Positions 1 through 60,315 of a stretch of 60,315 nt of DNA are shown piece after piece; position 1 is the first letter of the stretch, and every line of letters starts with the position of its first letter. The position numbers and the translations under genes are program-made. Source of the stretch: Marinobacterium iners DSM 11526 (lineage in GTDB: Bacteria; Pseudomonadota; Gammaproteobacteria; Pseudomonadales; Balneatricaceae); assembly GCF_900107855.1 (NCBI RefSeq), contig NZ_FNRJ01000020.1, positions 1-60,315 of the forward strand. Direction: 5' to 3'. Below the pieces are notes generated by a model, which was not told the origin of the DNA, did no database searches, and worked only from the letters and a program-made list of their open reading frames with translations.

Positions 1-166
1 GCTCAAGGTATTACACAACGCTAAATGAATATTCAGTTAGGTTGCTTGCCTTGATTAAGCTTTGTGTGCTCAATCCTGACAAGCGCCCACACATATTACC
101 TGATCAATTTGTTAAAGAGCGGGCTTGGCCAACCGCACCGTTCGGTGCAACCTGTTGTCTCAAGCG
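1..166 (-). promoter_or_regulatory. rRNA operon leader with boxB-boxA-boxC antitermination signals
   Basis: On the minus strand this is the 5' leader of an rRNA operon. A boxA-type element (CTCTTTAACAA, complement of 109-119) is preceded in the transcript by a small hairpin (135-148, 5-bp stem, boxB-like) and followed by GTGTGGGC (complement of 85-92, boxC-like). This is the B-A-C order of E. coli rrn leaders, which loads the NusB/NusE/SuhB antitermination complex. The mature 16S sequence lies beyond base 1. No protein gene is supported in 1-318. Confidence 0.9.
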
Positions 167-174
167 AGGCGCGT

Positions 175-202
175 ATTCTACCGCAACCCGTTTCAGTGTC
201 AA
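175..202 (-). promoter_or_regulatory. rRNA promoter P2
   Basis: A second minus-strand promoter has the same core as P1: TTGACA (complement of 197-202), 16-bp spacer and TAGAAT (complement of 175-180), followed by ACGCG. It lies 98 bp downstream of P1 and upstream of the boxB-boxA-boxC leader, so the tandem P1-P2 arrangement matches that of enteric rRNA operons. Confidence 0.87.
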
Positions 203-272
203 CCATTTTTTCGTTTGTTTTCACTGCCTTGGCGGAGAAAACAACGCGCGGTCAGCGCTGATGAGGTGGCGT

Positions 273-300
273 ATTCTACAGCGATTCGGATCGCTGTCAA
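273..300 (-). promoter_or_regulatory. rRNA promoter P1
   Basis: Minus-strand -35 TTGACA (complement of 295-300) and -10 TAGAAT (complement of 273-278) are separated by 16 bp, the spacing typical of rrn P1 promoters. The bases after the -10 are GC-rich (ACGCC), like a stringent-control discriminator. An A/T-rich stretch at 309-321, overlapping the murI stop codon, could serve as an UP element. A second TTGACA lies 11 bp upstream (complement of 306-311). Confidence 0.88.
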
Positions 301-318
301 CGCCCTGTCAAAACTTTT

Positions 319-1179
319 TTAACACTCAGAAGCGTAGTGCTGGATATCGATCAGTTCAACCGAACCCGGATCGATTCGCTCATTGAAAAAGTTCGTCGCC
401 ACTCGTGCAAAGCGCTCTGGCCCATCTGTCACCAAAAAAGTCAGACTGCCCCGTATTTGGTTCTTGTTCTGCAGCGCTTTGGCTTCCAGCTCGCACTTTA
501 CCGCTTCAGCGGTGGTCTGAGCTGAATCAACCAACTGAATATCGTCACCAGTCACTGCTGCTATAGCACCCCTCAATGCAGGGAAATGAGTACAGCCTAA
601 TACCAGCGTATCCAACGGAAACTGACTATCAGCCACCAGCAGGGGCTGAAGACAACGCGCGACTATCTGCTCTACCAGGTCGCCTTCATGCCAACCTTCT
701 TCCGCCAAAGCAACAAACAGAGAGCATGCTTGAGCACGAATACGTGCATCGGGCCTCAAACGAAGAATAGCTTTCTGATATGCCTGATTGTTTGTTGTAC
801 TTTCGGTCGCGATAACACCGATATGCCCCTGTTGACTCACTCTGCACGCCGCATCAGCACCTGGCTCGATTACACCCAGTACCAGAAGATCCGGGTAGCA
901 GGCCTGCAAATGCTCAAGCGCCATGGCCGAGGCTGTGTTGCAGGCAACAACGATAGCCTTTATCTGGCGACTACTCAGAGCACAGACAGCCTGCTCGGCA
1001 TAACGCCGGACCGACAAGGCACTTTTTGTACCGTACGGCACCCTTGCGGTATCGCCGAGATAGACAAGATGTTCTTCCGGTAAGGCTTGCCTGAGCGCAT
1101 TAAGGACGGTCAAGCCGCCAACACCGGAGTCAAATACACCAATGGCATATTCTGATCGTGAATCTACAGACTTAGCCAT
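319..1179 (-). CDS. murI: glutamate racemase
   Basis: Interconverts L- and D-glutamate in the cytoplasm, supplying D-glutamate for peptidoglycan. The protein (about 286 residues) has the racemase signatures [11 protein letters not shown] near the N-terminus, and the two catalytic cysteine motifs VVACNTASA and [11 protein letters not shown]. An ATG at 1179 is preceded directly by an in-frame GTG at 1182; either start overlaps the der stop codon, so translation is probably coupled. It is the last gene before the rRNA promoters, and its stop codon lies against rRNA P1. The murI-rrn adjacency is also known in E. coli (murI-rrnB). Confidence 0.95.
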
Positions 1180-2614
1180 CACGTCGAGCTCGCTTCTTGG
1201 CTTTATGCTTCAGCGTTTTGATGTGTTGACGACTGCGCTCCTTTTTGGCTTCTTGACGAGCAGTCAGGGTATTTTTGCGTCCAGCAAAAGGATTGTCGCC
1301 CGTACGGAACTCAAATCGAATCGGTGTTCCACGTACTTTCAAATATTTGGTAAAGCGGTTTTCAAGATAGCGCTTGTAAGAGCCGGGTAACGCATCCGTC
1401 TGATTACCATGCACTACGATGATTGGCGGGTTGGAGCCACCCTGGTGTGCATAGCGTAACTTGATGCGTCGATTGTTTACTGCCGGCGGCTGGTGGTCAG
1501 CCACTACATCTTCCAGCAGTCGAGTCAGCTGATTGGTAGACCATTTCGCCATTGCTGAATCGAAAGCTTCGTTAACAGAGATATACAGATCACCAACACC
1601 CGAGCCATGCAGCGCAGAAATAAAGTGAAAGCGAGCAAATGCAGCAAATTCCAGTTTTCGTTCTACTTGCTTTTTAACATCGGCACGATCGTCCGGGCTC
1701 ATGCCATCCCATTTATTAAGTGCAACAACCAATGCCCGCCCAGAGTCAATGACAAACCCAAGCATGCTCAAGTCCTGCTCGGTTACACCCTCACGCGCAT
1801 CAATCACGCTGATAACAACATTTGCATCCTTGATTGCCTGCAGCGTTTTTACGATGGAGAACTTCTCCACCGCTTCTTTGATATTTTTCCGCCTTCGTAC
1901 ACCCGCTGTGTCGATCAGAATATATTTCTGCTCATCACGTTCATAAGGAATGTAGATACTGTCACGTGTTGTGCCCGCTTGGTCAAAGACAACCACGCGG
2001 TCTTCGCCCAGCATCCGGTTAACCAGGGTTGACTTACCCACGTTCGGGCGTCCGATCACGGCAATTCGAATATTATCTGTATAGGCTTCCTTAGCCGCCT
2101 CTTCGCCGCCCTCCTCTTCCTCAGAAACAAAGGGCGCCAGCACTTCGTCAATCAGCTGACTGACACCACGCCCGTGTGAAGCGGCTATGGCAACAGGCTC
2201 ACCAATACCGAGCGCATGAAAATCAGCCATTGCGGTATCCGGGTCGATCCCGTCGGTCTTGTTCACAACCAGCCAGCATGACTTATTGTTGCGCCGCAGG
2301 TGATCGGCAATCATTTCATCAGCCGGGTTGAGGCCTGCACGACCATCTACAAGGAACAGAACTACATCCGCTTCCTCTATCGCGAACAGTGACTGCTCGG
2401 CCATCCGTTGATCAATGCCGGCCTCATCCCCTGAAATACCACCAGTATCGATAACAATGTAGTCACAATCGCCAACACGGCCTTCTCCGTACTTGCGGTC
2501 ACGGGTCAAACCCGGCAAATCTGCAACAAGTGCATCACGCGAGCGTGTCAAACGATTGAACAGTGTGGATTTGCCAACGTTGGGACGACCAACCAGTGCA
2601 ATTACGGGCAACAT
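1172..2614 (-). CDS. der: ribosome biogenesis GTPase Der (EngA)
   Basis: Essential double-GTPase that binds the 50S subunit during maturation. Two G domains are visible: G1 motifs GRPNVGKST at about residues 9-17 and again near 185, each followed by its G3 motif (DTGG, then DTAG) and G4 motif (NKTD, then NKWD). A C-terminal KH-like domain begins near 360 and ends in a very basic tail rich in K and R. At 480 residues it is close to the family length. It sits between bamB (upstream) and murI (downstream), and the bamB-der order is conserved in gammaproteobacteria. Confidence 0.97.
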
Positions 2615-2635
2615 AGGATTTCACCTGAAAACAAC

Positions 2636-2668
2636 TCGGCGGCCACTGTGGATAACAGCGGCCGCCGA
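2636..2668 (-). terminator. GC-rich hairpin between bamB and der
   Basis: A 9-bp GC-rich outer stem (TCGGCGGCC pairing with GGCCGCCGA) and a 4-bp inner stem close a 5-base loop. On the minus strand it is followed by AGTTGTTTT. It could act as a partial terminator or attenuator lowering der-murI expression relative to bamB. The T run is imperfect, so full termination is doubtful. Confidence 0.5.
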
Positions 2669-2689
2669 TAATGGACCCACAGATCCGGA

Positions 2690-3838
2690 TTATTTAAATT
2701 TCAGCGCAGTCAGACGACCATCATTGCTGAGCACATAAAGCACATCATCACGTACCAGCAGATCACTCTGGACACCGGAGGAGCTGACGCGATGGCGAGC
2801 TGTAAAATGACCGTCAACCTGAGACAACACATGCAGATAACCATCTGCATCAGCCGTAACCAGAGAGTTACCGAGCACAACCGGTGTAGTCAGGCGTCGA
2901 TACTGAAGACCATCCTGGCTCCACACACTGGCACTGTTACGCGCATCGAATGCATGCACATGGTCTTCATCCGAAATTGCGTACACATTACCGAAACCAC
3001 CAGCAAGCCCACGATAGGTAGACAAATCCTGACTCCAGACAACCTGTCCATTACCTGGATTCAGTGCCACCAAGCGTCCCTGATAGCTGCCAACATAAAC
3101 GATACGGTTGTAGACAAGCGGTTTACCATCAATATCAACGATACGCTCAAGCTCCGACCGCCCCTCAGCCAGCGAAATACGCTGCTCCCAGACAGGCCGC
3201 CCCGATGCATTCTCGACGGCAACAAGCTTGCCATTGGCAAAACCGGCCAGAGTCAGGTCAGCAGCCACAATGGGGGCGCTTGTACCGCGCAGACTGAGAC
3301 GTGGTATCTGACTGTCATAACTCCAGCGCCGTTCACCACTGCCCACTTCAAGTGCCGTAATCTTGCCATCCAGCTGCTGTACAACAACGAGCTCCGCATT
3401 CATCTGCGGCTGGGAAATCACTTCGGAGGAAGCTTGGTAGCGCCAACGCTCACTACCGTCTGTGGTATCGAAAGCGATCACTTCACCCGACTCTGTCGCG
3501 AGGACCACGATACCGTTTCCGGCACCAACACCACCTCCTATCGGAGTTTCCAACTCGACACGCCAATTGATACGCCCGGATGCCAGATCCGCTGCAACCA
3601 GATCACCTTCAACATTGACTGCAAAAATCTGCTGTTCATCAATGGAAGGAACCAGTTGATGAAACTTGGAGCCCAAACTACCACCGGTACTCAGACTCCA
3701 CAGCTGTTGAAATTGCTGTTCGGCTTCGAAGTCAACCAGTGGATTTGGCTCAACGGTTTCTTCGCTACTGAACAACCCACAGCCAGCAAGGGAAACACTC
3801 ACGGCAATCGCTGCGGCTGTTTTTACCCAGCATTTCAT
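2690..3838 (-). CDS. bamB: outer membrane assembly lipoprotein BamB
   Basis: Accessory subunit of the BAM complex that inserts beta-barrel proteins into the outer membrane. The N-terminus is a lipoprotein signal with lipobox LAGC and Cys20 as the lipidated residue. The rest of the 382 residues shows repeated PQQ-type beta-propeller blades with W/G-rich signatures (for example GRINWRVE, GSERWRYQ, GQVVWSQD). The start overlaps the yfgM stop by 4 bases, and der follows downstream as in other gammaproteobacteria. Confidence 0.95.
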   Translation of the reverse strand: MKCWVKTAAAIAVSVSLAGCGLFSSEETVEPNPLVDFEAEQQFQQLWSLSTGGSLGSKFHQLVPSIDEQQIFAVNVEGDLVAADLASGRINWRVELETPIGGGVGAGNGIVVLATESGEVIAFDTTDGSERWRYQASSEVISQPQMNAELVVVQQLDGKITALEVGSGERRWSYDSQIPRLSLRGTSAPIVAADLTLAGFANGKLVAVENASGRPVWEQRISLAEGRSELERIVDIDGKPLVYNRIVYVGSYQGRLVALNPGNGQVVWSQDLSTYRGLAGGFGNVYAISDEDHVHAFDARNSASVWSQDGLQYRRLTTPVVLGNSLVTADADGYLHVLSQVDGHFTARHRVSSSGVQSDLLVRDDVLYVLSNDGRLTALKFK

Positions 3839-4494
3839 GACTCGGCTCCTGCAAGGTCATCCCGTTTCATTTTCAGAAGCGGACGCAGCTGTTCGCCGCC
3901 GCCCAGCTGCAGGGCTCGATCATAGGCTGCGAAAGCTTCAGCCGGTCGACCGTTATTGGCATGAAGGTCTCCCAGAAGTTCCTGATACTGCACCTCATAA
4001 GTACCCGCATCAGCATTCTCCAGCAGGCTAATAGCAGTATCCGCGTTCCCCTGCTGGCTCAACAGCATTGCCTTTCGCAGTGTAGCCACACGAACAATAT
4101 TATCGACTTCATCCGTTGCGCCCAAGGTCCAGTCCAGCTCCTGCAACGCGCGCTCAACCTCTCCATTTCCAACGGCCATTGCTGCCATCATGAGGGCACC
4201 ATAGCGTGCATAAGCCGTGTCAGCGTAGTCAGAGCGAAGCTGCTCATTCAGATGAACCGCTGTTGCATATTGAGAGTCATTCACACCACCGGCAGACAGC
4301 TGTACCGCTTCTGTCAGATTCTGGTAAAGGGCAGACGCATTGGCTGCTTTCTGCTCCTGATTACTCTGCCAGGCTTTCCAGCCGAGCACGATTGCCACCG
4401 CAGCCGCGACACCAACTACCAATGCCTTGCCGTTTTCCTTCCACCAATCCTTGAGCGCCTGCACCTGCTCTTCTTCGGTACGCAATTCTGCCAC
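3835..4494 (-). CDS. yfgM: YfgM family tetratricopeptide-like protein
   Basis: Inner-membrane protein with a large periplasmic TPR-like domain. In E. coli YfgM associates with the SecYEG translocon and periplasmic chaperones. A short acidic cytoplasmic N-terminus with WWKENGKAL is followed by one membrane helix at about residues 24-42, then alanine-rich helical repeats to residue 219. Its position between hisS and bamB, with a 4-base ATGA overlap with bamB, supports the assignment. Confidence 0.92.
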   Translation of the reverse strand: MAELRTEEEQVQALKDWWKENGKALVVGVAAAVAIVLGWKAWQSNQEQKAANASALYQNLTEAVQLSAGGVNDSQYATAVHLNEQLRSDYADTAYARYGALMMAAMAVGNGEVERALQELDWTLGATDEVDNIVRVATLRKAMLLSQQGNADTAISLLENADAGTYEVQYQELLGDLHANNGRPAEAFAAYDRALQLGGGEQLRPLLKMKRDDLAGAES

Positions 4495-4531
4495 TGTCCA
4501 CTCCTGCTAAATTGAATCGCCTGGCTAAACT

Positions 4532-5800
4532 TCAGCGTGTAAAGATTTGTTTCAGCTGGTCTGTCAGCTGCTGAATGCCAAGATCATATACTGTCTGTTC
4601 CTGATACCAAAGAGATGCCTGCATCTCATCGGACTCGGTTTGCTTGAGTAGCGCTATTACCGGCGCTCCGGTCTGACGAGCTTTGGCCGCGATATTTTTC
4701 AGTCCCGAGCAGTGGGTTCGAATACGGAGCCCCGGCAGGCATTCACGCAGCTGCTCGGCCAGCAAAATCAGGTCCGCCTGCAACCCCTTGTGTTCTGCCG
4801 CCAGGTAAAGATCAAAGGTCTGACGCACATGATCGGGAACCAACGCCAGAGTCTCAAGCAGAAGAATCAAACGCTCAACACCCATTGCAAAACCAACCGC
4901 AGGTGTTGGTTTCCCGCCAAGCTGCTTTACCAGCCCATCATAGCGACCACCGGCACATACAGTACCCTGAGCCCCCAGTTGGTCTGTTACCCATTCGAAA
5001 ACGGTTTTGCAATAATAGTCCAGACCACGAACCAGATAAGGGTTAACCTCATACTGCACTCCGGCAGCATCCAGAATTGCGCACAGCTGCTCGAAGTCAG
5101 CCGCAGACTCCTGATCGAGGTAGTCTGTCAGTACCGGGGCCTGCTCAAGCAGTTTGCGCGTACCCTCGTCCTTGGAGTCCAGGATACGCAGAGGGTTTGA
5201 TTCCAGCCTGCGCAGGCTGTCTTCATCAAGCTGGTCAGAATGCCTGCTAAGATATTCCACCAGTGCATCGCGGTAACGTGCGCGCGCTTCGTTGCTGCCC
5301 AGTGAGTTCAGCTGCAGCGTTACAGACTGGTCCAGGCCCAGTTGACGCCACAAAGCGGCACTCATGAGAATAATTTCAGCATCAATATCCGGTCCGGCCA
5401 TACCAAAAGCTTCAACACCTACTTGATGGAACTGGCGATAACGACCTTTTTGTGGTTTTTCATAACGAAACATGGGCCCCTGATACCAGAGACGCTGCGT
5501 CTGATTGTACAGGAGGCCATGCTCTTCACCGGCACGAACACAACATGCCGTCCCCTCTGGCCGCAATGTCAGACTTTCGCCATTGCGATCTTCAAAGGTA
5601 TACATTTCTTTCTCAACAATATCGGTTACTTCACCTATTGAGCGCTTGAACAGATCAGTTTGCTCTACCACCGGCATGCGAATTTCAGCATAGCCATAGC
5701 TACCAAGTACATTTTTTACAGTGCTTTCAAGGTACTGCCAAACCGGTGTCTGGTCCGGCAGGATGTCATTCATGCCGCGAATGGCTTTAATTTTGCTCAA
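4532..5800 (-). CDS. hisS: histidyl-tRNA synthetase
   Basis: Class II aminoacyl-tRNA synthetase charging tRNA-His in the cytoplasm. The 422-residue protein has the family N-terminus (IRGMNDILP), motif 2 around [15 protein letters not shown], the histidine-specific stretches LVRGLDYY and AGGRYDGL, and motif 3 near [11 protein letters not shown]-terminal anticodon-binding domain spans about 330-422. A catalytically degenerate paralogue, hisZ, is encoded at 18758-19936. Confidence 0.97.
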
Positions 5801-5841
5801 AACGTCAGCTTTCCTGTTTCGATGAGAATATGTGGGAACTT

Positions 5842-6777
5842 TTAAAGAGGTAGACTAAAACGGGCGACATTGTCCTTGCTCAACACGGCAAGATCAATGG
5901 ACTCCCCTTCATAGCTGAGCATACGTACGGCATTGACCTTACCGATAACCACAGCCAACGTGGAGTCGCTCTGGAAATTGAGCGACTGGCCTGCCTGCGC
6001 CACACCGTTGAACAACGTGCGCCCACCAACCTCACGAATGCTGATCCAGCAGTCATCGCTGAATGCCACTTCGAGACCGTTGGAAACCGACGTAGCAGGA
6101 GTAGACTCCCGCTCCTGCTCAGCCGCAGAGGACGCCGCCCCTTGCTCGTCCTGCAATTGTTCGATCTGCTCTTCAGTAAGGTAGACCGGTTCTTCCTCAT
6201 CGGCCGCTGCGATGGGCGCGGCAATAACGTCCTCACTCTTGTCTGAAGCAGACCCCTCAGGGGCAACATCATCCAACTGAGGTAAAATCAAGGTGTTTCC
6301 ATCGCTGGTTTCTATTGATAAAGGCCTGTTATCCAGTGGTTCACGATCTGCTGTCGTGAGGCCCTGCTGGGTTTGCCACCACCAGACACTGGCTGCAATC
6401 AGTGCCAGTACAAAAAGCCAACTGCCAATCTTGAGCAATGGACGCCCCTGATGACGACCCGGTACGGTTGAAACCGTACCGATGGCCTTAACCGCACTGG
6501 CCATTTGGACATTACCGCTTGCACGATTATAACTGGCAACGATTGCATCTGCGTCAAGCCTGAGAAACTTGGCATAGGAACGTATATAGCCACGCGAAAA
6601 AACAGGGTCAGACAGGTACTGCAGGTCCCCCTTTTCAATCGCTTGTACAACCGCCTTGGATAAATTCAGCTGCCTGCATACCTGTTCAACACTCAGCCCT
6701 TGCTGCTCACGGGCCTGAGTGAACTGAACTGCTGGAAAATCGCTGCTTGTGCTTTCGGACCGGGCTTCTTCGCTCAC
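5842..6777 (-). CDS. rodZ: cytoskeletal protein RodZ
   Basis: Inner-membrane protein that links MreB filaments to the cell-wall elongation machinery. It has a helix-turn-helix-like N-terminal domain at about 20-85 ([18 protein letters not shown]), a basic stretch and one membrane helix around 118-135, and a long acidic periplasmic linker rich in D, E and A. A C-terminal beta domain begins near 225 ([14 protein letters not shown]). It overlaps pilW by 4 bases. The next gene is hisS; ispG, which often intervenes, is absent here. Confidence 0.93.
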
Positions 6778-7550
6778 TGAGCTGTCTCCTCATAAAGCCG
6801 ATATTCTTGCGACTTCGGGTACAAATTCTTGAGCAGCAGCGCATAGGTTGCAGCACGGGACACATTACGCTCTGCGCGAGCCAGCCGTATCCCCAACCAA
6901 AGACTTCTGGAGCTGTGCTCTGTACGCTGCTGATCAACCAGTTCACGAAAACGTTCAAACAGACGATTGGATGCTGCATTCTCGCCCTTATCCAGCAACA
7001 ACCCAGACAGCTCGACCAACGCAACCGGCCGGTTACCATTAATTGCCAGAGAGCGCCTGAAGGCCTCTTCCGCTTTCTCAGGTGAATCGATCAAAAGGTA
7101 ACATCGGCCCAGATTCTCGAATGCCTGCGCACGCTGCTGATAAAAAGGATCAGTGGTTGCCTGGTTAAGCTGCTCACATGCCTCTCCATAACGCTGCTGC
7201 GAGAACAGGAAGGCTCCGTAGTTGTTATGAATCATGGCGGAGGTTCTGTCAGCCGACATCGCCTTGCGGAAATATTCTTCAGCGAGCTCGAATTCCTGCT
7301 CGGTCTGAAAAATCAGCGCCATTGCGTTATAGGCCGGGGCATAGCCGGAATCGATTGCTATGGCACGCTGAACCGACGTTTTGGCATTGACGGTATTGCC
7401 CGCCTGAAGATACTGCAGACCAAGATTGGTATAGGCCTCCAGTGCATCCTGAGGTGAATTGGCAGCATTGCCGGAACCGGTGGTCTGGCTCGCGCAGCCA
7501 GCCATCAGCGTTACTGCAAGCAGCCACATCAACACACCGGATCGTTTCAC
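6774..7550 (-). CDS. pilW: type IV pilus biogenesis lipoprotein PilW/PilF
   Basis: Outer-membrane pilotin-type lipoprotein, needed in type IV pilus systems for assembly of the secretin PilQ. A signal peptide ends in lipobox MAGC with Cys19 as the lipid site. The mature 240 residues are made of TPR repeats (for example LGLQYLQAGN, APAYNAMALIFQ, MIHNNYGAFLFSQQRYGEA). Placement between rlmN and rodZ, with a 4-base overlap to rodZ, is the standard order. The name PilF is used for the same protein in Pseudomonas. Confidence 0.92.
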   Translation of the reverse strand: MKRSGVLMWLLAVTLMAGCASQTTGSGNAANSPQDALEAYTNLGLQYLQAGNTVNAKTSVQRAIAIDSGYAPAYNAMALIFQTEQEFELAEEYFRKAMSADRTSAMIHNNYGAFLFSQQRYGEACEQLNQATTDPFYQQRAQAFENLGRCYLLIDSPEKAEEAFRRSLAINGNRPVALVELSGLLLDKGENAASNRLFERFRELVDQQRTEHSSRSLWLGIRLARAERNVSRAATYALLLKNLYPKSQEYRLYEETAQ

Positions 7551-7559
7551 TCTACCCCC

Positions 7560-8708
7560 TTATAACCTTTGACTCTTTCCGTGAACAGGCTCTTCTTGTA
7601 CCACAGGAATATACTTTTGGCTACGCCGGGTACGGTCTTCAACCTGACCCACAAGCTGCCCACAAGCTGCATCCACATCATCGCCACGGGTACGCCTTAC
7701 CGTCGTAATGATCGAAGCTTTCAGCATAATATCCTTGAAGCGCTGAATCGCCCCTTCCGATGGGCGACGATAATCAGAATTGGGGAAAGGGTTGAACGGA
7801 ATGAGGTTCAACTTACAGGGCACCTGGCGCAGCACCTTAACCAGCTCCCGCGCGTGCTCAGGCTGATCATTAACACCCTCAATAAGAGTGTACTCGACCG
7901 TAATTACACGCTTGTCATTCAATCCCTCAAGATAACGATTGCAGGCGGCGATCAGCTCTTCAATTGGGTAACGCTTGTTGATTGGAACCAGTTCGTTACG
8001 CAATGCATTGTTTGGTGCGTGCAGCGAAATGGCCAATGATACGTCACTGACTTCACGCAGCCTGTCCAGTGCAGGCACCACACCCGCCGTACTCAGCGTA
8101 ACGCGACGTTTAGACAGACCGTAGGCATTGTCATCCATCATCAATTGAGTCGCATCAACAACATTGTCGAAGTTCATAAGCGGCTCACCCATGCCCATCA
8201 ACACCACGTTGCTGACCCGGCGCTCTGACGGATCAAACGGGCCATAGGCACGAATAGCCACACGGAGCTGAGCAATAATTTCAGCCGTTGACAGGTTACG
8301 GTTGAAACCCTGCTTGCCGGTCGAACAGAAACTGCAATCAAGTGAGCACCCGACCTGTGATGACACACACAGCGTACGTCGGTCGCCATCAGGTATGAGT
8401 ACCATTTCGATCGCCGAACCACCATCCATCCGAATGACCCATTTGCGGGTCCCGTCCTTGGACACCTTGTCCAACAGGATCTCAGGCTCGCGAATTTCAG
8501 CCATTTCAGCCAATCGAGCACGCAACGCCTTGCTGATATTGGTCATCTCATCGAAGCTGGATGCGCCCTGCTGATGCAGCCATTTAAGTACCTGAGTGGC
8601 ACGAAAACGCTTTTCGCCCATCTGCTCAAAAAAGTCTTCCAGCTTGGTGGGCGACAGTCCCAGCAGATTGATCTTGGTGGGGGACTCGGACATCGGATGT
8701 TTACTCAT
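7560..8708 (-). CDS. rlmN: dual-specificity 23S rRNA/tRNA adenine-C2 methyltransferase RlmN
   Basis: Radical SAM enzyme that methylates C2 of A2503 in 23S rRNA and A37 of some tRNAs. The radical SAM motif CSLDCSFC gives the CxxxCxxC ligands of the 4Fe-4S cluster. A GMGEP motif and a C-terminal conserved cysteine in DDVDAACGQ complete the family pattern. The 382-residue length is normal. Starts at 8708 or at an in-frame ATG at 8693 are both possible. Its Fe-S cluster is presumably supplied by the ISC system encoded nearby. Confidence 0.95.
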
Positions 8709-8721
8709 CTTTGGGGTAACA

Positions 8722-8741
8722 GGCTGCCCGGACGGGCAGCC
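8722..8741 (-). terminator. hairpin downstream of ndk
   Basis: An 8-bp GC-rich stem (GGCTGCCC with GGGCAGCC) closes a 4-base loop just after the ndk stop codon. No real T run follows on the minus strand, so it may be a 3'-end stabiliser or weak terminator. Confidence 0.45.
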
Positions 8742-8752
8742 CGAAGGGTCTA

Positions 8753-9160
8753 TCAGGCGCCGAAGAAATAGGCGATTTCGCGCTCGGCAGAAGAGGCAGA
8801 GTCGGAGCCGTGTACCGCATTGGCATCAATGGACTCGGCGAAGTCACGGCGAATGGTGCCCTCAGCCGCTTCTTTCGGGTTAGTCGTGCCCATCAGTTCG
8901 CGATTCAGAGCAATTGCATTCTCGCCTTCCAGCACCTGAACAACAACCGGACCGGAAGTCATGAAGGCAACCAGGTCAGCAAAGAACGGACGCTCTTTAT
9001 GCTCAGCGTAGAAGCCTTCAGCGTCTTGCTTGCTCAGCTGCTTCATCTGCATGGCGACAATTTTCAGATCAGCTTTCTCAAAACGGCTAACGATTTCGCC
9101 AATTACGTTTTTTGCCACTGCGTCCGGTTTGATGATGGAAAGTGTGCGTTCAACTGCCAT
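8753..9160 (-). CDS. ndk: nucleoside diphosphate kinase
   Basis: Transfers the gamma phosphate from ATP to nucleoside diphosphates through a phosphohistidine intermediate. The active-site histidine is His117 in NAVHGSD, and [12 protein letters not shown] is the usual N-terminus. I chose the ATG at 9160 because MAVERTLS matches the family start; an in-frame ATG at 9175 would add five atypical residues. At 135 residues the protein lacks the last few residues of the common 141-143-residue form. A TATAAT -10 lies about 45 bases upstream. Confidence 0.96.
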
Positions 9161-9205
9161 AGGTAACATCCCCAATCTATAGTACTAAGGTCAATAAGGC
9201 GCAAC

Positions 9206-9234
9206 ATTATACGCAAAGCACCTCTTACTGAACA
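9206..9234 (-). promoter_or_regulatory. putative ndk promoter
   Basis: A consensus TATAAT (complement of 9206-9211) is preceded, after 17 bp, by a weak -35 TGTTCA (complement of 9229-9234). It lies between the end of iscX and the ndk start, so ndk is probably transcribed independently of the ISC operon. Confidence 0.55.
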
Positions 9235-9253
9235 GCAGCGACTCTCAAAGCTG

Positions 9254-9454
9254 TCAATCCATTTCCTCGATCCAGGCCATCTGGATCGCTTCGAGGATTT
9301 TTTCGCCACAGTGATCAGGATCATCATCAAACTCATCGAGTTCCATCACCCGACTATAAAGGTCGGGGAAACTGATTCTCAGCGGATCCTGTTCCGGAAA
9401 GCGCTCAACCAGCTCTATGGCAATATCGTTTACATCCGTCCACTTGAGACCCAT
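9254..9454 (-). CDS. iscX: Fe-S assembly adaptor IscX
   Basis: Small acidic protein (66 residues) that binds IscS and iron and modulates Fe-S cluster assembly. The sequence has the family features: an MGLKWTDVNDIA start, a central DPLRISFPDL segment, and an acidic DEFDDDPDHCGEKILE stretch ending in W-I-E-E-M-D. It is the final gene of the isc operon, 8 bases after fdx, as in E. coli. Confidence 0.95.
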   Translation of the reverse strand: MGLKWTDVNDIAIELVERFPEQDPLRISFPDLYSRVMELDEFDDDPDHCGEKILEAIQMAWIEEMD

Positions 9455-9462
9455 AACTCACC

Positions 9463-9801
9463 TCAGTGCTGTTCTGACACCTGATTAATGGTGTACTTGG
9501 GAATTTCAACTACCAGATCCATACTATCCACAACCGCCTGACAACTGAGACGCGACTCCGGCTCAAGCCCCCAGGCCTTGTCGAGCATGTCGTCTTCGAG
9601 CTCATCCGCCTCATTAAGAGAATCAAAGCCTTCGCGTACAATGACATGACAGGTGGTACAGGCGCAGGATTTTTCGCAGGCATGTTCAATTTCGATGCCG
9701 TTGGCCAGTGCCAGATCACAGATTGTGATGCCGCCTTCTGTCTCTATGACCTTGCCTTCAGGGCACAATTCCTCATGCGGAAGAAAGATTACCTGTGGCA
9801 T
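9463..9801 (-). CDS. fdx: ISC-type [2Fe-2S] ferredoxin
   Basis: Electron-carrying ferredoxin of the ISC pathway that donates electrons during cluster assembly. Cluster ligands are the cysteines in CEKSCACTTCH plus the distal Cys in SRLSCQAVV. The 112-residue length is typical. Its ATG shares one base with the hscA stop codon (TGATG), indicating coupled translation, and iscX follows. Confidence 0.95.
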   Translation of the reverse strand: MPQVIFLPHEELCPEGKVIETEGGITICDLALANGIEIEHACEKSCACTTCHVIVREGFDSLNEADELEDDMLDKAWGLEPESRLSCQAVVDSMDLVVEIPKYTINQVSEQH

Positions 9802-11681
9802 CAGCGGGTCTCCTTATCGATTTCATCAATGGTATGGCCGGACAGGGCACGGGAAATGCTCTGGTCCATCCGACGTGAAGCGAAGAAGTCACTGGCCTTG
9901 GCCAACTGCTCAACCCCCGCTTCGATGCGACGGTAATCAGCCTCTGCAACCAGTCGCTCAAGCGTTGCAATTTCGGACTGCAGCATGGAGACTTCAGCCT
10001 CATTCAGGAGGCCTCCATCCTGCGACATGGCCGCCCTCAGTGCAGCAATAATACGCTCGGCCTCAACCTGCTGCTCTCGCAGATTTCGAGCCTCAAGATC
10101 TTCTGCCGCATGACTGTAGGACTCCTTCAGCATACGTGCAATTTCGTCATCGCTCAGGCCATAGGACGGCTTCACCTGAATGCTGCTGACCACACCTGTT
10201 GAAAGCTCCTGTGCGGACACATTGAGCAAACCGTCGGCATCAACCTGAAAAGTCACACGAATCTTGGCTGCACCCGCGGCCATCGGCGGAATATCGCGCA
10301 GAACAAAGCGTGCCAGTGAACGGCAGTCACTGACCAGTTCACGCTCGCCCTGAAGCACGTGGATCGCCATTGCGGTCTGACCATCCTGATAGGTGGTGAA
10401 CTCCTGCGCCCTTGCAACCGGGATCGCCGTATTACGGTGTACAATCTTTTCAACCAGCCCACCCATGGTTTCAAGTCCGAGGGACAGGGGAATGACATCC
10501 AGCAGCAGCATGTCACTGTCAGGTTTGTTGCCAACCAGCACATCCGCCTGCAGCGCCGCTCCGATCGCCACCACACGATCCGGATCTATATCAATATGTG
10601 GCGCTCGACCAAAGAACTCGCCCACCGCATCGCGTACACGCGGTACGCGGGTTGAGCCGCCCACCATGACAACTTCAGCGATATCAGCCTTATCTATGCC
10701 CGCATCCTTCAATGTACGTCGACAGGTACGCAGGGTACGGCTCACAAGCGGTTCGATCAGCGCATCAAACTGGGCACGGGAAACATGCACCTCCACCTCC
10801 CGACCACCGGCCGAAAGGGTCTCAGTTATCTCAGCTTCATTCGTAAGGCGCTCTTTTATGCGTCGCGCAAGGGCTGAAACGCTGCGTGCCGATGACGCAT
10901 CCAACTGCTCAGCCAAACCACTCTGCTGCAACAGGTATTCCGCCAGCATGCGGTCGAAATCATCACCACCCAGCGCCGTATCGCCACCGGTAGCCAACAC
11001 TTCAAACACTCCACGGTTCAGTCGCAGAATGGAGATATCAAAGGTTCCACCGCCCAGATCATAGACGGCGATCACGCCCTCATCTTCCTGATCCAGACCA
11101 TAAGCAACCGCTGCAGCCGTCGGTTCGTTCAGCAGGCGAAGCACCTTAAGTCCGGCAAGCTGCGCCGCATCCTTCGTTGCCTGACGCTGAGCATCATCAA
11201 AATAGGCAGGGACCGTAATAACGGCACCTTCCAATTCACCACCCAGCGCCGCACGCGCACGCTCAGCCAATTCAGACAATATATCAGCCGATACCTCTAC
11301 CGGGCTCTTGTTCCCGGCCGCCGTTTGCAGATAGGGCATGCCAGAATCGGACGCGACCAGATGATACGGCATTTCGTCACCCAGCCCTTTCATCGCCTCT
11401 ACGCCACGCCCCATCAAGCGCTTGACTGAACTGATGGTATTGTGTGGATCCTGGGCTGCACCTGCCAGCGCTCCAGCACCTACCAGAGGAGCCTCGCCGG
11501 CGCGATAGCGCACAACTGAGGGCAACAGATGTACCCCCTGCGCATCCGCCAGGGTAACAGCAGCCCCACTGCGCACCGATGCTACCAGTGAGTTCGTCGT
11601 ACCCAGATCAATTCCGACCGCCAGCTTGCGCGCGTGCGGCTCCGGACTCTGTCCGGGTTCAGCTATTTGCAGTAGTGCCAT
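9801..11681 (-). CDS. hscA: Hsp70-type chaperone HscA
   Basis: Specialised Hsp70 that, with HscB, drives release of Fe-S clusters from IscU. The nucleotide-binding domain shows [10 protein letters not shown] at about 22-31, [13 protein letters not shown] and [15 protein letters not shown]; the substrate-binding domain follows from about residue 390. I take the start at 11681 ([10 protein letters not shown]), giving 626 residues. The upstream open frame to 11840 runs through hscB in another frame and looks noncoding. Confidence 0.95.
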
Positions 11682-11691
11682 AGTGCTTCCG

Positions 11692-12222
11692 TTAGTCTTC
11701 GAACAGTCTGTCTTCGAGCGCTGCGACTTCCGTCTGCAGCTTGGACATGAATTGCATCTTGCGCACCTGTAGCTCCGCCTGCTCCAGCGACTGGGCTTCC
11801 CAGGCACGAGCAAAGCCGGACTCCAGCGAGCGCAGCTCATCCTCTACCAACGCCGTCAAACGCTCCAACTCCGCTTCGGGGTCACTGCATTCAGGCGCTT
11901 CAGCTACCTGCTCACGCAGTTCCATCTGCTCCATGAGAAACATGGGATCGAGCTGTACGCGTGAATCATGCAGTGTATCGATACCTTGGAGGGATAATAG
12001 ATACTGCGCTCGCCGCAACGGTGACTTGAGAGTAGAGAGGGCTTCATTCAGATAGGCAGTATACTGAACCGCAAGACGCTGCTCTCGGTCAGACTGATGT
12101 GAATGTCTGTCAGGATGAAGCTGCTTTTGCAGCTCCCTGTAACGCGAGGAGAGTTCGGCCTGATCGATATCAAAACCGACCGGCAGGCCGAGAAATTCAA
12201 AATAGTTGCGCGTGATATCCAT
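11692..12222 (-). CDS. hscB: J-domain co-chaperone HscB
   Basis: Co-chaperone that delivers IscU to HscA and stimulates its ATPase. The J domain at residues 1-75 contains the HPD tripeptide (QLHPDRHS), and a C-terminal three-helix bundle binds IscU. The ATG at 12222 gives 176 residues; a TTG one codon earlier is also in frame. It lies between iscA and hscA in the canonical operon order. Confidence 0.94.
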
Positions 12223-12249
12223 CAACCGACCTCAATAACCCCGAACGGG

Positions 12250-12573
12250 TCAGATGTTGAAGCTTTCACCGCAACCACATTCACTTCGTACGTTCGGGTT
12301 GTTGAACTTGAACCCTTCGTTGAGCCCTTCTCGAACAAAGTCCAGCTCAGTACCGTCAAGGTAAGTCAGGCTTTTGGGGTCAATCATTACCTTCACTCCA
12401 CCGAACTCAAACACCTCATCTTCAGGCTCGCCGGAATCAACAAATTCCAGCACATAAGCCATGCCGGAGCAGCCCGAGGTTCTGACGCCAAGGCGTATAC
12501 CTTCCCCGTGGCCTCGCTGTTCCAGGTAGCGCGCGACATGGTCAACCGCGGCCTGTGTCATGCTAATCGCCAT
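12250..12573 (-). CDS. iscA: A-type Fe-S carrier IscA
   Basis: A-type carrier that passes Fe-S clusters to apoproteins. The three conserved cysteines are in [10 protein letters not shown] and SECGCGESF. The start at 12573 ([10 protein letters not shown]) gives 107 residues, the same as E. coli IscA. An upstream extension to 12612 would run through the iscU-iscA hairpin and is unlikely to be translated. Confidence 0.95.
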
Positions 12574-12587
12574 AATCACCCCAGTAA

Positions 12588-12605
12588 CGGGGGCACCAGC
12601 CCCCG
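12588..12605 (-). terminator. hairpin between iscU and iscA
   Basis: A perfect 7-bp stem (CGGGGGC with GCCCCCG) closes a 4-base loop in the 39-base iscU-iscA gap. There is no T run, so it is more likely an attenuator or an mRNA-stabilising element for the iscRSU part than a true terminator. Confidence 0.45.
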
Positions 12606-12612
12606 CTTTCAC

Positions 12613-12996
12613 TCACTTCTGCTGTTTCTTGCGGTAGTCTTCTACTGCAGCCTTGATCGCATCTTCGGCCAGAACCGAGCAGTGGATCTTCACCGGCGGC
12701 AATGCCAGCTCTTCGGCAATACGAGAGTTTTTCAGCTCGGATGCCTGATCCAGTGTCATCCCCTTGACCCACTCGGTCACCAGAGAGCTGGATGCAATGG
12801 CTGACCCGCAGCCGTAGGTCTTGAAGCGTGCATCTTCAATTACACCCTCGTCACTGACCTTGATCTGCAGTCGCATTACGTCACCACACGCCGGGGCACC
12901 AACCATACCGGTGCCTACATGCGGGTCATCGGCGTCCATTTTACCGACATTGCGCGGATTTTCGTAATGATCAATTACCTGTTCGCTGTAAGCCAT
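12613..12996 (-). CDS. iscU: Fe-S cluster scaffold IscU
   Basis: Scaffold on which IscS assembles [2Fe-2S] clusters. Ligand motifs are GAPACGDV, KTYGCGSAIASSS and KIHCSVLAEDAI, together with the HscA-recognition LPPVK motif (ALPPVKIHC). The 127-residue length and the N-terminal YSEQVIDHYENPRNVG match the family. It lies 27 bases after iscS. Confidence 0.97.
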   Translation of the reverse strand: MAYSEQVIDHYENPRNVGKMDADDPHVGTGMVGAPACGDVMRLQIKVSDEGVIEDARFKTYGCGSAIASSSLVTEWVKGMTLDQASELKNSRIAEELALPPVKIHCSVLAEDAIKAAVEDYRKKQQK

Positions 12997-13023
12997 GATA
13001 AACCTCCAAAAACTTTAGCGGTG

Positions 13024-14238
13024 TTAGTGGTGAACCCACTCAACCTTGCTCAAATCGACGCCGTCTTTATACATATCCCACAGCGGCGACAGTTCACGCA
13101 GTTTTTCCACTGCGTGACGGCATTGTTCAACTGCATAATCCACCTCTTCTTCAGTGGTGAATCGACCCAGCGAGAAACGGATGGAGCTGTGTGCCAGCTC
13201 ATCATTCAACCCCAGTGCACGCAGCACATAGGACGGTTCAAGGCTTGCTGAGGTACAGGCAGAGCCTGAGGAAACCGCCAGATCCTTTATCGACATTAGC
13301 AGCGACTCGCCTTCCACGAAGGCAAAGCTGATATTCAGGATTCCCGGTACGCGCTGCTCGGTGGAGCCGTTAACGTGAACCTCTTCCATATTCTGCACAC
13401 CATCCCAAAGACGTGCGCGCAGTGTTTCAAGCCGGGCAGTTTCAGCCGCCATCTCTTCACCTGCGATACGGAAAGCCTCACCCATCCCTACAATCTGATG
13501 GGTCGGCAAGGTACCGGAACGCATGCCACGCTCGTGACCACCGCCATGAATCTGTGCTTCGATGCGTACACGCGGCTTGCGGCGTACATAAAGAGCACCA
13601 ACACCCTTGGGGCCATAAATCTTGTGTGCGCAGACCGACAGCAGATCCACCTTTAGCTCGTTGAGATTGATTGGCAGTTTGCCAGCGCTCTGAGCCGCGT
13701 CGACGTGGAAGAGAACACCCTTTTCACGGGTAATCTCGCCGATGGCCGCGATATCGGTAATGGTGCCGATTTCATTATTCACGTGCATCAGGGACACCAG
13801 AATAGTGTCATCACGCAGCGCTTCGGAAACCTGGCGCGGACTGATAATACCGTTGCTGTCCGGTTCCAGATATGTCACCTCAAAACCTTCACGTTCCAGC
13901 TGACGGCAGGGGTCAAGCACCGCCTTGTGCTCAATTTTCGAGGTGATGATATGTTTACCCTTCTTGTTATAGAAGTGGGCAACACCCTTGATTGCAAGGT
14001 TGTCAGACTCGGTGGCACCGGATGTCCAAACAATTTCACGCGGGTCCGCACCCAGCAGATCAGCCACCTGACGACGCGCATTTTCCACCGCTTCTTCAGC
14101 TTTCCAGCCGAACAGGTGGGAACGGGACGCCGGGTTACCAAAGTTCCCGTCCAGTGTCAGACACTCGGTCATCTTCTGAGCCACGCGCGGATCAACCGGT
14201 GTGGTTGCAGCGTAATCAAGATAGATCGGCAGTTTCAT
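13024..14238 (-). CDS. iscS: cysteine desulfurase IscS
   Basis: PLP enzyme that converts cysteine to alanine and passes persulfide sulfur to IscU and to tRNA-thiolation pathways. The PLP lysine is in [12 protein letters not shown] and the mobile catalytic cysteine is in [10 protein letters not shown], near residue 328. The start at 14238 ([12 protein letters not shown]) gives 404 residues, identical in length to E. coli IscS; an in-frame ATG at 14262 would add eight atypical residues and overlap iscR. Confidence 0.97.
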
Positions 14239-14258
14239 CTCATCTCTCCAAAAAACTC

Positions 14259-14741
14259 TCACACAGCGGCTTTGTGGCGCACTGATTGTTCGGTAGTACT
14301 GGCGATCAGCCGCTGCTGACGATCTGCCACCTGTTGGACATCTCGTCGTGCAACCAGATCAGCCAGACTGATGCTACTCAGAAAGCCGTGAATCTGATCA
14401 CTCAGGTCGCACCAGAGATGATGCGTCAGGCATACTTCACCACCCTGACAGCCACCGTTGTGCTGGCAGCCGGTTGCATCCACCGACTCGTTGACCGCAT
14501 CGATCACTTCAGCCACATTGATCAGACCCTGCTCTCGCTTGAGCTGATATCCTCCACCAGGCCCACGCACACTGCGCACAAGCTCGTTGCGGCGAAGCTT
14601 GGCAAACAGCTGCTCCAGATAAGACAGAGAGATTCCCTGCCGTTCGGAGATATCAGCCAGGCTGATCGGCCCCTTGCCTTCGTGTAATGCCAGATCAAGC
14701 ATCGCCGTTACGGCGTAACGCCCTTTAGTTGTCAATCGCAT
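14259..14741 (-). CDS. iscR: Fe-S cluster-sensing regulator IscR
   Basis: Rrf2-family transcription factor that represses the isc operon when it carries a [2Fe-2S] cluster. The N-terminal winged helix includes [15 protein letters not shown] and [14 protein letters not shown]. Cluster ligands are Cys92, Cys98, Cys104 and probably His107, the same numbering as E. coli IscR. It is the first gene of the operon, and a near-consensus type 1 IscR site overlaps its promoter, consistent with autorepression. Confidence 0.97.
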
Positions 14742-14778
14742 AATTATCCCTCACACCCACTCTTGCGAGTCTGTGGGT

Positions 14779-14811
14779 ATTATGCAAATTCCTACTAAAT
14801 TAGTCAACTAT
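14779..14811 (-). promoter_or_regulatory. iscR promoter with type 1 IscR binding site
   Basis: On the minus strand, -35 TTGACT (complement of 14802-14807) and -10 CATAAT (complement of 14779-14784) are 17 bp apart. The complement of 14788-14811 reads ATAGTTGACTAA, then TTTAGTAGGAAT. It agrees closely with the known type 1 IscR consensus (ATASYYGACTRWWWYAGTCRRSTAT) in its left half and partly in the right. The site covers the -35 and the cysE stop codon, so repression by [2Fe-2S]-IscR is expected. Confidence 0.85.
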
Positions 14812-15632
14812 TTGTCCGACATGTTCACCGGGTCTTTGCGCTCCGCTGCAGGACGCAACGTTTCAGGCTCATCCACCGCGGCTTCAAAATCTTCCGACTT
14901 CAGCTCAGGCAGCTCCTCGTTGCAATAGCCCGGCTTGAGCTCACACAGCGCCTTACCCATGGTTTCAACCTTGTGATCCATCGCCTGCATGTGATCCAGC
15001 AGACAACGAATGGCATGTGCCACCGGATCAGACACTTCACGGGAAACCGCATAGGCATCAAACCCAACCTTATCTGCCATTTGGCGCCGTTTTTGCTCTT
15101 CAGGAGAGTCTTCATCGGGATGGCGTCGAATCACGCGCCCGGGAATACCGACCACTGTGGCATCCGCTGGCACGTCACGCGTAACTACGGCATTGGAGCC
15201 AACACGCGCACCCTCGCCGATCATAATGGGACCCAGCACCTTCGCACCTGCACCGCATACCACGTTATTTCCAAGCGTGGGATGGCGCTTCCCCTTATTC
15301 CAGGTGGTGCCGCCCAGAGTCACGCCATGATAGAGCGTTACATCATCACCAATCTCGGCGGTTTCCCCGATCACAACCCCCATGCCGTGATCGATGAAAA
15401 AACGCCGTCCAATGGTCGCACCTGGATGAATTTCAATACCTGTCAGCCAACGCGCAAGATTGGAAATCATTCGCGCCAGCCATTTCAAGCCCTTGTGCCA
15501 GAACCAGTTGGCAATACGGTGAAACCAGATTGCGTGCAATCCAGGGTAGGCCGTCAACACCTCGAAGGCATTACGTGCAGCAGGGTCCCGGTGAAATACC
15601 GAGCGAATATCTTCACGAACCTGATCAAACAT
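14808..15632 (-). CDS. cysE: serine O-acetyltransferase
   Basis: Makes O-acetylserine from serine and acetyl-CoA, the committed step of cysteine synthesis. The C-terminal half is a left-handed beta-helix of hexapeptide repeats, with the signatures [19 protein letters not shown] and [10 protein letters not shown]. The 274-residue length is close to the enteric enzyme. It starts inside the 3' end of trmJ (8-base overlap) and lies directly upstream of iscR, so cysteine supply and its consumer IscS are neighbours. Confidence 0.95.
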
Positions 15633-16383
15633 CGGATTTGTCCTTTTTCACTTGCCCCGAACGGCGCTCGATGGCCGTAAGGATACCGCGTAATACATTC
15701 ACTTCGACTTTATCCGGCACAGCACGTTGAAGCAGACGTCGCAAGCGAGGCATCAACTGACGCGGGTTATTCGGATCAAGAAACTCAATCTCCACCAACG
15801 TACGCTCAAGGTGTTCAAACATCAGTTCCAGCTCACGCTGCTCTGCCAGCTCTATATCCCAGTCAGTCCCCCACTGGGGGCGGGCCGCCTGTTGATCGGC
15901 CACTTGTGCCATTCGCAACTCGTAGGTAATAACCTGTACAGCCGCTGCAATATTGAGCGAGCTAAAACTTTCAACAGCCGGGATATGTACATGGTGGTGA
16001 CAACGCTGCAGTTCCTCGTTGGTCAATCCCCGGTCTTCGCGGCCAAACAGAATGGCAACACGCGCCTTACCTTCGAGCGGAATCGCGATGGCAGCCAGCT
16101 CGCGAGGATTTACCAGCGGCCAGGGAATATGACGCTCACGTGCACTGGTACCGAAAATCAGCCCACAATCCGCCAATGCCTCATCCAGGGTAGACACCAC
16201 GCGGGCCTTCTCAAGGATATCGGTCGCACCCGAGGCTCTGGCATCGGCATCAGGATGTGGAAAGCTCTTGGGCTCTACCAGACAAAGATCACTGACACCC
16301 ATATTCTTCATCGCTCGCGCGACACCACCGATATTACCGGGATGGGTTGTGTTAACCAGTACGATTCTGATGTGATCAGACAT
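15625..16383 (-). CDS. trmJ: tRNA Cm32/Um32 methyltransferase TrmJ
   Basis: SPOUT-family enzyme that 2'-O-methylates position 32 of several tRNAs. It has the N-terminal [25 protein letters not shown] signature, the [16 protein letters not shown] cofactor-binding segment and [10 protein letters not shown] of the deep trefoil knot. Length is 252 residues. It is divergent from suhB and leads into cysE, the same trmJ-cysE-iscR context found in many gammaproteobacteria. Confidence 0.95.
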
Positions 16384-16469
16384 AGGGAGGCACGCCGTTA
16401 AAAGCTGGCTATTCTATCAGAACATCACCGAGTTGCAGACCACCTGTTCAGCGCAGGCTCCGACTAAGC

Positions 16470-16475
16470 TACAAT
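16470..16475 (+). promoter_or_regulatory. putative -10 of the suhB promoter
   Basis: TACAAT lies 38 bases upstream of the suhB ATG, with a poor -35 (TTCAGC) 17 bp before it. The trmJ-suhB gap (130 bases) must hold divergent promoters; a TAGAAT on the opposite strand (complement of 16413-16418) may serve trmJ. Confidence 0.4.
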
Positions 16476-16513
16476 AGGACTTTGACAACCACGAAGACCG
16501 GAAACCGACACTG

Positions 16514-17329
16514 ATGCAACCGATGGTTAATATAGCACTGCGGGCAGCACGACTCGCAGGCGAACAGATTTCCCGCACCCTCGAACGCCTTGACCTGATC
16601 AAGTCCGAACAGGCCGATGTTGCTGAGTTCATCAGTGATCTGTGCCAGCAGGCTGAACGCACGATTACCAACACCATTCAAAAGGCGTACCCGCACCACA
16701 GCCTGATCGGTGAGTATACGGGTCAACATGCACCGATTGGTGAAGGCCCAGGCCACTGTGAATGGCATATCAGCCCGATTGACAGCCTGACCAACTTCTC
16801 CAACGCCCTGCCAATGTTCGCGCTCAGCATCACCGGTTTCGTCAACGGCAAGGCTGAACACTGCGTGGTACTCAACCCCATGTTTGGCGAAGAGTTCACC
16901 GCAAGCCGCGGCAAGGGCGCACAGCTGAACGGCAAGCGCCTGCGAGTAAGCAACCGCACTTCACTGGAAGGCGCCATCATCGGTACCGGCTATCACGCAC
17001 GCAAGAGCGACAAGCCCTGGCTGGAATCTCATGTTCGCATGATGCAGGAAATCATGCAGGCAGGCGCAACCCTCCACAACAGCGGATCTCCTGTACTGAG
17101 CCTGGCCTACACGGCAGCAGGACGGCTGGATGGGTTCTACCAGATCGGTCTCAGCCCTTCAGAGCTGTCGGCAGGACTGCTGCTGATCCGTGAGGCTGGA
17201 GGCCTGGTCGGCGACTTCTCTGGCGGCAACAGCTACAGCGAACGCGGCAACCTGGTCACGGCCAACTCCAAGATTCTCAAGGCCTTGCTGCGCACACTGC
17301 ACCCGGCCACTGCCGAAGGGTTACGCTGA
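16514..17329 (+). CDS. suhB: SuhB homologue with degenerate inositol monophosphatase active site
   Basis: The 271-residue protein aligns end to end with SuhB (MQPMVNIALRAAR start, EEFTASRGKGAQLNG core, LLIREAGGLVGDFSGG C-terminus). The metal-binding motifs are altered. The usual W-x-I-D-P-x-D-G-T reads WHISPIDSL, so the first Asp is Ser87 and the Thr is Leu92. The Asp of V-D-x-A-A-E is Cys44, and the motif-B W-D is Ser216-Glu217. Only Glu67 and Asp90 remain. In E. coli, SuhB is also a component of the rRNA antitermination complex, a role separable from its phosphatase activity. I infer that the non-enzymatic role is the one kept here. It ends at a bidirectional terminator. Confidence 0.9.
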   Translation: MQPMVNIALRAARLAGEQISRTLERLDLIKSEQADVAEFISDLCQQAERTITNTIQKAYPHHSLIGEYTGQHAPIGEGPGHCEWHISPIDSLTNFSNALPMFALSITGFVNGKAEHCVVLNPMFGEEFTASRGKGAQLNGKRLRVSNRTSLEGAIIGTGYHARKSDKPWLESHVRMMQEIMQAGATLHNSGSPVLSLAYTAAGRLDGFYQIGLSPSELSAGLLLIREAGGLVGDFSGGNSYSERGNLVTANSKILKALLRTLHPATAEGLR

Positions 17330-17367
17330 TTCATTCAGCTCGCTCCTGATCGAGCTTGCTTTAAGCC

Positions 17368-17400
17368 AAAAAAAACCGCATCCCTGGATGCGGTTTTTTT
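17368..17400. terminator. bidirectional terminator between suhB and purA
   Basis: CCGCATCC pairs with GGATGCGG (17376-17393). It is flanked by a run of eight A on the left and seven T on the right, so it is a classic intrinsic terminator in both directions for the convergent genes suhB (+) and purA (-). Confidence 0.92.
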
Positions 17401-17420
17401 CAGCTGCAGATCAGTGAATC

Positions 17421-18734
<1,314 letters not shown>

Positions 18735-18757
18735 TTAGATATCAGAAAAAAATGCGC

Positions 18758-19936
18758 TCAAAGGTCGATAACGACCCAGTCACCACCCTTTGGAACCAGC
18801 TGCCGCCGGAAGCGACCGGGTTCGGAAATCTCACCATCCAGCTGCTGTACAACTCGCTCACCGGAGGTACGCAGCAGACGAATCGCCTGTTGCAACGTCT
18901 GATCCTCACCTGCGGGAGCCAGCACAGCGTTGGTGTTGGCAGCAGGCCGGGAAGCAGACAGGTCAATCAAAGTTTTCAGGTCAGCACTGAAGCCGGTTGC
19001 CGGACGAGCACGGCCAAAATCACGACCGATGTTGTCATAACGTCCACCCTTGGCAAGCGCCTGACCATAGCTGGGAGTATATGCCGCGAACACCACGCCT
19101 GTGTGGTAGTGGTAGCCGCGCAACTCACTCAGATCAAAATAGGTTGATACACCCTCACAGCGCAGCACAACGCGTTGCGCCAATGTGTCCAGCGCATCAA
19201 CTGCACGCACAAGCTCAACATCGCTGGCAAACAAGTCACGCGCACGCGCCAAGACATCCACCGAGCCATTCAAGCGAGGCAACGTCTGTAACCAGGTAGT
19301 TGAGCGATCATCCAGCCCGAGTGCGGCAACAAACCGATCAATCTCAGGCAGTGCCTTGCGCTGCAGCATATCCTGATAGTCAGCCTGCTGCTGTTGATTC
19401 AACTGACACAGCTGCATCAGCCGGCTGAATACCGCTACATGACCCAGGTCCAGGCTGATTGGCCCGGCAACACCTACCGCCGACAGCGTTTCCAGCATTA
19501 GTGCAATCACCTCAACATCACTGTCGGGGCCCGCATGGCCGTAAAGCTCCGCACCCAGCTGGACCGGGTTGCGAGAAGCCAGCATGTTGGTGGGATGAGT
19601 GTGCAGTACCGAGCCACAGTAGCAGAGGCGGCTGGGGCCTTCCGTACGAAGACGGTGGGCATCAATGCGTGCTACCTGGGGTGTCATGTCAGCGCGTACG
19701 CCCAGTGTATGCCCACTGATACCATCGGTGACCTTGAAGGTATTGAGATCCAGATCATGCCCTACGCCAGTCAGCAGGGACTCCAGATGCTCTGCAATGG
19801 GCGGCATGACCAGGTCGTAACCCCAGCTGTCATAAAGATCCAGCACTTTGCGCCGCATCAGCTCCACCTGCCGCGCCTGCGGCGGCAGCAGCTCCATAAT
19901 TCCGTCGGGCAGCAACCAGCGATCTGCCAAGGCCAT
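18758..19936 (-). CDS. hisZ: ATP phosphoribosyltransferase regulatory subunit HisZ
   Basis: HisRS-like protein without tRNA-charging activity. It pairs with short-form HisG to make the first enzyme of histidine synthesis and confers histidine feedback control. It keeps the class II core (DRWLLPDGIMELLPPQA start, GVRADMTPQVARIDAH, YHTGVVFAAY, KGGRYDNIGRDFGR) but lacks the C-terminal anticodon-binding domain. Length is 392 residues. No hisG is in the window. The hflC-hisZ-purA order is conserved in related bacteria. Confidence 0.95.
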   Translation of the reverse strand: MALADRWLLPDGIMELLPPQARQVELMRRKVLDLYDSWGYDLVMPPIAEHLESLLTGVGHDLDLNTFKVTDGISGHTLGVRADMTPQVARIDAHRLRTEGPSRLCYCGSVLHTHPTNMLASRNPVQLGAELYGHAGPDSDVEVIALMLETLSAVGVAGPISLDLGHVAVFSRLMQLCQLNQQQQADYQDMLQRKALPEIDRFVAALGLDDRSTTWLQTLPRLNGSVDVLARARDLFASDVELVRAVDALDTLAQRVVLRCEGVSTYFDLSELRGYHYHTGVVFAAYTPSYGQALAKGGRYDNIGRDFGRARPATGFSADLKTLIDLSASRPAANTNAVLAPAGEDQTLQQAIRLLRTSGERVVQQLDGEISEPGRFRRQLVPKGGDWVVIDL

Positions 19937-19970
19937 GCATTACTCCGCTGTCATCAGTTGATCTGAATCA

Positions 19971-20038
19971 CAAAAAAACCGGGCACAAACCCGGTTGTTC
20001 AACTATACATGAAACCGGGTGCCAAAGGCACCCGGTTT
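19971..20038 (-). terminator. double hairpin terminator after hflC
   Basis: The first hairpin met by the minus-strand transcript (20012-20038) has a perfect 12-bp stem with a 3-base loop. The second (19977-19996) has a 7-bp stem, CCGGG-rich, and is followed on the minus strand by a run of seven or more T. Both arms share the AACCGGG motif. Together they end the tsaE-to-hflC transcript before hisZ. Confidence 0.85.
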
Positions 20039-20058
20039 TGGGCAACAGTCACTTTGCC

Positions 20059-20934
20059 TTATTGGTTTCCGGTCGCACTGTTCAGATAACGGAAGAATTC
20101 GCTCTTCGGATCCAGCACGAACAGGTCACCTGCTCCAGAGAAAGCCTCACGGTAGGCATTGAGGCTACGGTAAAAGCCGTAGAACTCAGCATCACGATTA
20201 AACGCCTCAGCATAGATTCCCGCTGCCTCGGCATCACCTTCACCGCGCACAATTTCGGCTTCACGGAAAGCATCTGCCAGGATCACCGTACGCTGACGAT
20301 CCGCATCAGCACGAATACCCTCGGCAAGCTCTTTACCGCGTGAGCGCAACTCTCGCGCCAAACGCAGACGCTCGGTCCGCATACGCTCATATACGGAGGA
20401 AGAAACTTCCTGCGGCAGCTCGATACGCTTGACACGCACATCGATGACTTCGATACCGAGCTCATTCTGCGCCAGCTGGCTCAGTGCACGAATGACCGCA
20501 CCCATCACCTCTTCACGAGCACCTGAAACCACCTCGGTCAACGTGCGCTCACCGAACTGGTTACGCAGACTGGTTTCGATGCGGCTTGATAGCAGATCAG
20601 CCGCCCGGAACTCATCACCGGATGTCGCAGTATAGTATTTCTCTACATTATCAATGCGCCACTTGACGAAGGAATCCACGATAAGACGTTTTTTCTCCAG
20701 CGTCAGGAACGCCTGTGGACGCGCATCCAACGTCATGATACGCCCTTCGAACTTGCGAATGGTGTTCACGAACGGAATTTTGAAATGCAGGCCCGGCTTG
20801 ATATCAGCCTCAACCACCTCGCCAAAGCGCAGCTTAATTGCCCGCTCGGTTTCCTTGATGATGTAAACGGACTTGGAGCCCACCATGACGACCAGCAGAA
20901 GGGCGATCAGCCCAAACAATGTTGTCGGTTTCAT
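20059..20934 (-). CDS. hflC: FtsH regulator HflC (SPFH/stomatin family)
   Basis: Inner-membrane partner of HflK; the HflKC complex surrounds the FtsH protease and controls its access to membrane substrates. A single N-terminal membrane helix spans about residues 5-22. It is followed by the prohibitin/SPFH domain (KLRFGEVVEADIKPGLHFKIPFVNTIR) and a long charged helical region near 175-250. Its ATG overlaps the hflK stop by one base (TAATG). Length is 291 residues. Confidence 0.96.
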   Translation of the reverse strand: MKPTTLFGLIALLLVVMVGSKSVYIIKETERAIKLRFGEVVEADIKPGLHFKIPFVNTIRKFEGRIMTLDARPQAFLTLEKKRLIVDSFVKWRIDNVEKYYTATSGDEFRAADLLSSRIETSLRNQFGERTLTEVVSGAREEVMGAVIRALSQLAQNELGIEVIDVRVKRIELPQEVSSSVYERMRTERLRLARELRSRGKELAEGIRADADRQRTVILADAFREAEIVRGEGDAEAAGIYAEAFNRDAEFYGFYRSLNAYREAFSGAGDLFVLDPKSEFFRYLNSATGNQ

Positions 20935-22142
20935 TAGCGTCCCTCCCTCAGGCCAGAGGTTGTCTGAGCACGCTGACGCGCCTCCTGCAGTACCTGCTCA
21001 GCCAGCTGATTCAGGGTATTTTCATCCAACCTGACCGGCCTTCCAGACGTATCGCGCAACGGCTGCTGCTCCGTCAAGCGATCCAGTGGCAGGTACATCA
21101 TGTTATTACCCCCTTCCACATCGACCATCACCTTACCGGTACGGCTCAGCACATCCTGCAAGGTATCGATGTACAGACGCTCACGCGTTACCTCTGGCGC
21201 CTTGGTGTACTCGGTCAGAAGTGCCGTGAAGCGACTGGCTTCACCCGTTGCCTTGGCAACAACCTCCTCACGGTAGGCATTGGATTCTTCCATCAAACGC
21301 TGCGCCTGACCCCTTGCCTCAGGAATAATACCGTTGGCATAGGCCTGAGCTTCGTTGATTACACGCTGTTCGTCTTCTCGCGCCTTGATCACATCATCAA
21401 ACGCATCCTGCACCTGGCGAGGTGCCTGAGCATTCTTGATGTTAACCTTGGAGATCTGCAGACCCGTCGAATAATCTTCCATGTAGCGCTGCAAGCGTGC
21501 CTGCACCTGCAGGGCGAGGGTGTCACGCCCTTCCGTCAGAATACCGTGCATCTCGGAAGTACCGACCACATGACGCAGCGCCGACTCCGAAGACTGTGCC
21601 AGACTGTCGCTCGGGTCACGAATCTTGAGAATGTACATGACCGGGTCCGCCACCACATACTGAACGGTCATATCGACATCAACGATATTTTCATCTTCAG
21701 TCAGCATCAACGAGCGATGGTCATAGGAACGGATACGGGTGGTATTCACCTTGGTAACATCATCGATCAGCGGCGGATTCCACTGCAGACCCGGCTGTAC
21801 CGTGTCGTGGTATTTGCCAAGGCGCAGCACGATACCACGCTCCTGCTGGTCGACGGTGTAGAACCCCATACCTGCCCAAAACAGGGCTGCCAGTACGATG
21901 ATGACAACAAAGAAGCCGCCACCTGCAGCCTTGCTCGGCCCCTTGCCCGAACCGCCACCGGAGCCACCTTTCTTCTTGCCGCCCCCAAAGATACCGCCCA
22001 GGCGATCCTGCAGCTTGCGCAGCGCCTCATCGAGATCAGGCGGACCCTGATCATTGCCACCACCACGCTTGCCGCGATTATCACCGCCGCCACTCCAGGG
22101 GTCATGGTTATTGCCATTCCCGCCGGGCTCATTCCAGGCCAT
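20934..22142 (-). CDS. hflK: FtsH regulator HflK (SPFH/stomatin family)
   Basis: Partner of HflC in the FtsH-regulating complex. The cytoplasmic N-terminus is very rich in G, N, D and K (residues 1-75), followed by a membrane helix at about 78-97 and an SPFH domain (VDQQERGIVLRLGKYHDTVQPGL). A coiled, alanine- and charge-rich C-terminal part follows. Length is 402 residues. It follows hflX by 66 bases in the standard hfq-hflX-hflK-hflC order. Confidence 0.96.
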   Translation of the reverse strand: MAWNEPGGNGNNHDPWSGGGDNRGKRGGGNDQGPPDLDEALRKLQDRLGGIFGGGKKKGGSGGGSGKGPSKAAGGGFFVVIIVLAALFWAGMGFYTVDQQERGIVLRLGKYHDTVQPGLQWNPPLIDDVTKVNTTRIRSYDHRSLMLTEDENIVDVDMTVQYVVADPVMYILKIRDPSDSLAQSSESALRHVVGTSEMHGILTEGRDTLALQVQARLQRYMEDYSTGLQISKVNIKNAQAPRQVQDAFDDVIKAREDEQRVINEAQAYANGIIPEARGQAQRLMEESNAYREEVVAKATGEASRFTALLTEYTKAPEVTRERLYIDTLQDVLSRTGKVMVDVEGGNNMMYLPLDRLTEQQPLRDTSGRPVRLDENTLNQLAEQVLQEARQRAQTTSGLREGR

Positions 22143-22208
22143 AGTGCTCTCCGTACTAAACCGCTTGATTAACTGTATTGGATATCATTGTCGCCGCAAC
22201 CGACCCGC

Positions 22209-23507
22209 TTAGTCGACCCCTTGCGGCAGGTATTGTTCCTGATCAATCCCCAGACGACTGAGTATCCGTCTGAAATCTTTCACCTGCAGCCTTACCTCCA
22301 GCTGCATCTGGCCGCTGTCATCCACCTCTTCAGTAACCACTGCGCCCTGCGCATACAGCTGCGAACGCAGACCTCCCTGCCTTGGAGTCAGGGTCAGCTT
22401 CTGGTGGAACATCTCTTCACCCAGGCGTTCGCTGATTGCCGCCAGCAACAGGTCAATACCTTCACCGCTAACCGCCGACACCCACACACGCCAAGGCACG
22501 CCGTTCTCGTCTCGGTCTATGCGCGGCTGCGCATCCGGCAATTGATCAATCTTGTTGTACACCTGTAGTACAGGGACTTCTGCCGCACCGATCTCTTCCA
22601 GCACCGCTTCAACCTGCTCGATGTGACCCAGGCGCTCTTCGTCATAGCTATCGATCACGTGCAGCAGAAGACCCGCTTCAGTGGTTTCCTGCAAGGTAGC
22701 ACGAAAAGCCTCGACCAGCTTGTGCGGCAAGTGACGAATGAATCCCACCGTATCCGCCAGAATAGCCGGCCCCACATCAGCCAGTTCAATCTTGCGCAGC
22801 GTTGGGTCCAGCGTTGCGAACAGCTGATCAGCCGCATAGACACTGGCCGTAGTTAGACGATTAAACAGGGTAGACTTGCCAGCGTTGGTATACCCCACCA
22901 GAGAGATGGTGGGTATTTCCGAGCGTTTTCGTGCCCGCCGCCCCTGCTCACGCTGCTTGCGCACCCTTTCCAGTCGCTTGAGAATGGACTTGATGCGAAC
23001 GCGTAACAGACGACGGTCGGTTTCGAGCTGGGTTTCACCAGGACCACGCAGGCCGATACCGCCCTTCTGTCGCTCCAAGTGAGTCCAGCCTCGCACCAGT
23101 CGGGTGGACATGTGCTCAAGTTGAGCCAGCTCGACCTGCAGCTTACCTTCATGGGTACGCGCACGCTGGGCAAAAATATCCAAAATCAGGCCGGTACGGT
23201 CCAGCACACGACACTGCAGCTCACGCTCCAGGTTACGTTCCTGTGCCGGGCTCAAGGAATGATTGAAGATCACCAGCTCGGCTTCGTGCTCACGCACAAG
23301 ATTACCAAGCTCCTCCACCTTGCCTTTACCAAGAAAGAATTTGGGACTGGGATCGGCGCGCGACCCGGTCAGAAACTCAACCGGATCGGCCCCGGCTGAC
23401 AATGCCAGCTCTTCAAGTTCACGGGGGTTTTCGCGATCAGCCTCACGGGCCAGTTCGATATGGACGAGGATCGCGCGCTCGCCAGATTCAGGACGTTCGA
23501 AAAACAA
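22209..23507 (-). CDS. hflX: ribosome-splitting GTPase HflX
   Basis: GTPase that splits stalled or heat-damaged 70S ribosomes. An N-terminal HflX-specific domain (residues 1-190) carries GKGKVEEL and the glycine-rich KGGIGLRGPGETQLETDRR. The GTPase domain begins near 200 with GYTNAGKST, followed by DTVGFIRHLPHKLVEAF and NKID. Length is 432 residues. It is 8 bases downstream of hfq and probably co-transcribed with it. Confidence 0.96.
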   Translation of the reverse strand: MFFERPESGERAILVHIELAREADRENPRELEELALSAGADPVEFLTGSRADPSPKFFLGKGKVEELGNLVREHEAELVIFNHSLSPAQERNLERELQCRVLDRTGLILDIFAQRARTHEGKLQVELAQLEHMSTRLVRGWTHLERQKGGIGLRGPGETQLETDRRLLRVRIKSILKRLERVRKQREQGRRARKRSEIPTISLVGYTNAGKSTLFNRLTTASVYAADQLFATLDPTLRKIELADVGPAILADTVGFIRHLPHKLVEAFRATLQETTEAGLLLHVIDSYDEERLGHIEQVEAVLEEIGAAEVPVLQVYNKIDQLPDAQPRIDRDENGVPWRVWVSAVSGEGIDLLLAAISERLGEEMFHQKLTLTPRQGGLRSQLYAQGAVVTEEVDDSGQMQLEVRLQVKDFRRILSRLGIDQEQYLPQGVD

Positions 23508-23515
23508 TTAATACC

Positions 23516-23755
23516 TCATTCAGCAGGCTTTTCATCGGCCACGGGCAGCTTGACCGGACGCGAAGGCACTACTGTGGAAATGGCATGTTTATAAACCATC
23601 TGACTGACGGTATTTTTCAGCAAAATCACGAACTGATCGAAAGACTCAATCTGTCCCTGCAGCTTGATGCCGTTTACCAGAAAAATGGATACCGGAACGC
23701 GTTCCTTACGCAGAACATTAAGATAAGGGTCTTGTAGTGATTGCCCTTTTGACAT
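23516..23755 (-). CDS. hfq: RNA chaperone Hfq
   Basis: Hexameric Sm-like protein that binds small regulatory RNAs and A-rich mRNA segments. The Sm1 motif is present ([31 protein letters not shown]), and Sm2 is YKHAIS. At 79 residues it has only a short tail after the Sm core, as in Pseudomonas, rather than the longer tail of E. coli Hfq. The ribosome site AAGGAGT is strong. A promoter is visible at the 3' end of miaA. Confidence 0.97.
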
Positions 23756-23872
23756 TGCAAACTCCTTCCAGAATGGATAGCTGTTTATGTAGTTGTAATT
23801 AATTCTATTGTTACTGACCCGGCATCATACACCTGTATGCACAGAGTTTGCGCGCGATCATACCGCAATTCA

Positions 23873-24820
23873 TTATATAACGGCAGGGTCCGCGAGTTTC
23901 AAGGCATGGGAAACTAAATTCGACGCCTCACTGTCAAGCCAATTCACATCCGGCCAACTGCGCAACCAGGTCAATTGCCGCTTTGCCAACTGTCGCGTAG
24001 CTACTACCCCTTTGTAACGCATGGTGTCGCGATCATATTCATCGCTGAACCAGGACCACATCTGTCGATAGCCAACACAACGAATTGATGGCATCCGTTC
24101 ATGCAGATCACCTCGCTCCCATAGCTGCCGCACCTCCTCTTCGAAACCGGCTGCCAGCATCAGATCAAAACGCTGTTCAATTCGCTGATGCAACCTGGAG
24201 CGATCCTGCGGCATGAGCGCCAGCGGCAAAATATCAAATGGCAGCTTTGCCTCAGCCTGTTCTCGCCAGTGATCGCTGATCGGCCTGCCCGTCAATTCAA
24301 ACACCTCCAGCGCCCGCTGCAGCCGCTGAGCATCGGTTGGCTTGAGTCGACGCGCACCCTCGGGATCCACCTCAGCCAGGCGCTTATGCATGGCCGGCCA
24401 GCCCAGCTCGGCAGCTTCAGCCTCAAGCCGAGCACGCAATTTCGGATCCGCCTCTGGCAGGTTGGCCAAGCCCTGCTGAAGAGCATTGAAATACAGCATG
24501 GTCCCCCCCACCAACAGTGGTATCCGCCCACGCGACTGAATATCGGCAATCTCTGCCAATGCATCCGCCCTGAACTGCGCCGCCGAGTAAGCCCCTGCCG
24601 GATCCAGAATATCCACCAGTCTGTGAGGATAGGCTCGCAGCTCATCCGGGGTGGGCTTGGCGGTACCGATATCCATATCTCGGTAGATCATGGCCGAGTC
24701 GACGCTGATCAGATCACAGGGCAATGTGTCACACAGCCTCATGGCCAGATCCGTCTTGCCCGACGCAGTCGGTCCCATCACAAAAATCACCCGAGGCCGG
24801 TTCACGCTCAACTGTTGCAT
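23873..24820 (-). CDS. miaA: tRNA dimethylallyltransferase MiaA
   Basis: Adds a dimethylallyl group to N6 of A37 in tRNAs reading U-initial codons. The P-loop is [12 protein letters not shown] near residue 16; [20 protein letters not shown] and RWLRSWP-like C-terminal motifs ([13 protein letters not shown]) are typical. Length is 315 residues. Its ATG overlaps the mutL stop by one base (TAATG). Confidence 0.96.
23874..23902 (-). promoter_or_regulatory. putative hfq promoter within the end of miaA
   Basis: On the minus strand, -35 TTGAAA (complement of 23897-23902) and -10 TATATA (complement of 23874-23879) are 17 bp apart. The overlapping TATAAT would give 19 bp. The site covers the miaA stop codon and lies about 120 bases before hfq. 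In E. coli, hfq is also transcribed from promoters inside miaA. Confidence 0.6.
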
Positions 24821-26688
24821 TATTCGCCCCGCATGAAGAGTTTATCCAGTTGCCCCAGGCTCAACTGCGTCCAGGTTGGTCGCCCATGATTGCACTGTCC
24901 ACTGCGCTCAGTCTGCTCCATATCACGCAGCAGTGCATTCATCTCGGGCAGTGTCAGTTGTCGATTGGCACGTACTGCACCATGACAGGCCATTGTGGCC
25001 AAAAGTTCATTCAGATGCGCCTCAATTCGATCACTGGCTCCCACCTGGGACAGATCCGCCAGCACATCACGCAACAACAGCGCCACATCCGCCTTGGCCA
25101 AAGCTATCGGCACTTCACGAATCACCAGCGTTTCTTCACCCATACGTTCCAGCCGAAAGCCCAAACGCTCAAAATATTCGGGCTGCTCCTCTGCCAGATC
25201 CGCTTCACGACCACTGACAGCCACACTGACCGGAACCAACAGGGGCTGGCTGCGGATACGGTCCTGCTCGAACGCAAGCTTCATGCGTTCGTAAACGATG
25301 CGCTCATGTGCCGCATGCATATCCACCAACACCAGCCCCTGTGCATTCTGAGACAGAATATAGATACCGTGCAGCTGCGCCAGCGCATAGCCCAGCGGTG
25401 GCATTTCAACCCCCTGCTCGACCGCAGGCATTGCCTGTAAAGGCTGCGGTGCAACACCAGAAGGCCGGTGCAGAGCGCCATAGGCACTGATTTGCTCGCG
25501 CACCTGTGGACCGCTTGGGGCGCGCCCGGCATTCCCGGCATAGCCCGCAATACCAGACTGAGCTGCATGACCGGCAGCCGGACCGACCGCCGCATCAGTC
25601 ATACCCGGCTGGAACCAGCTCGCTGGGGCCGACTGTACTGGCGCTTCGGTCGAGCCGGCAGGCGGAGGAGTATCCTGCGGACGCATGTCTGCAATTACGC
25701 GATAAAGGGTGCGGAATATAAAATCGTGTACCAGTCGGCTTTCACGGAAACGCACCTCATGCTTGGTCGGGTGCACATTGACATCCACCAGCGCCGGATC
25801 GAGTTCCAGATACAATACGTAAGCCGGATGACGGCCGTGGTACAGCACATCCTGGTAGGCCTGGCGCACGGCATGGGTCACTACCTTGTCGCGAATAACC
25901 CTGCCATTAACGAAGAAATACTGTTGGTCAGGCTGCGCACGGGAAAAGGTTGGCAGCCCCATCCAGCCCCAAAGGCGCAATCCCGATGCTTCGGCCTGCA
26001 CATCCAGTGCCACTGACTCGGCCACGAACGCCTTGCCCAGCAATTGGGACAGACGTTGCTCACGTGCCGTTTCACTGTCGGCGGCACGCAATTGATGCAC
26101 TACTTTGCCATTATGGCGCAGGCTAAAACCTACCCGGTAGCAACTCAGGGCCAGCCGTTTCACAACCTCTTCCAGATGGCGGAATTCGGTTTTTTCAGTT
26201 TTCAGGAACTTGCGCCGTGCTGGTGTATTGAAAAACAGATCACGTACTTCAACCGTGGTACCGACTGGGTGTGCCGCAGGAATAATTTCTGCCAACATCT
26301 CACGCCCCTGGGCAGACACCGCCCACGCACTCTCCTGCTCTGGCGGCCGAGAGGTCAACGTAAGCCGTGATACGGAGCTGATACTGGCCAGCGCCTCGCC
26401 ACGAAAGCCGAGGCTGCCTACGGCCTCCAGATCTTCAAGCATGCCAATTTTGGAGGTGGCATGCCGGCTCAGCGCCAACGGCAGGTCAGCCTTGTCGATA
26501 CCGCCACCATTGTCACGCAGACGGATCAGCTTGACACCACCCTGCTCGATGTCCAGATCAACTCGATCAGCCCCCGAATCCAGACTGTTTTCCAGCAACT
26601 CTTTCACTACGGATGCGGGACGTTCAACGACCTCACCAGCGGCAATCTGGTTGGCCAGCTGAGGGGAAAGAAGATGTATTCGTGTCAT
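24820..26688 (-). CDS. mutL: DNA mismatch repair protein MutL
   Basis: ATPase that links MutS mismatch recognition to strand processing. The GHKL ATPase motifs are visible in order: [32 protein letters not shown] and [12 protein letters not shown] proline/alanine/glycine-rich linker spans about 335-420, and the C-terminal dimerisation domain begins near 425. No metal-binding DQHA(x)2E(x)4E endonuclease motif is seen; the corresponding segment reads [13 protein letters not shown]. The ATG at 26688 gives 622 residues. An in-frame upstream ATG at 26751 would overlap amiB. Confidence 0.96.
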
Positions 26689-26704
26689 CAGAAACCTGAA
26701 AGGG

Positions 26705-28042
26705 TTAGCCGGTCGGGATACGCAATACCTGACCGATGCGGATACTGTCACTGCTTAGCTGGTTAGCCTGCCGCAGGCGCTGCAGTGACACTCCATTACG
26801 CTGCGCAATGACGGAAAGAGTATCACCCGAGACCACCTTATACAGACGCTCACCACCCGCCAGCTGACTGCCGGACTGTTTTGCCCAGGCGATATAGCTG
26901 CCAGTGGGAGGCTTTTCCCAGAAATGACCTGTTATGCCACGAAAGATCGACTGCGCCATCTGCTGCTGATAGCTGGCAGTTTTCAACTTGCGCGCCTCCT
27001 CCGGGTTGGAAATGAAGCCGGTTTCAACCAGAATCGAGGGAATATCGGGTGACTTCAACACCACAAAACCGGCCTGCTCAACATGCTTTTTGTGCATGCG
27101 CGCAAAGCTGGCCATGTTGGCATGGATTCTGGACGCTACCTGATGACTGTCCTTGCGACTAGCGTTCATCGACATGTCGAGCAAAACGCTGGCCAGCACG
27201 TCATCCTTGTCACCCAAACTCAGACTGCCCACACCACCGATCAAGTCGGCGCTGTTTTCACGCTGAGCCAGCCAGCGACCCATCTCACTGGTCGCACCTC
27301 GGCCAGAAAGCACCCAAACCGAAGCACCACGGGCGCGAGGATCCTTGAAGGCATCTGCATGAATGGATACAAACAGGTCAGCGTTGCTCTTGCGCGCCTT
27401 GCCTGTACGGCCACGCAAGCTGATATAGTAGTCTCCGGTACGGGTCAGTACTGCACGGTAGCCACGCTCAGCATCAATCAGGCGCTTGAGCTCCTGAGCG
27501 ATCTTGATCACCACATCCTTTTCTCTGACCCCGCCAGGACCGATGGCGCCCGGGTCTTCACCGCCATGTCCAGCGTCTATGACCACGACAACATCCCGTT
27601 TGTTCTCCTCGCCCGGCACCGGTACAACGGATTTGGTGACTATCGCTTCTTCGCGCATCGCCAGGTCCACCACCAGCCGATAGCCATACTGTTCATTCGG
27701 TTTCAGGTCAAAGCTCTTGGGGCGCACATCACTCTTGAGATCCAGCACAATGCGCAGACCATCACCGCGGGTGCTGTGACGGATTTGACTGACCGGGCTA
27801 TCCTCCAGCCCAAGATCATTCAGGGAAGCCTGCAACTGGACCTTGTCGATATCAATAACCACTCGATCAGGGCCTGACAGCGTGAACAGTTTATGTTCAA
27901 CCGGGCCGCTGAGGTCAAACACCAGACGTGTGTTGTCCGGTGCCAGCCAGGCACGAACATTCTGGATTTCCTGCGCTGCCTGAGCAAGCGGCACAAGCAG
28001 CAACATCAACAGCAGTGAGCTCAGTATGCGCAATGTATTCAT
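26705..28042 (-). CDS. amiB: N-acetylmuramoyl-L-alanine amidase with AMIN and LysM domains
   Basis: Periplasmic zinc amidase that cuts the peptide from MurNAc during daughter-cell separation. Signal peptide at about 1-23 (ends LAQA). The AMIN domain covers about 25-125, the Amidase_3 domain about 155-370 ([16 protein letters not shown] with the first Zn His and Glu, [18 protein letters not shown]), and a C-terminal LysM about 398-444. The tsaE-amiB-mutL order supports AmiB rather than AmiC. The ATG at 28042 shares one base with the tsaE stop; a TTG one codon earlier is also in frame. Confidence 0.93.
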
Positions 28043-28515
28043 CAACCCGTATCCGTATTGCGGATTTTCAATAGTGTATCGGCAACAGCGGCCCCTTTTT
28101 GAGTATTACTCACCAGACTTAACCTGCGCCCCATGCCATCAACCGTAATCTGGATCTCAAGATCCGGCGTCGGCAGCAGCCCCGCCCCCTTTTCCGGCCA
28201 TTCGATCAGGCAAAGAGCATCGTTGGCAAAATAGTCTCGGATACCCAGATATTCCAGCTCTTCCGGGTCACCCAAGCGATACAGATCAAAGTGATACACC
28301 TGGCCTGCCGGCGTTTCGTAGGGTTCGACCAGCGTGTAGGTCGGGCTTTTCACCGAACCCTGATGACCGCAGCCACGCAGCACACCACGGCTGAACGTGG
28401 TTTTCCCCATGCCCAGGTCGCCATGCAAAAAGACTACACCACCAGCATCGACGGCCTGAGCCAGCTGTTCACCACAGCGTACCATTTCGGCTTCATCGGC
28501 CAGAAAAAACTCCAT
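28042..28515 (-). CDS. tsaE: tRNA t6A biosynthesis ATPase TsaE
   Basis: ATPase component of the TsaBDE complex that makes N6-threonylcarbamoyladenosine at A37 of tRNAs. The P-loop is [13 protein letters not shown], with [12 protein letters not shown] and the ..EWPEKG motif also typical. The start at 28515 ([10 protein letters not shown]) gives 157 residues, the usual size. It follows nnr by 13 bases, as in E. coli. Confidence 0.95.
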
Positions 28516-28528
28516 CCCCTTGTTACCC

Positions 28529-30034
28529 TCAGTCAAGCCCACTGAGCACACGCCTTACTCGGGTGATCAGATCAGTTGCAAGCAACCCGCGCTCCCCCTG
28601 CTCCAAAGCACAGAGGTCAGCTGCACGCGCATGTACATACACACCGGCACGCGCAGCATCGATGGCACTGAGCCGCTGCGCCCGCAAGGCACCGATGATA
28701 CCGGAGAGCACATCCCCCATGCCACCACAGGCCATACCCGGATTACCGGCACTGCACAGGTGCATGCCATCACCATCAAAGCTGAGACTACCCGCTCCTT
28801 TCAGTACAATCGTACCACCGAGCTGCTGCTGGAGCTCACGTACTGCGTCAAAACGGTTTTGTTGCACCTGTGCGGTTTCCTGTCCCAACAGGCGCGCCGC
28901 CTCCCCCGGATGTGGGGTGAGAACCCAGTCGTGACGACCCGCCTGCAGATGTTGGCGCTGCTGTAACAGATTGAGTGCGTCCGCATCCAGAACCAGCGGC
29001 TTGCCACTGGCAAGTGCCTTTTGCAGTAATTGATCGGCCCACGCACTTTGCCCAAGGCCAGGGCCTACTACCAGCACATCAGGCCGCTCCAGCAGCGGCT
29101 GCAGGTCTTGTCCCGAGTTGACCCCTGACGCCATCACCTCCGGTGCCCGGGTCAGCGCCGCGGTTACATGCTCGGGCCGGGTCGCCAGCGATACCAGCCC
29201 CGCACCACTGCGCGCAGCGGCCTCAGCTGCCATCAAAGCAGCACCGCCCATGCCGTAATCGCCACCGATTACCAACACATGCCCAAACAGCCCCTTATGC
29301 GACGACCGTCTGCGTGGCGGCAGCAGTTTGGCCAGATCGTCGCGATCGGTACGAAAAGCGCTGGGCGATATCTCCTCATACACTTCATCAGGTAACAGCA
29401 GCCCATCAAATTTAAGCTCACCACAATGGTCCACACCGGCATGGGTCAACAGCCCTTGCTTGAGGGCAATAAAGGTAACCGTCATATCTGCCCTGACCGC
29501 CACACCCAATACGGCACCGGTATCACTGCAGAGGCCTGAAGGAATATCCACCGACAGTACGGGCCGATGACTTCGATTGATATGTGTAATCAACTCAGCT
29601 GCTTCTCCAGTGACTTCACCGCTGATACCAGTCCCCAGAAGCGCATCTACCAGCACTTCACCGGCCAATTCCATGCCAGGCCGCCAGCACTGCAACTGCA
29701 CACCCACCGCGTCCGCCCAGCGCCAGGCGTCCAGCGCCTCACCCTGCAAACGATCAACGTAATCTTCCGCCAGCACCAGCAGTTGAACCTGAATGCCCTG
29801 TTGCCAGGCCAGACCAGCCATAATCAAGCCGTCGCCACCATTATTCCCGGTACCACAGACGATGGTCAGACTGCGCACTCCCGGCCAGCGCCCCAACAGT
29901 TCGGCAAAGGCGGCATGACCTGCTCGCTGCATCAGCCGAAAACCGGGGACAGCGAACTGCTCTATTGCGGTTCGATCCAGGGCACGACTCTGGGCAGCCG
30001 TGTATAATGCACCGGGCAGGTCTGATCTGCTCAT
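28529..30034 (-). CDS. nnr: bifunctional NAD(P)H-hydrate epimerase/dehydratase
   Basis: Repairs hydrated NADH and NADPH. The N-terminal YjeF_N epimerase domain (about 1-215) contains [15 protein letters not shown] and [13 protein letters not shown]. The C-terminal ADP-dependent dehydratase domain (about 225-500) has [29 protein letters not shown] and the [14 protein letters not shown] active-site loop. Length is 501 residues. It is divergent from queG and first in the run nnr-tsaE-amiB. Confidence 0.95.
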
Positions 30035-30064
30035 GATTCACGAACTCCTTTTTGTTATCAGTTC

Positions 30065-30095
30065 ATTATAGTGGATGGACTGAGTGCCATGGCAA
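30065..30095 (-). promoter_or_regulatory. putative nnr promoter
   Basis: A consensus TATAAT (complement of 30065-30070) lies 30 bases before the nnr start; TTGCCA (complement of 30090-30095) is 19 bp upstream of it, which is longer than ideal. On the plus strand the same place reads TATAGT and may serve queG. Confidence 0.45.
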
Positions 30096-30105
30096 CCGGT
30101 TCCCC

Positions 30106-31236
30106 ATGTCTGACTATACAACCGCACAACTGCAACAGCTCAGCCTGGCCCTTAAAGAAAAGGCCCGAGAACTGGGGTTTCACGATTGTGCGATTACCCT
30201 GCCCGACGCCAGTGCCGAAAGTGAGTCCTACACGCGATGGCTTGAAGCAGGCTACCAGGCCGATATGGCGTACCTGAACGAAAACCTGGACAAGCGCTTC
30301 GATCCAACATTGCTGCTGCCAGGCACACGCCGCATCATCATGCTGCGAATGAATTATCTGCCGACAGAAGCCCCGATCACCGGCGTATTGCGCAACCCTG
30401 ACAAGGCTTACATCGCCCGCTACACGCTTGGGCGCGACTATCACAAACTGATGCGCAAGCGGCTGAAGCAGCTGGGCCAGTGGTTTAACAGCCAGATAGA
30501 GGGAATCGAAGTACAGTTCAGACCCTTTGTGGACAGTGCCCCGGTGCTGGAGCGGCCGCTGGCTCGCAATGCCGGGCTGGGCTGGATCGGCAAACACACT
30601 CTGCTGCTCAATCGCCATGCAGGTTCATGGTTCCTGCTGGGGGAGCTGTTCATCGACCTGCCTCTGCCTGTGGACGCACCTGAGACAGAGCAGCACTGTG
30701 GCCGCTGCCGTGCCTGTCTGGATGTCTGCCCAACAAACGCCTTTCCCGAACCTTACGTACTGGATGCCCGCCGCTGTATTTCGTATCTGACCATTGAGCA
30801 CAAGGGCAGCATCCCGCACGAGCTGCGCCCCCTGATGGGCAATCGTATTTTTGGCTGTGACGACTGCCAGCTGATCTGCCCCTGGAACCGCTTTGCCCGC
30901 CGCTCCAGCGAACCTGACTTTCAGCCCCGTCACGGACTCGACACGGCATCGCTGCTGGAACTGTTTCTTTGGGACGAGGCCACTTTCCTGAAACGTACTG
31001 AGGGGTCGGCGATTCGCCGTACCGGTTATGAAGGCTGGCAGCGAAATCTGGCGGTTGCGCTGGGCAACAGCAATGGAAGTGACGCTGTCATGGAAGCGCT
31101 GCGCAACCGCCGAGCAACAGCTTCAGAGATGCTGATCGAACATATCGACTGGGCCCTGCAGCAGCTGAGCGAACGCCATGCACCACGCTCGCTGCCGCTG
31201 CTCGATCACCCCGGCGCAGGCCGCTTGCCCGAGTAG
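30106..31236 (+). CDS. queG: epoxyqueuosine reductase QueG
   Basis: Cobalamin-dependent enzyme with two 4Fe-4S clusters that reduces epoxyqueuosine to queuosine in tRNA. Ligand motifs are CGRCRACLDVCP and, further on, CDDCQLICPWNRFA. PVLERPLARNAGLGWIGKHT is also a family signature. The start at 30106 (MSDYTTAQLQ) gives 376 residues; the open frame extends upstream to 30052 but that part is unlike the family. Divergent from nnr and convergent with orn. Confidence 0.95.
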   Translation: MSDYTTAQLQQLSLALKEKARELGFHDCAITLPDASAESESYTRWLEAGYQADMAYLNENLDKRFDPTLLLPGTRRIIMLRMNYLPTEAPITGVLRNPDKAYIARYTLGRDYHKLMRKRLKQLGQWFNSQIEGIEVQFRPFVDSAPVLERPLARNAGLGWIGKHTLLLNRHAGSWFLLGELFIDLPLPVDAPETEQHCGRCRACLDVCPTNAFPEPYVLDARRCISYLTIEHKGSIPHELRPLMGNRIFGCDDCQLICPWNRFARRSSEPDFQPRHGLDTASLLELFLWDEATFLKRTEGSAIRRTGYEGWQRNLAVALGNSNGSDAVMEALRNRRATASEMLIEHIDWALQQLSERHAPRSLPLLDHPGAGRLPE

Positions 31237-31255
31237 ATCGACCACAGCCCCGACA

Positions 31256-31798
31256 TCAAAGGCGGAAGAAATGCCGACGATAGTGGCGCAGCTCTTCGAT
31301 CGACTCGCGGATATCATCAAGCGCCAAATGCGCACCCTGCTTTTTGAAGCCATCCAGAATGCCAGGCTTCCAGCGCTTGGCCAGCTCCTTGATCGTGCTC
31401 ACATCAAGGTTTCGGTAATGGAAGAAAGCCTCCAGTTCAGGCATATGACGCCAGAGAAAGCGGCGATCCTGACCAATACTGTTACCGCACATGGGTGATG
31501 CACCCTTTTCACTGTATTGCAGCAGAAATGCCAGCATCTGCTGTTCCGCCTCGGCCTCGGATATAGTGCTGGCACGCACCCTGTCAGTCAGCCCGGACTG
31601 GCCATGCTGGCGAGTACACCACTCATCCATGCGCGACAATACGGCGTCTGGCTGGTGTACCGCGATCACCGGCCCCTCCGCAATCAGATTCAGATCCGCA
31701 TCCGTCACGATGGCAGCCATTTCAATGATCCGGTCTGTGTCCGGATTCAGGCCGGTCATTTCCAGATCCACCCAAACCAGATTTTCCTTCAGCGCCAT
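31256..31798 (-). CDS. orn: oligoribonuclease
   Basis: 3'-5' exoribonuclease that degrades di- to penta-ribonucleotides, including pGpG from c-di-GMP breakdown. DEDDh motifs: [15 protein letters not shown] near residue 7, [11 protein letters not shown] in the middle and [14 protein letters not shown] near the end. The ATG at 31798 gives 180 residues, the normal length; the upstream ATG at 31828 is not needed. Divergent from rsgA, an arrangement shared with Pseudomonas and E. coli. Confidence 0.96.
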
Positions 31799-31894
31799 GC
31801 ACCCTTTCTCCCCTGGCAAGACTGTCAATTTTTCTCGGATTAGAATACCTTAGCACGTCAATGAATAAAGCTGTGAGCGAGTGATACCCGCAGG

Positions 31895-32920
31895 ATGGGA
31901 AAACGCAAGGTTAATCGTCGCCAGGCTTGGCGCATCGACAAGATTCAGTCTGAACGAGCTGCCCGCGCAGAGCGTAAAGACGCCCTGATTGAGGATCAAC
32001 TGGAAGGGGGCGAACTGGGCCCTGAGCAGCATGGTCTGATCATTTCCCACTTTGGCCGCCAGGTCGATGTGGAGGCACTTGAGGGTGAGAGCAAGGGCGA
32101 GATCCTGCGTTGCCATCTGCGTACCCATCTGGGCCAACTGGTCACAGGCGACCGCGTCATCTGGCGTCGATCCCCTGACAGCGGTGTTGTAGTGGCCGCA
32201 CTTGATCGTCACAGTGAACTGCTGCGCCCCAACAACCATGGCGAATTGAAACCGGTCGCTGCCAACATCGACTTTATCGTCATTGTTATCGCCGTGGAGC
32301 CTTATGCGCATGCAAACCTGATTGATCGCTATCTGGTTGCGGCCGAGGCCAGCGACATTGAGCCGGTGCTGCTGCTGAACAAGGCCGATCTGCTCAATGA
32401 CGAGAACCGCCAGCGGCTTGAGCCTCTGCTGGAGCAGTACCGTTCACTCGGCTACCGCACGCTGCAGGCATCGACGGCCAGCAGCCATGGCCTGGATGAA
32501 TTGAAGGCCCTGCTGGCCGATCACATCAGCGTGTTTGTAGGCCAGTCCGGCGTGGGCAAATCATCCCTGATCAACAGCCTGCTTCCCGGTGCCGATCTGC
32601 GTGTCGGCGCGCTTTCAGAACAGTCCCGCAAGGGTAAGCACACTACCACCACTGCACGGCTGTTCCACTTCCCGGATGGCGGGGACCTGATTGACTCACC
32701 CGGCATCCGCGAATTCGGCCTCTGGCACATGACTGAAGATCAGGTGCTCAGCGGCTTTCGTGAATTGGCGGATCTGCAGGGGCACTGTCGCTTCAGAGAC
32801 TGCCGGCACGAGCAGGAGCCGGGGTGCGCATTCCTTGAAGCGGTCGATAACGGCAGTATCAGTGAGCAGCGCTTCAACAGCTACCGCCAGATTCTCAATT
32901 CCATGCAGGACAACCGCTGA
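31895..32920 (+). CDS. rsgA: small ribosomal subunit biogenesis GTPase RsgA
   Basis: Circularly permuted GTPase that checks late 30S assembly. An OB-fold domain comes first (about 40-115), then G4 (LLNKADLL), G1 ([16 protein letters not shown]), G2 ([12 protein letters not shown]) and G3 ([10 protein letters not shown]) in permuted order. A C-terminal zinc finger follows ([14 protein letters not shown]). Length is 341 residues. Confidence 0.96.
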
Positions 32921-32943
32921 ACAATGGAGGGCTCGGCACAGTC

Positions 32944-34560
32944 ATGAGCAGCACCCCATGCCTCTACGGATCCGAAGCCTGGACTGAGTATCTGGCCGAA
33001 CGCACCCTGCCGGTCCGGGTCAGCATACTGACCCGATTCCAGCGCCTGCTGCAAGATGACAACACAACGCTGCGACAGTTGTCGCAACTGATCCGTTCCG
33101 ACCCAGTACTGAGCCTTCAGGTCACGCGCATTGCGCAAAAATTACATGCAGCCAAGGGCTCAAGCGTTACCAGCATCGACCACGCTGTCAACTCAGTGGG
33201 GCTCGATCAACTAGCCTTGCTGGCAGAGGGCCTGCAAAGCCTCAAAATCAGCCCACGCAACATGCAGCAAAAAATGTACTTCCGTGCCATCGCCGACAGC
33301 CTGCACGCCTCCAGCCAGGCAGCCGAACTGTGCCGACAACGCGGATTGCCTTTCGTCGAGGAGGTACGGCTGGCTGCTCTGCTGTATGGCTTTGGCCACT
33401 GGCTGCTGTGGCTGCATGCGCCGCTACACAAGCATGAATATCAGAAAAAGGTACTGCTGGAAAAAGTGGATGTTGCACTGGCAGAGCAGGATGTGTTTGG
33501 TTGCACGGTACAGGCACTCAGTGCCGAGTTGGCAAAACACTGGGGCCTGCCAGAGCTTACCCTGGCTGCGCTGGACCACGATACCTCCCCATCGCGTTCC
33601 GACCTGCAGCTGCTGCATCGTCGCGCCTTGAAAGACCCCAGACTGGGCCAACTGGAGCAACGCGAAATCAATCAGCTGACTCAGGAGCGCTTTTTCCCGG
33701 TCAAACTGGGCAACTGGCTGGCTCTGACCAGCACCCGCGGCTGGCAAAGCAAGAAAACTCTTCGCCTCTACGACATCGCCGCTGACTTTCTGAGCTGGCC
33801 ACGCGACAGACTGGTCGCACAGTTGCACCAGACCTGTGCCGAGGCCTCACGCCAGTATCATATACCCGGAACCCTGAGCCCGGCAGCACAGATGCTTTTT
33901 CTTCCCTCTGAAGAAACCCTCTCGGGGCTGATCGAGAGCCGGGAACTGCAACAACTTAAGCAGCATTACCCGCCACCCGAGAAACCCGTGCTCAAGAAAC
34001 CCGAGCCGCCCCGCAAAGAGCACCATACACGTGAGCGCCCCGCAGTCACCACTCATGCGAGTGAGGGTCTCTACACACAGATCCTGCAGCGTCTTCAGGA
34101 TGGCTACTCACTCTATACCAAGCCGGCACACATACTGCAGGCGTTGCTGCGGGGGTTACACCAGGGCCTCGGTCTTGGTCGCATCGCCCTGTTGCTGATC
34201 AACCCTAAAAAACGGCTTTTACACTGTGCTCGCACGCTGGGGATAGCTGATACGGCTGCGATTAACCAGCTCATAATCGACATCGAAATTCCGAGCCTGT
34301 TCAAGCGCCTGACCGACAAGCCTGCCGGCATATGGCTGGACAGAGCCAAACGCAAAACCCTGCGCCCGATGCTGCCGGATCCCTTTATTGAGGCGGCACA
34401 CAGCGGTGATTATTTACTGATGTCTGTTTTCCACAAGGGCGAGCCGCTGGCGATACTGTATGCCGATGACGGCGATGATGCCGAGCATCTGTCGGAGTTC
34501 CAGTATGAGCAATTCCGCCAGCTCTGCGCCGCGGCAACCCTTGCGCTGAAACATCTATAG
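32944..34560 (+). CDS. HDOD domain protein with C-terminal GAF-like domain
   Basis: The N-terminal half (about 20-230) matches HDOD domains: LTRFQRLLQDDNTTLRQLSQLIRSDPVLSLQVTRIAQK, then a VNSVGLDQL stretch. HDOD proteins are non-catalytic relatives of HD phosphohydrolases and often act in signalling. A proline- and lysine-rich linker (about 330-372) leads to a GAF-like domain to residue 538 (HQGLGLGRIALLLINPKKRLLHCARTLG; GEPLAILYADDG). It lies 23 bases after rsgA; rhdA follows with its own promoter. A homologous HDOD gene sits in the orn-rsgA-motBA-rhdA-psd region of Pseudomonas; motAB are absent here. Ligand and role are unknown. Confidence 0.8.
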   Translation: MSSTPCLYGSEAWTEYLAERTLPVRVSILTRFQRLLQDDNTTLRQLSQLIRSDPVLSLQVTRIAQKLHAAKGSSVTSIDHAVNSVGLDQLALLAEGLQSLKISPRNMQQKMYFRAIADSLHASSQAAELCRQRGLPFVEEVRLAALLYGFGHWLLWLHAPLHKHEYQKKVLLEKVDVALAEQDVFGCTVQALSAELAKHWGLPELTLAALDHDTSPSRSDLQLLHRRALKDPRLGQLEQREINQLTQERFFPVKLGNWLALTSTRGWQSKKTLRLYDIAADFLSWPRDRLVAQLHQTCAEASRQYHIPGTLSPAAQMLFLPSEETLSGLIESRELQQLKQHYPPPEKPVLKKPEPPRKEHHTRERPAVTTHASEGLYTQILQRLQDGYSLYTKPAHILQALLRGLHQGLGLGRIALLLINPKKRLLHCARTLGIADTAAINQLIIDIEIPSLFKRLTDKPAGIWLDRAKRKTLRPMLPDPFIEAAHSGDYLLMSVFHKGEPLAILYADDGDDAEHLSEFQYEQFRQLCAAATLALKHL

Positions 34561-34569
34561 GCAGAGCCT

Positions 34570-34598
34570 TTGAGACTTATCGCAGGCTTCGTTATGAT
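34570..34598 (+). promoter_or_regulatory. promoter for rhdA-psd
   Basis: TTGAGA (34570-34575) and TATGAT (34593-34598) are separated by exactly 17 bp, a good sigma-70 promoter, 33 bases upstream of the rhdA ATG. Confidence 0.7.
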
Positions 34599-34631
34599 CA
34601 ACTCCATCACATCCGAACGGTCGTCCATACT

Positions 34632-35462
34632 ATGCTGACACTCCCTCTGGTGATTGAGCCGCTGGCGTTACAGGCTCAACTGAGCCACCCTGACCTGCTG
34701 ATCATCGACCTTTCCAGCCAGGAACATTACGATCGGGGCCATGTACCCAGCGCTGTTCGGCTGGATGCGGCCAAACTTTTGCGCGGTGCTGGCCCCGTCC
34801 CCAACCTGATACCGACCGAAGAGCAGCTTACCGATCTGTGCTCAGAGCTTGGCATCCGCCCCGAAACCCAGGTCGTTGCCTATGATGACCAGATGGGCCC
34901 CTGGGCTGGACGATTGGTCTGGACACTTAACTGCATCGGTCACAGCCACGCATCGGTTTTGAACGGGCAACTGCCCGCCTGGCAGGCAGCTGGCCTTGAG
35001 CTGGAGACATCGGCCAATATCCCAACCCCAGCCATACGCCAGGTCAGTTTCAGCCGTCCCGAACTGCTCATGAGCGCTCAGGACATTGTGGCCGCTCTGG
35101 AACAGGAGCGGTTGACCGTGTGGGATGCTCGCTCGGCTGCCGAATTTTCCGGTGAAAAAGTGGTCAATGCCCTCAAGGGCGGACATATACCGGGGGCACG
35201 CCATCTGGAGTGGACCGATCTAGTGCAGCCTGGCCCAGTGCCGCGGCTAAAGCCCGTAGCCGAACTGAAGCAGCTGCTGCAACAGGCTGGCATCAGCCTT
35301 GACCAACCCGTCGTGACCCATTGCCAGACCCATCGACGCTCGGGCCTCACTTGGCTGGTCGGCACCTGGCTGGGCATGCAACAGCTTTCCTGCTACGACG
35401 GCTCATGGTTTGAATGGGGCAACCGCCCCGAACTGCCCGTTGAACAATCCACTACTGCATAA
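34632..35462 (+). CDS. rhdA: thiosulfate sulfurtransferase (rhodanese), RhdA-type
   Basis: Two tandem rhodanese domains (about 1-125 inactive, 145-275 catalytic). The active-site loop starts at Cys231 and reads CQTHRRS, nearly the distinctive CQTHHRS loop of Azotobacter vinelandii RhdA, so RhdA is a better match than the mercaptopyruvate-type SseA. It transfers sulfane sulfur from thiosulfate to cyanide or thiol acceptors. Length is 276 residues. The stop codon abuts the psd GTG start; rhdA-psd linkage is also known in Pseudomonas. Confidence 0.9.
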   Translation: MLTLPLVIEPLALQAQLSHPDLLIIDLSSQEHYDRGHVPSAVRLDAAKLLRGAGPVPNLIPTEEQLTDLCSELGIRPETQVVAYDDQMGPWAGRLVWTLNCIGHSHASVLNGQLPAWQAAGLELETSANIPTPAIRQVSFSRPELLMSAQDIVAALEQERLTVWDARSAAEFSGEKVVNALKGGHIPGARHLEWTDLVQPGPVPRLKPVAELKQLLQQAGISLDQPVVTHCQTHRRSGLTWLVGTWLGMQQLSCYDGSWFEWGNRPELPVEQSTTA

Positions 35463-36338
35463 GTGAAATTCGCGTTGAAAGATACATTGTTTATTCTGCT
35501 GCAACACCTCCTGCCACAGCATCTGCTGTCGCGACTGGTCGGGCGCCTCGCCGAGTGCCGCACCCCCTGGTTCAAGAACCTGTTTATCAACTGGTTCCGC
35601 AAACGCTACGGCGTAGACATGAGTGAGGCCTTGCAGCCCGATCCTGAAGCATACGAACACTTCAATGCTTTTTTTACACGCGCCCTGAAACCCGATGCGC
35701 GTATTCTGGACACAACACCGGGCGCCGTGCTGTCACCAGCCGATGGCGCCATCAGTCAGCTGGGCAAGATTGAGCATGGCCGCATTTTTCAGGCCAAGGG
35801 ACGCGGCTATGCCCTGACAACCCTGCTGGGCGGGGATGCAAGGCGCGCCGAACCCTTCATCAATGGCGAGTTCGCAACCATCTATCTGTCACCGCGTGAT
35901 TATCACCGTGTACACATGCCACTGACGGGGACGCTGAAGGAAACGGTCTATATTCCGGGTGATCTATACTCGGTCAATGGCACTACGGCCGAGGGTGTCG
36001 ATAACCTCTTTGCCCGTAATGAGCGCCTGGTAGCCATCTTTGAAACTGAACTGGGCCCCATGGCAATGGTGCTGGTGGGCGCTATGATCGTAGCCGGTAT
36101 CGAAACCGTCTGGAACGGGCAAGTCGCACCGCTTCCACGTCAGCCATTGAGACTGGACCGATTTGATTCGACCACCCCGCCACAGCTTGAAAAGGGTGCC
36201 GAGATGGGCCGATTCAAGCTGGGATCAACCGTCATTCTACTGTTCCCCAAAGACAGCATGAACTGGCAGGACACACTCAAGGCCGGCAGCGCGGTTCGCA
36301 TGGGTGAGCAATTGGGTCAGGCAACGCAGAACCAATAG
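35463..36338 (+). CDS. psd: phosphatidylserine decarboxylase proenzyme
   Basis: Inner-membrane enzyme that makes phosphatidylethanolamine from phosphatidylserine. The self-cleavage motif LGST is at residues 253-256, so Ser255 becomes the pyruvoyl group. Catalytic Asp94 (SPADG) and the histidine motif YHRVHMP at 147-153 are present. It starts with GTG immediately after the rhdA stop codon. Length is 291 residues. Confidence 0.96.
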
Positions 36339-36414
36339 CCCTGCCAATTGTCGGCTGATAGGCGCTGGCCGATGCATTACACTGCAACCAGATCAGGTCG
36401 CAACGGAGAAAAGC

Positions 36415-37416
36415 ATGAATACACATTGGGTTAATCGGCTCAAGCAGCCGGAGTTCGAACTGGAAGGCAACAGACTGATCAAGGTGCCGTCTGCCGAGCA
36501 CAGTACCCATTATGTGCCCCTGACCGACTACAGCATTATTTCAGTGAAAGGACCTGATGCTCACAAGTTCCTTCAGGGACAGCTGACCTGTGACCTGAGC
36601 GAAGTGGACCGTATGGGGGCCTTGCCTGGTGCTCATTGCAATATCAAGGGCCACATGCACAGCCTGTATCAGGTGATGCGTGCCAGCGACTCGGGCTATT
36701 GGCTGCGTATTCGAACCGACATGGCTGAAAATGCCCTCACACTGCTCAAGAAATACATTGTTTTCTCCAAGGCAGAGGCCGAGCTGGAAGAAGACCTGAT
36801 CGGCATAGGGCTGCAGGGCCCCAACGCATCCGAGATTGGCGACCGCTTGAGTAACGCCTTCGGGATTGCACACCTGCTGGTCACGGAGCGCCCCGGAGCC
36901 CGGCGTGAATGCTGGTTTGAAACCCGGCTGATGCCACAAGTGCTGGAACTGGTAGAGCAGAGCGCCAGCCCTGCACAGCGCAATGACTGGGAACTTCTTG
37001 AAATTGATGCGGGCGTACCCGAGCTGGCACCTGTCACCTCTGAGGCATTCATTCCCCAGATGACAAATCTGCAAGCCATTAACGGCGTCAGTTTCACCAA
37101 AGGGTGCTACACCGGACAGGAGATCGTCACCCGCCTGCAGCATCGCGGCCAGCTAAAAAAACCGATGTACCTTGCTGAGGTCCACTGCAAAGACGCCCCC
37201 AGTCCGGGCGATACACTGGCTTCTGAACAGAAAGACAATGTGGGTCAAGTCGTGCGTGCAGCCCATATTCCAGGCGGTTACAGGCTGCTGGCTGTCATCG
37301 CCAAGGATCAGGCTGAAAATCAGCCACTGCATCTGGGTAACCCCGAGGGGCCACTGCTCCAACTGCTACCGCTGCCTTACGAGCTGGATCCAGCTTTATT
37401 CCAAAGCAAGCGCTGA
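36415..37416 (+). CDS. ygfZ: folate-binding Fe-S repair protein YgfZ
   Basis: Folate-binding protein of the GcvT-like fold that supports activity of several Fe-S enzymes such as MiaB. The signature KGCYTGQEIVTRLQHRG (about residues 229-245) contains the key cysteine. The start at 36415 (MNTHWVNRL) has an upstream GGAGAA ribosome site and gives 333 residues; upstream in-frame residues to 36304 overlap the psd end and are atypical. A terminator hairpin follows. Confidence 0.92.
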   Translation: MNTHWVNRLKQPEFELEGNRLIKVPSAEHSTHYVPLTDYSIISVKGPDAHKFLQGQLTCDLSEVDRMGALPGAHCNIKGHMHSLYQVMRASDSGYWLRIRTDMAENALTLLKKYIVFSKAEAELEEDLIGIGLQGPNASEIGDRLSNAFGIAHLLVTERPGARRECWFETRLMPQVLELVEQSASPAQRNDWELLEIDAGVPELAPVTSEAFIPQMTNLQAINGVSFTKGCYTGQEIVTRLQHRGQLKKPMYLAEVHCKDAPSPGDTLASEQKDNVGQVVRAAHIPGGYRLLAVIAKDQAENQPLHLGNPEGPLLQLLPLPYELDPALFQSKR

Positions 37417-37432
37417 TCAGTACAACTCCAAA

Positions 37433-37469
37433 CTTGGGCGTGCATCACGTTTATTGATGTACACCCAAG
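37433..37469 (+). terminator. terminator after ygfZ
   Basis: A 15-bp stem with one mismatch (CTTGGGCGTGCATCA with TGATGTACACCCAAG) closes a 7-base loop. It is followed after 12 bases by a T6 run. The remaining 37470-37615 is A/T-rich and holds the promoter region of the next gene; no other feature is seen. Confidence 0.65.
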
Positions 37470-37615
37470 TGTATAAAACAGTTTTTTGTTATTCTCACAC
37501 TGTACTGAACAGATTCACAAAACCTTAAATCTGGTTTTTTTACGGAACGAGCTTATTTCCTGAGTAAATTTTACGCTATCCTTTGCTCTGGACTCACTAA
37601 ATAAAGGAACTCACC

Positions 37616-38284
37616 ATGCTTCGGAAGGTATGCCTCCTGGGCATCGGCAGCACTTTGCTTGCAGGATGCTTTGGCACTCACACATCTCAGGCGCCCATCG
37701 CCACCACTTACCCCATCACTGAGCAGCAGAAAATGCAGGCAGCCCATCATTGGGATGTGCTTGCACAGCACCAGGCTGACATGCTGATCCAGAGTGACAT
37801 GATCAAAAGCCAGCCGCTTTATATAAAAGGTGCCGATACGGCAACACCTTTCAGCACGGCGTTTGACAACCTGCTGACCAGCCAACTGGTCTCCAAAGGC
37901 GCATACATTAAAGCCAGCCCAAGCCAGGCTGCCGAGGTCAGCTACAAGGTTCAAGTGGTAGAGCACAAAGACCGTGGCCCCATCCGTGCGCCTCAAGGCG
38001 CCATCACGACTCTGGCAGCAGGAATTGCCGTTGCAACAATTCCGTTCAATCATTGGGCAGAGCCCGCTCTTGCGCTGATTCCGGCCGCAGGGGCTGTAGA
38101 CCTGTTCAGCGGCAGTTGGACCAGCGAGACAAATCAAGAGGTCGTAATAACCACCCAGGTTACCCTGTCTGATCAAGTGGTCTACTCAAATTCAAGCATC
38201 TACTACATCAATCCGGGTGACTTCGATCACTACAAGGTTCCCGCCAAAACCACCAAGACCGTTCAGGTCAACAATCAATGGTAA
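37616..38284 (+). CDS. uncharacterised lipoprotein
   Basis: I do not recognise a family. A clear lipoprotein signal ends in LLAGC, with Cys18 as lipid site and Phe19 at +2, which suggests the outer membrane. The mature part (204 residues) has a region similar in style to periplasmic lipoproteins that measure oligomer contacts (ATPFSTAFDNLLTSQLVSKGAYIK). A hydrophobic GAITTLAAGIAVATIPFNHW segment around 125-160 may contact membrane. A beta-rich, Q/V/T-rich C-terminus follows. It is translated just before the FlgO-like gene (17-base gap), so the two probably work together. Confidence 0.75.
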   Translation: MLRKVCLLGIGSTLLAGCFGTHTSQAPIATTYPITEQQKMQAAHHWDVLAQHQADMLIQSDMIKSQPLYIKGADTATPFSTAFDNLLTSQLVSKGAYIKASPSQAAEVSYKVQVVEHKDRGPIRAPQGAITTLAAGIAVATIPFNHWAEPALALIPAAGAVDLFSGSWTSETNQEVVITTQVTLSDQVVYSNSSIYYINPGDFDHYKVPAKTTKTVQVNNQW

Positions 38285-38301
38285 TCAGGGAGGAGCCCAA
38301 C

Positions 38302-38856
38302 ATGCTTAAACGTTGCAAACACTACCTGACGGCGGGAGCGGTAGCTGTGATGCTGCTCGGCACCGCAGGATGCAGTACCAGCCAGCCAACAGCTTCAGCT
38401 CATTCCGCAGAAGTTGACCTGATCAGCGAAGTACGTGAAGCATCCAACCAGTTGATCAGCAAATCCTCAGGCATCAACAGCCACGATCCTCTACTGGCTG
38501 CAACTTTTGCGGATATCGATGATCTTCAGCAGTCTTCAACTTTCGGTCGTGCGCTAACCGAGCAGTTTACCAGTGCGCTGACCAGCAAGGGACTGCCCGT
38601 CATTGAAGTCAAAATGCGCGAAAGCCTCTTTATCAAAGAGCGTACCGGAGAGCTGATTCTCTCACGCAAACTGAATAGCCTTGTGGAAGCCCACGATGCG
38701 CAAGCCGTACTGCTTGGCACTTATGCCATGGGCGGTAATTACGTTTATGTTAACGTACGATTGGTGCGTACCAGCGACAACATTATCCTGGGTTCCCACG
38801 ATTTCAGCTTGCCTCTGAATCGCGATATAAAGGCCATGCTGCCCCGACGCCGTTAA
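38302..38856 (+). CDS. FlgO-domain lipoprotein
   Basis: Lipoprotein signal with lipobox GTAGC and lipidated Cys24, start at 38302 with the strong ribosome site GGGAGGAG. The mature domain (about 45-184) resembles the FlgO domain: LTEQFTSALTSKGLPVIEVKMRES, GELILSRKLNSLVE, AVLLGTYAMGGNYVYVNVRLVRTSDNIILGSHDFSLPLN. FlgO is a flagellar outer-membrane lipoprotein in Vibrio, but there are no flagellar genes nearby, so the flagellar role is uncertain. Paired with the preceding lipoprotein. A weak hairpin follows at 38880-38895. Confidence 0.82.
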   Translation: MLKRCKHYLTAGAVAVMLLGTAGCSTSQPTASAHSAEVDLISEVREASNQLISKSSGINSHDPLLAATFADIDDLQQSSTFGRALTEQFTSALTSKGLPVIEVKMRESLFIKERTGELILSRKLNSLVEAHDAQAVLLGTYAMGGNYVYVNVRLVRTSDNIILGSHDFSLPLNRDIKAMLPRRR

Positions 38857-38879
38857 GCAATGACAACTTTCAAATGGAT

Positions 38880-38895
38880 CGGCTCAAAGGAGCCG
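38880..38895 (+). terminator. weak hairpin after the FlgO-like gene
   Basis: CGGCTC pairs with GAGCCG around a 4-base loop (AAAG), followed by a T-rich GTCTGTTTGAGTTG. Nothing else is seen in 38896-39008. Confidence 0.4.
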
Positions 38896-39008
38896 GTCTG
38901 TTTGAGTTGTACCCCTTAAGACACTCGATCAATACTCCCCCTGTCCTGATCCGCTCACTCTGGCATTGTCCCCCATATTAAAAGCCCGGGGCCTGAAGCA
39001 CATTCAGG

Positions 39009-39698
39009 TCAAGCCGCAGGGGATGAAGGCAACTGCCAGTCAATAGGCTCACGTCCCTGCTCCAAGAGCCATTGGTTGGCCTGACTGAAGTGACGACACC
39101 CCAGAAAACCGCGATGGGCAGAAAGTGGTGAGGGATGCGGAGCCTTGAGCACCCGGTGTTTGTTCTGATCGATACGGGCCCCCTTCTTCTGTGCATAACT
39201 GCCCCAGAGCATGAACACCACATGCTCGCACCGCGCGTTCACCAGTTCGATGACACGGTCGGTAAACTGCTCCCAACCCTTGCCCTGATGCGCGTTGGCA
39301 TTACTCTGCTCTACGGTCAGAACCGCATTCAGCAACAATACACCCTGCTGCGCCCAATGCTCCAGGTAACCGTGGTTGACCGGTTCAATACCCAGGTCGG
39401 ACTGCAACTCTTTGTAGATATTCACCAGCGAAGGCGGAATGCGCACACCCGGCTTTACCGAGAAGCACAGGCCGTGAGCCTGTCCAGGCTGATGATAGGG
39501 GTCCTGACCAATAATCACCACTTTTACGCGATCAAGCGGAGTGGCTTCCAGCGCATGGAACCAGTCACTGGAGTGCGGAAAAATGACTTTGTGGGCAGCC
39601 TTCTCTGACTGCAGAAACCGTTTTAAGGTCTGCATATAGGGCTGTTCAAACTCCTGCTGCAGCCAGGGCTGCCAGCTGGGTGCCTTGTCCAGTGCCAT
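39009..39698 (-). CDS. ung: uracil-DNA glycosylase
   Basis: Removes uracil from DNA. The catalytic Asp66 is in [19 protein letters not shown], and the second signature [11 protein letters not shown] is near residue 188. The start at 39698 ([10 protein letters not shown]), preceded by GGGAG, gives 229 residues; the open frame to 39767 passes through the lysS terminator and is not expected to be translated. Confidence 0.96.
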
Positions 39699-39730
39699 GG
39701 GGGTCTCCCGAAAATTCACGCCGTAAACAA

Positions 39731-39756
39731 ACAGGGCCACTTTAAAGTGGCCCTGT
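39731..39756. terminator. perfect 26-base palindrome between lysS and ung
   Basis: ACAGGGCCACTTT is followed directly by its reverse complement AAAGTGGCCCTGT. On the minus strand it is followed by TTGTTT, so it probably ends the prfB-lysS transcript. As a loopless palindrome it could also be a protein-binding site. Confidence 0.7.
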
Positions 39757-39783
39757 GGATAACTCACTGCCCACCTTCAGTTC

Positions 39784-41298
39784 TCATCCACGCGGACGCA
39801 TGGCCGGGAACAGCAACACGTCACGAATGGAGGCTGAATCGGTAAACAGCATCACCAGACGGTCGATACCGATCCCCTCTCCCGCTGTCGGCGGCAAACC
39901 ATATTCCAGAGCGTTGATGTAGTCGGCATCATAGTGCATCGCTTCATCGTCACCGGCATCCTTCTCTTCCACCTGCTTGCGGAAACGCTCGGCCTGATCT
40001 TCGGCATCGTTCAGCTCCGAGAAGCCGTTGGCCAGTTCACGGCCGGCCACGAAGAACTCGAATCGGTCGGTCACGTGCGGGTTGTTGTCATTGCAACGCG
40101 CCAGCGGGCTGACTTCAGTCGGGTACTCAGTGATAAAGGTCGGTTGATGCAGGCGGTGTTCGACAGTCTTCTCGAAAATTTCGATCTGTACCTTGCCCAA
40201 CCCCCAGCTGTCCTTAACATCAATATCCATGCGCTCGGCGATCTGGCGAGCAGCCGCATCATCGGCCAGTGCTTCGGCGGTAATCTCCGGATTAAAGTGC
40301 AGAATGGAATCGAACACGCTCATGCGGGTAAACGGTTTGCCCATGTCGTACTCGAAGGTTTCCAGCACTTCGCCTTCTTCGTTACGCACAGTGTTGACCA
40401 CCACTGTGGTACCCAATACATCCTGGGCCACAGTACGCAGCATGTCTTCGGTCAGGTCCATCAGATCGTTGTAATCGGCATAGGCCTGATAGAACTCGAT
40501 CATGGTGAACTCAGGGTTATGCCGGGTCGAGAGCCCTTCATTACGGAAGTTGCGGTTGATCTCGAACACGCGTTCAAAACCACCCACCACCAGACGCTTG
40601 AGATACAGCTCCGGTGCGATACGCAGGTACATTTGCAGGTCCAGCGCATTGTGATGCGTAGTAAACGGACGCGCCGTGGCACCACCAGGAATCGGGTGCA
40701 GCATCGGCGTTTCGGCTTCGATGAAACGTCGATCGATCAGGTACTTGCGAATGCCGGCGACGATCTTCGAGCGCATCTCGAACACCTTGCGCGACTGATC
40801 GTTCATGATCAGGTCGACATAACGCTGGCGATAGCGCATCTCCATGTCCTGCAGCCCCTTGAACTTGTCGGGCAGCGGACGCAGGCTCTTGGTCAGCAGC
40901 TGAAACTCAGCCATATCCACATACAGGTCACCCTTGCCGGACTTGTGCAGCACGCCGCTGACGCCGATGATATCCCCCAGGTCGACGGTCTTGGCAAAGG
41001 CACGCGCTTCCTTGTTCACGTACAGCTGAATACGGCCACTCATGTCCTGCAACACCATAAAGGCGCCGCGATTGAGCATCACACGGCCCGCCACGGCGAC
41101 CCGGATACCGGCCTGCTCCAGCTCTTCCTTGCTCTTGTCACCATGCGCCTGCTGCAGATCTTCGGCGTAGCTGTCACGGCGGAAGGTATTGGGGAAGGCA
41201 TTGCCTTCCTGACGCAGGGCGGCGAGTTTTTCGCGACGCTCGGCGATCAGGCGGTTTTCATCTTGCTGCACGGTTTGCTGCACGTTGTTGTCTGACAT
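39784..41298 (-). CDS. lysS: lysyl-tRNA synthetase (class II)
   Basis: Charges tRNA-Lys. An OB-fold anticodon-binding domain occupies about 60-150. Class II motifs follow: motif 2 near [23 protein letters not shown], and motif 3 in [15 protein letters not shown] near the C-terminus. Length is 504 residues. It is 23 bases downstream of prfB, the prfB-lysS arrangement common in gammaproteobacteria. Confidence 0.97.
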
Positions 41299-41321
41299 CG
41301 GGGTTACCTTAAAACGAATGC

Positions 41322-42416
41322 TTACAAGCCGGCCTTGAGGCTGGCTTCGATAAACTGATCCAGATCGCCGTCAAGCACGCGATCACAGTTGGAAGTCTGT
41401 ACGCCAGTGCGCAGATCCTTGATGCGTTGATCATCCAGCACGTAGGAACGGATCTGACTGCCCCAGCCGATATCAGCCTTGGAGTCTTCCAGCTCCTGTG
41501 CCGCTTCACGACGCTTCATCATCTCCATTTCGTAGAGCTTGGCACGCAGCTGCTTCATACAGGTATCACGGTTTTGGTGCTGCGAACGCGCCGACTGACT
41601 CTGCACCACAATGCCGGAAGGCTCATGGGTAATACGCACGGCTGACTCGGTTCGGTTAACGTGCTGACCACCGGCACCGGATGCACGGTATACATCCACA
41701 CGCAGATCAGCCGGATTGATTTCAATGTCCACGTTGTCGTCAATTTCCGGCGAGACAAATACCGAGGAGAAAGAGGTGTGGCGTCGACCACCGGAGTCGA
41801 ACGGCGATTTACGCACCAGACGGTGAACACCGGTTTCGGTTCTCAGCCAGCCATAGGCGTATTCGCCCTCAAATCGGATAGTGGCAGATTTGATGCCGGC
41901 AACTTCACCGCCGGACACTTCCAGCAACTCGGTCTTGAAGCCTCTGCTCTCGCCCCAGCGCAGGTACATGCGCAACATCATGTTGGCCCAGTCCTGTGCC
42001 TCGGTTCCCCCTGACCCGGCCTGTATCTCCAGGAAGGCATTGTTCGCATCGGCCTCACCGGAGAACATGCGGCGGAATTCAAGCTGTTCCAACTGGGAGC
42101 GCAGACGCTCGACATCTGCTTCAACTTCGGCGACAGTATCTTCGTCGTCTTCTTCTACCGCCATATCCAGCAGATCACGGGCATCGCTGATACCAATGGT
42201 CAGCTCGTCGATGGTTTTCACCACCGATTCAAGACCAGAGCGCTCACGGCCAAGTTGCTGTGCATTTTCTGGATTGTTCCACACACCCGGATCTTCCAGC
42301 TCACGCTCAACCTCTTCAAGCCGTTCACGCTTGCCATCATAATCAAGGTAGCCGCGCAGCGACTGAGTGCGCTCGCTGAACTCTTTCAGACTGTTGAGAA
42401 TCGGATTGATTTCCAT
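41322..42416 (-). CDS. prfB: peptide chain release factor 2, no programmed frameshift
   Basis: Releases peptides at UGA and UAA codons. The stop-codon-reading SPF motif ([12 protein letters not shown]) and the catalytic GGQ ([16 protein letters not shown]) are intact. The start at 42416 ([10 protein letters not shown]) gives 364 residues in one uninterrupted frame. The place where most bacteria have the CTT-TGA autoregulatory +1 frameshift (S-L-R-G-Y-L-D-Y region, about 42340-42365) reads CTG CGC GGC TAC with no stop codon, so this gene is not regulated that way. An upstream frame to 42605 is unlikely to be used. Confidence 0.95.
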
Positions 42417-42454
42417 GGTGGGGCTACAAACTCGCTGCTTGGAAAAAGGGAGGT

Positions 42455-42483
42455 ATTCTAACTGATCCTCGGCCCTGTTTGAA
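42455..42483 (-). promoter_or_regulatory. putative prfB-lysS promoter
   Basis: TTCAAA (complement of 42478-42483) and TAGAAT (complement of 42455-42460) are 17 bp apart, 38 bases before the prfB start. The divergent nhaD may use a TATACT near 42517-42522. Confidence 0.6.
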
Positions 42484-42574
42484 CGATTGTGCAACAGTTC
42501 CTCAATCTCTGCCTGTATACTCGACTTGCATGCCAAGGTCAGCAAGAATGGCCTGATCGACTCAGGAGGGCCGC

Positions 42575-44023
42575 ATGATAGGGAAACATCTTCTGCCAAC
42601 GGCATTTATGGCGCTGCTGTCATCGCAGGCTCAGGCAGGTGTGCAGGAAACGCCTCAACTTCTGGATCTGACAGCCAGTGTCTATGGTTATCTGGCACTG
42701 CTGATCTTCCTGCTGGCCTACGTCTTCGTGGTCATGGAGGAGCGGCTTGCGTTGCGCAAGTCAAAGCCGGTCATCGTGGCGGCAGGCCTGATCTGGGTAC
42801 TGGTCGGGCTCGCCTATCGCCAGCAGGGAGATCAAGTCACCGCCGGGGCCGAGCTGAGGCTGTATATTCTGGACTATGCCGAACTGTTCCTGTTTCTTCT
42901 AGCCGCCATGACCTTCGTGAATATGCTCGAAGAACGGCGTGTATTCGAGGCCCTGCGTACCTGGCTGGTTTCACGCGGTTTTTCACTGCGCAGTATCTAC
43001 TGGATCACCGGCGTACTGACCTTCTGCATATCCCCCATTGCCGACAACCTTTCAACCGCCCTGCTGATGGGTGCCGTTGTGCTGGCTGTCGGCAACCATA
43101 ATTATCGTTTTATTTCAGTGGGCTGCATTAATGTGGTTGTAGCCGCCAATGCCGGTGGTGCCTTCAGCCCATTTGGAGACATTACCACCTTGATGGTTTG
43201 GCAGCAGGGACATGTCTCTTTCACTCAGTTCTCGTATCTACTGTTGCCGGCGCTGGTGAACTGGCTGATACCGGCAGCCCTGATGAGCCTTGCCATTAAA
43301 AATGGACGTCCTGCCGGCAGCCAGCGCCATCAACGCATGAAAAAGGGCGGTGTTACCATCATGCTGATGTTTCTCGGTACCATTATCGCCTCTGTACTGG
43401 TACACAGCATGCTGCACTTGCCACCGGTTCTGGGCATGATGACCGGGCTTGGTGTCTTGAAACTGTACGGCTACTACCTGAGCCTGCATGACCCCGTCTT
43501 TCGTGAACAGGGTCATATCACTCACCACCATGCCGAGAACACAAGCAACCACAGCATGCTGCGTGGCGACCACACCGGCGTAGTGCGTCGGTTTGATATT
43601 TTCAAAGTAGTTGAGCGTGCCTCCTGGGACACTCTGATGTTTTTTTACGGTATCGTTTTGTGTGTGGGCGGCCTGGCCACACTGGGCTACCTGGCTGATT
43701 TTTCCACGCTGCTGTATGGCAGTCTTGGAATACCCTTGGCCAACAGCCTGATCGGTCTGCTGTCAGCGCTGGTGGATAATATCCCGATCATGTTTGCCGT
43801 ACTGTCGATGGACCCGGGGATGACGCTTGATCAATGGCTACTGGCGACCCTGACTGTCGGCACGGGTGGATCGCTGCTTTCAATCGGCTCAGCCGCCGGC
43901 GTGGCTTTAATGGGGCAGGCCCAGGGAACCTATACCTTCATGAGCCATCTGAAATGGAGCTGGGCCATCCTGCTGGGTTATGTGGCCAGCATTTTCTGTC
44001 ACCTTTGGTTAACTGGACTCTGA
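42575..44023 (+). CDS. nhaD: NhaD-type sodium/proton antiporter
   Basis: Inner-membrane Na+(Li+)/H+ antiporter of the ion-transporter superfamily, found in halophilic and marine bacteria. A cleavable-looking signal (ending AQA) is followed by about 11-12 membrane helices. NhaD signatures include [42 protein letters not shown], and [18 protein letters not shown] with [13 protein letters not shown] near the end. The ribosome site AGGAGGG is strong. Length is 482 residues. A b561-type cytochrome gene starts one base after its stop codon. Confidence 0.93.
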
Positions 44024-44024
44024 C

Positions 44025-44702
44025 ATGACCGAACACTCTGCCAAACTGGAAAGGAAACCCGTCTGGGATATTTATGTGCGTCTGTTTCACTGGACCCTGG
44101 CCGCAAGTATTCTGTTTGCTTGGTGGACCAGCGAACAGGGCGGCAACTGGATGAGCTGGCACATGTATGCCGGCTATACGGTGCTTGGGCTGGTTCTGTT
44201 CCGCCTGATGTGGGGCTTTGCCGGCAGCCACCATGCTCGCTTCAGCGAATTCGTACGCTCACCGATCACCACGGCCCGCTACGCCCTTCAGATGCTGCAA
44301 CGCCGCGAACCGCACCATCTGGGCCATAACCCGCTGGGAGGCTGGATGGTCGTGGCTTTGTTGCTACTGGCTGCAGCCCAGGCGAGTACGGGGCTCTTTG
44401 CCAATGATGAGATTATTACCGAAGGACCGCTGGTACACCTGATCAGTTACGACCTGAGTGTGGAGATCACTCGCTGGCACAAGTGGCTGTTTGATATTCT
44501 GCTGATCGCCATCGGCCTGCACCTGCTGGGCGTCATTTACCATCAACTGTTCAAGCGCGAGAAGCTGGTTCAGGCCATGTTGCACGGGCGCAAGCCAGCC
44601 TCAGCAGATGCGCCAAGCTACCCGTTCGCCCCGTTCCTGCGTGGACTGCTGCTGGCCCTCGTTGCAGCTGCCATTGTCTGGAACCTGCTCAACCTGCTTT
44701 GA
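44025..44702 (+). CDS. cytochrome b561-type membrane protein
   Basis: Four-helix di-heme b membrane protein that probably passes electrons between the quinone pool and a c-type cytochrome. Visible features are an N-terminal KPVWDIYVRLFHWTLAASI helix with a heme His, WMSWHMYAGYTVLGLVLFRLMWG and, near the end, TRWHKWLFDILLIAIGLHLLGVIYHQLF. Length is 225 residues. It follows nhaD by one base and converges on the cytochrome c' gene, its likely partner by analogy with b561-c' pairs in other proteobacteria. Confidence 0.9.
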   Translation: MTEHSAKLERKPVWDIYVRLFHWTLAASILFAWWTSEQGGNWMSWHMYAGYTVLGLVLFRLMWGFAGSHHARFSEFVRSPITTARYALQMLQRREPHHLGHNPLGGWMVVALLLLAAAQASTGLFANDEIITEGPLVHLISYDLSVEITRWHKWLFDILLIAIGLHLLGVIYHQLFKREKLVQAMLHGRKPASADAPSYPFAPFLRGLLLALVAAAIVWNLLNLL

Positions 44703-44706
44703 ATAC

Positions 44707-44735
44707 AAACAGGGCGCCACATAGGCGCCCTGTTT
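44707..44735. terminator. bidirectional terminator between cytochromes b561 and c'
   Basis: AAACAGGGCGCC pairs with GGCGCCCTGTTT, a perfect 12-bp stem with a 5-base loop, in the 59-base gap between convergent genes. The stem ends in T/A-rich arms on both sides. Confidence 0.85.
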
Positions 44736-44761
44736 CAATTCAAGTTCTAACCGCTTGCAGT

Positions 44762-45205
44762 TCAGTCCTTGAAGTTGTCGTGGCAACCCTTGCAGGTCTT
44801 GCCCACCTCACCGAAAGCCGGACGAATCTGGTCCATGTCACCGGTTTTGGCCGCAGCCGCCAGCGCATCAGCCTTCTCGGCAAACATGTTCATGCCACCT
44901 TCAAACTTGTCCCAGTTCTGCTCAATCGCCGGCAGAGCGTCGGTATCACCTTCATAGGAACCTGCAATAAAACCTTCCAGCGGAAGCTTGCTCAGCTGAG
45001 CCACAATATCTGCACGGCGTGCAAAGTCTTCTGCGTTGTAATCCTGTTTACCCTTGACCACTTCACCCATAGTGCCGAAGTGCCATTTAACAGCGCTGAA
45101 TACGCCCTGACGGTATTTGATGGCGTCTTCCGCTTCTGCCGCCAGCGCAGCCGTGCTGCCCAGCGCCATAACCCCTGCCAATCCAAGCATTGCGATCTTT
45201 TTCAT
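44762..45205 (-). CDS. cytochrome c'
   Basis: Periplasmic four-helix-bundle c-type cytochrome, which often binds NO. A signal peptide of about 21 residues (ending ALA) precedes the mature protein, and the heme motif CKGCH is only a few residues from the C-terminus, the hallmark of this family. The start at 45205 (MKKIAMLG) has a GGGAAA ribosome site; length is 147 residues. Divergent from an MFS transporter. Confidence 0.94.
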   Translation of the reverse strand: MKKIAMLGLAGVMALGSTAALAAEAEDAIKYRQGVFSAVKWHFGTMGEVVKGKQDYNAEDFARRADIVAQLSKLPLEGFIAGSYEGDTDALPAIEQNWDKFEGGMNMFAEKADALAAAAKTGDMDQIRPAFGEVGKTCKGCHDNFKD

Positions 45206-45239
45206 ATCGATTTCCCTTTTCATTGATGGTCTGAACGCA

Positions 45240-45269
45240 ATTCTATATGAGCGCAACCTAATCAAACAA
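45240..45269 (-). promoter_or_regulatory. putative cytochrome c' promoter
   Basis: TTGTTT (complement of 45264-45269) and TAGAAT (complement of 45240-45245) are 18 bp apart. No FNR-like site (TTGAT-N4-ATCAA) is present in this intergenic region. Confidence 0.45.
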
Positions 45270-45320
45270 GTTCCCGATTTAAGGGGTATACTTTGAGTCT
45301 TTTGGCAGACAGCACGTTTC

Positions 45321-46568
45321 ATGCAGACTTCCACTCTTTTCACCCTGCGACTGTTGATCCCCTTTGCACTGGGCTACTGGCTGTCCTACCTGTTTCGTGT
45401 CATCAATGCTGTGGTCGCCCCCGAGATCATGGCTGAGCTGGGTATCAGCGCTGCCACTCTGGGTCTTATTTCCAGTGCCTACTTTCTGACCTTCGCAGCC
45501 TGCCAGATTCCGCTGGGCATTCTGCTGGACCGTTATCAGACTCGAGATGTAGCATCCGCCCTGCTGTTGTTCGCCGCCGCCGGCAGTCTCACTTTCGCAA
45601 TGGCCGAAAGCAGCCTTATGCTTTGGATCGGGCGAGGCCTGATCGGCATCGGTGTCTCGGCCTGCCTGATGGCGGCCTTCAAGTGCTATACCAGCTGGCT
45701 CAAGCGGGATCAGCTTCCCGCAATCAACGGCCTGCAGTTGACCAGTGGCGGACTCGGCGCGCTCACGGCTACCGCCCCTGTCGAATTTGCCCTGACATTC
45801 ACCGACTGGCGTGGCATTTTCATGGCGACGGCCGTGTTCAGCATCCTGATCGCAGCCCTGGTACGCGGGTGCATACCCAAAACGGCAATGAAAAGGCCTT
45901 CAGAGGGCATCGTGGCCCTGCTGAGCCAGACTTGGGCCGTCGTGCGCACACCAGCCTTCTATCAACTGGCACCGGCCAGCATGCTGTCGCAGTCGGTCTT
46001 TATCGCGACCCAGTCTCTCTGGGCCGGCCTGTGGCTGCAGCAAGTCAGCGCCCTGAGCGCCAGTGCCGCTGCCGGCGTGCTGTTTGTCTCTGCCGCCAGC
46101 ATGGTAGCCGGATTTCTGTTACTGGGGTTCATCACCGGCCGCCTGAACCGGCTGGGCATCAGCACGCCCAGTGTCAGTTTTACCGGCATGCTGTGCTTCA
46201 CGCTCGCGTTGCTGTGGATCCAGATTCAGCCCGGTGAGGCCAACCTGCTGGCCTGGGCGGCATTCGGCTTTTTCGGGACGTCAGGTACGCTGATGTTCGC
46301 TGGCCTTAGTCAGCAGTTTCCGGTTGCGATCAGTGCACGGGTCAGCACCAGCCTGAACCTGGGCATTTTTCTGGGTGCATTCATTGTGCAATGGGGAATG
46401 GGTGCGGTGATCAGTCTGTGGCCATCCGAAGATGGCCAACATTATCCCGCCACGGCCTTTCGCTGGGCTCTGGCAGGGGCAACACTGCTGCAGCTATCTG
46501 GCCTGCTCTGGTACCTGATCTGTCGCTGGCGGGGAGCCCGTCAGGCCTCAAATGCGGCCAATACCTGA
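45321..46568 (+). CDS. major facilitator superfamily transporter
   Basis: Twelve-helix membrane transporter, 415 residues. The loop 2-3 motif is GILLDRYQTRDVASALLLFAA, and LTFTDWRGIFMATAVFSILIAALV matches MFS helix 6. The substrate cannot be predicted. Divergent from the cytochrome c' gene. Its last 28 bases overlap, tail to tail, the end of the flavodoxin gene on the other strand. Confidence 0.88.
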   Translation: MQTSTLFTLRLLIPFALGYWLSYLFRVINAVVAPEIMAELGISAATLGLISSAYFLTFAACQIPLGILLDRYQTRDVASALLLFAAAGSLTFAMAESSLMLWIGRGLIGIGVSACLMAAFKCYTSWLKRDQLPAINGLQLTSGGLGALTATAPVEFALTFTDWRGIFMATAVFSILIAALVRGCIPKTAMKRPSEGIVALLSQTWAVVRTPAFYQLAPASMLSQSVFIATQSLWAGLWLQQVSALSASAAAGVLFVSAASMVAGFLLLGFITGRLNRLGISTPSVSFTGMLCFTLALLWIQIQPGEANLLAWAAFGFFGTSGTLMFAGLSQQFPVAISARVSTSLNLGIFLGAFIVQWGMGAVISLWPSEDGQHYPATAFRWALAGATLLQLSGLLWYLICRWRGARQASNAANT

Positions 46569-47056
46569 GGCATCCAGGTACGGATTCGCTCTTCACTCAA
46601 GCCATGCTCACCGTCCTCATCCAATGCCAGGCCCACAAAGTAGCGCTTGTCTTGAGTTAAAGCTTTTGACGCCTCGAACCGGTAACCGTCTACCGGCCAG
46701 GGTACAACCACTTCCCCACCTGCTTCCTGCAACACCTCGTTGAGCGCTCCCATTGCATCCAGAAACCACTCACCGTAGCCAAGCTGATCCCCCAGGCCGA
46801 ACAGGGCGATCTTCTTGCCGCTGAAATCCAGTGCCTGCAAGGCAGGCCAATGCTCATCCCAGTCCTCCTGCAACTCACCAAAGTCCCAGGTCGGGATACC
46901 CATGATCAGGTATTGATACTGTGCCATTTCGACCACACCCTCGATCGCAATGTCATGCAAATGAATTTGTTCAGGCAGCAGCGCCGCAATCTGCTCTGCA
47001 ATCATTTCAGTGTTGCCCGTGGTGCTGGCATAAAACAGGCCGATGGGGGTACTCAT
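46541..47056 (-). CDS. flavodoxin
   Basis: Small FMN electron carrier. The FMN phosphate loop is YASTTGNTEMIAEQI near residues 9-23; IPTWDFGELQEDWDE and GLGDQLGYGEWFLDAMG supply the isoalloxazine-stacking aromatic residues. The 171-residue length and the insertion before the last strand indicate a long-chain flavodoxin such as FldA. Ribosome site is weak; its 3' end overlaps the MFS gene. Confidence 0.92.
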   Translation of the reverse strand: MSTPIGLFYASTTGNTEMIAEQIAALLPEQIHLHDIAIEGVVEMAQYQYLIMGIPTWDFGELQEDWDEHWPALQALDFSGKKIALFGLGDQLGYGEWFLDAMGALNEVLQEAGGEVVVPWPVDGYRFEASKALTQDKRYFVGLALDEDGEHGLSEERIRTWMPQVLAAFEA

Positions 47057-47135
47057 AGCAATTCTCGATTATCAGCCGCCTGCGCGTATCCATATGCGCT
47101 CAGGTGGAAAGGTGACCATGTCCTGTACATAAATG

Positions 47136-47157
47136 AAAAAGCAGCCCTGCGGGCTGC
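47136..47157 (-). terminator. terminator after the phasin gene
   Basis: GCAGCCC pairs with GGGCTGC (47141-47157) around a 3-base loop, and on the minus strand is followed by TTTTT. It ends the phasin transcript before the flavodoxin gene. Confidence 0.82.
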
Positions 47158-47177
47158 TTGATAACGCCTGGTACAGC

Positions 47178-47510
47178 TTACTTCTTATTGCCGGTCATGG
47201 CATCCATGGAGCCTTGTGCCAGCTGCTGCATCGCCTGCTGAGCTGAGGTCAGGGCTTTAAGATTCTGTTCATTGGCCGCTCGCAGGGTTTCTTCCAGCTC
47301 CTTGGCATAGGCCTGCTGCAGTTCAATCAGGTCATTCGGCGTCTTGCACTTCTGCAGTTCGCTGGTCTGCTGCATGGTTGCTTCGATGCAGGCCTTGGTA
47401 CACTCCATCTGCTGGCGGGTCAGCTCCTCCAGCATTTTGGTCTGGATGTTCACCAGATCACGGAAAGGTCCCATCGATTCGGTCATCTGCTTTGTCATAT
47501 CCTGAAACAT
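47178..47510 (-). CDS. phasin family protein
   Basis: Short amphipathic helical protein (110 residues) of the kind that coats polyhydroxyalkanoate granules. The sequence is almost entirely helical, with few aromatics; TPNDLIELQQAYAKELEETLRAANEQNLKAL is the typical phasin segment. The start at 47510 (MFQDMTKQM), with GGGGCAA upstream, is preferred over an earlier ATG at 47555. No PHA synthase gene is in the window. Divergent from gloA. Confidence 0.85.
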   Translation of the reverse strand: MFQDMTKQMTESMGPFRDLVNIQTKMLEELTRQQMECTKACIEATMQQTSELQKCKTPNDLIELQQAYAKELEETLRAANEQNLKALTSAQQAMQQLAQGSMDAMTGNKK

Positions 47511-47634
47511 TGTTTGCCCCCTTGGCACTTGTTGTGAATATACATAATTAATCACTATAGACTGAAAGCCGCAAGTCTGGTGCGTTAGACTTGAGATTCT
47601 AATTCAGTTCCACTCTTAAACACGAGGTGTACCG

Positions 47635-48033
47635 ATGCGCATGCTGCACACCATGTACCGGGTTACTGACCTGGAAAAATCGCTTTCCTTCTATACTGAA
47701 GTCCTAGGGATGCGTCTGCTACGCCGCAAGGACTACCCGGAAGGCCGTTTCACGCTGGCATTTGTCGGCTTTGGTGACGAAGCTGACAATACCGTTCTGG
47801 AACTCACCCACAACTGGGACACCGATCAGTATGACCTTGGCACCGGCTATGGTCATATCGCCATCGAAGTGGATGATGTGTACGAGGCCTGTGACCAGAT
47901 CAAGGCAAAAGGAGGACAGGTGGTGCGAGAAGCCGGTCCGATGAAGAACTCAACTTCAGGTACGATTCTGGCATTTGTGCGCGATCCTGATGGGTACATG
48001 ATCGAGCTGCTCAGCCCCCAGCGCGGGGACTGA
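47635..48033 (+). CDS. gloA: lactoylglutathione lyase (glyoxalase I)
   Basis: Converts the methylglyoxal-glutathione hemithioacetal to S-lactoylglutathione. Metal ligands match the Ni-type enzyme: His5, Glu56, His74 and Glu124. Length is 132 residues, with family signatures MYRVTDLEKSLSFYTEVLGM and FVRDPDGYMIELL. Convergent with the chemoreceptor gene, only 11 bases away. Confidence 0.96.
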   Translation: MRMLHTMYRVTDLEKSLSFYTEVLGMRLLRRKDYPEGRFTLAFVGFGDEADNTVLELTHNWDTDQYDLGTGYGHIAIEVDDVYEACDQIKAKGGQVVREAGPMKNSTSGTILAFVRDPDGYMIELLSPQRGD

Positions 48034-48044
48034 GCCTAATAGCA

Positions 48045-49673
48045 TCAGGTACGGAATTTCGCCGTCATGCTTTGTAGTTCCGCTGCCAGCCGTGACAGTT
48101 CATGGCTAGCAGTCTCGGTCTGGGTTGCCCCGGCTGCGGATTCCTGAGCGCTGTCGTTGATGGTCACCAAAGAGCGGTTGATCTCTTCGGCAACGCTGCT
48201 CTGCTCCTCAGATGCACTTGCGATCTGGGCGTTCAGGTCGGTGATGCGCTTGACCGCTACTGAAATGCGGCGCAGCGCCTCACCAGCTTTCTCGGCCTGC
48301 TCGCCGGTCAGTTCTGCACGTTCCTGGCTCACTTTCATCGCCGTAACGGCATCACGCGTTCCAACCTGGAGACGGCCGATCACCTGCTGAATCTCTTCGG
48401 TTGACTCCTGGGTGCGCTGAGCCAGTGAGCGAACCTCATCCGCCACCACAGCGAAGCCCCGTCCCTGATCACCTGCACGAGCCGCTTCGATGGCCGCATT
48501 CAGGGCCAGCAAATTGGTCTGTTCTGCAATACCGCGAATCACATCGACCACACTGCCGATGCTTTCACTGTCCTGCTCCACCACGGCTATCTGCGCTGCA
48601 ACCTTGCGCACCTGGTCGACCAGATCACTGGTCGCACGAACCGCATCCACGACAACCCGGTTACCGGAATCGGCCTCGTCATACGTAGATCGCGCTTCCT
48701 GATCCGCCCGTTCGGCGCTGCCGGCCACTTCCTGTACCGTCGACACCATTTCGTTCATGGCTGCCGCAACCTGTTCCACCTCGGCACGCTGGCTGTTGAT
48801 CGTCTGGCTTGAGTGACTGCTGATACTGCTCATCTCTTCAGCCGCAGCCGCCAATTGGGTAGTCGCACCGGAGATATGGCCTACCAGACTTTGCATCTGG
48901 GCCAACATCTTGTTAAAGCTGCCAGCGATATGGCTGAGTTCGTTGTCACCCTCGATTTCGGCACGCAGACGCAGATCAGAATTGGTGGCGACGTTATCCA
49001 TTACATCCTGTAAATGCTCAAGCGGCTGTCGAATGGAGCGGTAAATCAGCAAGCCCAGCAACGCCAGCACTACCACAACGGCAGCTGACAAGCCGATCTG
49101 AAATACGCGCTGACGTTCATACCTTTGGCGCAATTCCTGACGCATCTGATCTGCTTCACTCAATTGCAGGTCAACCAGCGTTGCCACCTTTTCGCTGATC
49201 GGGTCAACATCGGCGTAGAGATCCCCGTTAAAACCGTACATGTCACCGTAAGTCAGTCCGCTGAGTGTTTTCAGACGCTCAATCAGTTTTTCGATCGCAC
49301 TGTCCGCACGCTTTAGCAGACCATCGGCTTCCTGTACCAGTTTTTGCTCCTGCGGGGTCAGGTCAGTGGAAGTGTAGAGTTGCCAGTCCTGCTTGATTTT
49401 TTCTCGCGCCTGGATGACAACGGCCAAGCCGTCTTCGGCCTTCATCAGACTCTTGTCGATCTTATTAACCGTATCAATGATGTTAACTGCATAGTTATCC
49501 GACACGTTTTTCAGCAGTTCAAGCGGTACGATCCGGTCCACATAGAGCTGATCAATGCCCTGGTTAGCCTTGTTCAATTCAATCAAGGAAGTGATCACAA
49601 TAACGAGCAGACCGATAATCGGCAGCACCGACCCCAGCACCAGTTTGCTCCTGATGGTCATTCGTTTCAGCAT
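48045..49673 (-). CDS. methyl-accepting chemotaxis protein
   Basis: Transmembrane chemoreceptor, 542 residues. Membrane helices lie at about 13-33 and 196-216, enclosing a helical periplasmic sensor of the four-helix-bundle type. A HAMP domain (about 217-270) and the signalling coiled coil follow, with the conserved tip ([41 protein letters not shown]). There is no C-terminal CheR pentapeptide (ends in TAKFRT). The ligand is unknown. Sensor sequences of this class often bind small organic acids. Confidence 0.95.
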
Positions 49674-49930
49674 TTAGGGCTCCTGTCAGGCGTTCAGCAG
49701 AAGATTCAGGGCAGGTGCCGCTGAGCAATCTTTTCCTGTACAATAAAAATATTAGAAGTGGCTTATACGGATGAAAGTTCAAATTTCAACTCGTACTCAA
49801 GTAGAAGCATTATCTTGTACTATCAGTCCAGCCACAACTGTTGTATCCGTCTGTACACCCGATTCGGTGGAAGCCGTTGCAACACGACTTCCTGAAATGC
49901 ATCAATAACGATGATGAAGGCATGGCTTCA
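49674..49930. other. intergenic region upstream of the chemoreceptor and Sel1 genes
   Basis: This 257-base divergent region is more A/T-rich than its surroundings and must hold promoters for both flanking genes. TACAAT at 49739-49744 is a possible -10. I see no gene, RNA or repeat that I can support. Confidence 0.4.
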
Positions 49931-50737
49931 ATGAACAAATCTACCCTTCTTGCAGCAGCAGGCCTGCTGTTTTCCCTGCACACCACATCAGCACTTGCCG
50001 CCAGCGTCGACGCAGCCCAACGCGCCATCGATGCCGGCGATTACACCAAAGCCCTTTCCGAACTGGAAAGCCTGGTCAAGAATCAGGACCCGGCCGCACT
50101 GAACCTGCAGGGCCAGATGTACGAGAACGGCTGGGGTGTTGAAAAAAACACCGATATGGCCCGTCGCTACTATGAAAGCGGTGCCCGGCAAGGGCACCTG
50201 GATAGCGTCAACAGCCTGCGTGCATTGAAGAACCGGGAATACAAGGTCGAATTTGATCGCCTGTTGCCTCAGGCTCAGAATGGTGACGCCGAAGCCCAGA
50301 ACCGTATCGGCGAAATGTATGAGTTCGGCCAGGGCGTTGCCCGCGACAATGACGAAGCCCTCAAGTGGTATCGCAGTGCCGCCGATCAGGATGTAGTGGC
50401 TGCCTGGCATAACCTGGGCCGCAGCTACAACTTCGGCACAGGTGTTGAGCAGGACTACGCTCAGGCCGAACAGTGGTATCGCAAGGCGGCTGAGCAGGGC
50501 CACATGGATGCCATGTTCTTCCTGGGCACGCTTTACTCCAACAGTCATGGACAGGACACCAGCATCGATACCAACATTCTGGCCTACGCCTGGATGCACA
50601 ACGCGGCCGAAATGGGCAACGGCACTGCCCGCGCCATCGAGGCTCGCCTGTTGATGAAGCTGGATGAATCTCAACTGGAGGAAGCCCAGTCTCTGGCCGA
50701 GCGCTACAAGGCCAAGTTCGTCACGCCATTCAAGTAA
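49931..50737 (+). CDS. Sel1-repeat protein (periplasmic)
   Basis: A signal peptide of about 24 residues (ending ALA-A) is followed by Sel1-like TPR repeats with the recurring A-x-x-x-L-G/N-x-x-Y-x-x-G-x-G pattern (GQMYENGWGVEKNTDMARRYYESGARQGH; GEMYEFGQGVARDNDEALKWYRSAADQ; GRSYNFGTGVEQDYAQAEQWYRKAAEQGH). These mediate protein-protein contacts; no specific partner can be named. I chose the ATG at 49931 (268 residues) because AAGG is about 10 bases upstream. Confidence 0.85.
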   Translation: MNKSTLLAAAGLLFSLHTTSALAASVDAAQRAIDAGDYTKALSELESLVKNQDPAALNLQGQMYENGWGVEKNTDMARRYYESGARQGHLDSVNSLRALKNREYKVEFDRLLPQAQNGDAEAQNRIGEMYEFGQGVARDNDEALKWYRSAADQDVVAAWHNLGRSYNFGTGVEQDYAQAEQWYRKAAEQGHMDAMFFLGTLYSNSHGQDTSIDTNILAYAWMHNAAEMGNGTARAIEARLLMKLDESQLEEAQSLAERYKAKFVTPFK

Positions 50738-50745
50738 TGCCCTCT

Positions 50746-50768
50746 CCCTGCCAGCACCGCTGGCAGGG
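50746..50768 (+). terminator. terminator after the Sel1 gene
   Basis: A perfect 10-bp stem (CCCTGCCAGC with GCTGGCAGGG) closes a 3-base loop and is followed by TTTC. It lies between the Sel1 gene and the RDD gene. Confidence 0.6.
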
Positions 50769-50829
50769 TTTCACCCTGATACCGCCCTGGTGCTACAATC
50801 CGTCGCCAACCCAACCGATGGATCCGGAC

Positions 50830-51315
50830 ATGCCGATGCACCGCCCCTTTGCTGAAGAGTTTACCGACACCCGCCCGGCCTCACTGGTCAAGCGCCTGCT
50901 GGCCATGGTGTATGACGCATTGCTGGTAATTGCGATCTGGATGATTGTAGGTGGGGTCGGTGTCATGCTGAACGATGGCGAAGCGATCAGCGCCCAGACC
51001 AGTTCACCGTCAGCGGTTGCCCTGTTCAACTCGGCGCTGTTTTGTATCACATTTCTGTTTTTCGGCTTTTTCTGGACCCGCAATGGACAGACACTGGGCA
51101 TGCTCGCCTGGCGCCTCCGGGTTCAGACACTTGAAGGCGGCCGCCTGAGCTGGAGCAAGGCGCTGGTGCGATTCCTCTGCGCCATCCCATCCCTGGGCCT
51201 GTGCGGCATCGGACTGCTCTGGATGCTGTTCACGGATGAGCGCCTGAGCTGGCATGACCGCTGGTCAGGCAGCTGTATTGTTCAGCTGCCCAAACCCTCA
51301 CCACAAAAACCGTAA
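50830..51315 (+). CDS. RDD family membrane protein
   Basis: Small membrane protein of the RDD family, with three or four hydrophobic helices. The first follows PASLVKRLLAMVYDALLVIAIWMIVGG; the RDD-like basic segment is FFWTRNGQTLGMLAWRLRVQ, and the end is WHDRWSGSCIVQL. Function is not established for most members; some relate to Na+ transport or osmotic tolerance. ATGs at 50818, 50830 and 50836 are possible; 50830 has GGA at a good distance. Convergent with lptG. Confidence 0.85.
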   Translation: MPMHRPFAEEFTDTRPASLVKRLLAMVYDALLVIAIWMIVGGVGVMLNDGEAISAQTSSPSAVALFNSALFCITFLFFGFFWTRNGQTLGMLAWRLRVQTLEGGRLSWSKALVRFLCAIPSLGLCGIGLLWMLFTDERLSWHDRWSGSCIVQLPKPSPQKP

Positions 51316-51327
51316 TCAATCTGAAGT

Positions 51328-52389
51328 TTAACCCGCTCGACGCAGCAGCCAGCCACCTGCCACCATGCACAGCAGCACTGGCAGCACTACTGCGATGAAG
51401 GGCGGAAAGCCAAACACGGTACTGGCCGGACCAAGCAGGTCTTGTGCAAATTTGAACAGTAAACCGAACACAACCCCGGCAATCACCCGCTGGCCGACCG
51501 TCACGCTGCGCAGTGGACCAAAAATGAATGAAACACCAATCAGCACCAGTGCCAAAATTGCCAGGGGCTGTAACAGCTTGGTCCAGAACGCCAGCAGATA
51601 GGTATCCGCATTGACCCCCTGGGCCTGAAGATAACTCGAATAGGACCAGAGGCCACTGATCGGAAGATCCACCGGTTCAACCACGATCACCGACAGAAGA
51701 TCAGGCGTCAGTCCACTCTTCCATGACTCTTGAGACTGCTGCGACGCTTGGGTACGCCCTTCGGTGAACTCGGTCGTGCTGACATCCTCTAACTGCCACC
51801 GCTCGGACTCATAGCGCCCAATTCGCGCATAGCTCGCCTCCGCCAGTTGGCGGGACTCATCAAACCGATAGCGGGTGACACCATGAATCACGCCCCCCGG
51901 TTCTACCGCATTGATATGAATAAAGAGGCGATCTTCACGGTGCCAGATACCATAGCGTGAACTCAGCGCACCACCACCGGCCTGTGCAAGCGCCTTGAGA
52001 CTCTGGGCACGCTGCTCAGTATAGGGCGCGATGAACTGACCCAACACCAGCGCGAACAGCGCCAACACCAGCACCGGCTTGAACACCGCAGCAAGAATGC
52101 GTCGGGTAGAAAAACCTGCCGCTCGCATGACGGTGAGTTCACTGTGACTGGCCAGCATACCCAGGCCAATCAGGCAACCCACCAGACTGCTCAAGGGGAT
52201 AAACTCATAAATCCGGCGCGGAGTAGTCAACATCAGGTATTCAAGCACACCCACAAAGGTGTAGTGATCATCGACATCATCCAGCTGATCCAGCAGCGCC
52301 GAGACAAGGTCTAGACCGACCACCACCAGCAATACAGCCAGAATGGCGCCAATAACATGACGGGCAATGTACCACTCAAGCTTCATCAT
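51328..52389 (-). CDS. lptG: LPS export permease LptG
   Basis: One of two permeases of the LptB2FG transporter, which extracts lipopolysaccharide from the inner membrane. It has an N-terminal membrane helix (MKLEWYIARHVIGAILAVLLVV), a soluble beta-jellyroll in the middle and three C-terminal helices. At 353 residues it has the usual size. The ATG at 52389 overlaps the lptF stop by 4 bases (ATGA). Upstream in-frame codons to 52521 belong to lptF sequence. Confidence 0.95.
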   Translation of the reverse strand: MMKLEWYIARHVIGAILAVLLVVVGLDLVSALLDQLDDVDDHYTFVGVLEYLMLTTPRRIYEFIPLSSLVGCLIGLGMLASHSELTVMRAAGFSTRRILAAVFKPVLVLALFALVLGQFIAPYTEQRAQSLKALAQAGGGALSSRYGIWHREDRLFIHINAVEPGGVIHGVTRYRFDESRQLAEASYARIGRYESERWQLEDVSTTEFTEGRTQASQQSQESWKSGLTPDLLSVIVVEPVDLPISGLWSYSSYLQAQGVNADTYLLAFWTKLLQPLAILALVLIGVSFIFGPLRSVTVGQRVIAGVVFGLLFKFAQDLLGPASTVFGFPPFIAVVLPVLLCMVAGGWLLRRAG

Positions 52390-53504
52390 GCAGACTTCCT
52401 CCAACTGACATGCGGCAGACGCTTCCGGACACGATTGATCTGTGCGCCCCAGAAACGCTCCGCCAGAATCAGATTGGCAGCCAGTGTCAGGAATATCGCA
52501 TGCACCAGCCACAGCAGCCACACGCCAGCCTCACCATCCTCAACGGCTGAACGCGCACTGGTCAGCAATGATAGATAGAGCAGGTACAAGACAATGGACG
52601 GAATCAGTTTGGCAAAGCGGCCCTGACGTGGATTGGTTCGGCTCATCGGCACCGCAATCAGTGTCACGATAAAGGCCAGCACCGGCAAAGACAGACGCCA
52701 GTGCAACCGGGCCTGTTCACGCGGCTGCACGCTGTCTACCAGAGCCAGCGTCGGCTGTGCATCCAGCTCCGTCACCTCACGCGCCAACTCTGCCTCGGGC
52801 AGGCTTATGCCGTACTCCCGGTAACCGGTGCGGGTATACTCCGCTGAGCCGGGCACACCATCAAAGCGATACCCCTGCTGCAGCACCAGAAAGCGGCCAC
52901 CATACTCCGGCAAAATGACGCGTTCAGCCTGCTCAGCCAACAGTACCACCGGTTCGCCGTTCTCGTTTCGCTGCGCAATAAACACCTCGCGCAGCTGGCC
53001 GCTTTCGCTGTCAAACGATTCAGCATAGGTGACCTGCCGGCCGCCCGTCTGAGACTGGAACCGGCCCGGTGTCAGCAGTTCCAGTTCGCTTCTGGACTCC
53101 TGAATACTGAAGATCTCTTCCGACTTGGTAGCCCCAAGGGGAGCAAGCCAGAGCGTCATCACCGCTACCAGCAGTGCCACCAGCGAAGCCGGCCCAAGTG
53201 CATACAGCACCAGCCTTTTTTGACTGATGCCACAGGCCCTCAACACCACCATCTCGCTGTCGAGATAGAGACGTCCGAACGCCAGCAGAATGCCGAGAAA
53301 AAGTCCCAGCGGCAGCAAAAGCTCGAGAAAACCGGGAATACGCCAAAGCAGGACCCAGAACACAAAAGCTGCATCCAGCTTGCCGGTCGCAGCATCGGCC
53401 AGATATTTAATCAGGCGTGCACTGGTGATAATCAGCAGCAGTACAGAGGTTACAGCCAGAGTTGAAATCAACGCCTCACGGGCGAGGTAACGGAAGATAA
53501 TCAA
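52386..53504 (-). CDS. lptF: LPS export permease LptF, TTG start
   Basis: Second permease of LptB2FG. The first codon is TTG, giving M-I-I-F-R-Y-L-A-R-E, which matches the known LptF N-terminus (MIIIRYL); a good ribosome site (AAGGGAA) lies 8 bases upstream, and no upstream ATG is closer. Six membrane helices with a central jellyroll, and the coupling segment LYLDSEMVVLRACGIS, fit the family. Length is 372 residues. It is divergent from pepA, as in many gammaproteobacteria. Confidence 0.94.
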   Translation of the reverse strand: MIIFRYLAREALISTLAVTSVLLLIITSARLIKYLADAATGKLDAAFVFWVLLWRIPGFLELLLPLGLFLGILLAFGRLYLDSEMVVLRACGISQKRLVLYALGPASLVALLVAVMTLWLAPLGATKSEEIFSIQESRSELELLTPGRFQSQTGGRQVTYAESFDSESGQLREVFIAQRNENGEPVVLLAEQAERVILPEYGGRFLVLQQGYRFDGVPGSAEYTRTGYREYGISLPEAELAREVTELDAQPTLALVDSVQPREQARLHWRLSLPVLAFIVTLIAVPMSRTNPRQGRFAKLIPSIVLYLLYLSLLTSARSAVEDGEAGVWLLWLVHAIFLTLAANLILAERFWGAQINRVRKRLPHVSWRKSA

Positions 53505-53689
53505 AACAGATTCCCTTTCACCGCCATGGTTTCCAATCGGAGAAATGGTTTATAGTGCGCGTTGGATCTAGCTATGAACTGCGCGGCACAACGTTCGGCA
53601 CCGGACCGGCTACATCACCGGGATGCCTGACATCAAGCAAGCCCCGCATTATCACCCAATCAGTCTGCAATGTCTTGTACGGAGTCGTC

Positions 53690-55216
53690 ATGGATTTTGA
53701 GATTATCAACGGCAGTGTCGAAACACTGGAAACCGAATGCATCGTAGTTGCACTGGAAGCCGAGGGTAAACTCTGCCCCTCCGCAGAGGCGATCGACACG
53801 GCTGCCAACGGCTACCTGAGCGACCTGATCAACAGTAGCGACATCAGTGGCAAGGCCGGTGAACAGCTGCTGCTGTTCAAGGTACCGGGCATCAAGGCCA
53901 ATCGTGTCCTGCTGGTGGGTTTGGGCAAGCCTGAGGAGCGCAAGGATCGTCATTACCGCAAGCTGATCAAGGGCATCACCGCCACCCTGAAAAAATCGGG
54001 CATCGGCTCAGTACTGTTTGCACTCGATGGCTGCGCCAGCGAACAGGACGATGTGTACCGCGAAACCCGTCAGCTGGTGGAATGGATCTCGGCTGATTTC
54101 TATCAGTACGATGAGACCAAGAGCAAGAAAGCCGATCCGATCAAGCTTGAACAGATCATGATCAAGCTTGACGAAGAGGACATCGAACTGGGTGAAGGCG
54201 CCCTGCTCGATGGCGTGGCCATCGCCAACGGCGTTGATACAGCCCGCGAAGTGGGCAACCTGCCGGGTAACATCTGCACACCTGTCTATCTGGCCGAGCG
54301 GGCACAAGCACTGGCGGAAGAGTTCGAGGAATTGCAGGTCAATGTGCTGGATGAAGAGCAGATGGCCGAGCTGGGCATGAACGCACTGCTGGCTGTTGGC
54401 AAAGGCAGCGCCCAGCCTTCACAGCTGATCGTAATCGAATACCGTGGCGGCGAGGACGATGAAAAGCCCCATGCACTGGTCGGCAAGGGCATCACCTTTG
54501 ACACTGGCGGCATCAGCCTGAAGCCGGGCGCCGGCATGGACGAGATGAAGTTCGACATGTGCGGTGCGGCCAGCGTACTCGGTACCATGGAAGCGCTGGC
54601 CGAGATGCAGCTGCCGATCAACGTAGTTGGTATCATTGCCGCCGCCGAGAACATGCCCGGCAGCAAGGCCACCAAGCCGGGTGACATCGTCACCACCATG
54701 TCCGGACAGACCGTTGAGATTCTCAACACCGATGCCGAAGGCCGTTTGGTGCTGTGTGATGCACTCACCTATGCCGGTCGTTTCGAGCCTCAATCCGTGG
54801 TCGATATTGCCACCCTGACCGGTGCCTGCATCATCGCCCTGGGCCATCAGGCTACCGGTGTACTGTCCAACAACGAGGAACTCGCCTCCGCACTGCTGGA
54901 AGCCGGTGACTATGCAGCCGACCGCGGCTGGCCGCTGCCGCTGTGGGATGAGTTCCAGGAGCAGCTGGACTCCAACTTCGCTGATATCGCCAACATCGGT
55001 GGCCGAGCGGCAGGCACCATCACCGCAGCCTGCTTCCTGTCCCGCTTTACCAAGGAGTACAACTGGGCTCACCTGGATATCGCCGGTGTTGCCTGGAACA
55101 GCAACGGCAAGGAGAAGGGCGCAACCGGACGCTGCGTGCCCATGCTGTGTCAGTACCTGCTGGATTTGGCCGAGCAGGTCGAGATTGACGAGCACGACCA
55201 CGACCACGGGGAATAA
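53690..55216 (+). CDS. pepA: leucyl aminopeptidase (PepA/CarP)
   Basis: Hexameric M17 aminopeptidase. In E. coli it is also a DNA-binding protein for pyrimidine control and plasmid resolution. Metal and catalytic motifs are intact: GKGITFDTGGISLKPGAGMDEMKFDM, NTDAEGRLVLCDALTYA and the C-terminal HLDIAGVAW. The ATG at 53690 follows GGAG and gives 508 residues; the open frame to 53555 is not conserved in style. holC follows after 2 bases. A weak promoter (TATAGT at 53551-53556) lies upstream. Confidence 0.95.
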   Translation: MDFEIINGSVETLETECIVVALEAEGKLCPSAEAIDTAANGYLSDLINSSDISGKAGEQLLLFKVPGIKANRVLLVGLGKPEERKDRHYRKLIKGITATLKKSGIGSVLFALDGCASEQDDVYRETRQLVEWISADFYQYDETKSKKADPIKLEQIMIKLDEEDIELGEGALLDGVAIANGVDTAREVGNLPGNICTPVYLAERAQALAEEFEELQVNVLDEEQMAELGMNALLAVGKGSAQPSQLIVIEYRGGEDDEKPHALVGKGITFDTGGISLKPGAGMDEMKFDMCGAASVLGTMEALAEMQLPINVVGIIAAAENMPGSKATKPGDIVTTMSGQTVEILNTDAEGRLVLCDALTYAGRFEPQSVVDIATLTGACIIALGHQATGVLSNNEELASALLEAGDYAADRGWPLPLWDEFQEQLDSNFADIANIGGRAAGTITAACFLSRFTKEYNWAHLDIAGVAWNSNGKEKGATGRCVPMLCQYLLDLAEQVEIDEHDHDHGE

Positions 55217-55218
55217 GC

Positions 55219-55650
55219 GTGTCCCGCGCAGACTATTACATTCTGCCGGACACCGAGCCCGAAAGCCGGGCGGCCTTTCTGTGCCGCCTGTGCGAAAAAA
55301 TTCTCGGGCTCGGTATGCGTGTGTTCATCAGTACCGAGCATGAGACAGCGGCACGCCAGCTGGACCAGCAGTTGTGGACCGCACGTCCACAGAGTTTCGT
55401 CCCCCATGTTCTGCTGGGTGGACTGCCCGCCTCACCGATCGAGATCGGCTGGGGAGAGCAGCTGCCGAATCACCGTGAAGTCTTTATCAACCTGTCTGGC
55501 AGACTTCCCGATACCGCATTCGAATTCGAACGCATTGTCGAGATCGTTATTCAGACCCCCGAGGTGTTGGCCGCAACCCGCGAAAACTATGCGCGCTGCC
55601 GCGACCATGGCCTTGAGCTGCACCGAACCGACATGCGTCACCGCAGCTGA
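55219..55650 (+). CDS. holC: DNA polymerase III chi subunit
   Basis: Chi subunit that links the replicative clamp loader (via psi) to single-stranded DNA-binding protein. Family features include ADYYILPDTEPESRAAFLCRLCEKILGLGMRVFI and VFINLSGRLPDTAFEFERIVEIV. It starts with GTG, 2 bases after pepA. Length is 143 residues. In E. coli and Pseudomonas the next gene is valS; here it is an ABC exporter gene. Confidence 0.93.
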   Translation: MSRADYYILPDTEPESRAAFLCRLCEKILGLGMRVFISTEHETAARQLDQQLWTARPQSFVPHVLLGGLPASPIEIGWGEQLPNHREVFINLSGRLPDTAFEFERIVEIVIQTPEVLAATRENYARCRDHGLELHRTDMRHRS

Positions 55651-55690
55651 GTTGCCTATACTGCATCCGTGACACAAGGAGCCCCGCCGG

Positions 55691-56821
55691 ATGAAAAAGC
55701 TGCTCACCTTCCTGTTATTGTTAATCCTTGCCGGCATGGCCTTTTACTGGTTCAACCGGCCCAAGCCCATTGAAGTCTCACTGACCACCGTTGAAACCGG
55801 CGTTGTGGAACAGCTCGCCGCCAACAGCCGTGCCGGCACCGTGCGTGCCTGTCGCCGCTCCCGCCTGTCGATGCCTCAGGGTGGTCGCGTCGAGCGCCTT
55901 TTGGTTGACGAAGGCGATCACGTGGAACAGGGGCAAGCCCTGCTGGAACTCTGGAACCGCGATATCAAGGCACGCATGGATGAAGTGGCTGCCACCCTCA
56001 AGGCCCGCGAAATTCATGCCAGCGCCCTCTGTGACACCGCCGCTTTGGCACAGCGTGAAGCACGCAGAACCGAGTCACTGGCCCGTGAACGACTGGCCTC
56101 TGATGAACTGCTGGATCAGCGCCAGACCGAGTCCCGCCGTGCCGCACTGGCCTGCGAGGAGGCACAGGCACTGACTGAACAGGCCGAGGCCACACTCCGA
56201 CTGCATCAGGTGCTGTTGGATGAAACCCTGCTCAAGGCGCCCTTTGCCGGGGTCGTCGCCGAAATTAATGGCGAGGTGGGCGAGTATGTCACCCCCTCTC
56301 CGCCCGGCGTCCCCACACCGCCGGCCGTTGACCTGATCGACGACAGCTGCCTGTATGTGCGCGCCCCCATCGATGAAGTCGAGGCCGCACGGCTGGCGGT
56401 GGATCAGCCGGTGCGCATCACACTGGACGCCTTCCGAGGCCAGAGTTTTGCCGGCGAGGTCTCACGCATCGCGCCCTTTGTCTCCGAGCTGGAAAAGCAG
56501 GCCCGCACCGTCGATGTGGACGTTCGCTTCACCCCGCCACCCACCGATGCCCACCTGCTGGTCGGATACAGTGCCGATATTGAAGTGATCATCCAGCAGC
56601 ACGCGGACGTGCTGCGTGTGCCGACTGAAACCCTGCTGCAGAACAACCGCGTGCTGCGCTATGACGACGACAGCGGCACCCTGCAGGCCGTGCAACTCAA
56701 GACCGGACTGGGCAACTGGACCTGGACCGAAGTGGTCGAGGGCCTTGAAGCAGGCGATCGCATTCTGCTCTCACTGGACAGCGGCGCGGGCGATGGCGCC
56801 CGGGTGGTACCGGCGTCATGA
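55691..56821 (+). CDS. periplasmic adaptor (HlyD/MacA-like) of an ABC exporter
   Basis: Membrane-fusion protein with an N-terminal anchor (residues 3-21), a split lipoyl/barrel-sandwich domain (MPQGGRVERLLVDEGDHVEQGQALLELW ... LLKAPFAGVVAEINGEVGEYV), a helical hairpin of about 75 residues between the halves, and a beta-barrel (VDQPVRITLDAFRGQSFAGEVSRI). It bridges the inner-membrane permease to the cell envelope. Its last bases overlap the ATPase start (ATGA). Length is 376 residues. The adaptor carries several cysteines, unusual for this family. AAGGAG ribosome site. Confidence 0.88.
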   Translation: MKKLLTFLLLLILAGMAFYWFNRPKPIEVSLTTVETGVVEQLAANSRAGTVRACRRSRLSMPQGGRVERLLVDEGDHVEQGQALLELWNRDIKARMDEVAATLKAREIHASALCDTAALAQREARRTESLARERLASDELLDQRQTESRRAALACEEAQALTEQAEATLRLHQVLLDETLLKAPFAGVVAEINGEVGEYVTPSPPGVPTPPAVDLIDDSCLYVRAPIDEVEAARLAVDQPVRITLDAFRGQSFAGEVSRIAPFVSELEKQARTVDVDVRFTPPPTDAHLLVGYSADIEVIIQQHADVLRVPTETLLQNNRVLRYDDDSGTLQAVQLKTGLGNWTWTEVVEGLEAGDRILLSLDSGAGDGARVVPAS

Positions 56822-57501
56822 TCCGGTTGCAGCAACTGTGCAAGCGTTACCAGCTGGGGGACGAACCGGTACAGGCGCTGGACCACGTGGATCTTGAGAT
56901 CGAAGCCGGTGAGTACCTCTCCGTCATGGGCCCCTCCGGCTCCGGCAAGTCCACCCTGCTGAACATGCTGGGACTGCTGGACACCCCTGACAGCGGACAC
57001 TACTGGCTCGACGGCACGGACATAATGACGCTGAAAGAGGAAGCCCGAGCCGCCGAGCGCAACCGTCGCATCGGCTTCGTGTTTCAGGCCTACCACCTAA
57101 TTGACCGTCTGACCGCCCGCGAGAACATTGAGCTGCCACTGGTGTTGACCGGCACCGAACCGTCCGCGCGCCGACCGCGAGTGGACGAACTGCTCACGCG
57201 GCTGGGACTGGAACGCCACGCCAACCACCTTCCACATCAGCTCTCCGGCGGCCAGCGACAGCGCGTTGCCATCGCCCGTGCCGTGATCCGCAAACCCGGC
57301 CTGCTGTTGGCAGACGAACCCACCGGCAACCTCGACAGCCACTCGGGACAGGATGTGATCGAGCTGCTGGAAGAGCTGAACGAGGATGGCATCACCCTTG
57401 TAATCGTCACCCACGATGCCGCCATGGGCAAGCGTGCCCGGCGCAGGCTCTGGATGCAGGATGGCCGTCTGCTGAAGGATGAGCGAGATGCAGGCCACTG
57501 A
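56818..57501 (+). CDS. ABC transporter ATPase (MacB/LolD-like)
   Basis: ATPase of a MacAB-type exporter, 227 residues. Walker A is GPSGSGKST near residue 40, the Q-loop FVFQAYHLIDRLTARENIELPL, the signature LSGGQRQRVAIARA, and Walker B LLLADEPTGNLDS. The H-loop is IVTHDA. Unlike MacB it is not fused to a permease. Overlaps the adaptor by 4 bases and the permease by 14 bases, so all four genes form one operon. Confidence 0.93.
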   Translation: MIRLQQLCKRYQLGDEPVQALDHVDLEIEAGEYLSVMGPSGSGKSTLLNMLGLLDTPDSGHYWLDGTDIMTLKEEARAAERNRRIGFVFQAYHLIDRLTARENIELPLVLTGTEPSARRPRVDELLTRLGLERHANHLPHQLSGGQRQRVAIARAVIRKPGLLLADEPTGNLDSHSGQDVIELLEELNEDGITLVIVTHDAAMGKRARRRLWMQDGRLLKDERDAGH

Positions 57502-58708
57502 TCTGATCCGATTCAACCTGCGCTTGCTCACGGGGCAATGGTTTCGTACCTTGATGACCCTTCTGGCTACAGCCGTCGGTGTCTCGGCCGTACTGCTGTT
57601 GACCGGCATGGGGGAAGGCGCGCGCCGCTTCGTGCTGGAAGAGTTCAGTCTGTTGGGCAACGATGTGCTGATCGTGCTGCCGGGGCGCAAGGAAACCACC
57701 GGGGGCCTGCCACCTCTGACCGGCGAAGGCACGCGCGACCTCACGCTGGATGATGCCCGCGCGGTACTGGGGCTGCCGGGCGTGAAGGCGGTTGCCCCTC
57801 TGGTCGTTGGGCTGACACAGGTGGAAGCCAACGGTCGCAACCGGGAGTTGATGGTGGTCGGTACCAGTGCGGCATTTTTCCAGATTCGACAGCTCAGTGC
57901 CGCCCAGGGACGTCTGCTGCCGACACTGGAACTGGAGCGGGCCGAGCCGGTTTGTGTCATCGGTCAGGGCGTGCGAGAGGACCTGTTCGACCAGACACCG
58001 GTACTGGGTCGCTGGCTGCGCACCGCTGACCGGCGCTGCCGCGTCATCGGGGTGCTGGAAAATCGTGGCGTTTCCCTTGGAACCGACATGAGCGAGGCGG
58101 TGATCATCCCGGTCGCCAGCGCACAGCAACTGTTCGATACTCAGGGACTGTTCCGGCTGTTTGTACAGGTCCGCCATGTTGATATGACCGATGACCTCAA
58201 GCCGGCCATTCTTGATCTGATTCAGGCACGTCATCAGGGCGAGCGAGACGTCACCCTGATCACACAGGACAGCCTGCTGGGCGTTTTCAATGACATTCTG
58301 CAACTGCTGACACTTGCGGTCGGAGCCATTGCGGCCATCAGTCTGGTGGTCGCCGGCATTCTGATCATGAACATCACCCTGATCAGCGTCAGCCAGCGCA
58401 CCTCGGAGATCGGGCTGCTCAAGGCTCTGGGCGCCAGCGAGCGTCAGGTACACCGCCTGTTTCTCAGCGAGGCACTGATGATGGCACTGCTGGGTGCCGC
58501 ACTGGGCGTACTGATCGGTTATGCGCTGCTCTGGACCGGCCACTGGCTCTGGCCGCAGTTCCCGGTTTCGGTTCCGGGGTGGGCGCTGGCCGGGGCCATT
58601 CTGCTGGCCATCGCAGTGGCATTGCTGTTTGCCTGGCTGCCGGCACGCAAGGCCGCCCGCCTGCCCCCTGTTCTGGCACTCAAGGGCATTACCGATGCGC
58701 AGCGCTGA
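57488..58708 (+). CDS. MacB/FtsX-type ABC permease (first of two)
   Basis: Permease with an N-terminal membrane helix (LMTLLATAVGVSAVLLL), a periplasmic domain of about 200 residues and three C-terminal helices (GAIAAISLVVAGILIMNITLISVSQRTSEIGLLKALGASERQV, then two more). The motif SQRTSEIGLLKALGAS is the FtsX-domain signature. The ATG at 57488 (MQATDLIRF, 406 residues) has GGATGAG upstream; an in-frame ATG at 57479 is an alternative. It overlaps the next permease by 14 bases. Confidence 0.9.
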   Translation: MQATDLIRFNLRLLTGQWFRTLMTLLATAVGVSAVLLLTGMGEGARRFVLEEFSLLGNDVLIVLPGRKETTGGLPPLTGEGTRDLTLDDARAVLGLPGVKAVAPLVVGLTQVEANGRNRELMVVGTSAAFFQIRQLSAAQGRLLPTLELERAEPVCVIGQGVREDLFDQTPVLGRWLRTADRRCRVIGVLENRGVSLGTDMSEAVIIPVASAQQLFDTQGLFRLFVQVRHVDMTDDLKPAILDLIQARHQGERDVTLITQDSLLGVFNDILQLLTLAVGAIAAISLVVAGILIMNITLISVSQRTSEIGLLKALGASERQVHRLFLSEALMMALLGAALGVLIGYALLWTGHWLWPQFPVSVPGWALAGAILLAIAVALLFAWLPARKAARLPPVLALKGITDAQR

Positions 58709-59891
58709 CTATATCCGCCTGACCCTGACCAGCCTGCGCGCCAGCCGCATGCGCAGCAGCCTGACCATTCTGGGCATCGCCATCGGCATCTGTGCGGTAG
58801 TGCTGCTGACGACGCTGGGCGCAGGCATTCGGCTCTATGTACTGGAAAACTTTTCCCAGTTCGGCACCCGCATCATCGCCATCAACCCAGGAAAATCCCA
58901 GACCGGCGGCACAGGAGGCCTGCTTGCCAGCACCCGCCCCCTGCTGGTTGAGGATGCCTGGAGCCTGCAGTCTCTGCCCTTTGTGGAACATGTGGTTCCG
59001 GTGGTTCAGGGCAGCGGCGCCATTGAATTCGGCCGGCGTGTACGTCACACCGACATTATCGGCAGCGGCAGCGACATGGCCGCGGCCTGGCGCTTCGAGA
59101 TCGCTCAGGGACGCTTTCTGCCCGACAGTCGCAACGGTTATCCACAGCCCTGGGCGGTACTGGGCCACAAGGTCAAACAGGAACTCTTTGGCACACAGAA
59201 TGCGCTTGGCCAGTTCATCCGCGTGGGGGGCGAACGCTACCGGGTGGAGGGTGTCATGACCGAGAAGGGACAGATGCTGGGCTTCGATCTGGACGACATC
59301 GTCTACATCCCTGTGGAACGCGCCCTGAGCCTGTTCAACCGCAGCGGCCTGATGGAGATCGACGTGACCTATCGGCCCGGGATCAGCGCATCCGCCATGG
59401 CCGAACAGGTTCGCCAGCGGCTGATTGACCGCCATGGCGTGGAGGACTTTTCCCTCATCACCCAAGATGAGATGCTGAAGAGCCTTGATCGTATCCTCGG
59501 TATCCTGACGCTGGCCGTCGGTGGGCTGGGCGGCATCTCCCTGCTGGTCGGCGCCATCGGCATCGTGACCATCATGGTCACCACCGTACATGAACGCCGC
59601 GCCGAAATCGGCCTGCTGCGCGCCGTTGGCGCAACGCGCCGGCAGGTGATGTGGCTGTTTCTGGGTGAAGCCGTACTCCTCTCTCTGCTGGGTGGCATCG
59701 CCGGCATTCTGCTCAGCGGTCTGGCACTGGCCGCGCTGGCCTTGGGCATTCCCGGACTGCCCATACAGCTTGACCCATTTTACCTGCTGCTGGCACTGGC
59801 ACTTTCCGCACTGGTGGGGCTTATCTCGGGCGTATTGCCGGCCAAGCGCGCCGCCGGCCTAAACCCGGTGTTGGCGCTGCAGAGTGAGTGA
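58695..59891 (+). CDS. MacB/FtsX-type ABC permease (second of two)
   Basis: Same architecture as the previous gene, 398 residues. N-terminal helix at about 20-40 (MRSSLTILGIAIGICAVVLLTTLG), a periplasmic domain, and three helices at the C-terminus; the FtsX signature reads VHERRAEIGLLRAVGATRRQVMWLF. Start at 58695 (MRSADYIRLTL). The two permeases are similar throughout and probably form a heterodimer with the shared ATPase. The operon ends 66 bases before an IS481-type element. Confidence 0.9.
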   Translation: MRSADYIRLTLTSLRASRMRSSLTILGIAIGICAVVLLTTLGAGIRLYVLENFSQFGTRIIAINPGKSQTGGTGGLLASTRPLLVEDAWSLQSLPFVEHVVPVVQGSGAIEFGRRVRHTDIIGSGSDMAAAWRFEIAQGRFLPDSRNGYPQPWAVLGHKVKQELFGTQNALGQFIRVGGERYRVEGVMTEKGQMLGFDLDDIVYIPVERALSLFNRSGLMEIDVTYRPGISASAMAEQVRQRLIDRHGVEDFSLITQDEMLKSLDRILGILTLAVGGLGGISLLVGAIGIVTIMVTTVHERRAEIGLLRAVGATRRQVMWLFLGEAVLLSLLGGIAGILLSGLALAALALGIPGLPIQLDPFYLLLALALSALVGLISGVLPAKRAAGLNPVLALQSE

Positions 59892-59957
59892 GGCGGTTGT
59901 ACAGGTGCTGCGTAGCTATGCAAACCCCAGCCCGTTTACGTGCAACTGGAAATGATT

Positions 59958-60315
59958 TGTACAGGGTGAACAACCTTTCTAGTTGTGGGTGCTAAGGAGG
60001 TTGTTCACGCCGGTTAAGTTCGAGATGCTGGTTATCGCCAAACAAACAGCACAGAACAACCGACATGAACAACCCCCATAAGAATGCACGAACCACGCCC
60101 CATATTCGAGCCCTGATCGTTGATCGCGCCATACGTCAGCAACAATCCATCAAAGATATCGCCCACACGTTCGGCATCAGTAGGCGCACGGTGTATAAGT
60201 GGCTTGCTCGCTATCGAGAGGCTGGTGACGCTGGTCTTGAGTCAGCATCCAGCCGCCCCCACGCCTCACCGAGGCAGATGCCGAAACAGTGGGTTGAGCT
60301 GATTCAGAAGATGCG
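59958..60315 (+). mobile_element. IS481-type insertion sequence, left end (truncated by the window)
   Basis: A putative terminal repeat starts with TGTACAGGGTGAACAACC. An inverted copy (GGTTGTTCAC, 59999-60008) of its GTGAACAACC (59966-59975) lies 23 bases further in. A transposase reading frame begins at 60065 and continues beyond the window. The element sits downstream of the ABC exporter operon. The exact left boundary and any target-site duplication cannot be fixed without the right end. Confidence 0.65.
60065..60315 (+). CDS. IS481-family transposase, N-terminal part
   Basis: Eighty-three residues are visible before the window ends. They start MNNPHKNARTTPHIRALIVDR and contain a helix-turn-helix (SIKDIAHTFGISRRTVYKWLARYREAGDAGLE), then the basic SSRPHASPRQ linker, the pattern of IS481 transposases, whose DDE catalytic domain would follow. 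There is no frameshift or stop so far, so the gene may be intact. Confidence 0.85.
   Translation, partial: MNNPHKNARTTPHIRALIVDRAIRQQQSIKDIAHTFGISRRTVYKWLARYREAGDAGLESASSRPHASPRQMPKQWVELIQKM

Follow-up and report, generated by a model that had tools for sequence, protein, structure and literature searches.

Among the closest described systems is SuhB of Escherichia coli, for which binding to the second acidic repeat of NusA (NusA-AR2) and to the boxA-bearing rRNA leader has been shown in PMC6614801 and PMC4807359, together with retention of NusB/S10 on RNA polymerase, a delay of Rho and an influence on rRNA folding. PMC6614801 states that phosphatase activity is not needed for the Nus function, and PMC4807359 holds that this activity is probably not the primary function of SuhB. 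K251 and L254 of E. coli SuhB form the contact with NusA-AR2, and a double mutant lowers the affinity by over three orders of magnitude (PMC6614801). A boxA near the start of suhB, found in many gammaproteobacterial genera and functional in E. coli, is described as autoregulation in PMC5725501. It is unsettled why a transcription factor for rRNA should also be an inositol phosphatase. SuhB of P. aeruginosa (8wip, 8wdq, 9jfc) is the best solved fold match to the protein discussed here, with 47% identity in the structural alignment; unlike that protein it has a full catalytic site, and it has been solved with inositol-1-phosphate, according to the title of 8wdq. Pseudokinases and pseudophosphatases offer a further likeness in that a fold is retained and the catalytic motifs are gone. 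Many known pseudoenzymes are paralogues standing beside an active copy.

The window is a stretch of 60,315 nucleotides from Marinobacterium iners DSM 11526, and its features are collected in Table 1. Window SuhB resembles E. coli SuhB in length, fold and the lysine and leucine of the NusA-AR2 contact, but keeps two of the six catalytic residues, all of which are present in E. coli; its gene also differs in having no boxA in the 260 bp searched upstream. Unlike in the paralogous pseudoenzymes, the dead copy here is the SuhB orthologue itself, in one family after another, and a PF00459 search showed no further SuhB-type gene in the window's genome. Genomes, contigs, loci and families are cited below by our own handles (G, C, L and f).

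Table 1. Features of the window (strand as read; names trmJ, cysE, iscR and iscS are presumptive, assigned from family knowledge)
Feature	Position	Strand	Remarks
suhB	16514..17329	+	ORF with ATG start, 271 aa; C44, Y68, S87, S91, L92, S216, E217 replaced; E67, D90 kept
Codons of K256 to L259	17279..17290	+	K256 and L259 are the counterparts of K251 and L254, which in E. coli contact NusA-AR2
Hairpin	17369..17400		Palindrome with runs of A and T, lying where suhB and purA converge; resembles a terminator in either direction
trmJ	15625..16383	-	Divergent neighbour marking the suhB locus
cysE	14808..15632	-	Syntenic
iscR	14259..14741	-	Syntenic
iscS	13024..14262	-	Syntenic
boxA of rRNA operon leader	109..120	-	GCTCTTTAACAA; operon runs off the contig; confirmed in two relatives

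Alignment with E. coli SuhB places window residues C44, E67, Y68, S87, I89, D90, S91, L92, S216 and E217 at E. coli D44, E67, E68, D84, L86, D87, G88, T89, W211 and D212 (E. coli numbering is used hereafter), the changes being D44C, E68Y, D84S, L86I, G88S, T89L, W211S and D212E. Two of the six catalytic positions, E67 and D87, are retained. A preliminary description of this DNA had named the replacements C44, S87, L92 and E217, the exchange of Trp for Ser216 and the presence of Glu67 and Asp90, all of which the alignment bears out; E68Y, L86I and G88S come in addition. It had also called the four replaced residues metal ligands, a label that needs narrowing, since only two of the four side-chain ligands are altered (D84 to Ser and D212 to Glu; E67 and D87 are kept). 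Here we take the side-chain ligands to be E67, D84, D87 and D212, with D44 and T89 presumably catalytic residues that do not contact the metals directly.

The protein passes the curated cut-off of Pfam Inositol_P (PF00459; 133.7 bits against 27) and misses that of the NCBIfam equivalog PRK10757 for inositol-1-monophosphatase (233.7 against 332 bits). In place of the DPxDG[ST] and WD motifs, PROSITE-type patterns which we take to be the signatures of active inositol monophosphatases (IMPases), it carries SPIDSL and SE, and neither signature is present. The first is found in none of 35 aligned dead rows and in 29/29 intact rows, and the second in 0/35 and 27/29, counts that are partly circular because the rows were sorted as dead or intact by these same residues. 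As had been proposed, the gene is no simple pseudogene: its frame is open, its dN/dS is low, and an identical protein (100%) is encoded by a second genome of the species, G072. Named relatives at 87-91% identity belong to Marinobacterium, and the loss of the catalytic centre is common to all eight genomes of the genus, the window's included. The strong terminator reported after suhB is real as a fold, with -21.5 kcal/mol and a z of -5.6 for positions 17355-17405, which cover the hairpin, though a pattern scan for terminators listed none at 17369-17400.

Window suhB is a true SuhB orthologue, as seen from its trmJ-cysE-iscR-iscS synteny and from its best match to SuhB structures. In all eight long loci, drawn from families f1, f6, f7 and f20, trmJ lies directly beside suhB, accompanied by cysE in five, iscR in six and iscS in seven; a further 20/20 dead copies have trmJ adjoining or within about 1 kb, and three intact copies of f35 have no trmJ in the stretch examined. 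The PF00459 search of the window's genome gave two matches, SuhB itself and a protein of 264 aa whose gene adjoins one resembling cysNC, and thus no second SuhB-type gene. The gene context of the 264-aa protein, and a DPLDGTKEF motif that we take to be that of CysQ, make it look like CysQ; it is all that a search for a second, intact inositol monophosphatase, proposed in the preliminary description, brought up. By hand count, with three genes split over contigs left out, 18 of the 114 matching f1 genomes have a second homologue at an E of 1e-20 or better. G187 (f43) carries a dead SuhB beside trmJ (L220) and an intact IMPase paralogue without trmJ (L230).

The window's family, f1, appears from its named members to include Marinobacterium, Nitrincola, Neptuniibacter, Amphritea, Aliamphritea and Pontibacterium. 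A suhB match was obtained in 114 of its 116 genomes (none in the other two), and residues were read in 86 of the 114, the 28 left out including split genes. Among these 86, D44 is kept in none, D84 and T89 in one each, D212 in three, E67 in 46 and D87 in all; Cys stands at 44 in 62, Asn, Ser or Thr at 84 in 80, and Glu at 212 in 54. Thus no more than two of the six residues survive in 85/86, and the remaining copy, L156, keeps four; of 46 named loci grouping with f1, two likewise keep four, whereas in the other 44 two is the maximum. All six are kept by 59 relatives sorted as intact. The only intermediates among 214 rows are L156, L065 and L067, each with four of six, a clean split that is partly built in because rows were sorted by these residues.

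A strict intact motif was found in 214 of 391 genomes of the order. Since some intact copies vary inside it (DGTL, DGTS, DGTQ, DGTR, DGTH), 30 genomes, mostly from families lacking the motif, were searched directly. A match was present in 29 (all but G304), and the best copies comprise nine intact and 20 dead ones, the latter from f6, f26, f36 and f37 (three each), f20 and f43 (two each) and f7, f38, f15 and f8 (one each). With L140, L141 and L142 (f6, f7 and f20), dead copies outside f1 number 23. In six other families of the order (f6, f7, f20, f26, f36 and f37), each genome read has a dead SuhB next to trmJ. In a sample of the class a relaxed motif occurs in 269/281 genomes, and the window's genome is among the 12 without it; the relaxed motif is no proof of an intact SuhB, because paralogues also give it, and G150 has a dead SuhB and two relaxed-motif matches. 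What had been described from a single genome is, judged by these residues, a trait of a whole multi-family clade.

Losses were counted on an rpoB tree rather than on a SuhB gene tree, because the fast-evolving dead copies would mislead. The tree holds 56 genomes with E. coli as outgroup (4/60 gave no rpoB). All 29 rows of f1, f6, f7, f20, f26, f36 and f37, every one dead, lie on one side of a branch with an SH-aLRT of 82 (not starred). The dead/intact label needs five changes, comprising the deep loss and a separate one for each of f15, f43, f8 and f38, and the count is the same when only starred branches are trusted. The tree thus points to a probable single loss of the centre ahead of the divergence of f1 and its six related families, and to four further losses in other parts of the order; a regain was regarded as unlikely. 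Resolution is limited in that f26 falls among the f1 rows, G014 of f1 falls outside them, and the f38 row is a long branch, as is G208. For f15 the intact state rests on copy L143 of G049, which is only 29% identical to the window protein and was assigned without synteny. For G014, whose RpoB is encoded in two frames, the tree uses the first part alone; the two overlapping pieces (L258 and L259) may reflect a sequencing error or a split gene.

The columns of the alignment may indicate what went with catalysis. We took as conserved the 75 columns in which at least 90% of the 29 intact rows share a residue, and as lost those in which the dead rows have another commonest residue or keep the same one in under half of the rows. 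In the 35 dead rows 24 of the 75 are lost, namely 11 of 15 that we take to be catalytic versus 13 of 60 others (p = 3e-4, a test partly built in since dead rows were sorted by catalytic residues). For f1 defined by taxonomy (17 rows, 16 genera) the figures are 12/15 versus 10/60 (p = 7e-6). When the sorting columns are dropped the contrast is weak, at 3/5 versus 10/60 in f1 (p = 0.05) and 3/5 versus 13/60 in all dead rows (p = 0.09). Kept in the dead rows are P3, several residues of the N-terminal helix, W81, P119, G130, G132, N136, R139, R141, E222, G224, G232 and K251. R184 is kept in 28/29 intact rows and in 0/17 rows of f1. D87 is invariant in f1 (86/86) despite the near-complete loss of D44, D84 and T89, a pattern for which mere abandonment of catalysis would not account; of the dead copies outside f1, 4/23 keep D87.

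Selection on the dead gene is strong. The median NG86 dN/dS of suhB over seven Marinobacterium sequences is 0.080, beside 0.055 for trmJ, 0.072 for cysE and 0.066 for purA (the last over six sequences). Amphritea-type suhB (n=7, one an Oceanospirillales MAG) gave a median of 0.046 and trmJ 0.079, with no value obtained for cysE; intact suhB of eight Porticoccaceae-type MAGs gave 0.040, with dS saturated in 4/28 pairs. An AF2 model built from a 36-sequence alignment has a mean pLDDT of 92.4, and its nearest solved folds are the SuhB proteins of P. aeruginosa and E. coli, including the complexes with NusA-AR2 and of rrn antitermination (6tqn); the best sequence matches among solved structures are the same two proteins. 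The window protein is accordingly predicted to keep the SuhB/IMPase fold.

The residue corresponding to K251 is Lys in 86/86 f1 members and in 19/23 other dead copies; that corresponding to L254 is less conserved, being Leu in 69/86 and 9/23. Matches to the NusA acidic repeat occur in all 30 genomes searched, two in 29 of them and one in G208. In the window's genome two TIGR01954 matches, both inside an open frame of 511 aa, lie 75 bases apart on the same contig and strand.

The boxA motif alone is weak evidence, because 11/100 shuffles of the window also match it at up to one mismatch. The window gave no rRNA hit with Rfam and the whole assembly no 16S match, the rRNA lying off the contig. 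In G072, which is a single contig, boxA stands about 150 bp before 16S (L292) and 16,394 bases from suhB, as in the window, so the boxA-bearing rRNA leader noted earlier is real. In G072 and in G001, a sister species also on one contig, a boxA precedes 16S by 150-160 bp and another precedes 23S by about 100 bp in the operon checked; each genome has ten exact boxA in five pairs about 2 kb apart, as rRNA operons would give, one pair of each having been checked with Rfam. Exact boxA occurs in 27/30 genomes, in 24 of them above the reversed control; the six without an excess are G054, G187 and G201, and two f6 genomes and one f35 genome in which the motif is absent.

Upstream of suhB itself, GCTCTTTA lies within 250 bp of 29/59 intact copies, these 29 being mostly close relatives of one another, versus 7/120 dead ones; the reversed heptamer gave 0/59 and 2/120. 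The seven dead copies include those of 3/3 f26 genomes read, in which a boxA stands 79-86 bp upstream of suhB, and the boxA-like GCTCTTTAAC precedes L213, L214 and L217 (f26) and L221 (f36). This suggests that Nus autoregulation may have outlived the enzyme in the f26 and f36 copies. By analogy, the f26 arrangement resembles the suhB autoregulation of PMC5725501.

In our judgement the SuhB orthologue has quite probably given up catalysis to serve purely as a Nus factor, and is retained for the antitermination and folding of rRNA. The IMPase fold would be kept, but residues needed to bind both catalytic metals and to orient the attacking water are missing, for which reason window SuhB should not hydrolyse inositol phosphates. 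As a dimer it would be expected to contact both NusA-AR2 and the boxA-bearing rRNA leader and in this way to hold NusB/S10 on RNA polymerase during rRNA synthesis; Rho would be delayed and rRNA folding guided. We infer the transfer of this mechanism from E. coli. That the protein is a pseudoenzyme kept by selection, as first proposed, is supported by the family-wide loss of the centre, the low dN/dS, the predicted fold and the synteny; that it is kept for rRNA antitermination draws indirect support from the invariant K251, the NusA acidic repeats, the rRNA boxA and the statement of PMC6614801 that E. coli SuhB does without the activity. The preliminary description was right on the residues and probably also on their meaning. 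Against this reading speak the lack of a boxA upstream of window suhB and its scarcity upstream of dead copies in general, the six genomes whose boxA count does not surpass the control, the weak contrast once the sorting columns are dropped, the loss of R184, the weaker conservation of L254 and the unexplained D87.

Some of these points would suit a conserved non-enzymatic role outside the Nus complex, namely the missing upstream boxA and the lost R184, and the Nus role of window SuhB itself is inferred; but K251 and the NusA acidic repeats are kept and dead suhB of f26 has an upstream boxA, and we regard such a role as very unlikely. The pocket could instead have been rebuilt, binding a ligand or metal, or sensing redox through C44, and feeding antitermination, or catalysing a different reaction. 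The fixed D87 of f1, the frequent C44, E67 and Asn, Ser or Thr at 84, and the predicted fold agree with this; however, E67 and C44 vary even within f1 and D87 is scarce in other dead copies, so there is no shared new site, and D87 may be structural. A rebuilt pocket thus seems unlikely to us, and we are a shade more sceptical of its narrower form, in which the invariant D87 and the common C44 and E67 of f1 would together create a regulatory site, responsive to a metal, a small ligand or redox, by which SuhB tunes antitermination; were it true, an enzyme would have turned sensor inside the Nus complex. It is hard to believe, too, that the protein is still a phosphatase, with a cryptic site of E67, D87 and E217 and weak metal-dependent hydrolysis: D87 is universal in f1, Glu is common at 212, and L156, L065 and L067 keep four of six residues, but D44, D84 and T89 are lost together, E67 is lost in 40/86, and both signatures presumed to mark active IMPases fail in 35/35 dead rows. 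The many replaced residues might finally be taken for a decaying pseudogene or a sequencing error, an idea that can practically be dismissed given the open frame, the low dN/dS, the presence of the gene in nearly all f1 genomes and the identical protein of G072.

No report of a naturally dead SuhB was found in the literature searched, which is weak evidence of novelty as subscription journals were mostly outside its coverage. The new part, as the residues and the rpoB tree present it, is the scale of an ancient, clade-wide and repeated loss. A seven-family clade and four lineages lost the centre and kept the gene, under strong selection where tested, seemingly a natural separation-of-function several times over, and this argues that the transcription role would be the essential or important one. 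Dead SuhBs would provide biochemistry with catalysis-free proteins, and the contrast of dead with intact copies separates candidate residues for catalysis from candidates for the Nus complex. The label inositol-1-monophosphatase would mislead in these bacteria.

A suhB lies some 15-18 kb from an exact boxA in the window (109-17329) and in G072, G001, G101, G061, G062, G094, G024, G020, G074 and G104; an rRNA operon is confirmed at that boxA in G072 and G001, and the spacing is absent in G008 and G017. In the genomes that show it, suhB, the isc genes and rRNA would form a conserved neighbourhood. The window's genome has five exact boxA, three of them near contig ends (C3, C7 and C33). Of the other two, neither adjoining rRNA, one falls inside a 588-aa frame (L289) and one, at about 1050-1061 of contig 44 of G000, precedes a 212-aa frame (L290) by about 150 bp, which may reflect either chance or a Nus-regulated gene.
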